Part shown: one piece after another, positions 1 through 40,198 of the stretch
Layout of the letters: each line of letters begins with the position of its first letter
Position numbering within the stretch: position 1 is the stretch's first letter
NCBI GenBank assembly: GCA_938005675.1
Contig: CALKXH010000061.1
Location: 1-40,198 of the forward strand
Reading direction: 5' to 3'
Source: an uncultured Anaerolineae bacterium
GTDB taxonomy: Bacteria > Chloroflexota > Anaerolineae > Aggregatilineales > UBA2796
Length of the DNA stretch: 40,198 nucleotides
Position numbers and translations under genes: made by a program
The notes under the pieces: model-generated
What the model was told of the DNA's origin: nothing
Databases searched by the model: none
The model's input: the letters and a program-made list of their open reading frames with translations, nothing else

Positions 1-87
1 TGTCCACGGGCGCGTGACCAGTTTCGCCAGCAGCGCCGCGTACTTATGCACAGCCGCCGCATCGCGGTACTCATCGATGTAACGCAT
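1..87 (-). CDS. hypD: HypD, hydrogenase maturation protein (N-terminal fragment, runs off window)
   Basis: Reading the minus strand from the ATG at 87 gives 29 codons before the window edge. The peptide opens MRYIDEYRD and continues through KLVTRPWT. HypD proteins characteristically begin M-[KR]-Y-I-D-E-[FY]-R-D. HypD is the iron-sulfur scaffold that, with HypC, assembles the Fe(CN)2CO unit of [NiFe] hydrogenases in the cytoplasm. An AGGAG Shine-Dalgarno sequence lies 6 bases before the ATG. The gene begins 24 bp after the alaS stop in the same direction, so it may be read from the alaS transcript. The catalytic cysteines lie outside the window. The call rests on the short diagnostic N-terminus. 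Confidence 0.8.
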   Translation of the reverse strand, partial: MRYIDEYRDAAAVHKYAALLAKLVTRPWT

Positions 88-111
88 GATCGCTCCTCAT
101 GTGCTACGCCC

Positions 112-2817
112 TCAGGCGCCGTTGCCGAGCGCCTCGACGACCAGTTTGCGGGCTGCGCTGAGCGCCTCCGCCAACTTGCTTGCGTCTTTGCCACCGGCTT
201 GCGCCATGTTCGGGCGCCCGCCGCCGCCGCCGCCCACAATCGGTGCGATTTGCTTGATCAGATTGCCCGCGTGGACGCGCTTGGTCAGATCGTCGGTCAC
301 GGCGGCGATCAGCTGCGGCTTTTCATCGCCGCTGAGCGCCCCGAAAACCACCACGCCCGACTTCACCCGATCCCTGAACCAATCCGACATCTCGCGCAGC
401 GTCTCTGCCGAGGCAGTCCCGACTTGCGCCACCAAGACGTTCACGCCGTTGATCTTCTCGGTGCGCGCCAGCAGCGTATCGAAGACCATCTTCGCCAGCT
501 GCGAGCGCAGACGCGCGCTCTCGCGGCGCGCCTCCGCCAGCTCCGCCTGCAGAGCATCGATGCGCAGCAGGACGCCCTCGCTGGTCGTGCCGAGCTTGAG
601 CGCCGCTTGGCGGAGCGTCTCCAGCTGGCGGGCGATGTATTGTTGCGCCGCCGCGCCCGTCAACGCCTCCAGACGGCGCACGCCTTGCGCCACGCTGCCC
701 TCTGAGGTGATGATGAACGAGCTGATCATGGCTGTCGATGGCACGTGCGTGCCGCCGCACAGCTCGTAGCTGTATTTGCCGTTCATCAAGCCCGGTCCGT
801 CGATCAGCACGGTGCGGACTCGCTCGCCGTATTTCTCGCCGAAGAGCGCCATGGCGCCTTCCTTGCGCGCCTCCTCAAGGCTTTTCTCGGCGATGACGAC
901 GGGCATGTTCGCCGCGATAGCCGCGTTGATATTGCTGTTGAGCAGCGCCAACTCCTCAGCCGTCAGCGCCGAGTCGTGGCTGAAATCGAAGCGCAAGCGA
1001 TCCGGCGCCACCAGCGAGCCTTTCTGCTGGACGTGGTTGCCCAGCACGGCGCGCAATTGGGCGTGCAGCAGGTGCGTGGCGGTGTGATTGCGCATGATGT
1101 TCCAGCGCCGCGCCTCGTCAACTTGCGCCACGCCCGTATCGCCCAGCGCAGGCTGCCCTTCCACCACCTCGCCGATATGCACGATCAGACCCGCTACAGG
1201 GCGGCGGACGTCTTCCACGTCGATTGCCCACGTCGCGCCGCGCAGCACGCCCGTATCGCTGACTTGCCCGCCCGCCTCCACGTAAAAGGGCGTGGCTTGC
1301 ACCACCACCTCGACGCGGTCGCCCACCTCGGCGCGCTCCACAGGCTGACCGTCGCGCAGCATGGCGAGAATGCGGATGTTCTTGGTCAAGTCGCCGTAGG
1401 GGTTGTAGACGACGCCCTCCGCCTTGAGCGCGCCGATCTGTTGCAGCTCGCTCAGCAGCATGGCGTAGACCTCCGCCGTCTCGATGCTGCCCATCGCCTG
1501 TCCGCCGCCGCTCACGAGGCTGTGCTGCGCCTCTTCTTGAGCGTAGCTCGCCTCATCCACGTCGTAGCCTTTCTCGCGGGCGACGTCGCGCGTGACTTCG
1601 AAGGGCAAGCCCAGCGAACTCTTCAGGAAGAAGGCGTCGCTGCCGCTGAGTTTGCCGCCGACGGGCAAGCGCGCCAGCATCTCATCCAGCTGCTGCAGAC
1701 CGCGCTCCAGCGTGCGCCCGAAACGGATTTCTTCCTGCGTGAGCGCCTTGCGGATCGCCTCGCGGCGTTCGATCAGCTCTTTGTAGTGTCCCCCCATCAC
1801 CTCGATGACCGCCTCCGCCACTTCGGCGAGGAACGGCTCAGTGAAGCCGATGCGCCTGCCGTAGCGCGCCGCCCGCCGAATGACCATGCGGCAGACCGAG
1901 CCGCGATCCTTCGGTCCGGGCGTCACGCCGTCGGCGATCAGGAAGGCGGCAGCGCGGGCGTGATCGGCGATGACGTGATACGGCACGGGATCGGCGTGAT
2001 AATCGGCGGGCGTGGTGTTGTTCAGCTTCTGGATGCGCGCGATGATCGGCGTGAACAGATCGGTGTGGTAGTTGCTGCGCACGCCCTGCAGCACGCTCAA
2101 GACGCGCTCTAAGCCCATGCCGGTATCCACGCTGGGCGCTGGCAACGGCTCGCGGCTGCCGTCCATGCGCTGATTGTACTGCATGAAGACCAGATTCCAG
2201 ACCTCAAAGAGCCGCCCGGTATCCTCGTGCAGCTCGCGGGCGATGGTTTCGAAGTCCGTGCCGCGCTCAGGTTGCCAGTCCCAGAAGATTTCGCTGCACG
2301 GTCCGCACGGACCGACGTCCGCCATCTGCCAAAAGTTACTTTTATCGCCCAGCCGATGCACGCGCTCAGGCGGAATGCCGATCTCTTCGGTCCAGACGCG
2401 ATAGGCTTCATCGTCGCTGGTGTGGACGGTGAAGTAGAGTCTATCGGCGGGCAGACCGTAAACTTTGGTGAGCAGATCGTAGGCGTAGCGGCAGGCTTGC
2501 GACTTGAAGTAATCGCCAAAGCTGAAGTTGCCCAGCATCTCGAAAAAGGTGTGATGGCGCGGCGAGGGTCCGACGTTCTCCAGATCGTTGTGCTTGCCGC
2601 TGACGCGCATACATTTTTGAGCGGTGGCGGCGCGCTTGTAGGGGCGCTGATCGAGTCCCAAAAAGACGTCTTTGAACTGCACCATGCCAGCGTTGGTGAA
2701 GAGCAGGGTCGGATCGTTGCTCGGCACGAGCGAAGAAGAGGCAACAACTTGATGTTGATGCGCTTCGAAAAACTCAAGGAAGGCTTGGCGCGCTTCGGCG
2801 CTGGTCATGCGTTTCAT
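112..2817 (-). CDS. alaS: Alanyl-tRNA synthetase
   Basis: This cytoplasmic class II synthetase charges tRNA-Ala with alanine using ATP. The 901-aa product is of normal family length (E. coli about 875). The N-terminal catalytic domain has the AlaRS signature TLLFTNAGMVQFKDVFLG, followed by GPCGPCSEIF. The editing domain carries HTATH (about residue 570) and CGGTH (about 675), which form the zinc site that clears mischarged Ser and Gly. The C-Ala domain ends with the glycine-rich GGGGGGRPNMAQAGG segment. The ATG at 2817 opens MKRMTSAEARQAFLEFF, typical of the family; an in-frame ATG at codon 4 is an alternative. The only AGGA is about 14 bases upstream, so the ribosome site is weak. hypD follows 24 bp downstream. 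No T-box-like leader fits the 79-bp upstream gap. Confidence 0.98.
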   Translation of the reverse strand: MKRMTSAEARQAFLEFFEAHQHQVVASSSLVPSNDPTLLFTNAGMVQFKDVFLGLDQRPYKRAATAQKCMRVSGKHNDLENVGPSPRHHTFFEMLGNFSFGDYFKSQACRYAYDLLTKVYGLPADRLYFTVHTSDDEAYRVWTEEIGIPPERVHRLGDKSNFWQMADVGPCGPCSEIFWDWQPERGTDFETIARELHEDTGRLFEVWNLVFMQYNQRMDGSREPLPAPSVDTGMGLERVLSVLQGVRSNYHTDLFTPIIARIQKLNNTTPADYHADPVPYHVIADHARAAAFLIADGVTPGPKDRGSVCRMVIRRAARYGRRIGFTEPFLAEVAEAVIEVMGGHYKELIERREAIRKALTQEEIRFGRTLERGLQQLDEMLARLPVGGKLSGSDAFFLKSSLGLPFEVTRDVAREKGYDVDEASYAQEEAQHSLVSGGGQAMGSIETAEVYAMLLSELQQIGALKAEGVVYNPYGDLTKNIRILAMLRDGQPVERAEVGDRVEVVVQATPFYVEAGGQVSDTGVLRGATWAIDVEDVRRPVAGLIVHIGEVVEGQPALGDTGVAQVDEARRWNIMRNHTATHLLHAQLRAVLGNHVQQKGSLVAPDRLRFDFSHDSALTAEELALLNSNINAAIAANMPVVIAEKSLEEARKEGAMALFGEKYGERVRTVLIDGPGLMNGKYSYELCGGTHVPSTAMISSFIITSEGSVAQGVRRLEALTGAAAQQYIARQLETLRQAALKLGTTSEGVLLRIDALQAELAEARRESARLRSQLAKMVFDTLLARTEKINGVNVLVAQVGTASAETLREMSDWFRDRVKSGVVVFGALSGDEKPQLIAAVTDDLTKRVHAGNLIKQIAPIVGGGGGGRPNMAQAGGKDASKLAEALSAARKLVVEALGNGA

Positions 2818-2858
2818 GGGCGGCTGATGATTCCTGTCAAGCAGATCGTTTTTCTACA

Positions 2859-2887
2859 ATTATGCCGCCAAGCCGCCGTTTTGGAAA
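2859..2887 (-). promoter_or_regulatory. Possible alaS promoter
   Basis: On the minus strand, TTTCCA is followed 17 bases later by CATAAT, about 40 bases before the alaS ATG. The -10 matches consensus at 5 of 6 positions and the -35 at 4 of 6. Transcription from the upstream gene could equally supply alaS. Confidence 0.35.
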
Positions 2888-2896
2888 CGTTCGTTT

Positions 2897-4228
2897 CTAA
2901 TCGTGCAGCCAGAGAGTGTAGAAATGCTGCGGCTCAGCCCGAAAGTGAACGCTGCCGTCCGCTTCAACGGCTAAGCCGCCGCCCGTCGGCGTCTCGGATA
3001 GCGAGACGACCTCACAATGGGCGAAAGGTCGCCACGGCGTGAGGGCGATCCACGCGCCCTCAGGCGCGTTGAGCTTGCCGCGCACGATCAGCCCTGAGCG
3101 CGTCGGATCGGCGGGCAATTTGCAGGCGCTCAGCTGGAAGCGGGCATCATCAGCGCGCACGAGGCGCTCAATCGGCGCGATGGCTCGATCTACGCCGCAC
3201 TCTTGAGCGAGAAAGTCAGCCGCCGCCTCAAGAGACCGCCCATGCGCCGCGAGCGCAGCTTGCGCCTCTTCGAGCGGTTCGTGCTCCCAATCAAAGAGCG
3301 GCTGCCAGAGCTGATCGATCAGGCGCTGAGGCTGTCTGGGCAAGCACGGACTGCCTCGCAGGGCGGCGAAAGCCATCAGCGGCTCAAAGCTCTGGCTGAG
3401 GAAGCCCTCAAGCCGCGCGAAAGCGTCTGAGTCGCTTTGTGGCGGCTCAGTCCGCCTCAGAGCGCCTTGCTGCAGAGGGGGCACTTGAAGGCGCAACGCG
3501 CGGAGGTAAGTCTCAGGCGCGCTGTGCATCAGGATATCCATCGGGCGCGCCCGTTGCAGGTTAGCGAACCACGCTCGCCACGCCTGAGCGCTCAGCGGCG
3601 CCCAGCGATGCAGCAGCATCAGATGTCCGCTGTGGCAATGAGGCGCCCTGCGCTGATAGGCATCCTCAAGGGCTGCATCGGAAGCCGAAAGACTCTCAGC
3701 CGCTAAGAGCAGCACTTGCGAGCCATCGTCGCCGCGCCAAGCTTGCTCCGACGGCTGCAAGCTGCGCCAATCGACCAGCAATGCTCCCAGATTGAAGCCG
3801 CGCAGCACCTGTGGCAACCACGCGGGCAACTCATCAGCGCCTGAGCAGAGCGCCGCCGACGCCACGCCGCCGAACAGACGAGCGCTCGCCGTGCCGCGCA
3901 GCAGGTTACGGATGATCCCCTCAGGGCTGTGCAGAGCGGGCTGCGGCGGACTGTAAAACGGATTAATCCACAACTCGCCGCGCTGCGCAGCCGCCTCAAG
4001 GCGCTCGAAATGCTCAGGGCGCAGCTGGAGGTAATCCTCCAGAGCGGCGCAGCCGCCCAGGACGGCGAAGCGCTGGAAAGTCGCCTCGCTCTCCAGCAGC
4101 TCAAGGGCGCTATCGAGCGCCTGCACGAGCGCGATCTGCTCCTGAAGGCTCGGCTTGGCGCGACGGAGATGCGCTAACGCGCTGACGAGGTGCAGATGAT
4201 AGCTGGCATAGCGCAAAGGTAGCTTCAT
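2897..4228 (-). CDS. Degenerate, shortened GH38 (alpha-mannosidase)-like protein
   Basis: The 443-aa product resembles the N-terminal and middle parts of family GH38. It has an ALELLESEATFQRFAVLGG stretch, then LEDYLQLRPEHFERL, then a GELWINPFY-to-IIRNLLRG block, all in GH38 order. A helical middle region follows at about residues 250-330. GH38 enzymes usually run 800-1000 residues, so this one is about half size. The metal motif HxHWD is reduced to HLHL (H11 and H13 kept, Asp lost). The nucleophile block, normally PDSFGH before the LPQ-LRGF segment, reads LCSGADELPAW, so the catalytic Asp is not recognisable. Catalysis is therefore doubtful, and a binding or structural role is possible. There is no signal peptide. 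The start has no clear Shine-Dalgarno sequence. It precedes alaS on the same strand with a 79-bp gap. Confidence 0.65.
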   Translation of the reverse strand: MKLPLRYASYHLHLVSALAHLRRAKPSLQEQIALVQALDSALELLESEATFQRFAVLGGCAALEDYLQLRPEHFERLEAAAQRGELWINPFYSPPQPALHSPEGIIRNLLRGTASARLFGGVASAALCSGADELPAWLPQVLRGFNLGALLVDWRSLQPSEQAWRGDDGSQVLLLAAESLSASDAALEDAYQRRAPHCHSGHLMLLHRWAPLSAQAWRAWFANLQRARPMDILMHSAPETYLRALRLQVPPLQQGALRRTEPPQSDSDAFARLEGFLSQSFEPLMAFAALRGSPCLPRQPQRLIDQLWQPLFDWEHEPLEEAQAALAAHGRSLEAAADFLAQECGVDRAIAPIERLVRADDARFQLSACKLPADPTRSGLIVRGKLNAPEGAWIALTPWRPFAHCEVVSLSETPTGGGLAVEADGSVHFRAEPQHFYTLWLHD

Positions 4229-4272
4229 GAGGCGGCAAGATTGCTCATCAACGCGTCTTCTCCTGCTCAGAG

Positions 4273-4301
4273 GGGATAACAGATCGGGCGGGCTTTGTCA
4301 A
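4273..4301 (-). promoter_or_regulatory. Promoter for the GH38-like gene
   Basis: The minus strand reads TTGACA, a 17-base spacer ending in TGT, then TATCCC. A perfect -35 plus an extended -10 (TGn) compensates for the weak -10. It lies about 45-70 bases upstream of the ATG at 4228 and is divergent from pspA. Confidence 0.55.
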
Positions 4302-4365
4302 CAAGGGCTTTTGCTAGGCATGACTTCACAAGTTCGTTCGTTTTGATGCTTGAGGCAGGCTTTTG

Positions 4366-4374
4366 TGTTACAAT
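4366..4374 (+). promoter_or_regulatory. Extended -10 promoter of pspA
   Basis: TGT TACAAT is an extended -10 element with no good -35 at 16-18 bases. Transcription would start near 4381, leaving a leader of about 44 bases. No sigma-54 GG-N10-GC element, used by pspA in enterobacteria, was seen. Confidence 0.45.
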
Positions 4375-4424
4375 GCCCTTTGAAAAACAAGGATAGCCCG
4401 CTTTCGCTTAAGAAGGGATGACCG

Positions 4425-5165
4425 ATGGCACAGGGAATTCTTGAGAAGATCAATATCCTCATCTCCGCTAACTTGCACGCGATGGTCGACCGTGCGCTCC
4501 AAGCCAACTCGGTGCAGGTGATGGATGAGTATATCCGCCGCGCCGACCGCGACCTCGACACGCTGGAGACGCAAATTGTGACCGTTGGCGGCAGTGTGCG
4601 CACCCTCAAGCGCAAATACGAGGAGATGAGCGCCGCCGCTGAGAAGCTCGACCGCAACATCGACTCGCTGCTCACCGCCGGGCGCACCGACCAAGCGGCG
4701 CGCTTGCAGGCGGAGTTGAACGTCAAGCAGCAGCAAGCTCAAGAGTATTACCAGCAGTGGCAGAGCCAAGAGCAAGAGTACAAACGCATGTTGGATGCCA
4801 AGCTGAAGCTTGAGGCGCGTTTGAACACCGTCCGTCAAGAGCGCGAGCATCTGCAAGAGCTGCTGAAGCTGGCGGAGGCGAAGCGCGCCACCACGCGCAC
4901 CATCCGCAGCCTGAACGACATCCAAGGCGTCGGCGATGCGGACATCCGCCGTATTGGCGACATGATCCGCGAGCGCCTTGACCGCGAAGACGCTCAGATG
5001 GAGATCGCCTCGATGCGCTTGCAGGATGTAGTCGAAGATACCATCGAGCAAAGCCTCGTTGACCAGCAGCTCGAAGAGCGCCGTCGGCGTTTGGGCTTGG
5101 CGGGCGGCAGCGGCGGCGAGAGCGGCAGCAGCAGCAGCGCCAGCAGCTTGAGCGGCACGAACTAG
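4425..5165 (+). CDS. pspA: PspA/IM30 family membrane-stress protein
   Basis: PspA/IM30 (ESCRT-III superfamily) proteins bind the inner face of the cytoplasmic membrane, oligomerise and limit leakage under stress. The 246-aa product is almost entirely helical. It starts with the amphipathic membrane-binding helix (ILEKINILISANLHAMVDRA) and continues as coiled coil to about residue 215, rich in Gln, Glu, Arg and Lys. A flexible Gly/Ser tail closes it. The length matches the family (220-260). The ATG at 4425 is preceded by AGAAGGG about 7 bases upstream. No pspBC or pspF neighbours are present; the gene appears monocistronic, with a hairpin terminator after it. Confidence 0.93.
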   Translation: MAQGILEKINILISANLHAMVDRALQANSVQVMDEYIRRADRDLDTLETQIVTVGGSVRTLKRKYEEMSAAAEKLDRNIDSLLTAGRTDQAARLQAELNVKQQQAQEYYQQWQSQEQEYKRMLDAKLKLEARLNTVRQEREHLQELLKLAEAKRATTRTIRSLNDIQGVGDADIRRIGDMIRERLDREDAQMEIASMRLQDVVEDTIEQSLVDQQLEERRRRLGLAGGSGGESGSSSSASSLSGTN

Positions 5166-5182
5166 CGGTCTGGAGGGCTGAC

Positions 5183-5215
5183 GGCGGGATGCATAGCGCT
5201 TCCCGCCATTATTTT
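5183..5215 (+). terminator. Intrinsic terminator after pspA
   Basis: GGCGGGA (5183-5189) pairs with TCCCGCC (5201-5207) around an 11-base loop. ATTATTTT follows at 5208-5215. It lies between the convergent pspA and dtxR-family genes, and its T-run touches the end of the latter. Confidence 0.6.
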
Positions 5216-5907
5216 CAAGCGAGCGTCACGCGGATGCTGCACGCCAACTCGTAGCCGATCACCTGTTCATGCTTGCCGATGCGCAGGCGCAACGGACCGT
5301 GAAACGGCGCTCGGTTGAGCAAGGTGATCGGTTGTTCTGGCACAATTTGCAGCGATCCGAGGTACTTCAGCACTTCGGGGTCGTGGCTGTTGACGCGGCT
5401 GACGATCAAGTCGGCTGGCACTTCGCTGATCTCGGAGAGCGGCTTATCGTGAATGGGGGGCATGATGCCCTCAGCCGTCGGAATCGGCTCGCCGTGCGGG
5501 CAACGCTTGGGATAGCCCGCCATCTTCTCCATGCGCGCCGCCAATTCATCGCTGATCACCGCGCCGAGCGCGTCGGCTTCATCGTGGACTTCGTGCCACG
5601 CAAAGCCCATGACCTTCACCAAGAACACCTCTGCCAGACGGTGACGCCGAATGCTCAGCAGCGCCTCGCGCTCGCCTTTGGGCGTCAGGCGCATCCCCCG
5701 ATACGGCTCGTGCTCAACGTATCCGCCGCGTTTCAAGCGCTCGACCACAGCTGCCACCGCCGGCGCTGAGACGTTCATCCGCTCAGCCAGCGCCGAGGTT
5801 GTGATATACGGATTATCGCCTTGATAGTGCGCAATCCGATAGGCTTCGGCTAGATATTCCTGTTGGATGATGCTGGCGCGCACGCTTCCGACGTTCCCTT
5901 TGCTCAT
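5215..5907 (-). CDS. DtxR/MntR-family metal-dependent transcriptional regulator
   Basis: The 230-aa product has the full DtxR layout: an N-terminal winged helix (EYLAEAYRIA, TTSALAERMNVSAPAVAAVVERL, GYVEHEPYRGMRLT), a dimerisation and metal-binding domain, and a C-terminal SH3/FeoA-like domain. Ancillary-site residues are visible (His and Glu of RRHRLAEVFL, His of EVHDEAD), and CPHGEPIP is present. By comparison with C. diphtheriae DtxR (HDEACRWEH), the primary-site Cys, Glu and His positions read Asp, Gly and Ala (HDEADALGA). Metal choice or sensing may therefore be altered. The ATG at 5907 is preferred; a TTG one codon upstream is possible. It is divergent from the 64-aa protein/glycerate kinase pair, with a palindrome between them. 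Confidence 0.9.
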   Translation of the reverse strand: MSKGNVGSVRASIIQQEYLAEAYRIAHYQGDNPYITTSALAERMNVSAPAVAAVVERLKRGGYVEHEPYRGMRLTPKGEREALLSIRRHRLAEVFLVKVMGFAWHEVHDEADALGAVISDELAARMEKMAGYPKRCPHGEPIPTAEGIMPPIHDKPLSEISEVPADLIVSRVNSHDPEVLKYLGSLQIVPEQPITLLNRAPFHGPLRLRIGKHEQVIGYELACSIRVTLA

Positions 5908-5944
5908 CAAGACACCCGTTCACAACTTAAGCTGCGTTAAATTC

Positions 5945-5969
5945 GAGGTTAACGCCTAGCGTTGACCTC
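5945..5969. promoter_or_regulatory. 25-bp palindrome, likely operator of the DtxR-family regulator
   Basis: GAGGTTAACGC (5945-5955), a CTA spacer and GCGTTGACCTC (5959-5969) form 11-bp arms with one mismatch. The right arm covers the -35 box of the rightward promoter, so a bound dimer would block RNA polymerase. The site lies 38 bp upstream of the regulator's own start. DtxR-family dimers bind palindromes of about this size; this sequence is not the classical DtxR or MntR box, so the pairing is inferred from position. Confidence 0.65.
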
Positions 5970-5991
5970 CAACTGCTTGCGCCTCTATAAT
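5962..5991 (+). promoter_or_regulatory. Sigma-70-type promoter for the 64-aa protein and glycerate kinase
   Basis: TTGACC, an 18-base spacer and a perfect TATAAT. Transcription would start near 5998, leaving a leader of about 89 bases. The leader contains a four-codon ATG-GAA-CTC-TGA frame ending just before the next ATG. Confidence 0.75.
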
Positions 5992-6086
5992 GATCGTAAC
6001 GTTATTGAGAGTTAATTGCAATACTGATCTGAAAAATCTTCAAAGGCATTCTCAGACCGACTCTCTGGTTCAATGGAACTCTGACA

Positions 6087-6281
6087 ATGTTTGAAATCGA
6101 TTTGACCCTGCTCAGTTTCATCCTAGCCATGCTTCTAGGCGCCTTGAGCCTGTTCATCATCCGCCGCACGGCAGATGAGTACGAGCGCGCCATCTTGAAC
6201 GAGCCGCTCACGCGCCTCGTCTTGCCGTCCTTCGGCAGCTTGGCAGCGCTGGGACTGCTCGCCATCCTCCTGCTGGGCTGA
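6087..6281 (+). CDS. Small two-helix membrane protein, translationally coupled to glycerate kinase
   Basis: The 64-aa product has two hydrophobic segments: about residues 6-25 (LLSFILAMLLGALSLFII) and 46-63 (PSFGSLAALGLLAILLL). A charged loop (RRTADEYERA) separates them. No family was recognised. Its TGA overlaps the ATG of the glycerate kinase by one base, so the two are probably translated in series. It is the first gene after the strong promoter under the palindrome. The ribosome site is weak (GGA about 9 bases upstream). A membrane partner of the kinase or a small transport or metal-homeostasis accessory are both conceivable; neither is shown. Confidence 0.7.
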   Translation: MFEIDLTLLSFILAMLLGALSLFIIRRTADEYERAILNEPLTRLVLPSFGSLAALGLLAILLLG

Positions 6282-7420
6282 TGCGCATCGCCCTCGCCCC
6301 AAACGCTTTTCGCGGCAGCCTGACGGCGTTGCAAGCCGTCGAGTGCTTGACGAGCGGGCTGCGCGCCTCCGCTTTGCGCTCACACCTCGATTTGATCCCG
6401 ATGCCGCTGGCGGATGGCGGCGATGGCACCCTCGACGTGCTCTTGCGCGGCTTGGGCGGGACTCGCTACAACCTGACGGTCAGCAATCCGCGCGGCGCGC
6501 CGATCACAGCTGAATTCGGCATCCTCAGCGATGGCAAGACCGCCGTCATCGAGTTGGCGCGCGCCTCCGGCATCGAGTTGCTCTCGCGGGCTGAGCGCAA
6601 TCCGCTCCTGACCAGCACGTATGGCACGGGCGAGCTGATCCGCGAGGCGTATCGGCGCGGTTGCCGCCACTTTTTGATCGGCATCGGCGGCAGCGCCACC
6701 AACGACGGCGGCGCGGGCTGCCTTCAGGCGCTCGGCGCGCGCTTTCTGGATACCGACGGGCGCGAGTTGCCGCCGGGCGGCGGCGCATTGCAGCACCTCG
6801 CGCGCATTGATGTCTCCGCCTTGCGCGCCAACCTGCCCGACGCCACCTTCACCATCCTCTGCGACGTGACCAATCCGCTCATCGGCGCGCAAGGCGCCTC
6901 GCGCATCTTCGCCCCTCAAAAGGGCGCCGATCCTGAGATGGTGGAGCAGCTCGAAGCCGCCCTGACTCATTACGCCAAGATTGTGGCGCGCGATCTGGGC
7001 GTGGACGTGGCAACTTTGGAGGGAGGCGGCGCAGCAGGCGGCTTCGGAGCGGGCATGGTCGCAGCGCTTGGCGCCGAGCTAGCGCCCGGCGCCCCGACCC
7101 TGATGAATTTGCTCAACTACGAGGCGAAACTCGATGGCGTGCAGCTGCTCATCACGGGCGAGGGCAAGATCGACGCCCAGACCGAAGGCGGTAAAGCCGT
7201 TCAGCGCATTGCCAGCGCGGCTGCAGCGCGCGGCATCCCCGTGATAGCCTTCGCGGGCACAATCGAGGCGACGCCCAGCGCGCTGGCGGAGATGGGCATC
7301 ACAGCCGCGTGGAGCATCCTGCCCGCCGTCACCACGCTCAGCGAGGCGCTTGCCAACGCCCCGCTGTGGCTGACTCGCGCGGCGCACATGCTCGGCAACA
7401 CTTTAGCCATCACCCGCTGA
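6281..7420 (+). CDS. glxK: Glycerate kinase (GlxK/GckA-type)
   Basis: Phosphorylates D-glycerate with ATP to 2- or 3-phosphoglycerate, linking glyoxylate, serine or photorespiratory carbon to glycolysis in the cytoplasm. The 379-aa product has the family landmarks: the N-terminal ALAPNAFRGSLTALQA (DSFKGSL-type motif), MPLADGGDGTLDVLL, a GIGGSATNDGGAG loop and the C-terminal GEGKIDAQTEGGKA segment. Length matches the type I glycerate kinase family (about 380). The ATG overlaps the stop of the preceding small membrane gene. The end overlaps the end of the convergent sensor kinase gene by 11 bp. Control by the DtxR-family regulator is suggested by the operator-like palindrome upstream, which is unusual for this enzyme. 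Confidence 0.95.
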   Translation: MRIALAPNAFRGSLTALQAVECLTSGLRASALRSHLDLIPMPLADGGDGTLDVLLRGLGGTRYNLTVSNPRGAPITAEFGILSDGKTAVIELARASGIELLSRAERNPLLTSTYGTGELIREAYRRGCRHFLIGIGGSATNDGGAGCLQALGARFLDTDGRELPPGGGALQHLARIDVSALRANLPDATFTILCDVTNPLIGAQGASRIFAPQKGADPEMVEQLEAALTHYAKIVARDLGVDVATLEGGGAAGGFGAGMVAALGAELAPGAPTLMNLLNYEAKLDGVQLLITGEGKIDAQTEGGKAVQRIASAAAARGIPVIAFAGTIEATPSALAEMGITAAWSILPAVTTLSEALANAPLWLTRAAHMLGNTLAITR

Positions 7421-9170
7421 GCAGCGGGACGCGCACGCGCACTTGCGTGCCACAGTTGGGCTGACTGATGATCTCCAAGCTGCCGTGCAGCCGTGCCGCG
7501 CGCTCCTGCATCGAGCGCAAGCCCAAATGTCCGTGAAAAACGCCGCCGACTTCGAAGCCAATCCCGTTGTCGCTGACCTCCATCAGCAGCTGATCGCCCT
7601 CTTGAGCGAGGCGCAGCTGGATGCACGTGGCTTGGGCGTGCTTCATGGTGTTGTGCAGCGCCTCGCGGGCGATCCAATAGAGCGCCTCTTTGGATTCGAG
7701 CGGCAAATCGGGCTCAGGGCATAGATCGAGGGCGACGTTGATGTGATGGCGCATCTTGAGCGAGTCGGTTTGGCGGGTCAGCGCTGAGACCAAGCCATCT
7801 TGTTCGAGCGAGTCGGGGCGCAGGTCGAAGATCAGGGCGCGCATCTCGGTCAGCCCGGCTTCGGCGAGGCTCAGCACGTAGTCGAGCGGCTCGCGTAGGC
7901 GCGATGGATCGCGCTCCAGCAGGGCGCGCGCCGTGCGAGCGCCCAGCGCAATGCCGTAGAGCGCCTGCGAGACCGAATCGTGCAGCTCGCGGGCGAGGCG
8001 ATTGCGCTCCTGATAGGCTGCCAGTTGGCGCGCCTGCTGATAGAGCCGCGCGTTCTGCAGGGCGACGGCGATCACATCCGCCAGCGCGTTGATCAGCCAC
8101 AGATCAGACTCGAACAGCCTGCCGTCGCCGTAGGCTTGCACGCGCAGCAGCCCCAGCAGACGTCCGCTCGCCACCATCGGCACGAAGAGCGTGGCGCAGC
8201 CCTCCTCCAGCAAGGTGACGAAGAGGTAATCGGGCGGCGCGCCCTGCGCTAACGGCGCGAGGCAGCTCTGCACGAGGCGCGAGACGAACGAGGACGAGTC
8301 GTGCAGCGGGATGGGCGGCAGGGCGCTGCGCGGCGCGTCGGGCGGCTGAAAAGGCAACAGGACGTTCTCAAGGGCGTCGGCGAGGTAAAGCTGGGCGTGA
8401 TGTCCCTGCAAGTTGGCTTCCAAGAGCTGCGCCACGACGCTCAGCAGCTCATCCTCTTTGAGGGTGCGCGTGACGGCGGCGCTCAACTTGGCGATGATCT
8501 CCATTTGGCGGGCGCGCTGCTGCTCGGCGAGGTAAGCGCGGCGCGTCGCCACGACCGATGGCAGAGTCTGCAGCAGCTGCGTGAAGATGTAGCGCTCATC
8601 CTCGCTGAAGGTGCGCGGCTGCGCCCAGAAGATGAAGACGACGGCGTTCGGCAAGCCGCCCACCTGCAAAAAGAGCGCCACCGCCGCTCGCACGCCGTAG
8701 ACCTCAAGGAAGCGCCGCGCGTTATCGGGCGTCAGGCGCGGATCGCTCAGCAAATCTTCGGAGAAGAAGGGCTGGCTGTAATCGCCGCCCCACCATTCCT
8801 CGCTGAAATAGGGGCGCTTGCGGTCGGAGCGGCTGAAATCGGGCGGCGAGACCTTGCCATCCAGCCAGACGGCTTGCGGCGCTGCTCGCAGGATGCCGCC
8901 TTCGGCGTTGGTGTACAGGAAAGTGATCGAGATGCGCTTGGCGCCCAGCGGCTGCGCGTAGAGCGCCACCGCCTCCAGGATGCTCGCCTCATCCGCCGCC
9001 TTGGAGAGCGCCATGTTGACGCGCAGCAGCTCTTCGTTGCGGGCGAGGCGCGCCCGATGCTGCTCTAGGAGCTGCTCATAGCGCTGTGCCGCCGCTTGGC
9101 GCGCTTCGGGGTCTTGGGCTTGGGTCAGCTCGTAGAATGCCTCATAGAGCAGGCGTATTTCCTCGCTCAT
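7410..9170 (-). CDS. Cytoplasmic GAF-domain sensor histidine kinase (NarL/HisKA_3 type)
   Basis: The 586-aa product autophosphorylates and passes the phosphate to the regulator encoded just upstream. There is no membrane segment or signal peptide. An N-terminal coiled coil (1-55) is followed by two GAF-like regions (about 55-200 and 220-370). A HisKA_3 phosphoacceptor block, ERNRLARELHDSVSQAL, lies near residue 395. The HATPase domain has an N-box (REALHNTMKHA), DNGIGF and GHLGLRSM. GAF domains imply an intracellular small-molecule or redox signal, but no cofactor-binding residues were identified. The regulator gene ends 9 bp before this ATG, so the two form one operon. Confidence 0.93.
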   Translation of the reverse strand: MSEEIRLLYEAFYELTQAQDPEARQAAAQRYEQLLEQHRARLARNEELLRVNMALSKAADEASILEAVALYAQPLGAKRISITFLYTNAEGGILRAAPQAVWLDGKVSPPDFSRSDRKRPYFSEEWWGGDYSQPFFSEDLLSDPRLTPDNARRFLEVYGVRAAVALFLQVGGLPNAVVFIFWAQPRTFSEDERYIFTQLLQTLPSVVATRRAYLAEQQRARQMEIIAKLSAAVTRTLKEDELLSVVAQLLEANLQGHHAQLYLADALENVLLPFQPPDAPRSALPPIPLHDSSSFVSRLVQSCLAPLAQGAPPDYLFVTLLEEGCATLFVPMVASGRLLGLLRVQAYGDGRLFESDLWLINALADVIAVALQNARLYQQARQLAAYQERNRLARELHDSVSQALYGIALGARTARALLERDPSRLREPLDYVLSLAEAGLTEMRALIFDLRPDSLEQDGLVSALTRQTDSLKMRHHINVALDLCPEPDLPLESKEALYWIAREALHNTMKHAQATCIQLRLAQEGDQLLMEVSDNGIGFEVGGVFHGHLGLRSMQERAARLHGSLEIISQPNCGTQVRVRVPLLSG

Positions 9171-9179
9171 GGCTCGCGA

Positions 9180-9827
9180 TCAGCGCATTTCCTCGCCCAG
9201 CGCAGACACCAAGCCCATGCGCGCCGCGTAGAGCGCCGCCTGCGTGCGGCTGCTCACGTTCAGCTTGCTGAGGATGTTGCTGACGTGCGTCTTGACGGTC
9301 TTCTCGCCGATCACGAGCGCTTGCGCAATCTGTTTATTGGAGAGCCCTCGCGCCAACAAGCGCAGAACTTCGGTCTCGCGCTCGGTCAGCGCCTCGAAGC
9401 TCTCCGACGTGCGCACTTCGCGCATCAGGCGCGCCGCCGCCTTCGGCGAGAGCTGCACTTGCCCGTTCGCCGCCGCCTTGATCGCCCGAATCAGCTCGTC
9501 GGACTCGGTATCCTTGAGCAAGTAGCCGATGGCGCCGGCGCGAATCGCCCCGATCACGGCGTTATCCTCCAAGACGCTGGTCAGCGCCACGATCTCAGTC
9601 TCAGGCACCTCGCGGCGCAAGATGCTGATCGCCGTCACGCCGTCCATGACGGGCATCAACAAGTCCATCAGCACGACGTCGGGCTGCAGCTCGCGCGCGA
9701 GGGCGACGGCTTGCTTGCCATCGACCGCCTCGCCGACGATCTCCAACTCGCTATCGAGACTGAGGAACATCTTCAGCCCTTGCCGCACCACCGCATGATC
9801 ATCGACGATCAGGACGCGAATGGTCAT
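9180..9827 (-). CDS. NarL/FixJ-family response regulator
   Basis: The 215-aa product has a receiver domain with the acidic pair in VLIVDDHAVVRQG (D9, D10), the phosphoacceptor Asp in VVLMDLLMPVMDG (about 55), a Thr/Ser switch in ALTSV and a Lys in LLKDT. A LuxR-type HTH (LTERETEVLRLLARGLSNKQIA through GEKTVKTHVSNILSKL) follows. The ATG at 9827 is chosen over an upstream frame extension: it gives the canonical MTIRVLIVDDH start, and the extension would begin upstream of the predicted transcription start. Its likely partner is the adjacent sensor kinase. Targets are unknown; the ABC exporter operon immediately upstream is a candidate by proximity only. Confidence 0.95.
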   Translation of the reverse strand: MTIRVLIVDDHAVVRQGLKMFLSLDSELEIVGEAVDGKQAVALARELQPDVVLMDLLMPVMDGVTAISILRREVPETEIVALTSVLEDNAVIGAIRAGAIGYLLKDTESDELIRAIKAAANGQVQLSPKAAARLMREVRTSESFEALTERETEVLRLLARGLSNKQIAQALVIGEKTVKTHVSNILSKLNVSSRTQAALYAARMGLVSALGEEMR

Positions 9828-9865
9828 AGTTCGCCCTACCCCGCCCCTCAGGCAACTTTGGCTCA

Positions 9866-9874
9866 ACTATACCA
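9866..9874 (-). promoter_or_regulatory. Extended -10 promoter of the two-component operon
   Basis: The minus strand reads TGG TATAGT, an extended -10 about 32 bases upstream of the regulator's start codon (transcription start near 9859). No good -35 is present. Its TGG directly abuts the T-run of the preceding operon's terminator. Confidence 0.5.
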
Positions 9875-9916
9875 AAAAGGCGAGCGGCGCGGGCATAAAG
9901 ATGCACCGCGCCGCTC
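9874..9916 (-). terminator. Strong intrinsic terminator of the ABC exporter operon
   Basis: On the minus strand a perfect 11-bp GC-rich stem (GAGCGGCGCGG with CCGCGCCGCTC) encloses an inner GCAT/ATGC stem. GCC and a five-T run follow. On the plus strand the hairpin is followed by A residues, so it acts on the minus strand only. Confidence 0.87.
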
Positions 9917-9944
9917 AAAATCCGCCGAAAGGCTGAGCAGTCGC

Positions 9945-11216
9945 TCAGGCGCGCTCGCGCACGAGGCGCAGCAGGTCGCCCAATTTGGGCGAGCGACCGC
10001 TCAGCAGCGTATTGACGCGGAACAAGCGCGCCGCCAGCCACACACAGCCGACGATGCTCAAGCCGAGCAGCGCCGCGCCGATCAGCACCTCGATCAGCGG
10101 CACGGGCGTGATGGCAGCCCGCAAGGTCATCGCCAGCGGCGCTGTGATCGGGATCAGGCTCAGGATGACGGGCAAGGGCGCGTTGGGCGTGTTGATGAAG
10201 GCTGTGGCGAGGTAGAACGGGATCATCGCCGGCAGGATGATCAGGGCTGAGAACTGCGTTCCCTCGCGCAAGGTTGTCGTCAGCGCGCCGATGATCGCGT
10301 AGATGCTTCCGAAGAACAGATAGCTCAGCACGAAATAGAGCGCCAACACGCCGACCTGCTCGGCGCTCGGCGCGATGCCGATCAGGTCGGGCGAGAGATC
10401 AGCTGCTTGCGAGAGCAAGAAGAGCGCCGTGCCGATCCAGATCGCTATCTGCAGCAGGGCGAGCGCGTTCATCGCCAAAAACTTGCCGAAGAGCAGGTCG
10501 CGCGGGCGCAAGGAGCTGAGCAGCACCTCCACCGCGCGATTTTCGCGCTCTTCAGTCAGGCTTTGCAGCAGGTAGCCGCTGGTGGTGAAGACCGTGAAGA
10601 GCAGCAAGCCAGCAAAGACGTAAGCCAGCAACAGGTTGGTATTCTCAGTGGCTTGCGCGGCGAGATCGCCGAGCGCATTGGGCGCGATATCGAGCGTGCG
10701 CGCCTGTAAGAGCGCCAACTGCGCCGCTGAGAGGTCGGTTTGGCGCACTAGGGCGCTCAGCAGCGCCTCCCAGATGGGCAGGTCGCTGAGGCTGCCCAAA
10801 TTGAAGCGCCCGAAGAACGCCTCGACCTCGCCCGTCTGCAGATAGTCGGCTGCGATGACGTAAAAGGCGCTGATCTCGCCGTTGCGCAGCGCCTCTTGCG
10901 CCGCCGCTTCTGAATCGAAGCGGATCAGCAATGGCGCGGCGCTCAGCAAGCCCGAATGATCGACGAAGCCCATCGGGCGCGCCTGCGCAAGGGGACTATC
11001 CTCGCTGATGGCGCTTGCGCCGGGCAGGTTGACGCCGGGCGGCAGATTGCCTCTATCGCGCGTCGCGCTCACTTCGACGTCCCCGCCGCTGAGCGCCCTG
11101 ATCAGGAAGAAAGCCGCAATGGCGAGGATCGGCACACCGAAGGTGATCAAGGCGTAGCCGCCCCGCAGGAATTGGCGCGTCACCTCAAAGCGGAAAATAA
11201 GCCATAGCGTGCGCAT
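9945..11216 (-). CDS. ABC-2 type transporter permease (NatB-like), second of two
   Basis: The 423-aa membrane protein has one N-terminal helix (about residues 20-40), a large external domain to about 180, then five or six helices in the C-terminal half. This is the NatB/ABC-2 permease layout. The end reads RLFRVNTLLSGRSPKLGDLLRLVRE, closely matching the end of the neighbouring permease (IFRLGMLNYGKRLSLGELWRALRE), so the two are paralogues and probably form a heterodimer with the ATPase encoded upstream. The gene begins 2 bp after the previous stop. The substrate is unknown; relatives export Na+, drugs or peptides. A terminator follows. Confidence 0.88.
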   Translation of the reverse strand: MRTLWLIFRFEVTRQFLRGGYALITFGVPILAIAAFFLIRALSGGDVEVSATRDRGNLPPGVNLPGASAISEDSPLAQARPMGFVDHSGLLSAAPLLIRFDSEAAAQEALRNGEISAFYVIAADYLQTGEVEAFFGRFNLGSLSDLPIWEALLSALVRQTDLSAAQLALLQARTLDIAPNALGDLAAQATENTNLLLAYVFAGLLLFTVFTTSGYLLQSLTEERENRAVEVLLSSLRPRDLLFGKFLAMNALALLQIAIWIGTALFLLSQAADLSPDLIGIAPSAEQVGVLALYFVLSYLFFGSIYAIIGALTTTLREGTQFSALIILPAMIPFYLATAFINTPNAPLPVILSLIPITAPLAMTLRAAITPVPLIEVLIGAALLGLSIVGCVWLAARLFRVNTLLSGRSPKLGDLLRLVRERA

Positions 11217-11218
11217 GG

Positions 11219-12499
11219 TCAGAGTGCCTCCTCAGTTTGGCGCGCCGAGATGATCTGTTGACGTCCCTCGCGCAACGCCCGCCAAAGCTCGCCCAGCGAG
11301 AGCCGCTTGCCATAGTTCAACATGCCCAGACGGAAAATTTTCGCCGCCAGCCACATCACAGCGCTGATGGTCACCACCTGCAGCAGAATGCCGAGCAGGA
11401 CATGCTCGCTTGGCACGTTGGCGACCGCCATGCGCAGCGGCATCCCGCTGGGCGAGGTGAACGGCAACAGACTCAGCACGAGCGCTGCGCCGCCGTTTGG
11501 ATCGAGCAAGAAACTGACGAGGAACAGCAACGGCAGGCTGCCGACGATGCTCACCAGCGCAGCGATTTGGCGCGCCTCTTGATCGGTATTGACCGAAGCG
11601 CCAATCGCCGCCATGATCGCGCCGTAGAGCGCATAGCCCAGCATGGTGTAGATCGCTACCACCAGCAGGAAGCCCGCATCGAGCTGATAGCTCGCCAAGG
11701 TGCCAAGCACATCGGTGCCTTGCGTGGCGGCAAAGACGATGCCTATCCCTATCCAGACTGCGATCTGCAGCAGGCTGAGGGCGCCCAAACCGATCAGCTT
11801 GCCCCAGAGCATCTCGCTGGGGCGGGCGCTGGTGATGAAGAGTTCCATCATGCGGTTCTCTTTTTCTTCCGCCAAGCCCGTCATCAGGAACTGCGAGACG
11901 TTCATGGTCATGATGAACATCAGCGAGCTGACTAGGATAGGCGCAAAAACGACGGCGAGGAGCGCCTCCCGCGAGAGCGGTTGCGGGTTGCCGAACCGAT
12001 AGAGCTTCTGGTTGCCCAACGGACTCTCAAGACGCGCTGCTAGGTTTGGGTCTCCGACTTGCGCCGCCACAGAGGGCTTCAGCACCTCACGAACCAAGTG
12101 GCGGGTCAGCGCTTCGCCGAAGACTCTATCGCGCCGATAGTAGGCTTCAGGCTTGAGAGTCTTCAAAAAATCGGCGCGCAGGACGTAATAGCCATCCAGC
12201 TCGCCCGCTTCGAAGGCGCGTTGGGCGTCGATCTCAGCAGGGTACAGGCGAAACGGCTCAGGCATTTCGGCGAGGTAGGGCGTCCCGTCGGCGCGCACGA
12301 CCACGCCGCTCTCATCCACTAAGCCGACAGCTGTATAGCTGCTGATGTCGCTGGCTGAAGAAGAGCCTAACGCGCCGCCCAGCACAAGGATTCCGATGAA
12401 TAGAACGGGAAACAGGAACATCGAGGCGAGAAAGCTGCGCCGCCGCAAGTTGAACCAAAACTCGCGACGGGCGATCAGCCAGACCTTGTGCCAGCTCAT
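11219..12499 (-). CDS. ABC-2 type transporter permease (NatB-like), first of two
   Basis: The 426-aa product has an N-terminal helix (about residues 24-42) after RREFWFNLRRRSFLASM. An external domain runs to about 175. A helix bundle follows with the permease landmark TGLAEEKENRMMELFITSARPSEMLWGKLIG, typical of NatB/ABC-2 permeases of the ABC2_membrane_3 class. Its ATG overlaps the end of the ATPase gene by 4 bp, indicating translational coupling. It is paralogous to the next gene in the operon. A heterodimeric exporter is inferred. Confidence 0.9.
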   Translation of the reverse strand: MSWHKVWLIARREFWFNLRRRSFLASMFLFPVLFIGILVLGGALGSSSASDISSYTAVGLVDESGVVVRADGTPYLAEMPEPFRLYPAEIDAQRAFEAGELDGYYVLRADFLKTLKPEAYYRRDRVFGEALTRHLVREVLKPSVAAQVGDPNLAARLESPLGNQKLYRFGNPQPLSREALLAVVFAPILVSSLMFIMTMNVSQFLMTGLAEEKENRMMELFITSARPSEMLWGKLIGLGALSLLQIAVWIGIGIVFAATQGTDVLGTLASYQLDAGFLLVVAIYTMLGYALYGAIMAAIGASVNTDQEARQIAALVSIVGSLPLLFLVSFLLDPNGGAALVLSLLPFTSPSGMPLRMAVANVPSEHVLLGILLQVVTISAVMWLAAKIFRLGMLNYGKRLSLGELWRALREGRQQIISARQTEEAL

Positions 12500-13440
12500 G
12501 GGCGCACCTCCGCCGCGTCGAGGGCGCTGGCAGCAATCTTAGCCTCGCCGCCCGCCACGCGGATGAAAATGTCGTTCAGGCGCGGCACCGCCCGCGCGAA
12601 GCTGCGCACGGTGTAGCTCGGATCGCTCGCCAGCGCCGCCATGATTTGCTCGGGCGTGGTCTGCTCGTCGAGGTAGAGGGTGATGTTGCGCCCGGTCTCA
12701 TCGGGCTGGACGCGCGTCACGCCGCGCAGCGCCGCCCAATCGCCCTGCCCGCTGACGATCACAGCATTTTCGGCGTAGCGCTGGCGGACTTCATCGACCT
12801 CGCCGTAGAGCACGCGCCGCCCTTGATGGATCATCAGCAGTCGGTCTGCCATCTCCTCGACTTGATGCATCTCGTGGATGCTCATCACGACCGTGGCGCC
12901 CTCTGAGCGCAGACGGAAGATCGTGTTCTTGATGATCTCGGTGTTGACGGGATCCAGACCAGCGAACGGCTCATCGATGATCAGCAACTCTGGGCGATGG
13001 ATGATGGTGGCGGCGAACTGCACCTTCTGCGACATGCCGCGCGAGAGTTCGCGCACTTTGCCCTTTTTGTAGGCGCCCAAATCCAGCTCGTTGAGCAGCT
13101 GGGCGGCGCGCTGCTCAGCCTCGCGGCGCTTCATGCCCTTCAGCGTGCCAAGATAGCTCAGCAGCTCCACTAACGGCACGTTCTTGTACAGACCGCGCTC
13201 TTCGGGCAAGTAGCCGATGCGCTGTTTGGTCGCCTCGCTGAAGGGCGCGCCGAAAACTTCGATCCTGCCGCTATCGGGCTTGATGATATCGAGGATCATG
13301 CGGATGATCGTCGTCTTGCCCGCGCCGTTCGGACCGAGCAGACTGAAAATCTCGCCGCGCCGCACTTCGAATGAGACGTCATCTACGGCGACCTTTTGTC
13401 CGTAGCGCTTGGCGACGTTTTGCACATCAATCGTGATCAC
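12496..13440 (-). CDS. ABC transporter ATPase (NatA-like)
   Basis: The 314-aa ATPase powers the two ABC-2 permeases downstream. It has Walker A (GPNGAGKTT), a Q-loop region (IGYLPEERGLYKNV), signature ELSRGMSQKVQ, Walker B with LLIIDEPFAGLDP, and the switch His in MSIHEMHQ. A C-terminal accessory domain (about 225-314, including RLNDIFIRV) is typical of NatA-type exporters. The GTG at 13440 is the probable start: AGGAG lies 7 bases upstream and the protein then opens VITIDVQNVAKRYG. A longer frame reaching 13521 has no family support. It is divergent from the sugar-binding protein gene. Confidence 0.93.
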   Translation of the reverse strand: MITIDVQNVAKRYGQKVAVDDVSFEVRRGEIFSLLGPNGAGKTTIIRMILDIIKPDSGRIEVFGAPFSEATKQRIGYLPEERGLYKNVPLVELLSYLGTLKGMKRREAEQRAAQLLNELDLGAYKKGKVRELSRGMSQKVQFAATIIHRPELLIIDEPFAGLDPVNTEIIKNTIFRLRSEGATVVMSIHEMHQVEEMADRLLMIHQGRRVLYGEVDEVRQRYAENAVIVSGQGDWAALRGVTRVQPDETGRNITLYLDEQTTPEQIMAALASDPSYTVRSFARAVPRLNDIFIRVAGGEAKIAASALDAAEVRP

Positions 13441-13547
13441 GGGCTGTCTCCTGACATCGAGGTATGCAAGGCAGCTCAAGCCTTCACCTGCATCTACGCA
13501 CCTGAGAGCGTTTTGTTGCATCTGACTAGGCGCATTTTCGGACTCTG

Positions 13548-13556
13548 TGCTATCCT
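13548..13556 (+). promoter_or_regulatory. Possible extended -10 promoter of the sugar importer operon
   Basis: TGC TATCCT is an extended -10 about 40 bases upstream of the binding-protein ATG. No convincing -35 or operator palindrome was seen around it. Confidence 0.35.
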
Positions 13557-13595
13557 TTTCGTGGTGTGCAAAATGATTTCTCTTGGAGAGGCACC

Positions 13596-14933
13596 ATGAA
13601 AGCTCGTAAGATTGCCTTTTTAGTCTGCTTCGCCCTGATCGGCGCGCTCGTCTTCAACGCGTTCGGCAGCCCTGCTGCTGCGCAAGGAGGCACTCTGCAA
13701 ATCTGGACGAAGTTCAACGATCAGAACCCGCAGAACACGCAAGATAGGTGGCTGGCGGACACCCTCGCACGCTACCGCGCCGAAAAGGGCGTTGAAGTCG
13801 TCAACACTTTCCAGCCCTTCGATCAGATTAACGCTAAGCTGAACGTGGCTGTGCAGGCGCGCGGCGAAGTGCCAGACCTGAGCTACGTGGATAGCCAGCA
13901 GCTCGGCTTCTTCGATCAGAACGGCGTGTTGATGGACTTGACCGACTGGGTGAAGTCGCGCCCGTGGTTTGATGACCTCGATGAGGGCGCACTGGCGGCT
14001 TGCACCACGCCGGATGGCAAGATTCTGTGCGTGCCGTCGCACTCGGCGGTTCACTTCCTGTACTACTGGACGGATGTCTATCCCGATGGCGTGCCCGCTA
14101 CGACTGATGCGTTCCTCGCCAAAGCCGCCGAGCTGAAAGCCGCCAAACCGAACGCTTTCGCCTTCACTGGCAAGCTGGCGGAGAAAGTCTCGGTCGAGCG
14201 CTTCTACTACAACCTGATCGCCAGCTACGGCGGGCAGATCGCCGATGAAGAGGGGCGCGCGGTCTGGGCGAACGAGGCGACGATGAAAGTCGTCGAGTTC
14301 GTGCGCGAGCTGTTCGCCAAGGGTTACGCCGCTCAAGAGTCGCTGGCGCCGGCTTTCGATAACGAGCAGCCCTTCATGCGCGGCGAGGCGGGCGCTTTCG
14401 TGGCAGGCTCATACTCTTACGTCTATCTGACCCCGATCACGGCGCCCGATGGCACCAAGTTTGAGGGCGAGATCACCGGCGCTTTCGACCCTGAGGCGCT
14501 CTCGGTTGGCGCGGCGCTGAAGGCGGGCAAGCTGGGCATCGCGCCGCAGTTCGCTGCGCCGGGCGGCAAGCCCGCCTCGCTGATCCTCGCCTCGGCGTGG
14601 GCGATCCCGATGGGTGCGAAGAACGTGGAAGCGGCAAAAGCCTTCATCGACTTCCAGATGACGACCGCCGAGAACATCGCCTACTCCGCCGCTTATGGCG
14701 CCTTCCCCGCTTTGAAGTCCGCGGGGGAGGCTGATGCGTTCAAGACGCCCTACTGGACTGAGGTGGCGAAGATTCAGAGAGAATACGCTATCCCGTCGCC
14801 CACCTTCGCCGACTACGATAAGGGCATCACGCTCTTGGCGGACGCCATCGTGCGGCTGATCACCAATCCGTCGCTGGACATCATGGCAACCTTGCAAGCG
14901 GCTCAAGATGAGTACAACGCAGGGCTGGAATAA
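13596..14933 (+). CDS. Extracellular sugar-binding protein of an ABC importer (family 1)
   Basis: The 445-aa product captures sugar outside the membrane and delivers it to the permeases encoded next. It has a classical signal peptide (MKARKIAFLVCFALIGALV, likely cut near PAAAQ). A family 1 solute-binding fold follows: LQIWTKFNDQNPQNTQDRWLA, VAVQARGEVPDL, AFVAGSYSY, and WAIPMGAKNVEAAKAFIDF near the C-terminus. No lipobox is evident, so anchoring is unclear. The ATG at 13596 is preceded by GGAGAGG at normal spacing; a longer frame is not supported. The substrate cannot be read from sequence; the family handles maltose-type and other oligosaccharides. Confidence 0.93.
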   Translation: MKARKIAFLVCFALIGALVFNAFGSPAAAQGGTLQIWTKFNDQNPQNTQDRWLADTLARYRAEKGVEVVNTFQPFDQINAKLNVAVQARGEVPDLSYVDSQQLGFFDQNGVLMDLTDWVKSRPWFDDLDEGALAACTTPDGKILCVPSHSAVHFLYYWTDVYPDGVPATTDAFLAKAAELKAAKPNAFAFTGKLAEKVSVERFYYNLIASYGGQIADEEGRAVWANEATMKVVEFVRELFAKGYAAQESLAPAFDNEQPFMRGEAGAFVAGSYSYVYLTPITAPDGTKFEGEITGAFDPEALSVGAALKAGKLGIAPQFAAPGGKPASLILASAWAIPMGAKNVEAAKAFIDFQMTTAENIAYSAAYGAFPALKSAGEADAFKTPYWTEVAKIQREYAIPSPTFADYDKGITLLADAIVRLITNPSLDIMATLQAAQDEYNAGLE

Positions 14934-14970
14934 TCACAGCCGACTGCGCCAAGTTTTCGTTCATCAGCGC

Positions 14971-14999
14971 ATGGGCGGGCAAAAACCCGCCCATATTTT
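14971..14999 (+). terminator. Intercistronic hairpin between binding-protein and permease genes
   Basis: ATGGGCGGG (14971-14979) pairs perfectly with CCCGCCCAT (14986-14994) around a 6-base CAAAAA loop. ATTTT follows. The short T-run suggests partial termination or mRNA protection, a common way to keep the binding protein more abundant than the permeases. Confidence 0.65.
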
Positions 15000-15031
15000 G
15001 ATCCAAACGACGTTTGATTTGGGAAACAGCT

Positions 15032-15949
15032 ATGAGTAACCTTACGCTGAGCGCTAGAGCTGAAGCCGTGCAGCATTCCTTCAGCGGCGGGCGGAAGTAC
15101 CGCTGGCTACCCCTGTGGCTGCTGCTGCCCTCGATCCTCGTGTTGCTCGCCTTGCAAGTCTACCCGACGCTCTATTCGATCTACCTCAGCACCACGCGCG
15201 TGCGGCGCGGCGAGTTCATGTACGTCGGACTGGCTAACTTCGAGCGCCTGCTGCGCACGCCCAGCTTCATCGAGAGCTTGCGAACCTCGTTGGTCTATTC
15301 AACTACGTACATCATCCTGACCGTGAGCTTAGGGCTGATGTTGGCGCTGCTGCTCAATCGGCGCTTCAAGTTCACCGGCTTCTACCTCGTGATCATCTTC
15401 ATCCCGTGGGTGATCTCGGAGGTGGTGGCAGGCACGATGTGGCGATGGCTCTTCCAGCCGACCTACGGCTTGTTGCAGTCGTGGATCAATCTGTACGCGC
15501 CGTTCTTGGGCGAGCGGCTCTACACCACGTCGGGCGGCGCTCTAGCCATTGTGATCGCGGCGGCGGTCTGGCGCGGCTTAGCTTTCACCACGCTGCTCTC
15601 GCTGGGCGCCCTGCAGACCGTGCCGCAGGAGATCATCGAGAGCGCCTCGCTGGATGGCGCCAGTCGTTTTCAGCGCTTTTTCAGCGTGATCTTGCCGCAA
15701 ATCCGCCCGACTGTGCTAGTGATGATCCTCTTGACCTCGATCCAGTCAATCAACTCGGTCGGCTTGATTTTCTCGATCACGCGCGGCGGTCCGGGCGGTG
15801 CGACGCGCACAGCCGCTTATTACTTGCTGCAGATCGGCTGGGAGCAGGGCGATTTCGGCACGGGCGCGGCGGTCTCGGTCATCTTATTCATGATCAACAT
15901 CACGCTCACCATCGCTTATTTGAGCATCATCGGACGCAGACGCGACTAG
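15032..15949 (+). CDS. Sugar ABC transporter permease, MalF/UgpA type
   Basis: The 305-aa inner-membrane protein has six predicted helices, beginning with LPLWLLLPSILVLLALQVYP. The cytoplasmic EAA loop, ESASLDGASRFQRFFSVILPQI, docks the ATPase. The ATG at 15032 (MSNLTLSARAEAV) is chosen over a frame starting six codons earlier because GGGA lies about 10 bases ahead of it. It forms a heterodimer with the product of the next gene, which starts 18 bp downstream. Confidence 0.93.
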   Translation: MSNLTLSARAEAVQHSFSGGRKYRWLPLWLLLPSILVLLALQVYPTLYSIYLSTTRVRRGEFMYVGLANFERLLRTPSFIESLRTSLVYSTTYIILTVSLGLMLALLLNRRFKFTGFYLVIIFIPWVISEVVAGTMWRWLFQPTYGLLQSWINLYAPFLGERLYTTSGGALAIVIAAAVWRGLAFTTLLSLGALQTVPQEIIESASLDGASRFQRFFSVILPQIRPTVLVMILLTSIQSINSVGLIFSITRGGPGGATRTAAYYLLQIGWEQGDFGTGAAVSVILFMINITLTIAYLSIIGRRRD

Positions 15950-15967
15950 CATTAAGGATTCACGCGC

Positions 15968-16822
15968 ATGGTCACCTCTAAACTGACACGGCGCTTCGAT
16001 CAGATCAGCACGCATTTGGTGCTCGGCTTGTTCGCCCTGATCGCCATTTTCCCCATTGCCTATACCTTGATGACCTCCTTCAAAAGCCAAGACGAGGTGC
16101 TGACCCGCCCGCCGACCTTCTTCCCGCCGACGTGGCGCTTCGATGGCTATAACACGGTCTTCAATAGCGATATGACGCGCTTCTACCTGTGGAATTCGCT
16201 CTTCAATTCCACGCTGTCCTCCACTGTGGTGGTGACGTTGGCGTCGCTGGCGAGCTACACCTTCTCGCGCTATCGCTTTCGCGGCAGCCGCGCGCTGGAG
16301 CTCGCCATTCTCGGCTTGATGATGATTCCAGGTCTGACCAATCTCGTGCCGCTCTACCGCATCGCCAGCGATCTGGGCGTGCTGCGCCCGCAGGGACTGA
16401 ACGCCAATTTGTTCATCTCAGCCGTTTACACTGCGGGCGGTCTGCCTTTCGCCATTTGGATCATTAAGTCGTTCTTCGATAGCATCCCGATTGAGCTGGA
16501 AGAGGCGGCGCTGATCGACGGCTGCACGCCCGTACAGGCGCTCATCCGCGTGGTGATTCCCTTAGCCGCGCCCGGCTTGATGGCGGCGTTCCTGCTCATG
16601 TTTGTGGATACGTGGAACGAGTTTCTCGCGGCGCTAGTCTTGCTCAACGGCACGGCGCGCACGGTCACGGTCGGCTTGTACGACTTCCAGAGCAGCTTCG
16701 AGATCGCTTATCACGTCTGGACGGCGGCTTGTATCGTGATCATGCTGCCCGTGCTGATCCTATTCGTGTTGCTGCGCAAGCGCTTTTTCGAGGCGATGCT
16801 GCAAGGCGCGCTGAAAGGCTGA
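15968..16822 (+). CDS. Sugar ABC transporter permease, MalG/UgpE type
   Basis: The 284-aa inner-membrane protein is the second half of the importer channel. Six helices are visible, starting with LVLGLFALIAIFPIAYTLMTSFK. The EAA loop reads ELEEAALIDGCTPVQALIRVVIPLA. AAGGA lies about 10 bases before the ATG. No ATP-binding gene follows; the operon appears to end here, so the importer probably uses a shared MsmK/UgpC-like ATPase encoded elsewhere. Confidence 0.94.
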   Translation: MVTSKLTRRFDQISTHLVLGLFALIAIFPIAYTLMTSFKSQDEVLTRPPTFFPPTWRFDGYNTVFNSDMTRFYLWNSLFNSTLSSTVVVTLASLASYTFSRYRFRGSRALELAILGLMMIPGLTNLVPLYRIASDLGVLRPQGLNANLFISAVYTAGGLPFAIWIIKSFFDSIPIELEEAALIDGCTPVQALIRVVIPLAAPGLMAAFLLMFVDTWNEFLAALVLLNGTARTVTVGLYDFQSSFEIAYHVWTAACIVIMLPVLILFVLLRKRFFEAMLQGALKG

Positions 16823-16831
16823 TCGGCTGAC

Positions 16832-16860
16832 TTTCAAAGCGCCTCGCCCTGCGCTAGACT
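16832..16860 (+). promoter_or_regulatory. Weak candidate promoter giving a near-leaderless CAP mRNA
   Basis: TTTCAA, 17 bases, TAGACT. The -10 ends 7 bases before the ATG at 16868, so transcription would begin at or next to the start codon. The ATG has no Shine-Dalgarno sequence. Matches to consensus are weak. Confidence 0.25.
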
Positions 16861-16867
16861 AGATGGC

Positions 16868-17758
16868 ATGAGTCGATTCATTCGCAGGCTGATCCTCAGC
16901 GCGCTGCTCCTGAGCGGCATAGGGCGCCCAGCCGCCGCTCAGGATGTGGCGGGCTTCTTGACGGCGCGCGTCAATGAGCTGCGCGCCTCGCAGGGCTTGA
17001 ACACGCTCAACTACAACGGCGCTTTGGCGGCGGCGGCGCAAGCGCACAGCCAATATCTAGCCAGCACGCCCTATGCGCATCCGCATCGCCAAAACAACGG
17101 CTCGCTGCCGCAAGATCGGGCGGCGGCGGCGGGCTATAGCGGTCGCGTGGGCGAGAACGTGGTCGGCGGCGGCACGGCTACCCTCGAATGGGCGTACAAC
17201 TGGTGGCTGAACTCGCCGACGCACTACAACAACATGCTCGGCAACTGGACGGATATCGGCGTGGGCTTCAGCGTCGGTCCGTATGGCAAGTGGTACGTGA
17301 TCGTCTTCGGCGATAACGGTAGCGCGCCCGCCCGTCCGCAGAGCGCCCCAGTGACCAACCCCTCAGGCGAGCAGCGGTCGGCTGGGGGCGCGACCGCTGC
17401 CCGACCTCGCCCGACGCGCCCGCCAACCGCCACGCCGACGCCTACCATCACCCTCACGCCGTCGCAGACCTTCACGCCGCGCGCCACCTTCACACCGACC
17501 GATACGCCCACTTTCTTGCCGGCAACTGCGACGCCGATCCTGATCGCCATCTCCACCGCCGCCCCTGATGAGCCGACTGCCGCGCCGATGGCTATCGCTG
17601 AGATCGCCACTGCCTCGCCGCCCGAACCGATCCTCGTCGCCGTGCCTGAGCGCGCGCCGTCAAACCCGTTGCGCGCCCTCATCCCGCTGATCATCGCTTT
17701 GAACGCCCTGATCATCGGCGGCATCCTCCTGAGCAATCGCTTCAGGAGGCGCTCGTGA
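16868..17758 (+). CDS. Secreted, membrane-anchored CAP (SCP/PR1)-domain protein
   Basis: The 296-aa product has a signal peptide (about 1-24, ending near PAAAQ). A CAP domain (about 28-155) carries the usual landmarks: VNELRASQGL, AAAAQAHSQYLA, the Glu of VGENVVGG and the WWLNSPTHYNNML block. The CAP cleft residues (two His, two Glu) appear represented by HSQ, GEN, EWAY and THY. A Thr/Pro-rich linker follows (about 180-225), then a C-terminal membrane helix (LIPLIIALNALIIGGILL) and a basic tail. It is thus displayed outside the cell. The function of bacterial CAP proteins is generally unclear. Its last 4 bases overlap the next gene's GTG start. Confidence 0.9.
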   Translation: MSRFIRRLILSALLLSGIGRPAAAQDVAGFLTARVNELRASQGLNTLNYNGALAAAAQAHSQYLASTPYAHPHRQNNGSLPQDRAAAAGYSGRVGENVVGGGTATLEWAYNWWLNSPTHYNNMLGNWTDIGVGFSVGPYGKWYVIVFGDNGSAPARPQSAPVTNPSGEQRSAGGATAARPRPTRPPTATPTPTITLTPSQTFTPRATFTPTDTPTFLPATATPILIAISTAAPDEPTAAPMAIAEIATASPPEPILVAVPERAPSNPLRALIPLIIALNALIIGGILLSNRFRRRS

Positions 17759-18051
17759 GCCAAACGGCGCGCCAATTCATCTTTTTGACGGCGGCGATCA
17801 TCCTGATCACAGCGGGCGCTATGCTGCTCTTGTTGGGCGCGCTGAGCGGCTCTGCTCCTAACCCAACACGCCCCGCGCCGACGATCCTCGCCGCGCCCAG
17901 CCCAACAGCCCCGCCAGAGGCGCAGTCCGCGCAGCCCGCGCCCGCTGAGAACGGCGTGATCGCCTTGATCCTCGGCGCGATCAGCGCTGCGCTCGTCGCG
18001 CTGCTGAGCTTGAGCGTGCTGCGCGCTCAGCGCCCCTCACAGGAGCGATAG
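17755..18051 (+). CDS. Small membrane protein with two helices and a Pro/Ala-rich loop
   Basis: The 98-aa product starts at a GTG overlapping the CAP gene stop (GTGA), with a strong AGGAGG 5 bases upstream, so translation is well supported. Helices lie at about residues 8-30 (FLTAAIILITAGAMLLLLGAL) and 65-90 (NGVIALILGAISAALVALLSL). A Pro/Ala-rich external loop of about 30 residues separates them. No family was recognised. Its position between the CAP protein and the propeller lipoprotein suggests a surface-complex component. Confidence 0.72.
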   Translation: MSQTARQFIFLTAAIILITAGAMLLLLGALSGSAPNPTRPAPTILAAPSPTAPPEAQSAQPAPAENGVIALILGAISAALVALLSLSVLRAQRPSQER

Positions 18052-18054
18052 AGA

Positions 18055-19263
18055 ATGTCCTTGCGCCTTGTACTGATGCTCGCCTTGCTTCTGACAGCCT
18101 GCGGAGGCGCCGCGCCTGCGCCGCCGACTCGTGGACCCTTGCCGACTCTGCCCAACGTCGGGTGGCGGCTGCTGGCAGAGCCGATCTCGGCGGAGAACGC
18201 GAGCAAATTAGCCTTGATCGGCAACTTGGTCGGGCATACCGCCACGGTCAACCACTTCGCCTTCGATAGCCTGCGCAATTGGCTGATCAGCGTGGACGCG
18301 CTCGGCGTGGCGATCCTGTGGGATTTGAACAACGGGCGGCGCGTTCAGGTGCTGAGCCAACCCGATCCTGCGTTGGGCGCCGAGGGCGACGTCTTGAACG
18401 CCTTTTTCAGCGCTGAGGGCGAGACCATCGCGCTGGTGACGCGGCGCGGCGTCCGTTTTCTGCGCGCCGCGGATCGGTCGCCCCTGCCCGATACGGCGGG
18501 CGGCGTCATCGCGGTCAGCGGGGCGGCGATCTCCGCCGACGGGCGGCAATTGGCGACGACGGGCAGCAACGGCGATCTCTGGCTGTGGGAGGCAACCTCC
18601 GGGCGGGTGACGCGGCGCATCGCAGGGCGGGGCTACCTCGCCGAACGACCGCTCTTCGCGCCCGATGGCGCGCAGCTCGCCGTGATCGCGCGCGATGAGC
18701 GCGGCGCGCTGGTGCGCTTGTACAACGCCCGCAACGGGCAAGTCCTCGCCGAGCTGCGCGGGTTCAGCGGAGTGCCTGTGGCGCTCGCCTTCAACCCCGA
18801 TGGCACGCTGCTGGCGGTCGGCAGCGCGGGCGAGGTGCAGGCTTTCCGCACGTCGGATTACGCGCAAGTCTACAGCATCACCGCGCCTGAGCTCGATCCT
18901 CGACGCGGGCTGGCGTTCTCGCCCGATAAGCGCTTTTTGCTCATCGGCGGAGCGGGCGATGAGGTCTTTGTGCAAGCCGCCGCCGATGGCTTGGGCGTGC
19001 GCCGCCTGACTGAACACGGCGGTCGGCTGAGCGGGCTGGCTTTCTCAGCCGATGGCGCGCTCTTGCTGACCGTCCTGAGCGATTCGCGCGGCGTGTACGT
19101 CTGGCTGGTGGAGTCGATTCGCATCGAGTCGCCCAATTATTTGCGCGGGGCGCTTGGGCAGGGGCAGAGCGGCTTCCTGATGGGCGCTTTTTCGCCCGAC
19201 GGCAAGCTGATCGCCCTCGCTGAGGCGAGCGGCGGCGTGATGATCTACGGCATCCCGCGCTAG
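18055..19263 (+). CDS. WD40-like beta-propeller lipoprotein
   Basis: The 402-aa product has a lipoprotein signal peptide with lipobox LLTAC (Cys about residue 17), so it should be lipid-anchored outside the membrane. A short Pro-rich spacer leads into repeated blades of WD40 type: HTATVNHFAFDS, ISADGRQLATTGSNGDLWLWE, FNPDGTLLAVGS, FSPDKRFLLIGGAG, FSADGALLLTV and FSPDGKLIALAE. Roughly seven blades fit the length. These proteins usually act as scaffolds; no catalytic residues are expected. AGGAG lies about 9 bases before the ATG. It is the third gene of the CAP cluster, 3 bp after the previous stop. Confidence 0.88.
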   Translation: MSLRLVLMLALLLTACGGAAPAPPTRGPLPTLPNVGWRLLAEPISAENASKLALIGNLVGHTATVNHFAFDSLRNWLISVDALGVAILWDLNNGRRVQVLSQPDPALGAEGDVLNAFFSAEGETIALVTRRGVRFLRAADRSPLPDTAGGVIAVSGAAISADGRQLATTGSNGDLWLWEATSGRVTRRIAGRGYLAERPLFAPDGAQLAVIARDERGALVRLYNARNGQVLAELRGFSGVPVALAFNPDGTLLAVGSAGEVQAFRTSDYAQVYSITAPELDPRRGLAFSPDKRFLLIGGAGDEVFVQAAADGLGVRRLTEHGGRLSGLAFSADGALLLTVLSDSRGVYVWLVESIRIESPNYLRGALGQGQSGFLMGAFSPDGKLIALAEASGGVMIYGIPR

Positions 19264-19288
19264 TGAGGTCACATCCAACTCAAAGTCC

Positions 19289-20128
19289 ATGACTCACGTC
19301 TTGATCGCGGCGTTGCTCGGCTTTCTCGCCGCAGCGCTCATCAACCGCCTCGCCGATCACCTGCCTGCGCGCCGCTACGATGCCTTAGCGCGGCGCAGTC
19401 CGTTCAGCTCAGCTCAAAGTTTACCGCCCGTGCCGCCGCTCTTCCCGCGCGAGGCGCTGTGGCGCTGGTTCGGCGTCACAAGTTTGCTGCGGGGCGAGGC
19501 GCGGCGGCGCACCATGCGCTATTTTGCGGTCGAGGTCGCCCTGAGCGTCGGCTTCGCGCTGATCGCTCACGTCTATGGGCTGTTCCTGCCAGTGAGTTTT
19601 TTCTACATCTACGCAGCGCTGTTCGTTTTGATCGCCGTGATCGATATTGAGCATCGCTGGGTGTTGCCCAGCACGCTGATCGCGCTGGTCGCCTGCGGCA
19701 TCTTGGAGTGGCTGCTCTTCGGCTGGCGTAACTTCCCGCAGGAGATGTTGCGCGGCGCTTTGAACGGCTTCGCCATCGGCTTGTGTCTGTGGGCGCTTGG
19801 CGCGGGCTACGGCAGGCTGAAAAAAGCGCTCAAGGGCAAGACCGTTGGGCGGACGATCTTCGGCGGCGGCGATGTGTGGCTGATGGGCGCTTGCGGCGCC
19901 TTGATCGGCGGGGAGTACATCCTGTTTGCGACGCTGCTGATGATGCTGAGCGGCGGCGTGGCGGCGCTGAGCGCAGTGCTATGGAAGCTGATCGGAGGCG
20001 GCAAGCGCAGCCGTCGGCGCAACGCGCTCGCCATCCCCTATGCGCCGCACATCTTGATCGGCACGTCGGTGTGGCTCTACGCGCCCGCCGCCACCGCCGC
20101 CTTTTTGCGCGCGCTAGTCCTCGGCTGA
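19289..20128 (+). CDS. Prepilin peptidase (A24 family), lacking the N-terminal zinc cysteines
   Basis: A24 peptidases are integral-membrane aspartyl proteases that cleave type IV prepilin-like leader peptides. The 279-aa product has about eight hydrophobic segments and both catalytic Asp motifs: the first Asp in LIAVIDIEHRWVLP (about residue 118) and the second in FGGGDVWLMGACG. PilD-type enzymes usually carry two CxxC pairs in the first cytoplasmic loop; here that loop (about 25-80) has no cysteine. N-methyltransferase activity may still be present. No pilin gene is nearby. The ribosome site is weak. The end overlaps the convergent unknown gene by 15 bp. Confidence 0.88.
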   Translation: MTHVLIAALLGFLAAALINRLADHLPARRYDALARRSPFSSAQSLPPVPPLFPREALWRWFGVTSLLRGEARRRTMRYFAVEVALSVGFALIAHVYGLFLPVSFFYIYAALFVLIAVIDIEHRWVLPSTLIALVACGILEWLLFGWRNFPQEMLRGALNGFAIGLCLWALGAGYGRLKKALKGKTVGRTIFGGGDVWLMGACGALIGGEYILFATLLMMLSGGVAALSAVLWKLIGGGKRSRRRNALAIPYAPHILIGTSVWLYAPAATAAFLRALVLG

Positions 20129-20596
20129 TCGCCCTCTAGCGCGCTCTTGCTCACGGTAGACGGAGTACCAAACGCCCTCTGAGGTGCGCCGCCACGTCTC
20201 AATGACCTCGCGGCTGCCCTTGGGCGCGAAGCCCAAGGCGCGGCTGACCAAATGCAGCGCGATTTCGTCCTCCGCGACGGGCTGCAGCTTGAACTGGATG
20301 GCGCGCGCCATCATCTGCTTGCGCTGATGAGGCGTGAGCGTATGAGGCGGCTGCGCGTGCGGCTTGAGCTCAGCCGCCTGCGCGCAACGCGCCACCGCTT
20401 CGAGCGGCTCAGTTGGCTGGAAGCCCCCTCCCTCATCTACCCACGCCGCTAAGACGGCTTCGACGGGCGGCACGAGCGCATCTAATGGCGACTCGGCGCG
20501 CAGGCGGAACAAGTAAGTATACGCCTTGCGCGAGGGATTGCTGTAGCGCTCGACGATGCGCGCCGCCACGTGATCGAGCGGGCTAGTAACGGACAT
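20114..20596 (-). CDS. Conserved-looking protein of unknown function
   Basis: The 160-aa product was not assigned to a family. It is soluble, with no signal peptide or helix, and moderately rich in Ala, Arg and Glu. It opens MSVTSPLDHVAARIVERYSNPSR and ends with a Trp/Tyr-rich stretch (ETWRRTSEGVWYSVYREQERA). The ATG at 20596 overlaps the end of the L,D-transpeptidase gene by 14 bp, suggesting coupled translation. A longer frame (to 20668) would overlap that gene deeply and is not preferred. Its own end overlaps the A24 peptidase gene by 15 bp. Confidence 0.62.
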   Translation of the reverse strand: MSVTSPLDHVAARIVERYSNPSRKAYTYLFRLRAESPLDALVPPVEAVLAAWVDEGGGFQPTEPLEAVARCAQAAELKPHAQPPHTLTPHQRKQMMARAIQFKLQPVAEDEIALHLVSRALGFAPKGSREVIETWRRTSEGVWYSVYREQERARGRSAED

Positions 20597-21644
20597 GCAC
20601 GGGCGTCCCCACTTCTGCCCAGTTGTAGAGCCATTGCGCATCGGGCGTGTACATGTTGACGCAGCCACGGCTCATCGGTCTGCCGAAGTTGCTGTGCCAG
20701 TAGGTGCCGTGCAAGCCGTAACCTTGATAGAAGTACATCACGTACGGCACGTTGGGCAGGTAGTAGCCCGGACCGGACATCGTCTGCGAGCGGTACTTCA
20801 CGTAAATTTTGAACTGTCCTTGCACAGTCGGCGTGCGCGGCAAGCCCGTCGAGACCACGAAACTCCTCAGCAGCTTGCCGTCCTGATAGGCGTAGACGCG
20901 CTGCTCGCGCAACACGACTAGGATCAGCTTGCCCGCGCTGGCAGGCGCCGCCGGGTTCGAGGCAGCTGCGACGCTCGGCGCGGCTGCCTCGGGGCTGCCG
21001 GGCGCGGGTACGCGCAGCACCATGCCCGCGTAGATCAGGTCGGGGTTGCTGAGGTTGTTGAAGGCGGCGAGCGCCTGCCACGAGATGCCGTACTGCGCCG
21101 CAATGCGCGCCAGACCCTCGCCGCGCTTGACCACGTGCGTGCGGACTTGCCCTTCAGGGGCGGCGGGCGCCGCCGGGGCAGCAGGGGGCGGATTGGCGAC
21201 AGCGGGAGGCGCAGCCGCGCCACCGGACGGAATCACCAAGCGCTGACCGACCAAGAGCCGATTCGGGTTGGGGAGGTTGTTGGCGGCTAACAGCGCGTTC
21301 AAGGTGACGCCGTAACGCCGCGCGATCATGTTCAAAGTCTCGCCCTGCGCCACGATGTGCACGCCGCCCGTCGCAGGAGGCGCCGCGGGCTGCACCGCCA
21401 CAGCGCCTGTGGGGATGATCAGCACCTGTCCTGCGTAGACAATCGAGCGATTGGGCAAGTTATTTGCCGCAACGAGCGCATCCACGCTGACGCCGTGCCG
21501 CAAAGCGATGCGAAAGAGCGTGTCGCCCGGCTGCACCACGTACGTTGTGCCATCTTGCGCGTGGATGAACCCGTGAGGCGCGAAGGGATTGAACAGCCCG
21601 AATAACAGCGCAAGGCTCAGGATCACAAAGCAGGCTCGGCGCAT
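20583..21644 (-). CDS. LysM-repeat L,D-transpeptidase (YkuD domain)
   Basis: The 353-aa exported enzyme should form or edit 3-3 peptidoglycan cross-links or attach proteins to the wall. It has an N-terminal signal (about 1-30). Three LysM repeats at about 33-78, 94-140 and 168-212 each begin with a (T/H)(Y/I/H)VV-type strand and end at an (I/V)P. An Ala/Pro linker follows, then a C-terminal YkuD domain (about 238-353). The catalytic block is intact: HGTYWHSNFGRPMSRGCVNM, containing His and the nucleophilic Cys. AGGAG lies 6 bases before the ATG. An extended -10 promoter is close upstream. Confidence 0.95.
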   Translation of the reverse strand: MRRACFVILSLALLFGLFNPFAPHGFIHAQDGTTYVVQPGDTLFRIALRHGVSVDALVAANNLPNRSIVYAGQVLIIPTGAVAVQPAAPPATGGVHIVAQGETLNMIARRYGVTLNALLAANNLPNPNRLLVGQRLVIPSGGAAAPPAVANPPPAAPAAPAAPEGQVRTHVVKRGEGLARIAAQYGISWQALAAFNNLSNPDLIYAGMVLRVPAPGSPEAAAPSVAAASNPAAPASAGKLILVVLREQRVYAYQDGKLLRSFVVSTGLPRTPTVQGQFKIYVKYRSQTMSGPGYYLPNVPYVMYFYQGYGLHGTYWHSNFGRPMSRGCVNMYTPDAQWLYNWAEVGTPVHVRY

Positions 21645-21674
21645 AAGAAACTCCTCATCAACATAGCTTGGATC

Positions 21675-21683
21675 AGTATAGCA
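21675..21683 (-). promoter_or_regulatory. Extended -10 promoter of the L,D-transpeptidase gene
   Basis: The minus strand reads TGC TATACT, with transcription expected near 21668 and a leader of about 24 bases. No clear -35 is present. The element is preceded by TG, so the full string is TGTGCTATACT, almost the same as the string before the sugar importer. Confidence 0.5.
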
Positions 21684-21692
21684 CAGGACGAG

Positions 21693-23528
21693 CTAACCTT
21701 GCCTGCCGATCACGAAACCAAAGGGAGGTAAGTGCTGCTTGGGCGAGAGCAACTCGCCCGTGAAAGCATCTCGCCAGCCGACGTTGGGCAGATCGAAGGT
21801 CTGTGGCACGCCGAACAGGTTGAGTGCGATCAGCATCGTCTCGTTGGCGGCGCGCCGCAAGTAGCCATACCGTCCGTTGCTGGGATCGACCAGCCACGCC
21901 GAGCGCGTGCCGTTGCGCAAGGCGGGCGACTCGCGCCGTAGCTTGATCAAGCGCTTGTAAAAGTCGAACAATTCGCCCTGCTGTTGGTCGCTCTCCCAGA
22001 TCATCGGCAAGCGCGCCTCTTCCAAGATGGCTCGCTCGCCTTGTCGCACGTCGCGGCGCTGACTCAAGCCGACTTCTGTGCCGTAGTAGAGGATCGGGAT
22101 TGCGCTGAGGCTGAACTGACAGACCGCCGCCAGCATCAAGCGGCGGATGTCGCCGCGCGCCGCCCACAGGAAGCGATTCATATCGTGGTTATCCAGAAAG
22201 CTGAAGCGCGCCAGATTGCGCCCGCTGAAGTACGCCTCGTGCGCATTCTGGAACTGTTCAAAGGCGGCGGCGTCTATGCTCTCGTAAGCGAAGAGCTTAC
22301 GGGCATTCTGTGCCCAGTGGAAGTCTAGCACGCCATCGAGGATGCCTTCATAGGTGCGCAGCAGGCGCGGCGTCTCCACGATTTCGCCGAAGTGCAGGCT
22401 GTGCGGATTGGCTTTTTTGACGGCGGCGTAGTAATCCGTCCAGAAATCGTGGCTCGGTCCGTGGGCGTAATCCAAGCGGAAACCGTCCACGCCGAACTCT
22501 TGCAGCCAGTAGAGCGCGCTCTCGATCACGTAGCGCCGCGCGGCGGGATGCTCGTTATTCAGCTGAGGCAGCGAGGGCACATCAAAGAAAGTCTTATAGC
22601 CGTTCGGATAATCAGTGAAGAGGTAGTAATCGCGGTAGGGAGAGTTCGGGCTGGTGGTGGCGGCTTCGAAGAAAGGATGCTGATTAGAGGTGTGGTTTGG
22701 CACGAAATCCAGCACAATTTTCATGCCGCGCCGATGAGCTTCCTCGATCAGCGCTCTCAGGTCGTGGCGCGTGCCGAGTCGCGGCTCGATGGCTCGGAAG
22801 TTGGTTGCATCGTAGCCGTGATGCGAGGGGCTGGGATAGATCGGCGAGAGCCACAGGGCGTTGACGCCCAGCTCGCACAGGTAATCGAGCTTGCTCAGGA
22901 CACCGCGCAACGTGCCGCCGAAGAAGCCATCTAGCCGTTCGGGGAGGGCGAACTTGCGACCGGGCGTCGGCGCGAAGCGATCTAGGAAGATGTGGTAGAA
23001 GACGGCATCCTGCGCCCAACTCGGCACACTGTGACGATCCACCGTGTAAGAAAAAACGGTTCGTCCGCGCTCATCTTGCGCCCACAGCCGTACGCCATCT
23101 TGGGTCAAGCCGCTGACCAGAAAGCGCACTATCTTCCCCTCAGGCTGAGGGGGCAATTCGCCTTGAAAGTGCCGCACGTAGCCCCACAGCAGCGTGTTCC
23201 ACTCTAACTTGCTGCGCATGGTGGGCAAGGTGCGCGTATTATCGGCGCCCAGCTGCGGCGTGCTGCCGTCCAGCGTGTAGTGGATGAAGACTTCTAGCAC
23301 GGGCGCGGCGGGTCCAGCGGTGACCTCGATTTGAACGGGCTGATCGGGTTTGGGGTCGCGCGGCGTCATTTGGTATTCGAAGGTCAAGCCTTCTTGCCCA
23401 CTAGCGAGCGCCTGAAAGCGCTGAGCATCCGTTGAGAGTGTGCCGAAGATCAAGTCCGAGAGGCTGACCGCATGAGAGAGGGCAGCTGCTGATTGTGTCT
23501 CTAGCTTATTAGGCGTTTGATCACTCAT
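21693..23528 (-). CDS. Cytoplasmic GH13 alpha-amylase-family enzyme
   Basis: The 611-aa glycoside hydrolase of clan GH-H probably cleaves alpha-1,4 or alpha-1,6 glucans or imported maltodextrins. An N-terminal beta domain (about 45-165) contains HYTLDGSTP, as in the chitobiase C-terminal-type domain. The (beta/alpha)8 barrel carries all four conserved regions: DFVPNH (274-279), GFRLDYAHG (Asp nucleophile about 353), FGEIVE (acid/base Glu about 382) and FLDNHD (about 444-449). A C-terminal beta domain follows. There is no signal peptide, so it acts inside the cell, like cyclomaltodextrinase or neopullulanase; the exact specificity is not decided. The ribosome site is weak. Confidence 0.93.
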   Translation of the reverse strand: MSDQTPNKLETQSAAALSHAVSLSDLIFGTLSTDAQRFQALASGQEGLTFEYQMTPRDPKPDQPVQIEVTAGPAAPVLEVFIHYTLDGSTPQLGADNTRTLPTMRSKLEWNTLLWGYVRHFQGELPPQPEGKIVRFLVSGLTQDGVRLWAQDERGRTVFSYTVDRHSVPSWAQDAVFYHIFLDRFAPTPGRKFALPERLDGFFGGTLRGVLSKLDYLCELGVNALWLSPIYPSPSHHGYDATNFRAIEPRLGTRHDLRALIEEAHRRGMKIVLDFVPNHTSNQHPFFEAATTSPNSPYRDYYLFTDYPNGYKTFFDVPSLPQLNNEHPAARRYVIESALYWLQEFGVDGFRLDYAHGPSHDFWTDYYAAVKKANPHSLHFGEIVETPRLLRTYEGILDGVLDFHWAQNARKLFAYESIDAAAFEQFQNAHEAYFSGRNLARFSFLDNHDMNRFLWAARGDIRRLMLAAVCQFSLSAIPILYYGTEVGLSQRRDVRQGERAILEEARLPMIWESDQQQGELFDFYKRLIKLRRESPALRNGTRSAWLVDPSNGRYGYLRRAANETMLIALNLFGVPQTFDLPNVGWRDAFTGELLSPKQHLPPFGFVIGRQG

Positions 23529-23838
23529 GAGTACGTCTCAATCCTTGCTGAACCGAGCATAGCATTGGCAGCAATGTAGAGGCGAAGAGTGCGTTGCCAT
23601 CCTGATTATAGGCGGATCGGTTATAAAGAAAAGTGTAAAAACATTGTTGCAATACTCTAAACAACTCATAGATAGTCCGAAAAAATCTCCGCGCTCACCC
23701 GCCCATAGCTTGACCATCGCTTCAAGGCGCAGCGCGCTAAAATTTTACATGAACGGCTATAAAAGCGGGCAATCGAGGCGTTGCGCCGCCTGAACAACGT
23801 CAAGGATGCAGCCTAGCTTCGCCCAACTGGACGGTCTC
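23529..23838. other. Divergent AT-richer intergenic region between GH13 gene and rsmI
   Basis: This 310-bp gap holds no gene that I can support. It is visibly richer in A and T than its surroundings. A perfect minus-strand -10 TATAAT (23605-23610), without a good -35, may serve the GH13 gene. On the plus strand, TTGACC (23710-23715) and TAAAAT (23738-23743) are 22 bases apart, too far for a standard promoter. A further TATAAA lies at about 23759. A short rsmI reading-frame extension from an ATG at 23806 is not favoured. Confidence 0.5.
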
Positions 23839-24681
23839 ATGCACACCCTCTACCTGATTCCGACGCCCATCGGCAACCTGGAGGATATCACTGTGCGGGC
23901 GCTGCGCTTGCTGCGCGAGGTGCGCCTGATCGCAGCCGAGGATACACGCCACTCGCGCATTCTACTCGATCACTACCAGATCAGCACGCCGATGATCAGC
24001 TATCACGAGCACAATAAGCTCATGCGCCTTGAGCACCTGCGCGAGGCGCTTGCGCAGGGCGATGTGGCGCTCATCTCGGACGCCGGGATGCCGACCATCT
24101 CCGACCCCGGCTACGAGCTGGTGCGCGCGGCGCTCGCCTTCGGCGCGAAGGTCGTGCCGCTGCCAGGCGCCAATGCCGCGCTCACGGCGCTGGCTGCCTC
24201 CGGCTTGCCCACCGACGCCTTCCTGTTCGTCGGCTTCCCGCCGCGCCGCCCCGCCAAGCTGCGCGCTTTTTTCGCCCAGTACGCCGCCTTGCGCGCTACC
24301 CTGATCTGCTACGAGAGTCCCAATCGCTTAGTGGAGACTCTACGCGCCATGCACGAGGTCTTCGGAGAGCGCCAAGCCGTCGTCGCCCTTGAACTGACCA
24401 AGCTTTTTGAGAGTTTCGCGCGCGCGCCGCTGAGCGCCCTGATCGCCCAGTTTGAAGCAACGCCGCCGCGCGGCGAGGCGACCGTGCTGGTGGCAGGCGC
24501 ACCTGAGTCGCAAGAGGCGCGCTGGACGAGCGCCCAAGTGCGCGCCGCGCTGCGCGAGCAGTTAGCGGCGGGCGTCAAGCGCAGCCTTGCCGCCAAGCGC
24601 ATCGCGGCGCAAGCCAACTGGGATCGCGCTGAGGTCTATGCGCTGGATGAGAACGCCGAAGATGACGATGACGCGCTTTAG
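23839..24681 (+). CDS. rsmI: 16S rRNA (cytidine-1402 2'-O)-methyltransferase
   Basis: RsmI methylates the ribose of C1402 in the ribosomal P-site using SAM. The 280-aa product has the tetrapyrrole-methylase fold and the family signatures LYLIPTPIGNLEDITVRAL at the start, AAEDTRHSRILLDHY, SDAGMPTISDPGYELV and PGANAALTALAASGLP. The family C-terminal domain follows and ends with an acidic tail (DENAEDDDDAL). The ATG at 23839 puts PTPIGNLED at the usual position; an ATG at 23806 would add 11 residues. The stop overlaps the end of the convergent LacI-like gene by 4 bp. Confidence 0.96.
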   Translation: MHTLYLIPTPIGNLEDITVRALRLLREVRLIAAEDTRHSRILLDHYQISTPMISYHEHNKLMRLEHLREALAQGDVALISDAGMPTISDPGYELVRAALAFGAKVVPLPGANAALTALAASGLPTDAFLFVGFPPRRPAKLRAFFAQYAALRATLICYESPNRLVETLRAMHEVFGERQAVVALELTKLFESFARAPLSALIAQFEATPPRGEATVLVAGAPESQEARWTSAQVRAALREQLAAGVKRSLAAKRIAAQANWDRAEVYALDENAEDDDDAL

Positions 24682-25478
24682 CCGCAAGTGGAGCGGCGCT
24701 TGTACAACACGGCGGGCAGCGTGATCTCGGCGGGTATCGAGGCGCCTTCGATCAGGCACAGCAGATGCTCCACGCCGCATTTGCCCAGCTCCAGCACAGG
24801 CACGGCGATGGCGGTCATGCCCGCTGCCTGCACCTCGAGGCTATCGCCAAAGCAGGCGAGCATGACTTGCTCTGGCACGCGCAAGCCCGCCTCTTGCAGC
24901 ACCTCCAGAGCCGCCAGCGCCATGGCGTGATCGGCGCTGATGATGGCATCGAAGGCTTCGCCAACGGCGAGGAAGGCTCGCAAGGAAGCCGCCGCGATGG
25001 GAGGATAGAAGTCGCCGCGCAGGAAGTACGTCTCAGGCACGTTCAGCTTGAAGTTTGCTAGAGCTTGCCGAAAGGCAAGTTCGCGCTGACGTCCGTCGTG
25101 CTGTGTGAGCAAGCCACGCAAGAAGATCGGTCTACGCCTGCCGCATTCGAGCAGCACGTGCCGCGTTAGGCTCTCCATGCCCTGAAGGTTATCAACCACG
25201 CAGCGCGGGATGGGCAGATCGGGCAGGCGATGCGCCACCAGAAGCGTTGGCACATCGCTGTAATAGAGCAGGCGCAGCAGCGCATCGCTGACCGAATTGG
25301 CGATCATCAGAATGCCATCGAAGGCGCGCAGATCGTCTAGGCTCGGCTCGGAGTGGCGTGTTTCGAAGACGGTCAAGGTCGCGCCGCGTTGCAGCGCCTG
25401 TTGCTGAGCGCCCTGCAGCACAGCGCCGTAGAATAAGCCGCTTGAAAAGCGCACCAGTACGCCAATGGCTGACGTCAT
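24678..25478 (-). CDS. LacI/GalR-type ligand-binding domain without a DNA-binding domain
   Basis: The 266-aa product resembles the periplasmic-binding-like sensor half of LacI-family regulators: IGVLVRFSSGLFYGAVLQGA at the start, FDGILMIANSVSD, PTLLVAHRL, a VVDNLQGMESLTRHVL segment, FDAIISADHAMALAALEVLQEAGLRVPEQVMLACFGD and LELGKCGVEHLL. It begins directly at the sensor domain. The usual 55-residue HTH and hinge are missing, and no signal peptide is present, so it is neither a classical repressor nor an importer binding protein. The ATG at 25478 has GAGGAGAGG just upstream. In some Chloroflexota this domain is fused to kinases or GGDEF domains; here it stands alone. Confidence 0.82.
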   Translation of the reverse strand: MTSAIGVLVRFSSGLFYGAVLQGAQQQALQRGATLTVFETRHSEPSLDDLRAFDGILMIANSVSDALLRLLYYSDVPTLLVAHRLPDLPIPRCVVDNLQGMESLTRHVLLECGRRRPIFLRGLLTQHDGRQRELAFRQALANFKLNVPETYFLRGDFYPPIAAASLRAFLAVGEAFDAIISADHAMALAALEVLQEAGLRVPEQVMLACFGDSLEVQAAGMTAIAVPVLELGKCGVEHLLCLIEGASIPAEITLPAVLYKRRSTCG

Positions 25479-25524
25479 AGCGCCTCTCCTCACCACACAT
25501 GATCAGTTGTGTAGGCATTCTAAT

Positions 25525-25683
25525 CTAATGTGCAGCTCTACGGCAGCGTTCTGAACAATATTTCACCTCATCCCAGACTTTCGCCCATTTTTTGCGCCAC
25601 TCAAAAGGTCTGCCACAGACGGGGCATATTTTAGTCGGCTTGGGATCGCCCCCCTTGCGCTTGCCCGTGTTTTTGTGCGGCAT
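25525..25683 (-). CDS. DUF2256 small zinc-ribbon-like protein
   Basis: A 52-aa frame starts at the ATG at 25683, with AAAGGAG 7 bases upstream. The product has a basic, Lys-rich start (MPHKNTGKRKGG), then KICPVCGRPFEWRKKW, VWDEVKYCSERCRRA and a stop. This is the complete DUF2256 pattern: two CxxC-like pairs (CPVC; CSERC with the second Cys four residues on) around a Trp-rich core, most likely binding one zinc. The function is unknown. It lies 46 bp upstream of the LacI-like gene on the same strand. Confidence 0.88.
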   Translation of the reverse strand: MPHKNTGKRKGGDPKPTKICPVCGRPFEWRKKWAKVWDEVKYCSERCRRAAH

Positions 25684-25810
25684 GTGAGTCTCCTTTTTCC
25701 CATTCCACGACGGATTCTATACGCAAGGCGGGCGGACTGCCTACGCTACGTCACCTCTCAAGGCTCGAATCGGTAAAGACTTCAGAGTTTTATGCATATG
25801 GAGGTTACAA

Positions 25811-26800
25811 ATGCGGAAGAAGCAGTTCGTGAGCCTCGCTGTGATCGTTGCTTTTGTGTTGGCGCTCTTGACGCCGCAAGGCAGCGCACAAGCGCTGGGC
25901 ATCTCGGCGGTTCGCTTCGCGGCGACTTGCGGCGATTTCTCGTTGATGGTGGCGATCACAGGCACAACTGATGACGGCGGCGGCTTTGATCGGTTCCGCT
26001 ACCTGATCCTCGATGGCACGGGCAAAAAGCTCTATCAGGAAGATGCGGTGCGGCAAGTCGGCGTGACGATTGGCTCGCAAGTCATCAACATGAGCTACGA
26101 TAACGACGGCGTGGACGGTCCGCCTACGCAGAACCCGATTCGGCTGCAAATCCTCGACCTCGACGGCAACGGCAACCCGACCGCCTTGCTGAAGGACGAG
26201 ACTTTCAACGCCAGCTGCTTGCCGCCCGCCAGCAGCCCCGTGACCATGACCGAGAATTTCCGCCCTGTGCCGTTTTTGAAGGCGTTCTTCATCGGCGAGA
26301 CGCCCCTCTACATCGCGCCCGGACGCGATCCGATTGACCTGCGCATCGTGGCGGGCAAGGAGCACTTCGCTTTCTACCGCTCAGCCGACTCGCAGTGGAT
26401 CGCCATCGATGTGAGCGGACAGCAGCTCATGTGGGTGCCGAGGGCGGTCGTCTCGGTCGATATCAACCGTCTGGGCTTGCCGCCGACTCGCATCGATGGC
26501 AGCGATCCTGCCACAGGCGCGACCGCCATCCAGCCGACAGCCTCGCCGCTCATCATCGCCCCGCTTGGGCAGCCGTTCGGGTCGGCGCTCGTCAACACGC
26601 GCCTGCGCCTGCGCAGCGAGCCGTCCTTGCGCGCGCCGCTGCTCGCCGTCATCCCGCGCAACGAGGTCGTCTCCGTCTACGGGCGCAACGCCGCTGGCAC
26701 GTTCATCCGCGTGCAGTACAACAACTTGCTCGGCTGGGTCTCCACGTGCTGTGTGAACCTGATCGATACGCGGCTCGACCTCTTGCCGCGCTTGGAATAG
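25811..26800 (+). CDS. Secreted protein with SH3b-type domains
   Basis: The 329-aa product has a signal peptide (MRKKQFVSLAVIVAFVLALL, cut near GSAQA). A beta-rich N-terminal domain of unknown family (about 28-140) contains two cysteines (FAATCGDF and NASCLPP). A middle SH3b-like segment (about 155-215) precedes a linker and a clearer C-terminal SH3b domain (VNTRLRLRSEPSLRAPLLAVI, then GTFIRVQYNNLLGWVSTCCVNL). SH3b domains often bind cell-wall peptides. No catalytic domain is seen. GGAGG lies 7 bases before the ATG. Confidence 0.85.
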   Translation: MRKKQFVSLAVIVAFVLALLTPQGSAQALGISAVRFAATCGDFSLMVAITGTTDDGGGFDRFRYLILDGTGKKLYQEDAVRQVGVTIGSQVINMSYDNDGVDGPPTQNPIRLQILDLDGNGNPTALLKDETFNASCLPPASSPVTMTENFRPVPFLKAFFIGETPLYIAPGRDPIDLRIVAGKEHFAFYRSADSQWIAIDVSGQQLMWVPRAVVSVDINRLGLPPTRIDGSDPATGATAIQPTASPLIIAPLGQPFGSALVNTRLRLRSEPSLRAPLLAVIPRNEVVSVYGRNAAGTFIRVQYNNLLGWVSTCCVNLIDTRLDLLPRLE

Positions 26801-26810
26801 CTTGCAGCTA

Positions 26811-26835
26811 TGGGCGCTGTACAACACGGCGCCCA
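26811..26835 (+). terminator. Weak hairpin after the SH3b gene
   Basis: TGGGCGC (26811-26817) pairs with GCGCCCA (26829-26835) around 11 bases. No T-run follows, so termination is uncertain. The next promoter begins 9 bases later. Confidence 0.3.
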
Positions 26836-26843
26836 CAGCCCAT

Positions 26844-26872
26844 TTGACCGCTCATGCCCCTTCCATTACAAT
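26844..26872 (+). promoter_or_regulatory. Sigma-70-type promoter for the TPR-like membrane protein
   Basis: TTGACC, a 17-base spacer and TACAAT, at near-consensus. Transcription would start about 26879, leaving a leader of about 25 bases that contains the AGGAGAG ribosome site. Confidence 0.72.
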
Positions 26873-26903
26873 CGCAGTAACGTTGGCGAAGTGAGGAGAG
26901 AGC

Positions 26904-27731
26904 ATGAGCGGCAGCCTCCGCGCGCAGCACAAAGCGCAGCTCAAAGAGGCGTACGCGCTCATCAAGGCTGAGCGACGCGCCGAAGCCTACGAGCTGATCG
27001 CGCCCGTCCTCGTGCAGCAGCCCGACTACGTGGATGCTTGGTGGCTGGCTGCCCACGCCGCTCCCAACTTGCGAGTGGCTGTAGCGGCTTGCCAGCGCGT
27101 CCTCGCCCTCAAGCCCGATCATCAGCCCGCCCGTCTGATGCTGGATGAGCTGCGTCGGCGCATGGCAATTGAACAACATCTCGCCGCTGAAGGACGTCTG
27201 CGCCGCCCGAAAGCCCAGAGCGCAAAGTCCAGTCGTCTGCTCTCTCGGCTGCTGATCTTCGGCGCGCTGATCGCCCTAGTCCTCGCGGTCGTCTCAAGCG
27301 CGGTCGCCCTGACGGGCGAGACGTTCGGCTTGCCCATAGCCCAGCTCTTCGACCTTGAGCAAACTCTGCCCGCCTTGCCGCTCGCCACGTCGCTTGAGGC
27401 GCTGAGCAGCCTGCCCAAAATGACGCGCGGCGGCACGTTGCCCGTCGGCGCGAAGCATCTCTATCGCTTTAACGCACCGCGCCCGAATATCGTGCTACAG
27501 GTCGAAGTCACCTTCAGAGGCGTCGAGTCTGCCCCGCCCCGCGAGAGCGTGCGCTTGCTCCTGCCCAACGGCATCTCAACGCCGCCGCGCAATATCCCTG
27601 AGCCGCCTAACACGCTCAGCTTCTTCCTGCCCGTCAGCGGGGTTTACACCTTGGAGCTGATCGGCACGCCCGCCGCCAAGAGCTTCTACACGCTCTCCCT
27701 GCTGCTGATCGACTTGCCTAGCGGCAACTGA
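26904..27731 (+). CDS. Membrane protein with N-terminal TPR-like and C-terminal PPC-like domains
   Basis: The 275-aa product has helical TPR-like repeats at about residues 5-95 (EAYALIKAERRAEAYELIAPVL and following). A basic stretch precedes one membrane helix (about 112-135, LLIFGALIALVLAVVSSAVAL). The external C-terminal part (about 175-270) is beta-rich, with LYRFNAPRPNIVLQVEV and SGVYTLELIGTPAAKSFYTLSL. It resembles a bacterial pre-peptidase C-terminal (PPC) domain. The TPR part would face the cytoplasm. AGGAGAG lies 5 bases before the ATG. Function unknown; likely a surface or scaffold protein. xpt follows with its own promoter. Confidence 0.75.
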   Translation: MSGSLRAQHKAQLKEAYALIKAERRAEAYELIAPVLVQQPDYVDAWWLAAHAAPNLRVAVAACQRVLALKPDHQPARLMLDELRRRMAIEQHLAAEGRLRRPKAQSAKSSRLLSRLLIFGALIALVLAVVSSAVALTGETFGLPIAQLFDLEQTLPALPLATSLEALSSLPKMTRGGTLPVGAKHLYRFNAPRPNIVLQVEVTFRGVESAPPRESVRLLLPNGISTPPRNIPEPPNTLSFFLPVSGVYTLELIGTPAAKSFYTLSLLLIDLPSGN

Positions 27732-27753
27732 TCGGTTGGCGCGCCCTGATGAT

Positions 27754-27783
27754 TTGACTGAAGAGCCTCCCTGCGCTTATGAT
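27754..27783 (+). promoter_or_regulatory. Sigma-70-type promoter for xpt-guaA
   Basis: TTGACT, an 18-base spacer and TATGAT. Transcription should start near 27790, leaving only about 28 bases before the xpt ATG. That is too short for a purine riboswitch. An upstream in-frame ATG falls inside the -10 and so cannot be the start. Confidence 0.75.
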
Positions 27784-27817
27784 CGAGCGCGCACTGTTTT
27801 GCACAGGAAACCCTGCT

Positions 27818-28393
27818 ATGAGAGAGCTACGAGAACGCATTCGCGCCGAAGGGCAAAATCTGGGCGATGGCATCCTCAAAATCGATAGCTTGCTCAATCA
27901 CCAAGTCGACGCGGCGCTGGTGATGCGCTGTGGCGAGGAGATCGCCCGCCGCTTCCGAGATGACGACGTCACGCGCATCCTGACGGCGGAAGTGAGCGGC
28001 ATCGCGCCGGCTTTTGCCGCCGCTTACGCGCTGGGCGTGCCGCTGGTCTACGCGCGCAAGGTCAAGCCCGTCACCATGTACGGTCCGGTCTACTTGGAGA
28101 CCGCGCCCTCGCACACCAAAGGCATGGAGGTGAATCTGCTGATCTCGGCTGAGTTCTTGCCGCCCAACGAGCGCGTGCTGATCATCGATGACTTCCTCGC
28201 CTCTGGGCGCACCCTCAAAGGCTTGATTCGGATGGTGCGCAGCGCGCGCAGCACCGTCGTGGGCGTGGCGTGCGTGGTGGAGAAGACCTTCGAGATGGGA
28301 CGGCAAGCCCTAGAGCCGTTCGGCGTGCGCATCGAGTCGTTGGTGGTGATCACCGATATGAGCGACGGAAAGATCGTCTTCGCCGATGACTAG
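27818..28393 (+). CDS. xpt: Xanthine phosphoribosyltransferase
   Basis: Converts xanthine and PRPP to XMP in purine salvage. The 191-aa product matches the Bacillus Xpt family in length and landmarks: [47 protein letters not shown], and the PRPP-binding loop [13 protein letters not shown] near residue 127. [11 protein letters not shown] and the closing DGKIVF also fit. The ATG at 27818 is chosen because it lies downstream of the predicted transcription start. The end overlaps guaA by 8 bp, so XMP production is directly coupled to XMP amination. Confidence 0.94.
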
Positions 28394-29945
28394 CCCGCGC
28401 GCGTTCCACAAGGGCGGCATCGCCATCCTCGATTACGGCTCGCAGTACACGCAGCTGATCGCCCGTCGGCTGCGCGAGCAGGGCATCTACAGCGAGATTT
28501 TCCCGCCCGAAGCGCCCGAAACGCAAGTTTTCGCCAGCGCGCCGCGCGGAGTCATCTTGAGCGGCAGCCCGCATAGCGTCTATGAGCCGAACGCGCCCCA
28601 ATTGCCCGCTTATCTGCTCAAGCGCGACGTGCCGATTCTAGGCATCTGCTACGGGATGCAGCTCTTGGCGCATACCTTCGGCGGCGGCGTGAGCGGCGCG
28701 GCGCGCCGTGAGTATGGCGCGGCGCAGCTGCAGATCGTCCCTTGCCCGCTCTTCCGCGATCTGCCCGATCAGCTCGCCGTGTGGATGAGCCACGCCGATC
28801 ACGTCGAGCGCTTGCCCGCGGGTTGGCGCGCCATTGGCAGCACCGCCAACGCGCCCTACGCCGCCATCAGCGACCCCGAAGGGCGACGCTACGCCGTGCA
28901 ATTTCACCCCGAAGTGACGCATACCATCCACGGCGCCGCGATTTTGCGCAACTTCGCCGTGCATATTTGTGGCTGCGCGCCCGATTGGACGCCCGCCGCC
29001 ATCATCGATGAGAGCCTCGCGGCGTTGCGGGCGCAGATCGGGGCGGAGCAGGTCATTCTAGGGCTGAGCGGCGGCGTGGACTCGGCAGTGGCGGCGGCGT
29101 TGTTGCAGCGCGCCGTCGGCGATCAGCTGACCTGCATCTTCATCAACACGGGTCTGCTGCGCAAAGGCGAGCCCGAGTCGGTCGTGCAGACCTTTCAGGG
29201 GCAGTTGGGCGCGCGCCTCGTGGCAGTGGATGCGAGCGAGGCGTTCTTTGAGGCGCTCGCAGGCGTGACCGATCCAGAGCAAAAGCGGAGCATCATCGGC
29301 GAGCGCTTCATCCGCGCCTTCGAGTCGGAGGCGCGCAAGCTGGGCAAGGTCAAATTCCTCGCTCAAGGCACGATCTATCCCGATGTGATCGAGTCGGGCG
29401 GCGGGCTTGGCTCGGCGGCGCGCACCATCAAAAAACATCACAACGTGGGCGGCTTGCCCGCCGACCTCGCCTTCGAGCTGGTTGAGCCGCTGCGCTATTT
29501 GTTCAAAGATGAAGTCCGTCGGATCGGGGCGGCGCTCGGTCTGCCCGATTCGATTGTATGGCGGCAGCCCTTCCCCGGACCGGGCTTAGCCGTGCGCTGT
29601 CTGGGCGAGGTGACCTTCGAGCGCGTGGAGCGCTTGCGTGCCGCCGATGCCATCGTGCTGGAGGAGCTGGCGCGCGCCGATCTGCTGCGCGGCGAGACCT
29701 CGCAAGCCTTCGCTGTGCTGCTGCCGACCCGCAGCGTCGGCGTGATGGGCGATGGGCGCACCTATCAAGAGGTCGTCGCCGTGCGCGCCGTGCGCACTGA
29801 GGACTTCATGACGGCGCATTGGGCGCGCCTGCCCTACGACGTCCTGGCGCGCATCAGCGAGCGAATCGTCAACGAGGTGCAAGGCGTCAATCGGGTGGTC
29901 TACGATATCACCACCAAGCCGCCTGCCACCATCGAGTGGGAGTAG
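28386..29945 (+). CDS. guaA: GMP synthase (glutamine-hydrolysing)
   Basis: Aminates XMP to GMP with ATP and glutamine-derived ammonia. The 519-aa product has an N-terminal class I amidotransferase with the nucleophilic Cys in [11 protein letters not shown] and the His/Glu pair in FHPEVTHT. The ATP-pyrophosphatase P-loop is [15 protein letters not shown]-terminal dimerisation domain includes [10 protein letters not shown] and ends in the family signature [12 protein letters not shown]. Length is typical (510-525). The start lies inside the last codons of xpt. The gene ends 10 bp before the convergent glycosyltransferase. Confidence 0.98.
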
Positions 29946-29955
29946 CTTCGCACCC

Positions 29956-31083
29956 TCACAGGCGCGGATTCTCGCCCTTGAGGATCGCCTCGTAGCAGGC
30001 GATCAGCTCATCCATGATGACCGACCAATCGAACTGCTCCGCCTGAGCGCGCGCCGCGAGTTTGGCGGCGCGCAAGCGCTCTGGGTCGCAGGCGAGCTGC
30101 CGCACGCCCTCCACAAGGGCGTCCACAGCGCCGACCTCGACCGTGTAACCCGTGATGCCCTCGACGATCAGGTCGTTCGCGCCGCCCACGCGCGTGGAGA
30201 CAACCGCCAAGCCCGATGCCATCGCCTCCAGCAAGACCAAGCCGAAGCTCTCGAAGGCGGAGGGGAAGACGAAGATATCGGCGCTGGCGTACGCCTCCGC
30301 CAAGCTGCGCCCCGTCCGATAGCCCGCGAAGTGGACGGGCAAGCCCGCAAAGTGCGCCTCCAGCGCCTCGCGCTGCGGACCGCCGCCGATCAACGCAAGG
30401 CGGGTGCGCGGCACGCGCTCCAACACGGCGCGCAGCTGATCGAGGTTCTTCTCCGGCGCCAAACGACCGACGTACAGCAGCAGCACGTCTTCAGGATGCC
30501 CGTCGCTGAGCGCATTGCGCACTTCTGGGCGGGCAAAACGCGGATGAAACTGCTCAGCGTCCACGCCGCGCCGCCACCAACCGACGCGCTCAACGCCTTC
30601 AGCGCGCATTCTCGCCTGCACCAAGCGCGAGGGCGCGAGGCTGTAGGCGCTCTGATTGAAGCCGTAGGTCACGAGGGCGCGCAGCGCCTTGCCTAAGAGC
30701 GGCAAGCCGTAATGCGCCGCCATGTGCGCGATATCCAGATGAAAAGACGATAAGACGGGCTTGTGCAGCCAGTGCGCATGTACCACGCCCATCATGCCGA
30801 TGTTGACGGGATGAAAACTGTGGATCAGGTCGGGCGCGAAGGCTTTCACCTTGCGGTAGACCTCCCAGCTGGGGATGCCGATGCGCCCTTCAGGGTAGAC
30901 GGGATTGCGCACGCACGGCACGCCGATCACTTGCGCTCCGGCGTACTCGCGCATCCCCTGCTCCGGCGCGATCACAGCCGCCTCGATGCCGCGCCGCTGC
31001 AGATGCTCCAACGTCAGGCAGACCACGCGCACAATGCCATCGATCTTGGGCAGGAAGGTCTCAGTGTAGAGCGCAACGCGCAT
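29956..31083 (-). CDS. GT4-family glycosyltransferase
   Basis: The 375-aa retaining glycosyltransferase of GT-B fold transfers a sugar from a nucleotide sugar, possibly onto a lipid. The N-terminal domain has YTETFLPKIDGIVRVV and SFHLDIAHMAAHYGLPLL. The C-terminal donor domain has LLYVGRLAPEKNLDQL, ALIGGGPQREAL and the E-x7-E motif in SAFESFGLVLLEAMASGL. The pattern resembles GDP-mannose-dependent mannosyltransferases (MgtA/PimB type) and SqdX-like sulfolipid synthases; the sequence does not decide. It starts 8 bp after the preceding EEP-family gene, in one operon with it. Confidence 0.92.
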   Translation of the reverse strand: MRVALYTETFLPKIDGIVRVVCLTLEHLQRRGIEAAVIAPEQGMREYAGAQVIGVPCVRNPVYPEGRIGIPSWEVYRKVKAFAPDLIHSFHPVNIGMMGVVHAHWLHKPVLSSFHLDIAHMAAHYGLPLLGKALRALVTYGFNQSAYSLAPSRLVQARMRAEGVERVGWWRRGVDAEQFHPRFARPEVRNALSDGHPEDVLLLYVGRLAPEKNLDQLRAVLERVPRTRLALIGGGPQREALEAHFAGLPVHFAGYRTGRSLAEAYASADIFVFPSAFESFGLVLLEAMASGLAVVSTRVGGANDLIVEGITGYTVEVGAVDALVEGVRQLACDPERLRAAKLAARAQAEQFDWSVIMDELIACYEAILKGENPRL

Positions 31084-31091
31084 TTTGCACC

Positions 31092-33122
31092 TCAGTTCAA
31101 GGCGACTTTGACGACGGGCATGTCATGGCTGGAGGACGGTATCGGCGTGATGCCGACCTCCAAAGGACGGACGCGGCGCAGCCATAGGTAATCGACGCGC
31201 ACGGACGGCTCGTTGACCAAGCGGCGGGTCATGGCGCGCTCCACAGGGAAATCGGCGAAGGGATCGACGAAGTTTTGCGGCGGCTGCGTCAAAAACAGGT
31301 AGATATCGGTCTTGGGCGCGTGGTTGAACGTGCCGCCCAGTATCAGCGCGTTCGGCTCGCTGCGATTCAGCTCCACAAAAGCCAGAATCTCCTGAATTTG
31401 GCGAGCTTGATCGGCTTCGAGCTGCTCGATTGTGAAAGCATCGCTGCGGAAGATCAAGCTGAGCTGCGTGTTGTAGATGTCCAGCACGGCGCCGTTGGGC
31501 TTGAGCAGGCGCACGAACTGCACCGCCGTCGCCTTGCTGAGGGCGGAGAGCTCCGCGCCGCCGCTCTGCAGAATCGGCAAGCGCGAGAGAACCGCTAAGC
31601 CCTGCAGCCCCTCCACCGTCGGCAGGTAGACCGCGTTCATGTTCAGGGCGCGCGCCAACCACGTCACCTGATCGACGCCGCCGCTGACCAGCCGCCCCGT
31701 CTCGACCTCTTGCAGCAGCAGGATATCCACGCCGCTGCGCCAGATGGCGTCGGCGGTGGCGCTCAAGTCGGAGCCAAAATACAGGCTGTAACCGCCGTGC
31801 AGGTTGAGCGTGCCGACCCGCAACGAGGCAGGATCGAGCGGCAACTGCAGGATCGGCGGGCGCGGCAAGCTCAGCGCTAACGCCACGCCCAGCGCGCTCA
31901 ACGCCAAGCCGCCCAGCGTCTCCGCCAAAGCGCCGCCGCGCCACGCCACGCGCTTGCGCGCCCCGATCAGCGGCAGGGCGGCGCAAATCGCCGCAATAAC
32001 CGCCACCAACAGACCTAACCCGCGCATGTTGCGCAAGAGCGTCCCAAATGGCTCTGGCACGCCGCGCACAAACGCCGATTCGAAAGTCAGATAATCCGCC
32101 GCCGAGAAGACGAGAAAGACGATCATGCCCAGCAGCAGTCCGAGCGCGGCGAAAATGAAGCGCCCTCTGCCATCGGAGGGCTGAGTCGCCCACCACCACA
32201 GCAGCGTGAGCATGAACTGCGCAAGGCACAGCGCCGCGAGCGCCACCGCGCCCTCGAAGCGAAAGCCGACCGTCAAACACAAGGCGATGGTCAGCGCCCA
32301 GACCCAACCGCGATAGCGCCCATCGAACATGCCGATGAAGCCGCGCGCCGCTGCGCGCGCAAGCGGCGCGACGGGCAAGAGTGTGGCGGCGGCTAGAAAC
32401 GGCGCTGCCAGCGTGTACTCAACGCCCGCCCGCCGCGCGAGGCTGTTCGGCAAGCCCAGCACGGCGAACTCTAGGTAGAACAAGCCGCCAAGGGCGAGCG
32501 CGCCGCTCAAGTTCAGCGAGGTGTGCGCCCCCGAATCTTGGCGCGGCGCGCCGCCGAAGAGCATCGCTAAGAGCGCACAGATGAACAGTCCGAGCGAGAG
32601 CGCCGTCTGAAAATCGAGGTGAGCGGCTTGCCATGTGAAGTCAGCCGTGTGATCGACGAGGCGGATCAGCCCATCCGCGCCGAAGGCGAGCGCCATGCTG
32701 AGCGGAAACAAGTTCGGACGCCTGACGATGCCAATCGCCATGTGCAGCAGCGCCGCCCCCAGCACGACCGCCGCGCCGCCCACGCCCAGCAGCGTCCCGC
32801 CGTTCGCCGTCATGAAGACTCGCCCCGCCGCCACCAGCGCCGCCGCGATCAGGCTTCCAAACCAGACTCTGCCCAGCAGAGGCGCCAAAAAAGGCAAGAG
32901 CAGCGCCGCGCCGAGCGCGATCAGCTCGTTTTGGAGCGCCTCAGGCGAGACGACGCCGCTTTGATTGACGAGCGTCGCGCTATCGACCGTCAAGGCGACC
33001 AGATTGGCGCTGTTGAAGTGGGCGTAGAGCGTGCTGTAGAGGAAGCGCACGCCCTGCACAAAGAAGAGTGCCACCAGCGCTGCCTCCAGCAAGCCGAACA
33101 GATCGCGTTGGTAGGTCTTCAT
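31092..33122 (-). CDS. Multi-spanning membrane protein with C-terminal endonuclease/exonuclease/phosphatase-like domain
   Basis: The 676-aa product has about ten or more hydrophobic helices in residues 1-430. An EEP-type domain follows (about 440-676): RVGTLNLHGGYS (Asn motif), DILLLQEVETG (metal Glu), LDIYNTQLSLI, SVRVDYLWLRRV and a terminal SSSHDMPVVKVAL (His). The usual GDFN motif reads GGTFNHAP, so the Asp is replaced by Thr and activity is uncertain. EEP domains cleave phosphodiesters in nucleic acids or phospholipids. The ATG at 33122 (MKTYQRDLFGLLEA) is chosen; a TTG 17 codons upstream is an alternative. The ribosome site is weak. It is transcribed with the GT4 gene. Confidence 0.82.
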   Translation of the reverse strand: MKTYQRDLFGLLEAALVALFFVQGVRFLYSTLYAHFNSANLVALTVDSATLVNQSGVVSPEALQNELIALGAALLLPFLAPLLGRVWFGSLIAAALVAAGRVFMTANGGTLLGVGGAAVVLGAALLHMAIGIVRRPNLFPLSMALAFGADGLIRLVDHTADFTWQAAHLDFQTALSLGLFICALLAMLFGGAPRQDSGAHTSLNLSGALALGGLFYLEFAVLGLPNSLARRAGVEYTLAAPFLAAATLLPVAPLARAAARGFIGMFDGRYRGWVWALTIALCLTVGFRFEGAVALAALCLAQFMLTLLWWWATQPSDGRGRFIFAALGLLLGMIVFLVFSAADYLTFESAFVRGVPEPFGTLLRNMRGLGLLVAVIAAICAALPLIGARKRVAWRGGALAETLGGLALSALGVALALSLPRPPILQLPLDPASLRVGTLNLHGGYSLYFGSDLSATADAIWRSGVDILLLQEVETGRLVSGGVDQVTWLARALNMNAVYLPTVEGLQGLAVLSRLPILQSGGAELSALSKATAVQFVRLLKPNGAVLDIYNTQLSLIFRSDAFTIEQLEADQARQIQEILAFVELNRSEPNALILGGTFNHAPKTDIYLFLTQPPQNFVDPFADFPVERAMTRRLVNEPSVRVDYLWLRRVRPLEVGITPIPSSSHDMPVVKVALN

Positions 33123-33180
33123 GGTGCGTGTCGCAATTTCCTGACAGGTGTTATCACAGAGCGCCTGTGGCAATGCGGCT

Positions 33181-33209
33181 ATGGTATTCGCTCATATGCG
33201 CTCTGTCAA
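33181..33209 (-). promoter_or_regulatory. Sigma-70-type promoter for the EEP-GT4 operon
   Basis: The minus strand reads TTGACA, a 17-base spacer and TACCAT. The perfect -35 lies near the plus-strand leader of plsX. Transcription would start about 33174, roughly 50 bases before the ATG. Confidence 0.65.
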
Positions 33210-33276
33210 GTTATGATGTAGAATCGAGGTTGCCCATGAACATGGGAAAGTTCTTGCCAAGTTGGAGCAGCACGCT

Positions 33277-34359
33277 ATGCGAATCGTAATTGATGCAATG
33301 GGCAGCGACCGTCATCCCGTCCCTGATGTGGAAGGTGCCGTGCTGGCAGCCCGCGAACTTGGCGCGCACGATCGCCTGATCTTGGTCGGCGATCAGGCGC
33401 GCATCGCTCAGGAGCTGAATAAACATGACACAGCCGACCTGCCCATCGAGGTCGTCCACGCCAGCCAGCACGTCGATATGCACGATAATCCGACGCAGAC
33501 CGCCCGCCAAAAGCCCGACTCATCCATGCTGGTCGCCATGAAGCTGGTGCGCGACGGGCAGGCGGATGCCGTTGTGACTGCTGGCAACACCGGCGCTGCT
33601 CTGACTTTGGCGACTCTGCACACGCTGCAACGCATTCGCGGCGTGCGCCGCCCCGCCCTCACCTCGCTCTTGCGCGTGGAGAACAATCAGCTCGTAGTCA
33701 TGGCGGATTTGGGCGCCAACCCGGACGCGCAGCCCGAATGGATGTTCCAGTTCGGCGTGATGGGCAGCCTGTACGCCCAGCACGTGCTGGGGCAGACTCG
33801 TCCGCGCGTGGCGTTGCTCTCCAACGGGGAGGAGGAGGGCAAGGGCAATCAGGTGGTGCGCCAAAGCGCCGCGCTCTTCGCCAACTCCAACTTGAATTTC
33901 ATCGGCAACGTCGAGCCGAAAGAGGTGCTGCAAGGCGCCGCCGATGTGGTGGTGACCGACGGCTTCGTGGGCAACGTCATGCTCAAGACGATGGAGGCGG
34001 TTGGCGAGGCATTTTTCCGCGTGATGCGCCGCGAGCTGCTGCGCAATCCGCTGCGCATCTTGGGCGGCTTTTTGATCAGCCCGGTGCTGCGCAAGATTTA
34101 CAAGCAAGTCGATCCCTTTGAGATCGGCGGCGCGCCGCTGCTGGGCGTGAACGGCGTGGTCATCATCGGTCACGGGCGCACCAACGCCAAAGGCATCAAG
34201 AATGCCATCGCGCAGGCGCGCCGCGCCGTAGAGGGCAACCTGATCGAGGCGATTCGGCAAGGCATGGCGCGCTACATCGCTCAATACAGCTCGCCTGCGC
34301 CTGCCAAGCCGCGCCGCCGCTATCTGGCGCGCCGTCGGCACAAGCCGATCAAGGCTTGA
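33277..34359 (+). CDS. plsX: Phosphate acyltransferase PlsX
   Basis: PlsX converts acyl-ACP to acyl-phosphate, which PlsY uses to start phospholipid synthesis; it works as a peripheral membrane protein. The 360-aa product has the signature start MRIVIDAMGSDRHP, then VVTAGNTGAALTLAT, RPALTSLLRVENN, VLLSN-type ALLSNGEEEGKGN, GAADVVVTDGFVGNVMLKTMEA and GAPLLGVNGVVIIGHG. Length is slightly above the usual 330-350 because of a basic tail (KPRRRYLARRRHKPIKA). The ATG at 33277 has GGAG about 9 bases upstream. fabD, fabG or acpP neighbours, common elsewhere, are absent. It overlaps the convergent secreted-protein gene by 11 bp. Confidence 0.97.
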   Translation: MRIVIDAMGSDRHPVPDVEGAVLAARELGAHDRLILVGDQARIAQELNKHDTADLPIEVVHASQHVDMHDNPTQTARQKPDSSMLVAMKLVRDGQADAVVTAGNTGAALTLATLHTLQRIRGVRRPALTSLLRVENNQLVVMADLGANPDAQPEWMFQFGVMGSLYAQHVLGQTRPRVALLSNGEEEGKGNQVVRQSAALFANSNLNFIGNVEPKEVLQGAADVVVTDGFVGNVMLKTMEAVGEAFFRVMRRELLRNPLRILGGFLISPVLRKIYKQVDPFEIGGAPLLGVNGVVIIGHGRTNAKGIKNAIAQARRAVEGNLIEAIRQGMARYIAQYSSPAPAKPRRRYLARRRHKPIKA

Positions 34360-34930
34360 GCGCGCCCAAGCCGCGCCATGGCGAGGTATTGCGCTGATTG
34401 AAGCCGCGCGTTGCCACGCCCAGCCGCACCACGTGCGCGTAGGGCGAGTTGTGCGTCGCCGCCGACTGATGCCAAACCTCTATCAGCAGCCTGCCACCAT
34501 CGCACAGCAGGGTCTGATTTATGCCGCGCCGCGTGCGCTCGAAGAAAGTGGTTTCAGGCGCGCCGAAAGCCGCCAACACCTCGCCCAGCGGCAACGGCTC
34601 TAAAAGCGTCACAAACATCACTGGATCGCTCGCCTGACTGACGATGATGGTGAACTGATCGCTGCCGAAGACGGCGAGATCGTCGTTGAACAGCCCCTGA
34701 TCGCCCGATGCGGTCAGCGGATGCGCTTGCAGCAGCTTGACGATGGGCGCGAGCGCTAGATGCGTCGGCTGCACGCCGAAGAGGCATGGCGTGGCACAGG
34801 GCGCTCCATCCGGCGCGCTGAAATACGCCGCGTAAGGGCTCGTTTGAGCGGCGCCGACTGCCCGCGCCGTCGCCATCAGCGCCACCATCAGCGCGGCGAC
34901 TCCGCTCAACAGGCGCCAGAGCCGCTTCAT
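34349..34930 (-). CDS. Secreted CxxPC-motif protein, copy 2 of a tandem pair
   Basis: The 193-aa product has a signal peptide (about 1-28, MKRLWRLLSGVAALMVALMA, cut near VGAAQ). Near the start of the mature protein is DGAPCATPCLFGVQP, a C-x-x-P-C motif. HPL and LGEVLAAFGAPE follow. Each of these blocks recurs in the gene just upstream, so the two are paralogues although overall similarity looks low. The two cysteines probably form a disulphide. No family name was recognised. The ATG immediately follows the previous TAG (TAGATG). It overlaps plsX by 11 bp at its end. Confidence 0.75.
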   Translation of the reverse strand: MKRLWRLLSGVAALMVALMATARAVGAAQTSPYAAYFSAPDGAPCATPCLFGVQPTHLALAPIVKLLQAHPLTASGDQGLFNDDLAVFGSDQFTIIVSQASDPVMFVTLLEPLPLGEVLAAFGAPETTFFERTRRGINQTLLCDGGRLLIEVWHQSAATHNSPYAHVVRLGVATRGFNQRNTSPWRGLGALKP

Positions 34931-35632
34931 CTAGGGCATCCGCGAGGTTTGCAGGTAGCGGCGGGCGGGGCTGAAGCCGTGCCACGTCGTGGCGGAAAAA
35001 GTCAGCCCTTGCCACGAGTCGCGGTACCAATCCGCCGCGCTGATGCCGATGTATTGCACCTGATCGCCCGTGCGCACGTGCGTGCCATCCGCCTTGCCGC
35101 CGATCTGGCTGGTGACGACCATGCCATGCTCTGGATAGAACAGGCGCGCCATGTTGGTGCTGCGGCGCGGCACAAGCACGTGCGCGGGCTTGCCGAAGCG
35201 CGCCAAAACTTCGCCCAGCGCGCCCAGCGACTTGATGGGTCTGTAGCCCTGACTGAAACGTTCGGCGGGCAGGATGACCGTGTTGAACGGCTCGGTATGG
35301 ATGCTGATCAGGGCGAGTTCGTTGCGCCTGCCGCGCAGCAAGACCACAGTCACGTCCACGCCGATCAGCTCGACTAAATTGCCGTTCACGCGCTCTGTCA
35401 GCAGCTGACCGCGCATCAGGGGATGCTCGCGCACGAGGCGCAGGGCGTCCATGAAGAGGGTCTGGCTGGGCTGCACGCCCAGCATACACGGGAAGGCGCA
35501 CGCGCCACCATCGGCATCGGTGAAGAGCTGATCGATTGTCAGGGCTTGGGCGCTCCCAACGACGCGCGTCGTGCCGATCAGAGCAGCAAAAAGCAGACTC
35601 AAAGCAGTTAATAGCGTGATCAAGCGCCTCAT
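34931..35632 (-). CDS. Secreted CxxPC-motif protein, copy 1 of a tandem pair
   Basis: The 233-aa product has a signal peptide (MRRLITLLTALSLLFAALIG, cut near VGSAQ) almost parallel to that of the next gene. The mature N-terminus carries DGGACAFPCMLGVQPSQT, then VREHPLMRG and LGALGEVLARFGKPA. It is longer than its paralogue in the middle. The ATG at 35632 has AGGGTGAG at good spacing and lies 4 bp after the M23 peptidase stop; a longer frame to 35701 would overlap that gene and is rejected. Function unknown; its operon suggests an envelope role. Confidence 0.75.
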   Translation of the reverse strand: MRRLITLLTALSLLFAALIGTTRVVGSAQALTIDQLFTDADGGACAFPCMLGVQPSQTLFMDALRLVREHPLMRGQLLTERVNGNLVELIGVDVTVVLLRGRRNELALISIHTEPFNTVILPAERFSQGYRPIKSLGALGEVLARFGKPAHVLVPRRSTNMARLFYPEHGMVVTSQIGGKADGTHVRTGDQVQYIGISAADWYRDSWQGLTFSATTWHGFSPARRYLQTSRMP

Positions 35633-35636
35633 CGGC

Positions 35637-36881
35637 TCACCCTGCCGGCGTCGGCGATGGCTGAGGCAGCGGCACGACCTCGAACTCCGTGAAATCCACA
35701 AAGGAGGTGGTGGCGGGGCGCACGGTCACATCTCGGACGAGCCGCCTGCCGTTCAAGAAGACCACGACCTCGTAGATGCCCGCTGGCACATCGCCGATCA
35801 CGAAATTCTCGCGCCAGACCTCATCGCTGTTGACATTCCACGTGCGGCGGTTGGGCTGGCGCGGATTGACGTAGGTGGTGGTCGTATCGACTTTGCGCCC
35901 ATTTTTCATCAGCACCACGTTCACATCCTCCGCCAGCGCGCCGTTTGATAGCGTGACGCGCCCCGCCACCACGCCGTGATTTTCATAGGGCGCCATCCAC
36001 AGCAGCGGATTGCGCGTCTCGTAGTAGCTGTTGCGCCCGACGCGCACCTCAAAATGCACGTGCGGTCCGCTGACCACGCCGCTGCGTCCGCTCAAGCCGA
36101 TGATCTCGCCCGTCTGCACGTCTTGCCCCGCGCTGACGAGGATCAGCTGCAGATGGGCGTAGAGCGTGTAGAGGCGCTTGCCCTGAAAGCCGAAGTTATG
36201 CTCGATGATCACGACGTTGCCGTAGCTGTACGCCGACTCGACGTAGCGCCCGTTCTCATACCAGACGTAGTTATCCGCCGCCCAGATGACGCGCCCCGCC
36301 GCTGCAGCGCGCACCTCCTTGCCGATTGGATTGGGCAGATCGATGCCGTGATGGATGCGCCACTCGTTGTTGGGTCCGTCTGAGCCGTAGGCGTACAGGA
36401 ACAGCGAGGCGCTGTTGGCGGAGGAGTCGACGGGGCGGCGGAACCAGAAATGATCGCGCGGATCGAGCGAGAGCGGCACTTGCTCAGGCGGCGGCGAGAA
36501 CTCGCCGCGGCGCGGATCGTTGTTGCGGGCGACGGCGGGCGCCTGCGGGCTATTCACAGCGGTCGGCGGCGCTACAGTCGGGCGCTGCGGCTGAAAGCGG
36601 ACGGGCGTGGGCGTGTGCTGCCAGAGCAACAGCGGGGTGGGCGTGTGCGTCGGGGCGGGCGTGGGGCTGGGTGGCGGCGCGGTGCGCACCGCCAACAGCT
36701 CGCCCTGAACGACATCCTCCCAAGCGCTGCTGCGCGGCGTGAAGGTCGGGGGCGGGGGCGCAATGGACGTCGCGGCGGGCGATTCGGACTCAGCTGTGAG
36801 CGGACGGAAGAGCCACAGCGCCACGAACGCCGCCACGCCGCTTAGAGCTAAGACTGTCAGAGCGCCGATGGCTTTGTGCAT
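35637..36881 (-). CDS. Membrane-anchored M23 family metallopeptidase
   Basis: The 414-aa product has an N-terminal membrane anchor or signal (about 5-27, IGALTVLALSGVAAFVALWLF). A Thr/Pro-rich linker (about 40-125) precedes the LytM/M23 domain (about 165-300). Zinc ligands are visible as HHGIDLP (H and D) and GPHVHFEVRVG (HxH), with LYTLYAHLQL in between, so the site looks complete. A C-terminal Ig-like beta domain follows (about 310-400). Such enzymes cut peptidoglycan cross-bridges outside the cell. The ATG at 36881 has GAGG upstream; the longer frame would run into the preceding gene. It lies 14 bp after the propeller gene. Confidence 0.93.
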   Translation of the reverse strand: MHKAIGALTVLALSGVAAFVALWLFRPLTAESESPAATSIAPPPPTFTPRSSAWEDVVQGELLAVRTAPPPSPTPAPTHTPTPLLLWQHTPTPVRFQPQRPTVAPPTAVNSPQAPAVARNNDPRRGEFSPPPEQVPLSLDPRDHFWFRRPVDSSANSASLFLYAYGSDGPNNEWRIHHGIDLPNPIGKEVRAAAAGRVIWAADNYVWYENGRYVESAYSYGNVVIIEHNFGFQGKRLYTLYAHLQLILVSAGQDVQTGEIIGLSGRSGVVSGPHVHFEVRVGRNSYYETRNPLLWMAPYENHGVVAGRVTLSNGALAEDVNVVLMKNGRKVDTTTTYVNPRQPNRRTWNVNSDEVWRENFVIGDVPAGIYEVVVFLNGRRLVRDVTVRPATTSFVDFTEFEVVPLPQPSPTPAG

Positions 36882-36895
36882 TGTGTTCTGCCTCG

Positions 36896-39034
36896 TCAGT
36901 TGCCCGCGTCGGGCGGGATGGGCGTGGGCGAGCGGCGCGGCGATGGCGCGGAAGTGGGTGTAGCGGTCGGCTGCAGCCTTGCGCCGAACAGGAACGCGTC
37001 GATCTGCTCTTGAGTGTAGAGTTCCAGCATCGCCTCGTCCCAAGTCAGCCCGTCGCGGCGCTCGAACTGCCAATACAGGATGCTGGGAAAATTGCTGCGC
37101 CAATCGCGCCCGGCGGGCACGCGTTGCCAGCCGTAATCCTCGGCGAGGCGGGTCAGGTCTATGTAGTAGCCGACGGGCACAGCCGCTTTCGGACGCCCGC
37201 CCTGCTCAAAAATCTGCGGATCGCCCAGCGCGCGGCTGGCAAAATCCCACGGCAAGCGCTTGAGCGGCTCGCCCAGCTGACCGTTTTGGGCAGTCTCCGC
37301 CACGCGCAGATAGACTCGCCACATCACGTTGGCGCCGACCTCCTCGCGCACCACCTCGATGGGCGGGACGGGCAGGTTGAAGACCAAGTTTCGGTCGAAG
37401 GAGAAGGCGCGTCCGGCGTAGTGCCAGCTCTGGCGCGGCTGACCCGGTTCAGGCAACCGATCCAGCGTCCAGAGGGCATCCTGCAGCGCGCCGAGAAAGT
37501 CCACGCCGCTTTGCCGCAAAACTGCCTCGCGCAGGGCGACGAACGAGTCATCCACGCGGTCGGAGAGGGCAGCCAGCCCTCCCGCCGAGACGCCGCTGAG
37601 GGCGCGCACCTGATAGTAAGGCGGGCTATCGCGTTTGCCCTCCACGTTCTCCACGTAGAGCGGGCGCTCGTCATCGGGCGCGCCGCCGCTCAGCAAGAGC
37701 GCCTCTGGCAGGCTGCTCGCCGTCCAGCTGATGCGCCCAACTTGCCCGTTGACGCTGATGGCGGTCGCGGCGGCGCCGCTGCCAGAGACCAAGGCGCTGA
37801 CAAGGGTCGTGTTGGCGGCGTTCTCCAGCGCGAAGAGCAAGCTCCCTCCGCTCGGCGACCAGCTGGGCGCGCGCCCGCGCCCGATGATGAGCGGCTCGGC
37901 GTTGGGCTGCGCAACGTTGCGCACAAGGACGAGATCGATGCCATTGACGCGCGCATAGTAGGCGATCTGAGTGCCGTCAGGGCTCCACGTCGGCTGCTGC
38001 TCTTCGATGTCGGGCGTGCTGGTCAGGCGCAGCGCCTCCTCTTCGAGGGGGCGGTCGAGGTCGATCACGTAGATTTCGGGGTTGCCGTCGCGCAGGCTGA
38101 CGTAAGCGATCTGGCGACCGGGCACTGGCGAGCCGCCAGGGTTCCAAGTCGGCGCGAAGTCGGGCGCGGGATGATAGGTCAGGCGGGCGGGCGGGCTAGA
38201 GCCATCGCTCGCCACGATGTAGATATCGAGGTTGCCGCCCTCGTAGGCTTCGTAGGCGATGAACTGCCCATCCGGGCTCCACGAGGGCGCGCCGACATAA
38301 TCGGGCGAGTAGGTCAGCTGCGTGATCGCGCCGGTGGCGATCTCCAGCAAGTACAAGTTCCAGCTGCCGCCCCGCCGACTGGCAAAAGCAACCCGCGACC
38401 CGTCCGGACTCCAAGCCGGATCGCGGTCGTCGGTCGGCGTGTTGGTCAGGCGGATCGGCTGAGTCTGTCCGATGCCGAGCGCCCACAGATTCTCGCGTCC
38501 GTTCAGGCGCGCCGAGTAGACGAGGCTTCCGCTGATGCGCAATGGGTCGGGCACAGGCGTGAAGGTCGGGATGGGCGTGGGCGTCGGCGGCACGGGCGTG
38601 GACGTCGGCTGGGTGGGGATGAGCGGCAAGCTGCCCCCGAAGCTGCCCGCCACCGAGCGCGCTGAGCCGCCGCCTGAGGTCGTCCACAGGATCAAGCCGA
38701 TCAGGGCGGCGAGCAGCACGACCGTGAACAGGCTGAGGGCGCGATTTTGCGCTTTGAGAGGGTCTTCGCGCAGGACGCGCTTATCCGGGGCGTGCGCGGC
38801 GATCTGCTCGGCACGGCGCGCCATCATGGCGCGGCTGCGCTGAGCTGTGGTGGCATAGATAGCGCGCCCGCCCCGCAAGACGTAGAGGGCTATGCCCGCC
38901 AAGAGCGCCAGAATGCCGACAACAGAGACTCGCCACAGATAGAGCTGATAGGCGGCTTGCTGCAAAGAGCCGCTCAACAGCCGCAACAGCGCGTTGATGA
39001 GCTTATCGGTCAGGCGGAGCAGGCGGGTTAGCAT
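36896..39034 (-). CDS. Membrane-anchored TolB/PD40-type beta-propeller with unknown C-terminal domain
   Basis: The 712-aa product has two N-terminal helices (about 36-54 and 98-117), then a Pro/Thr linker (TPVPPTPTPIPTFTPVPDP). A propeller of PD40 repeats follows (about 165-420): RDPAWSPDGSRVAFAS, GAPSWSPDGQFIAYEA, FAPTWNPGG, QQPTWSPDGTQIAYYA and RAPSWSPSGGSLLFA. The last roughly 270 residues are not a propeller and were not recognised; they contain YYIDLTRLAEDYGWQRV and ILYWQFERRDGLTWDEAML. The product is followed by the M23 peptidase in the operon, suggesting it binds or guides wall substrates or enzymes. The ribosome site is weak. Confidence 0.85.
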   Translation of the reverse strand: MLTRLLRLTDKLINALLRLLSGSLQQAAYQLYLWRVSVVGILALLAGIALYVLRGGRAIYATTAQRSRAMMARRAEQIAAHAPDKRVLREDPLKAQNRALSLFTVVLLAALIGLILWTTSGGGSARSVAGSFGGSLPLIPTQPTSTPVPPTPTPIPTFTPVPDPLRISGSLVYSARLNGRENLWALGIGQTQPIRLTNTPTDDRDPAWSPDGSRVAFASRRGGSWNLYLLEIATGAITQLTYSPDYVGAPSWSPDGQFIAYEAYEGGNLDIYIVASDGSSPPARLTYHPAPDFAPTWNPGGSPVPGRQIAYVSLRDGNPEIYVIDLDRPLEEEALRLTSTPDIEEQQPTWSPDGTQIAYYARVNGIDLVLVRNVAQPNAEPLIIGRGRAPSWSPSGGSLLFALENAANTTLVSALVSGSGAAATAISVNGQVGRISWTASSLPEALLLSGGAPDDERPLYVENVEGKRDSPPYYQVRALSGVSAGGLAALSDRVDDSFVALREAVLRQSGVDFLGALQDALWTLDRLPEPGQPRQSWHYAGRAFSFDRNLVFNLPVPPIEVVREEVGANVMWRVYLRVAETAQNGQLGEPLKRLPWDFASRALGDPQIFEQGGRPKAAVPVGYYIDLTRLAEDYGWQRVPAGRDWRSNFPSILYWQFERRDGLTWDEAMLELYTQEQIDAFLFGARLQPTATPTSAPSPRRSPTPIPPDAGN

Positions 39035-39053
39035 CGCATCTCACGGTTCTGGC

Positions 39054-39659
39054 TCAGGCGGGGCGGATCAGGCGCAGCAAGTGATGCAAGCGCGGCAGAT
39101 CGCCGCTGAGCAATTGCGCCAGACGCTGTCCGGCGCGGATCAGGTAATCGGTCTGCTCGCTGGGCGGGCGCACCGCCGCCGCAATGCGCAGCGCAGCGGC
39201 GAGGAGCTCCTCGCTGGGCACTTGGGCTGCCTGCAGCACAAGGCGGAAGAAATCGAAGTGCTGCGTGAAGGCGTAGAGCATCTCGGCATCGCACAAGTAG
39301 ACGGGATCGAGGCTGAGCGGCGGGCGCGGCGGCAAAGCGTAGATCGGGGTGTTGCCCTCCATGCAGCCGACCGTGATTACGCTGATCTCGACGGGCACCA
39401 TGCGATTCTCGCGTTGATCGCGCACGGTGGCGACGTTGATGTTGTTCGCCATGATCAGTTGGCGCACCAGCGGGTCGTCATCGATGCGAATGGCGTAGAT
39501 CAAGCCGATGATGACGGTCGGATCGTTGCGGCGGCGCGCCTGCACAAAGGCGCCGAAGCGCGGTTCGTCCAGATCGGTGCTGCGCGTGCCGCACTCAAAG
39601 CCGGTGGTGCTGGCGCGCAGCACGCGCCCAATCAGCGGGACGTCGCTCAGCCAATCCAT
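39054..39659 (-). CDS. HAS-barrel domain protein (HerA-associated type)
   Basis: The 201-aa product begins with a HAS-barrel-like beta domain (about 1-95): VPLIGRVLRASTTGFECG, FGAFVQARRRNDPTVIIGLIYAIRIDDDPLVRQLI. HAS barrels are known at the N-terminus of HerA ATPases and as free-standing proteins near NurA and HerA. A helical C-terminal region follows (about 120-200). The ATG at 39659 has AGGGTG 7 bases upstream and starts 1 bp after the NurA stop; an ATG five codons earlier would overlap NurA. It probably works with the NurA-like protein in DNA-end processing. Confidence 0.68.
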   Translation of the reverse strand: MDWLSDVPLIGRVLRASTTGFECGTRSTDLDEPRFGAFVQARRRNDPTVIIGLIYAIRIDDDPLVRQLIMANNINVATVRDQRENRMVPVEISVITVGCMEGNTPIYALPPRPPLSLDPVYLCDAEMLYAFTQHFDFFRLVLQAAQVPSEELLAAALRIAAAVRPPSEQTDYLIRAGQRLAQLLSGDLPRLHHLLRLIRPA

Positions 39660-39660
39660 G

Positions 39661-40198
39661 CTAGACACCCTCATGTTGGCGTCTGCCCTGCCGCGCCGCC
39701 CACTTCATGCTCAGCTTTTGGGAGGTCTGCACGGGATGGCTGTGCCGCAGCAGCTCGATGGCGATGCGCTCATCGAGGGCGCGCTTATCGGCGGGCTGCA
39801 CCACGGCGATCTCATCGGCGCGGGTGAGCGCATACGGGTAGCGGTCGGTGATTTGGCACTGGGCGTAGACCAGCGCGTGGACGGCATCGACCAGCGCCTT
39901 ATCGCGGGCGACCCACTGCGGAATCTCGACGCGCGCAAGGTAAGGCGCTTGTCCTGCTGAGGCGGTATTCAGGTAGAAAAAGACGATCTCGTGGGCGGGG
40001 TCGAAGCGGTCTTTGTACTCTTTGTTGAGCGGACTCTGCTGCACCATCATGGCGGAGCGCGCGGCGGGCGGCAGGAGCAGTTTATACAGGTCGGCGTCGG
40101 TCAAGCCCTCCAGCTGCGCCTTCGCCAAATTCGGGGCAGTGATTTCTTCGGGCGCTAGGGTCATCAAATAGAGCGTGTACAGGACAAAACGGCTGGTC
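39661..40198 (-). CDS. NurA-domain nuclease (C-terminal part; start lies beyond the window)
   Basis: An open frame of 178 codons runs in from the right edge (SRFVLYTLYLMTLAPEE) to the TAG at 39661-39663. The C-terminal features fit the NurA fold: VFFYLNTASAGQAPYLARVEIPQW, LVDAVHALVYAQCQITDRYPYALTRADEIAVV and a terminal HPVQTSQKLSMKWAARQG. NurA is a manganese-dependent 5'-3' nuclease that works with the HerA translocase in DNA-end resection. The N-terminal catalytic Asp lies outside the window. The adjacent HAS-barrel gene supports the assignment. The downstream envelope genes are unusual partners. Confidence 0.7.
   Translation of the reverse strand, partial: TSRFVLYTLYLMTLAPEEITAPNLAKAQLEGLTDADLYKLLLPPAARSAMMVQQSPLNKEYKDRFDPAHEIVFFYLNTASAGQAPYLARVEIPQWVARDKALVDAVHALVYAQCQITDRYPYALTRADEIAVVQPADKRALDERIAIELLRHSHPVQTSQKLSMKWAARQGRRQHEGV

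Follow-up and report, generated by a model that had tools for sequence, protein, structure and literature searches.

Results

Two adjacent genes facing plsX

The window, by which we mean the whole 40,198-nt stretch of uncultured Anaerolineae DNA that was analysed, carries two genes, B and A, that follow one another directly on the minus strand (Table 1). The coordinates and the TAGATG junction that an earlier sequence-only reading had given for them are both exact. Each gene begins with ATG, at 35632 in B and 34930 in A, and the last bases of A overlap the end of a convergent gene (33262-34359) that lies tail to tail with it and that we take to be plsX. On the other side, the stop codon of an M23 peptidase gene lies 4 nt from the start of B, and the two are likely to be on the same transcript. 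Positions 31092-33173 of the window encode a large membrane protein whose C-terminal domain is of the endonuclease/exonuclease/phosphatase type (Pfam E 2.4e-5); a gene of this type also adjoins plsX in the metagenome-assembled genomes SKYG67 and 629H.12, and was not seen there in the CFX4 stretch.

Table 1. Features of the B-A locus, in window coordinates
Feature	Position	Strand	Basis
PD40 (WD40-like) propeller gene, upstream of the M23 gene	36896..39034	-	Pfam PD40, E 6.9e-34
M23 peptidase gene, neighbour	35637..36884	-	Pfam Peptidase_M23, E 2.5e-23
Gene B, 233 aa, predicted exported, upstream pair member, stop codon included	34931..35632	-	profile E 9.8e-74, B in seed
B N-terminal hydrophobic signal/anchor, residues 1-30	35543..35632	-	model helix 2-24, hydropathy
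B DGGACAFPCMLGVQP block, residues 41-55, Cys45 and Cys49	35468..35512	-	sequence, alignment
Gene A, 193 aa, predicted exported, downstream pair member, stop codon included	34349..34930	-	profile E 2.0e-60, A in seed
A N-terminal hydrophobic signal/anchor helix, residues 1-28	34847..34930	-	model helix 2-28, hydropathy
A DGAPCATPCLFGVQP block, residues 41-55, Cys45 and Cys49	34766..34810	-	sequence, alignment

The shared cysteine block described earlier is present in both proteins, with one correction: a residue was missing from the motif as first written, which reads DG-x-x-C-x-x-P-C-(L/M)-(F/L)-GVQP and not DG-x-C. An HPL block and LGEVLA-x-FG-x-P are likewise found in both. That A and B are paralogues, as had been suggested, is borne out by BLASTP (E 5e-18, 25% identity, signal regions included) and by alignment scores well above those of shuffled sequences. 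Local alignment (Smith-Waterman) from residue 30 onwards scores 104, where 2000 shuffles give 29.6 +/- 4.9 (maximum 59); from residue 56 on, the observed score was reached by one of 2000. Crude dN/dS values across four species (6 pairs each), with synonymous sites partly saturated, are 0.12-0.21 for B and 0.08-0.28 for A, and both genes look to be protein-coding and under purifying selection within the genus. Internal duplication within the proteins, as judged from sequence, was dropped, the profile comparison having detected no repeat (hhalign probability 0.2%).

A multicopy family with predicted export

Relatives of B and A were collected with a profile, A1, of 31 rows with A and B in its seed. 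It finds eight members in the window's own genome and 100 matches in the taxonomic family, where all 11 genomes have them, at 2-20 per genome; further members thus exist in the per-genome count that the sequence-only reading had proposed. B alone as query has relatives in 13 of 61 genomes, namely all 11 of the taxonomic family and two others of the order. Beyond these, A1 matches at least 23 of 199 genomes in a class-wide sample (at 1e-5) and at least 11 of 301 in a phylum-wide sample. A second profile, A7, built from distant members and holding no row from the window's taxonomic family, its rows having first been found with A1, matches at least 16 of the 301 phylum-wide genomes, at least three of them outside the class. 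These three sample counts include the window's genome and are lower bounds, at most 14, 9 and 11 candidates per genome, respectively, having been scored. Turned on the window's genome, A7 recovers at least six members (best E 2.8e-11).

Rows of both profiles were picked by a regular expression that needs two cysteines. Left out of A1 were a partial frame in L023, a chance frame in L019, and L025, L033, L034 and L038, which failed the pattern or length limit; left out of A7 were the short L083 and eight loci whose frames the pattern missed (L047, L049, L052, L054, L055, L057, L066 and L074). A separate narrow-pattern scan of genome contigs returned six loci, all from Chloroflexi or Anaerolineae, among them the metagenome-assembled genomes J076, SKYG67, CFX4 and 629H.12, which correspond to our genomes G003, G001, G004 and G002 (translated proteins identical by eye).

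The profile searches led neither to a well-characterised family nor to a want of further members, and the description of the family as undescribed holds for the catalogues searched. Pfam has no family for A or B up to E 10, and Pfam and NCBIfam together gave nothing better than E 0.01 for A, B or the relatives scanned. The best sub-threshold names, all treated as chance, were at E 0.11 and 0.013 in Pfam (31 + 25 relatives, up to E 1), at E 0.21 (A, B) and 0.046 (relatives) in NCBIfam, at E 1.1 among PDB sequences and at 0.061 in PHROGs; membership of a known catalogued family was dropped on these grounds. A mobile origin was dropped as well, both the search of plasmids for family relatives and that of viral contigs with B as query having come back empty. 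A profile match, a hydrophobic or lipid-anchored N-terminus and a cysteine pair are all present in B and A, which are themselves in the seed. Taken together, the searches point to a real multicopy Chloroflexota family, scattered over the phylum and absent from the catalogues searched.

The window's genome has a second tandem pair of members, of a C-x-L-P-x-C-W subtype (G000:C105:64083-65344, locus L089); similar tandems lie in J076 (C115) and SKYG67 (C195).

Hydropathy gives 98 of the 100 members a hydrophobic N-terminus, and for the two that fell below the threshold the segment scored had been chosen badly. Ten of the 100 match a lipobox pattern, nine of which look genuine by eye; the tenth, G008:C144, looks false. 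With location itself a prediction, these counts favour the exported or envelope nature proposed earlier, and B and A are predicted to be exported. Many distant members are also lipoprotein-like by eye. The lipoprotein subtype (G001:C11, G002:C144, G003:C203, G004:C9, G005:C48, G006:C1:1404623, G008:C32, G009:C23 and G010:C95) provides one match in each of nine of the 11 family genomes, with none seen in the window's genome or in G007.

An old pair, lost in one genome

The order PD40-M23-B-A, facing plsX, is kept in four of the five genomes of the genus (the window's, J076, SKYG67 and CFX4), and in another genus G006 has a B-like gene followed by an A-like gene in tandem. A tree built from 31 members places B beside its counterparts with 86/84 support; the support that joins A to its counterpart is weak, at 83/59. 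In this tree each of the two has closer relatives than the other. The pair is therefore old and not recent, and the old duplication suggested by the sequence-only reading agrees with the order kept in the genus, the tandem in a second genus and the tree, in which the A half is the weakly supported one.

In the fifth genome, 629H.12, the M23 gene is followed directly by plsX, with a gap of 60 nt between them (L158, G002:C218, 2480-2560). What is left of A in this gap is a remnant of its end, which in one frame reads LPAPVVWLGVALWRGLSALKR-stop. When the gap DNA was aligned with the A end of the window, J076 and SKYG67, none of 1000 shuffles did as well, and against that of CFX4 three of 1000 did, the aligned stretch running 15 nt into plsX. 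The remnant implies that B and nearly all of A were deleted there, and the B-A pair is dispensable, as this natural deletion shows. Pieces of M23 and plsX from five genomes gave a tree that does not settle the placement of 629H.12.

Elsewhere the surroundings change. Around other members, in ten stretches with our own gene calls read by eye, no neighbour is constant. Among the few neighbours scanned with Pfam, the one next to the G006 pair is a G5/DUF348 protein, itself weakly matched by PD40, and SH3_3 proteins adjoin two other members.

Cysteines that behave as a pair

The invariance of the two cysteines in the A1 and A7 alignments is partly built in, because the rows were chosen by a two-cysteine pattern. 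For this reason we classified those 70 of the 100 matches in the taxonomic family that lie outside the seed and were not filtered for cysteines, the profile itself being built from A1. A C-x(2-5)-C pair is present in 64 of them (61 inside the segment searched, three upstream in the same frame), five have a swapped partner, one has no cysteine at that place and none has a single one. In the five swapped members (G005:C23, G008:C12, G009:C10, G009:C24 and G009:C34) the first cysteine is gone and a new one stands five residues past the second, giving CWxx[ILV]CP. G009:C45 is the member without cysteines at the motif place; a frame outside the 70, L094:7298-7795, also lacks both motif cysteines. 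The pair-or-none pattern and the change of partner are more readily explained by a structural disulphide than by a redox or metal site of fixed geometry, and a putative Cys45-Cys49 disulphide is probable from cysteines that behave as a pair. The window's genome encodes a VKOR protein (E 2.3e-22).

A predicted fold of two units

Structure prediction, which had been proposed for both proteins, gave AlphaFold models with pLDDT 87.7 for A (pTM 0.78, 11 sequences in the alignment) and 72.7 for B (seven sequences). The A model opens with an N-terminal helix and a small hairpin that surrounds Cys45-Cys49; a helix-loop-helix (60-69 and 71-74) with four strands comes next, and then a helix (115-122) with four strands. 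The order of elements in B is similar but less complete; confidence in this model drops at 19-27, where the N-terminal helix (2-24) ends, and again at 115-125, 179-183 and the C-terminus. DSSP places isolated bridge residues 38, 44, 50 and 53 on either side of Cys45 and Cys49 in both models.

The top VIA-align match to both models, of moderate strength, is the DUF4309 protein YjgB of Bacillus subtilis (4ygt), at Z 8.6 over 132 residues and 4.1 A for B, and at Z 6.3 over 114 residues and 4.7 A for A, a score in the program's "possibly common arrangement" range. Identity in these structural alignments is 11% for B and 5% for A, and the DUF4309 profile is matched neither by A and B (Pfam up to E 10) nor by the 31 + 25 relatives (up to E 1). 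Foldseek against the PDB found no match at E <= 0.001 for either model; its first match for B is again 4ygt (E 1.4e-2), and for A other proteins ranked first, with 4ygt absent among the best 50 matches listed. In the papers listed, the name YjgB refers mostly to an unrelated E. coli dehydrogenase.

Other likenesses remain at the level of fold. The N-terminal part of secreted SCP/CAP proteins matches B at Z 7.1 (4ifa) and 6.7 (4h0a), and 4h0a matches A at Z 4.4; A (193 aa) and B (233 aa) differ from these proteins in having no SCP/CAP domain by Pfam. E. coli YfeY (2qzb), which we take to be an envelope protein, matches B in part (Z 6.6) with no sequence match. OsmE (4dm5), presumably akin to BamE, matches A weakly (Foldseek E 0.39, VIA Z 2.7); the BamE/SmpA-OmlA profile was unmatched by A, B and relatives in Pfam, and neither BamE nor BLIP itself is among the best 50 structure matches listed per model.

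In the published BLIP description a 76-residue unit occurs in tandem, each copy packing a helix-loop-helix against a four-stranded antiparallel sheet (PMC6121496). The A model has its elements in a matching order, a likeness at fold level only. No sequence match joins BLIP to B or A, and the one BLIP-like entry among the matches listed is the putative 3d4e (Z 2.9, B). The B/A family, as it appears here, is set apart from BLIP by a predicted membrane tether and by the C-x-x-P-C hairpin. From these moderate matches, the predicted fold is two helix-plus-four-strand units in tandem, BLIP/DUF4309-like, and is probably one already known in kind.

Discussion

We propose that B and A are ancient Chloroflexota paralogues that are exported, tethered, pinned by a disulphide and built of two units, and that they act together as binders, a joint reading to which we give a probability of roughly 0.5. 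Both proteins would leave the cell through the Sec pathway and remain anchored on the outside of the membrane, through the N-terminal helix in B and A and through lipid in other members. As in BLIP and the DUF4309 proteins, each would be built from a tandem pair of helix-plus-four-strand units. The C-x-x-P-C hairpin, closed by a disulphide between Cys45 and Cys49 that a VKOR-type system would probably make, would fasten the N-terminal linker to the first unit. The fold suggests the large antiparallel sheet as the most likely protein-binding face; BLIP docks its target with its concave face (PMC6121496). Joint action of B and A is probable, since their tandem arrangement persists while the surrounding genes vary. 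The analyses run identified no binding partner for either protein. A bolder version would see here an uncatalogued superfamily of binders with the BLIP fold, tethered to the surface and pinned by a disulphide, that is scattered through Chloroflexota, reaches 20 copies per genome and amounts to an expandable repertoire of binding or inhibitor modules, with B and A as an obligate heteromeric pair recognising a specific envelope or foreign protein; it is speculative and in our view improbable.

It is possible, if doubtful, that these are instead fast-diversifying surface proteins (receptors, adhesins or decoys) that are gained and lost, with B and A merely adjacent. Copy numbers of 2-20, the deep divergence of the paralogues, the loss of the pair in one genome and the varying neighbourhoods would all suit such a set. 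The apparently clear purifying selection on B and A within the genus does not, nor does the recurrence of the tandem in a second genus, with which the tree support is compatible, if partly weak.

The adjacent peptidase invites a more specific alternative, in which B and A would be dedicated to M23 as partners or inhibitors, made from the same transcript and binding M23 or the PD40 propeller at the membrane surface. The conserved gene order in four of the five genus genomes and the 4-nt spacing fit such a role, as do the G5/DUF348 protein with weak PD40 matches beside the G006 pair and the SH3_3 proteins beside two other members. A member in G006 also lies on the same contig and strand as M23, ~9.5 kb downstream, and BLIP can inhibit an enzyme (PMC6121496). 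However, M23 and PD40 have best matches in all 11 family genomes (the PD40 match in G002 being partial), and A1 finds no member within the 5-6 kb downstream of M23 in any of the five other-genus genomes whose DNA was fetched; in the sixth, G007, the contig ends downstream of M23. Six other members of the window's genome lie on contigs with no M23 match at 1e-10, and 629H.12 retains M23 without the pair. Because M23 persists where the pair is missing, an obligate link between them is unlikely. The five other-genus genomes and the 629H.12 deletion weaken the partnership as the main explanation, and we hold it to be unlikely.

That C-x-x-P-C is a redox or metal-binding active site, which would make these proteins thiol oxidoreductases or metal carriers, is very improbable: most members do have a cysteine pair near the N-terminus, and the HPL histidine is nearly invariant in the seed alignment, but the spacing ranges from C-x2-C to C-x5-C and in five of 70 members the first cysteine has moved to the other side of the second, which is more in keeping with a structural bridge than with a site of fixed geometry. 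Conservation of the HP pair does not extend to the distant-member alignment, and no thioredoxin-like match appeared in Pfam or among the best 50 structure matches listed per model.

Compared with what the sequence-only reading had offered, the analysis adds a multicopy family, its scatter over the phylum, a predicted BLIP/DUF4309-like fold and the loss of the pair from one genus genome. Neither Pfam nor NCBIfam, in the releases searched, includes this apparently exported family, which belongs to a phylum whose envelope is poorly understood. It gains a structural hypothesis, that of a BLIP/DUF4309-like binder. A candidate disulphide with natural rearrangements, together with a natural deletion of the pair, may serve as starting points for work on this unnamed family.
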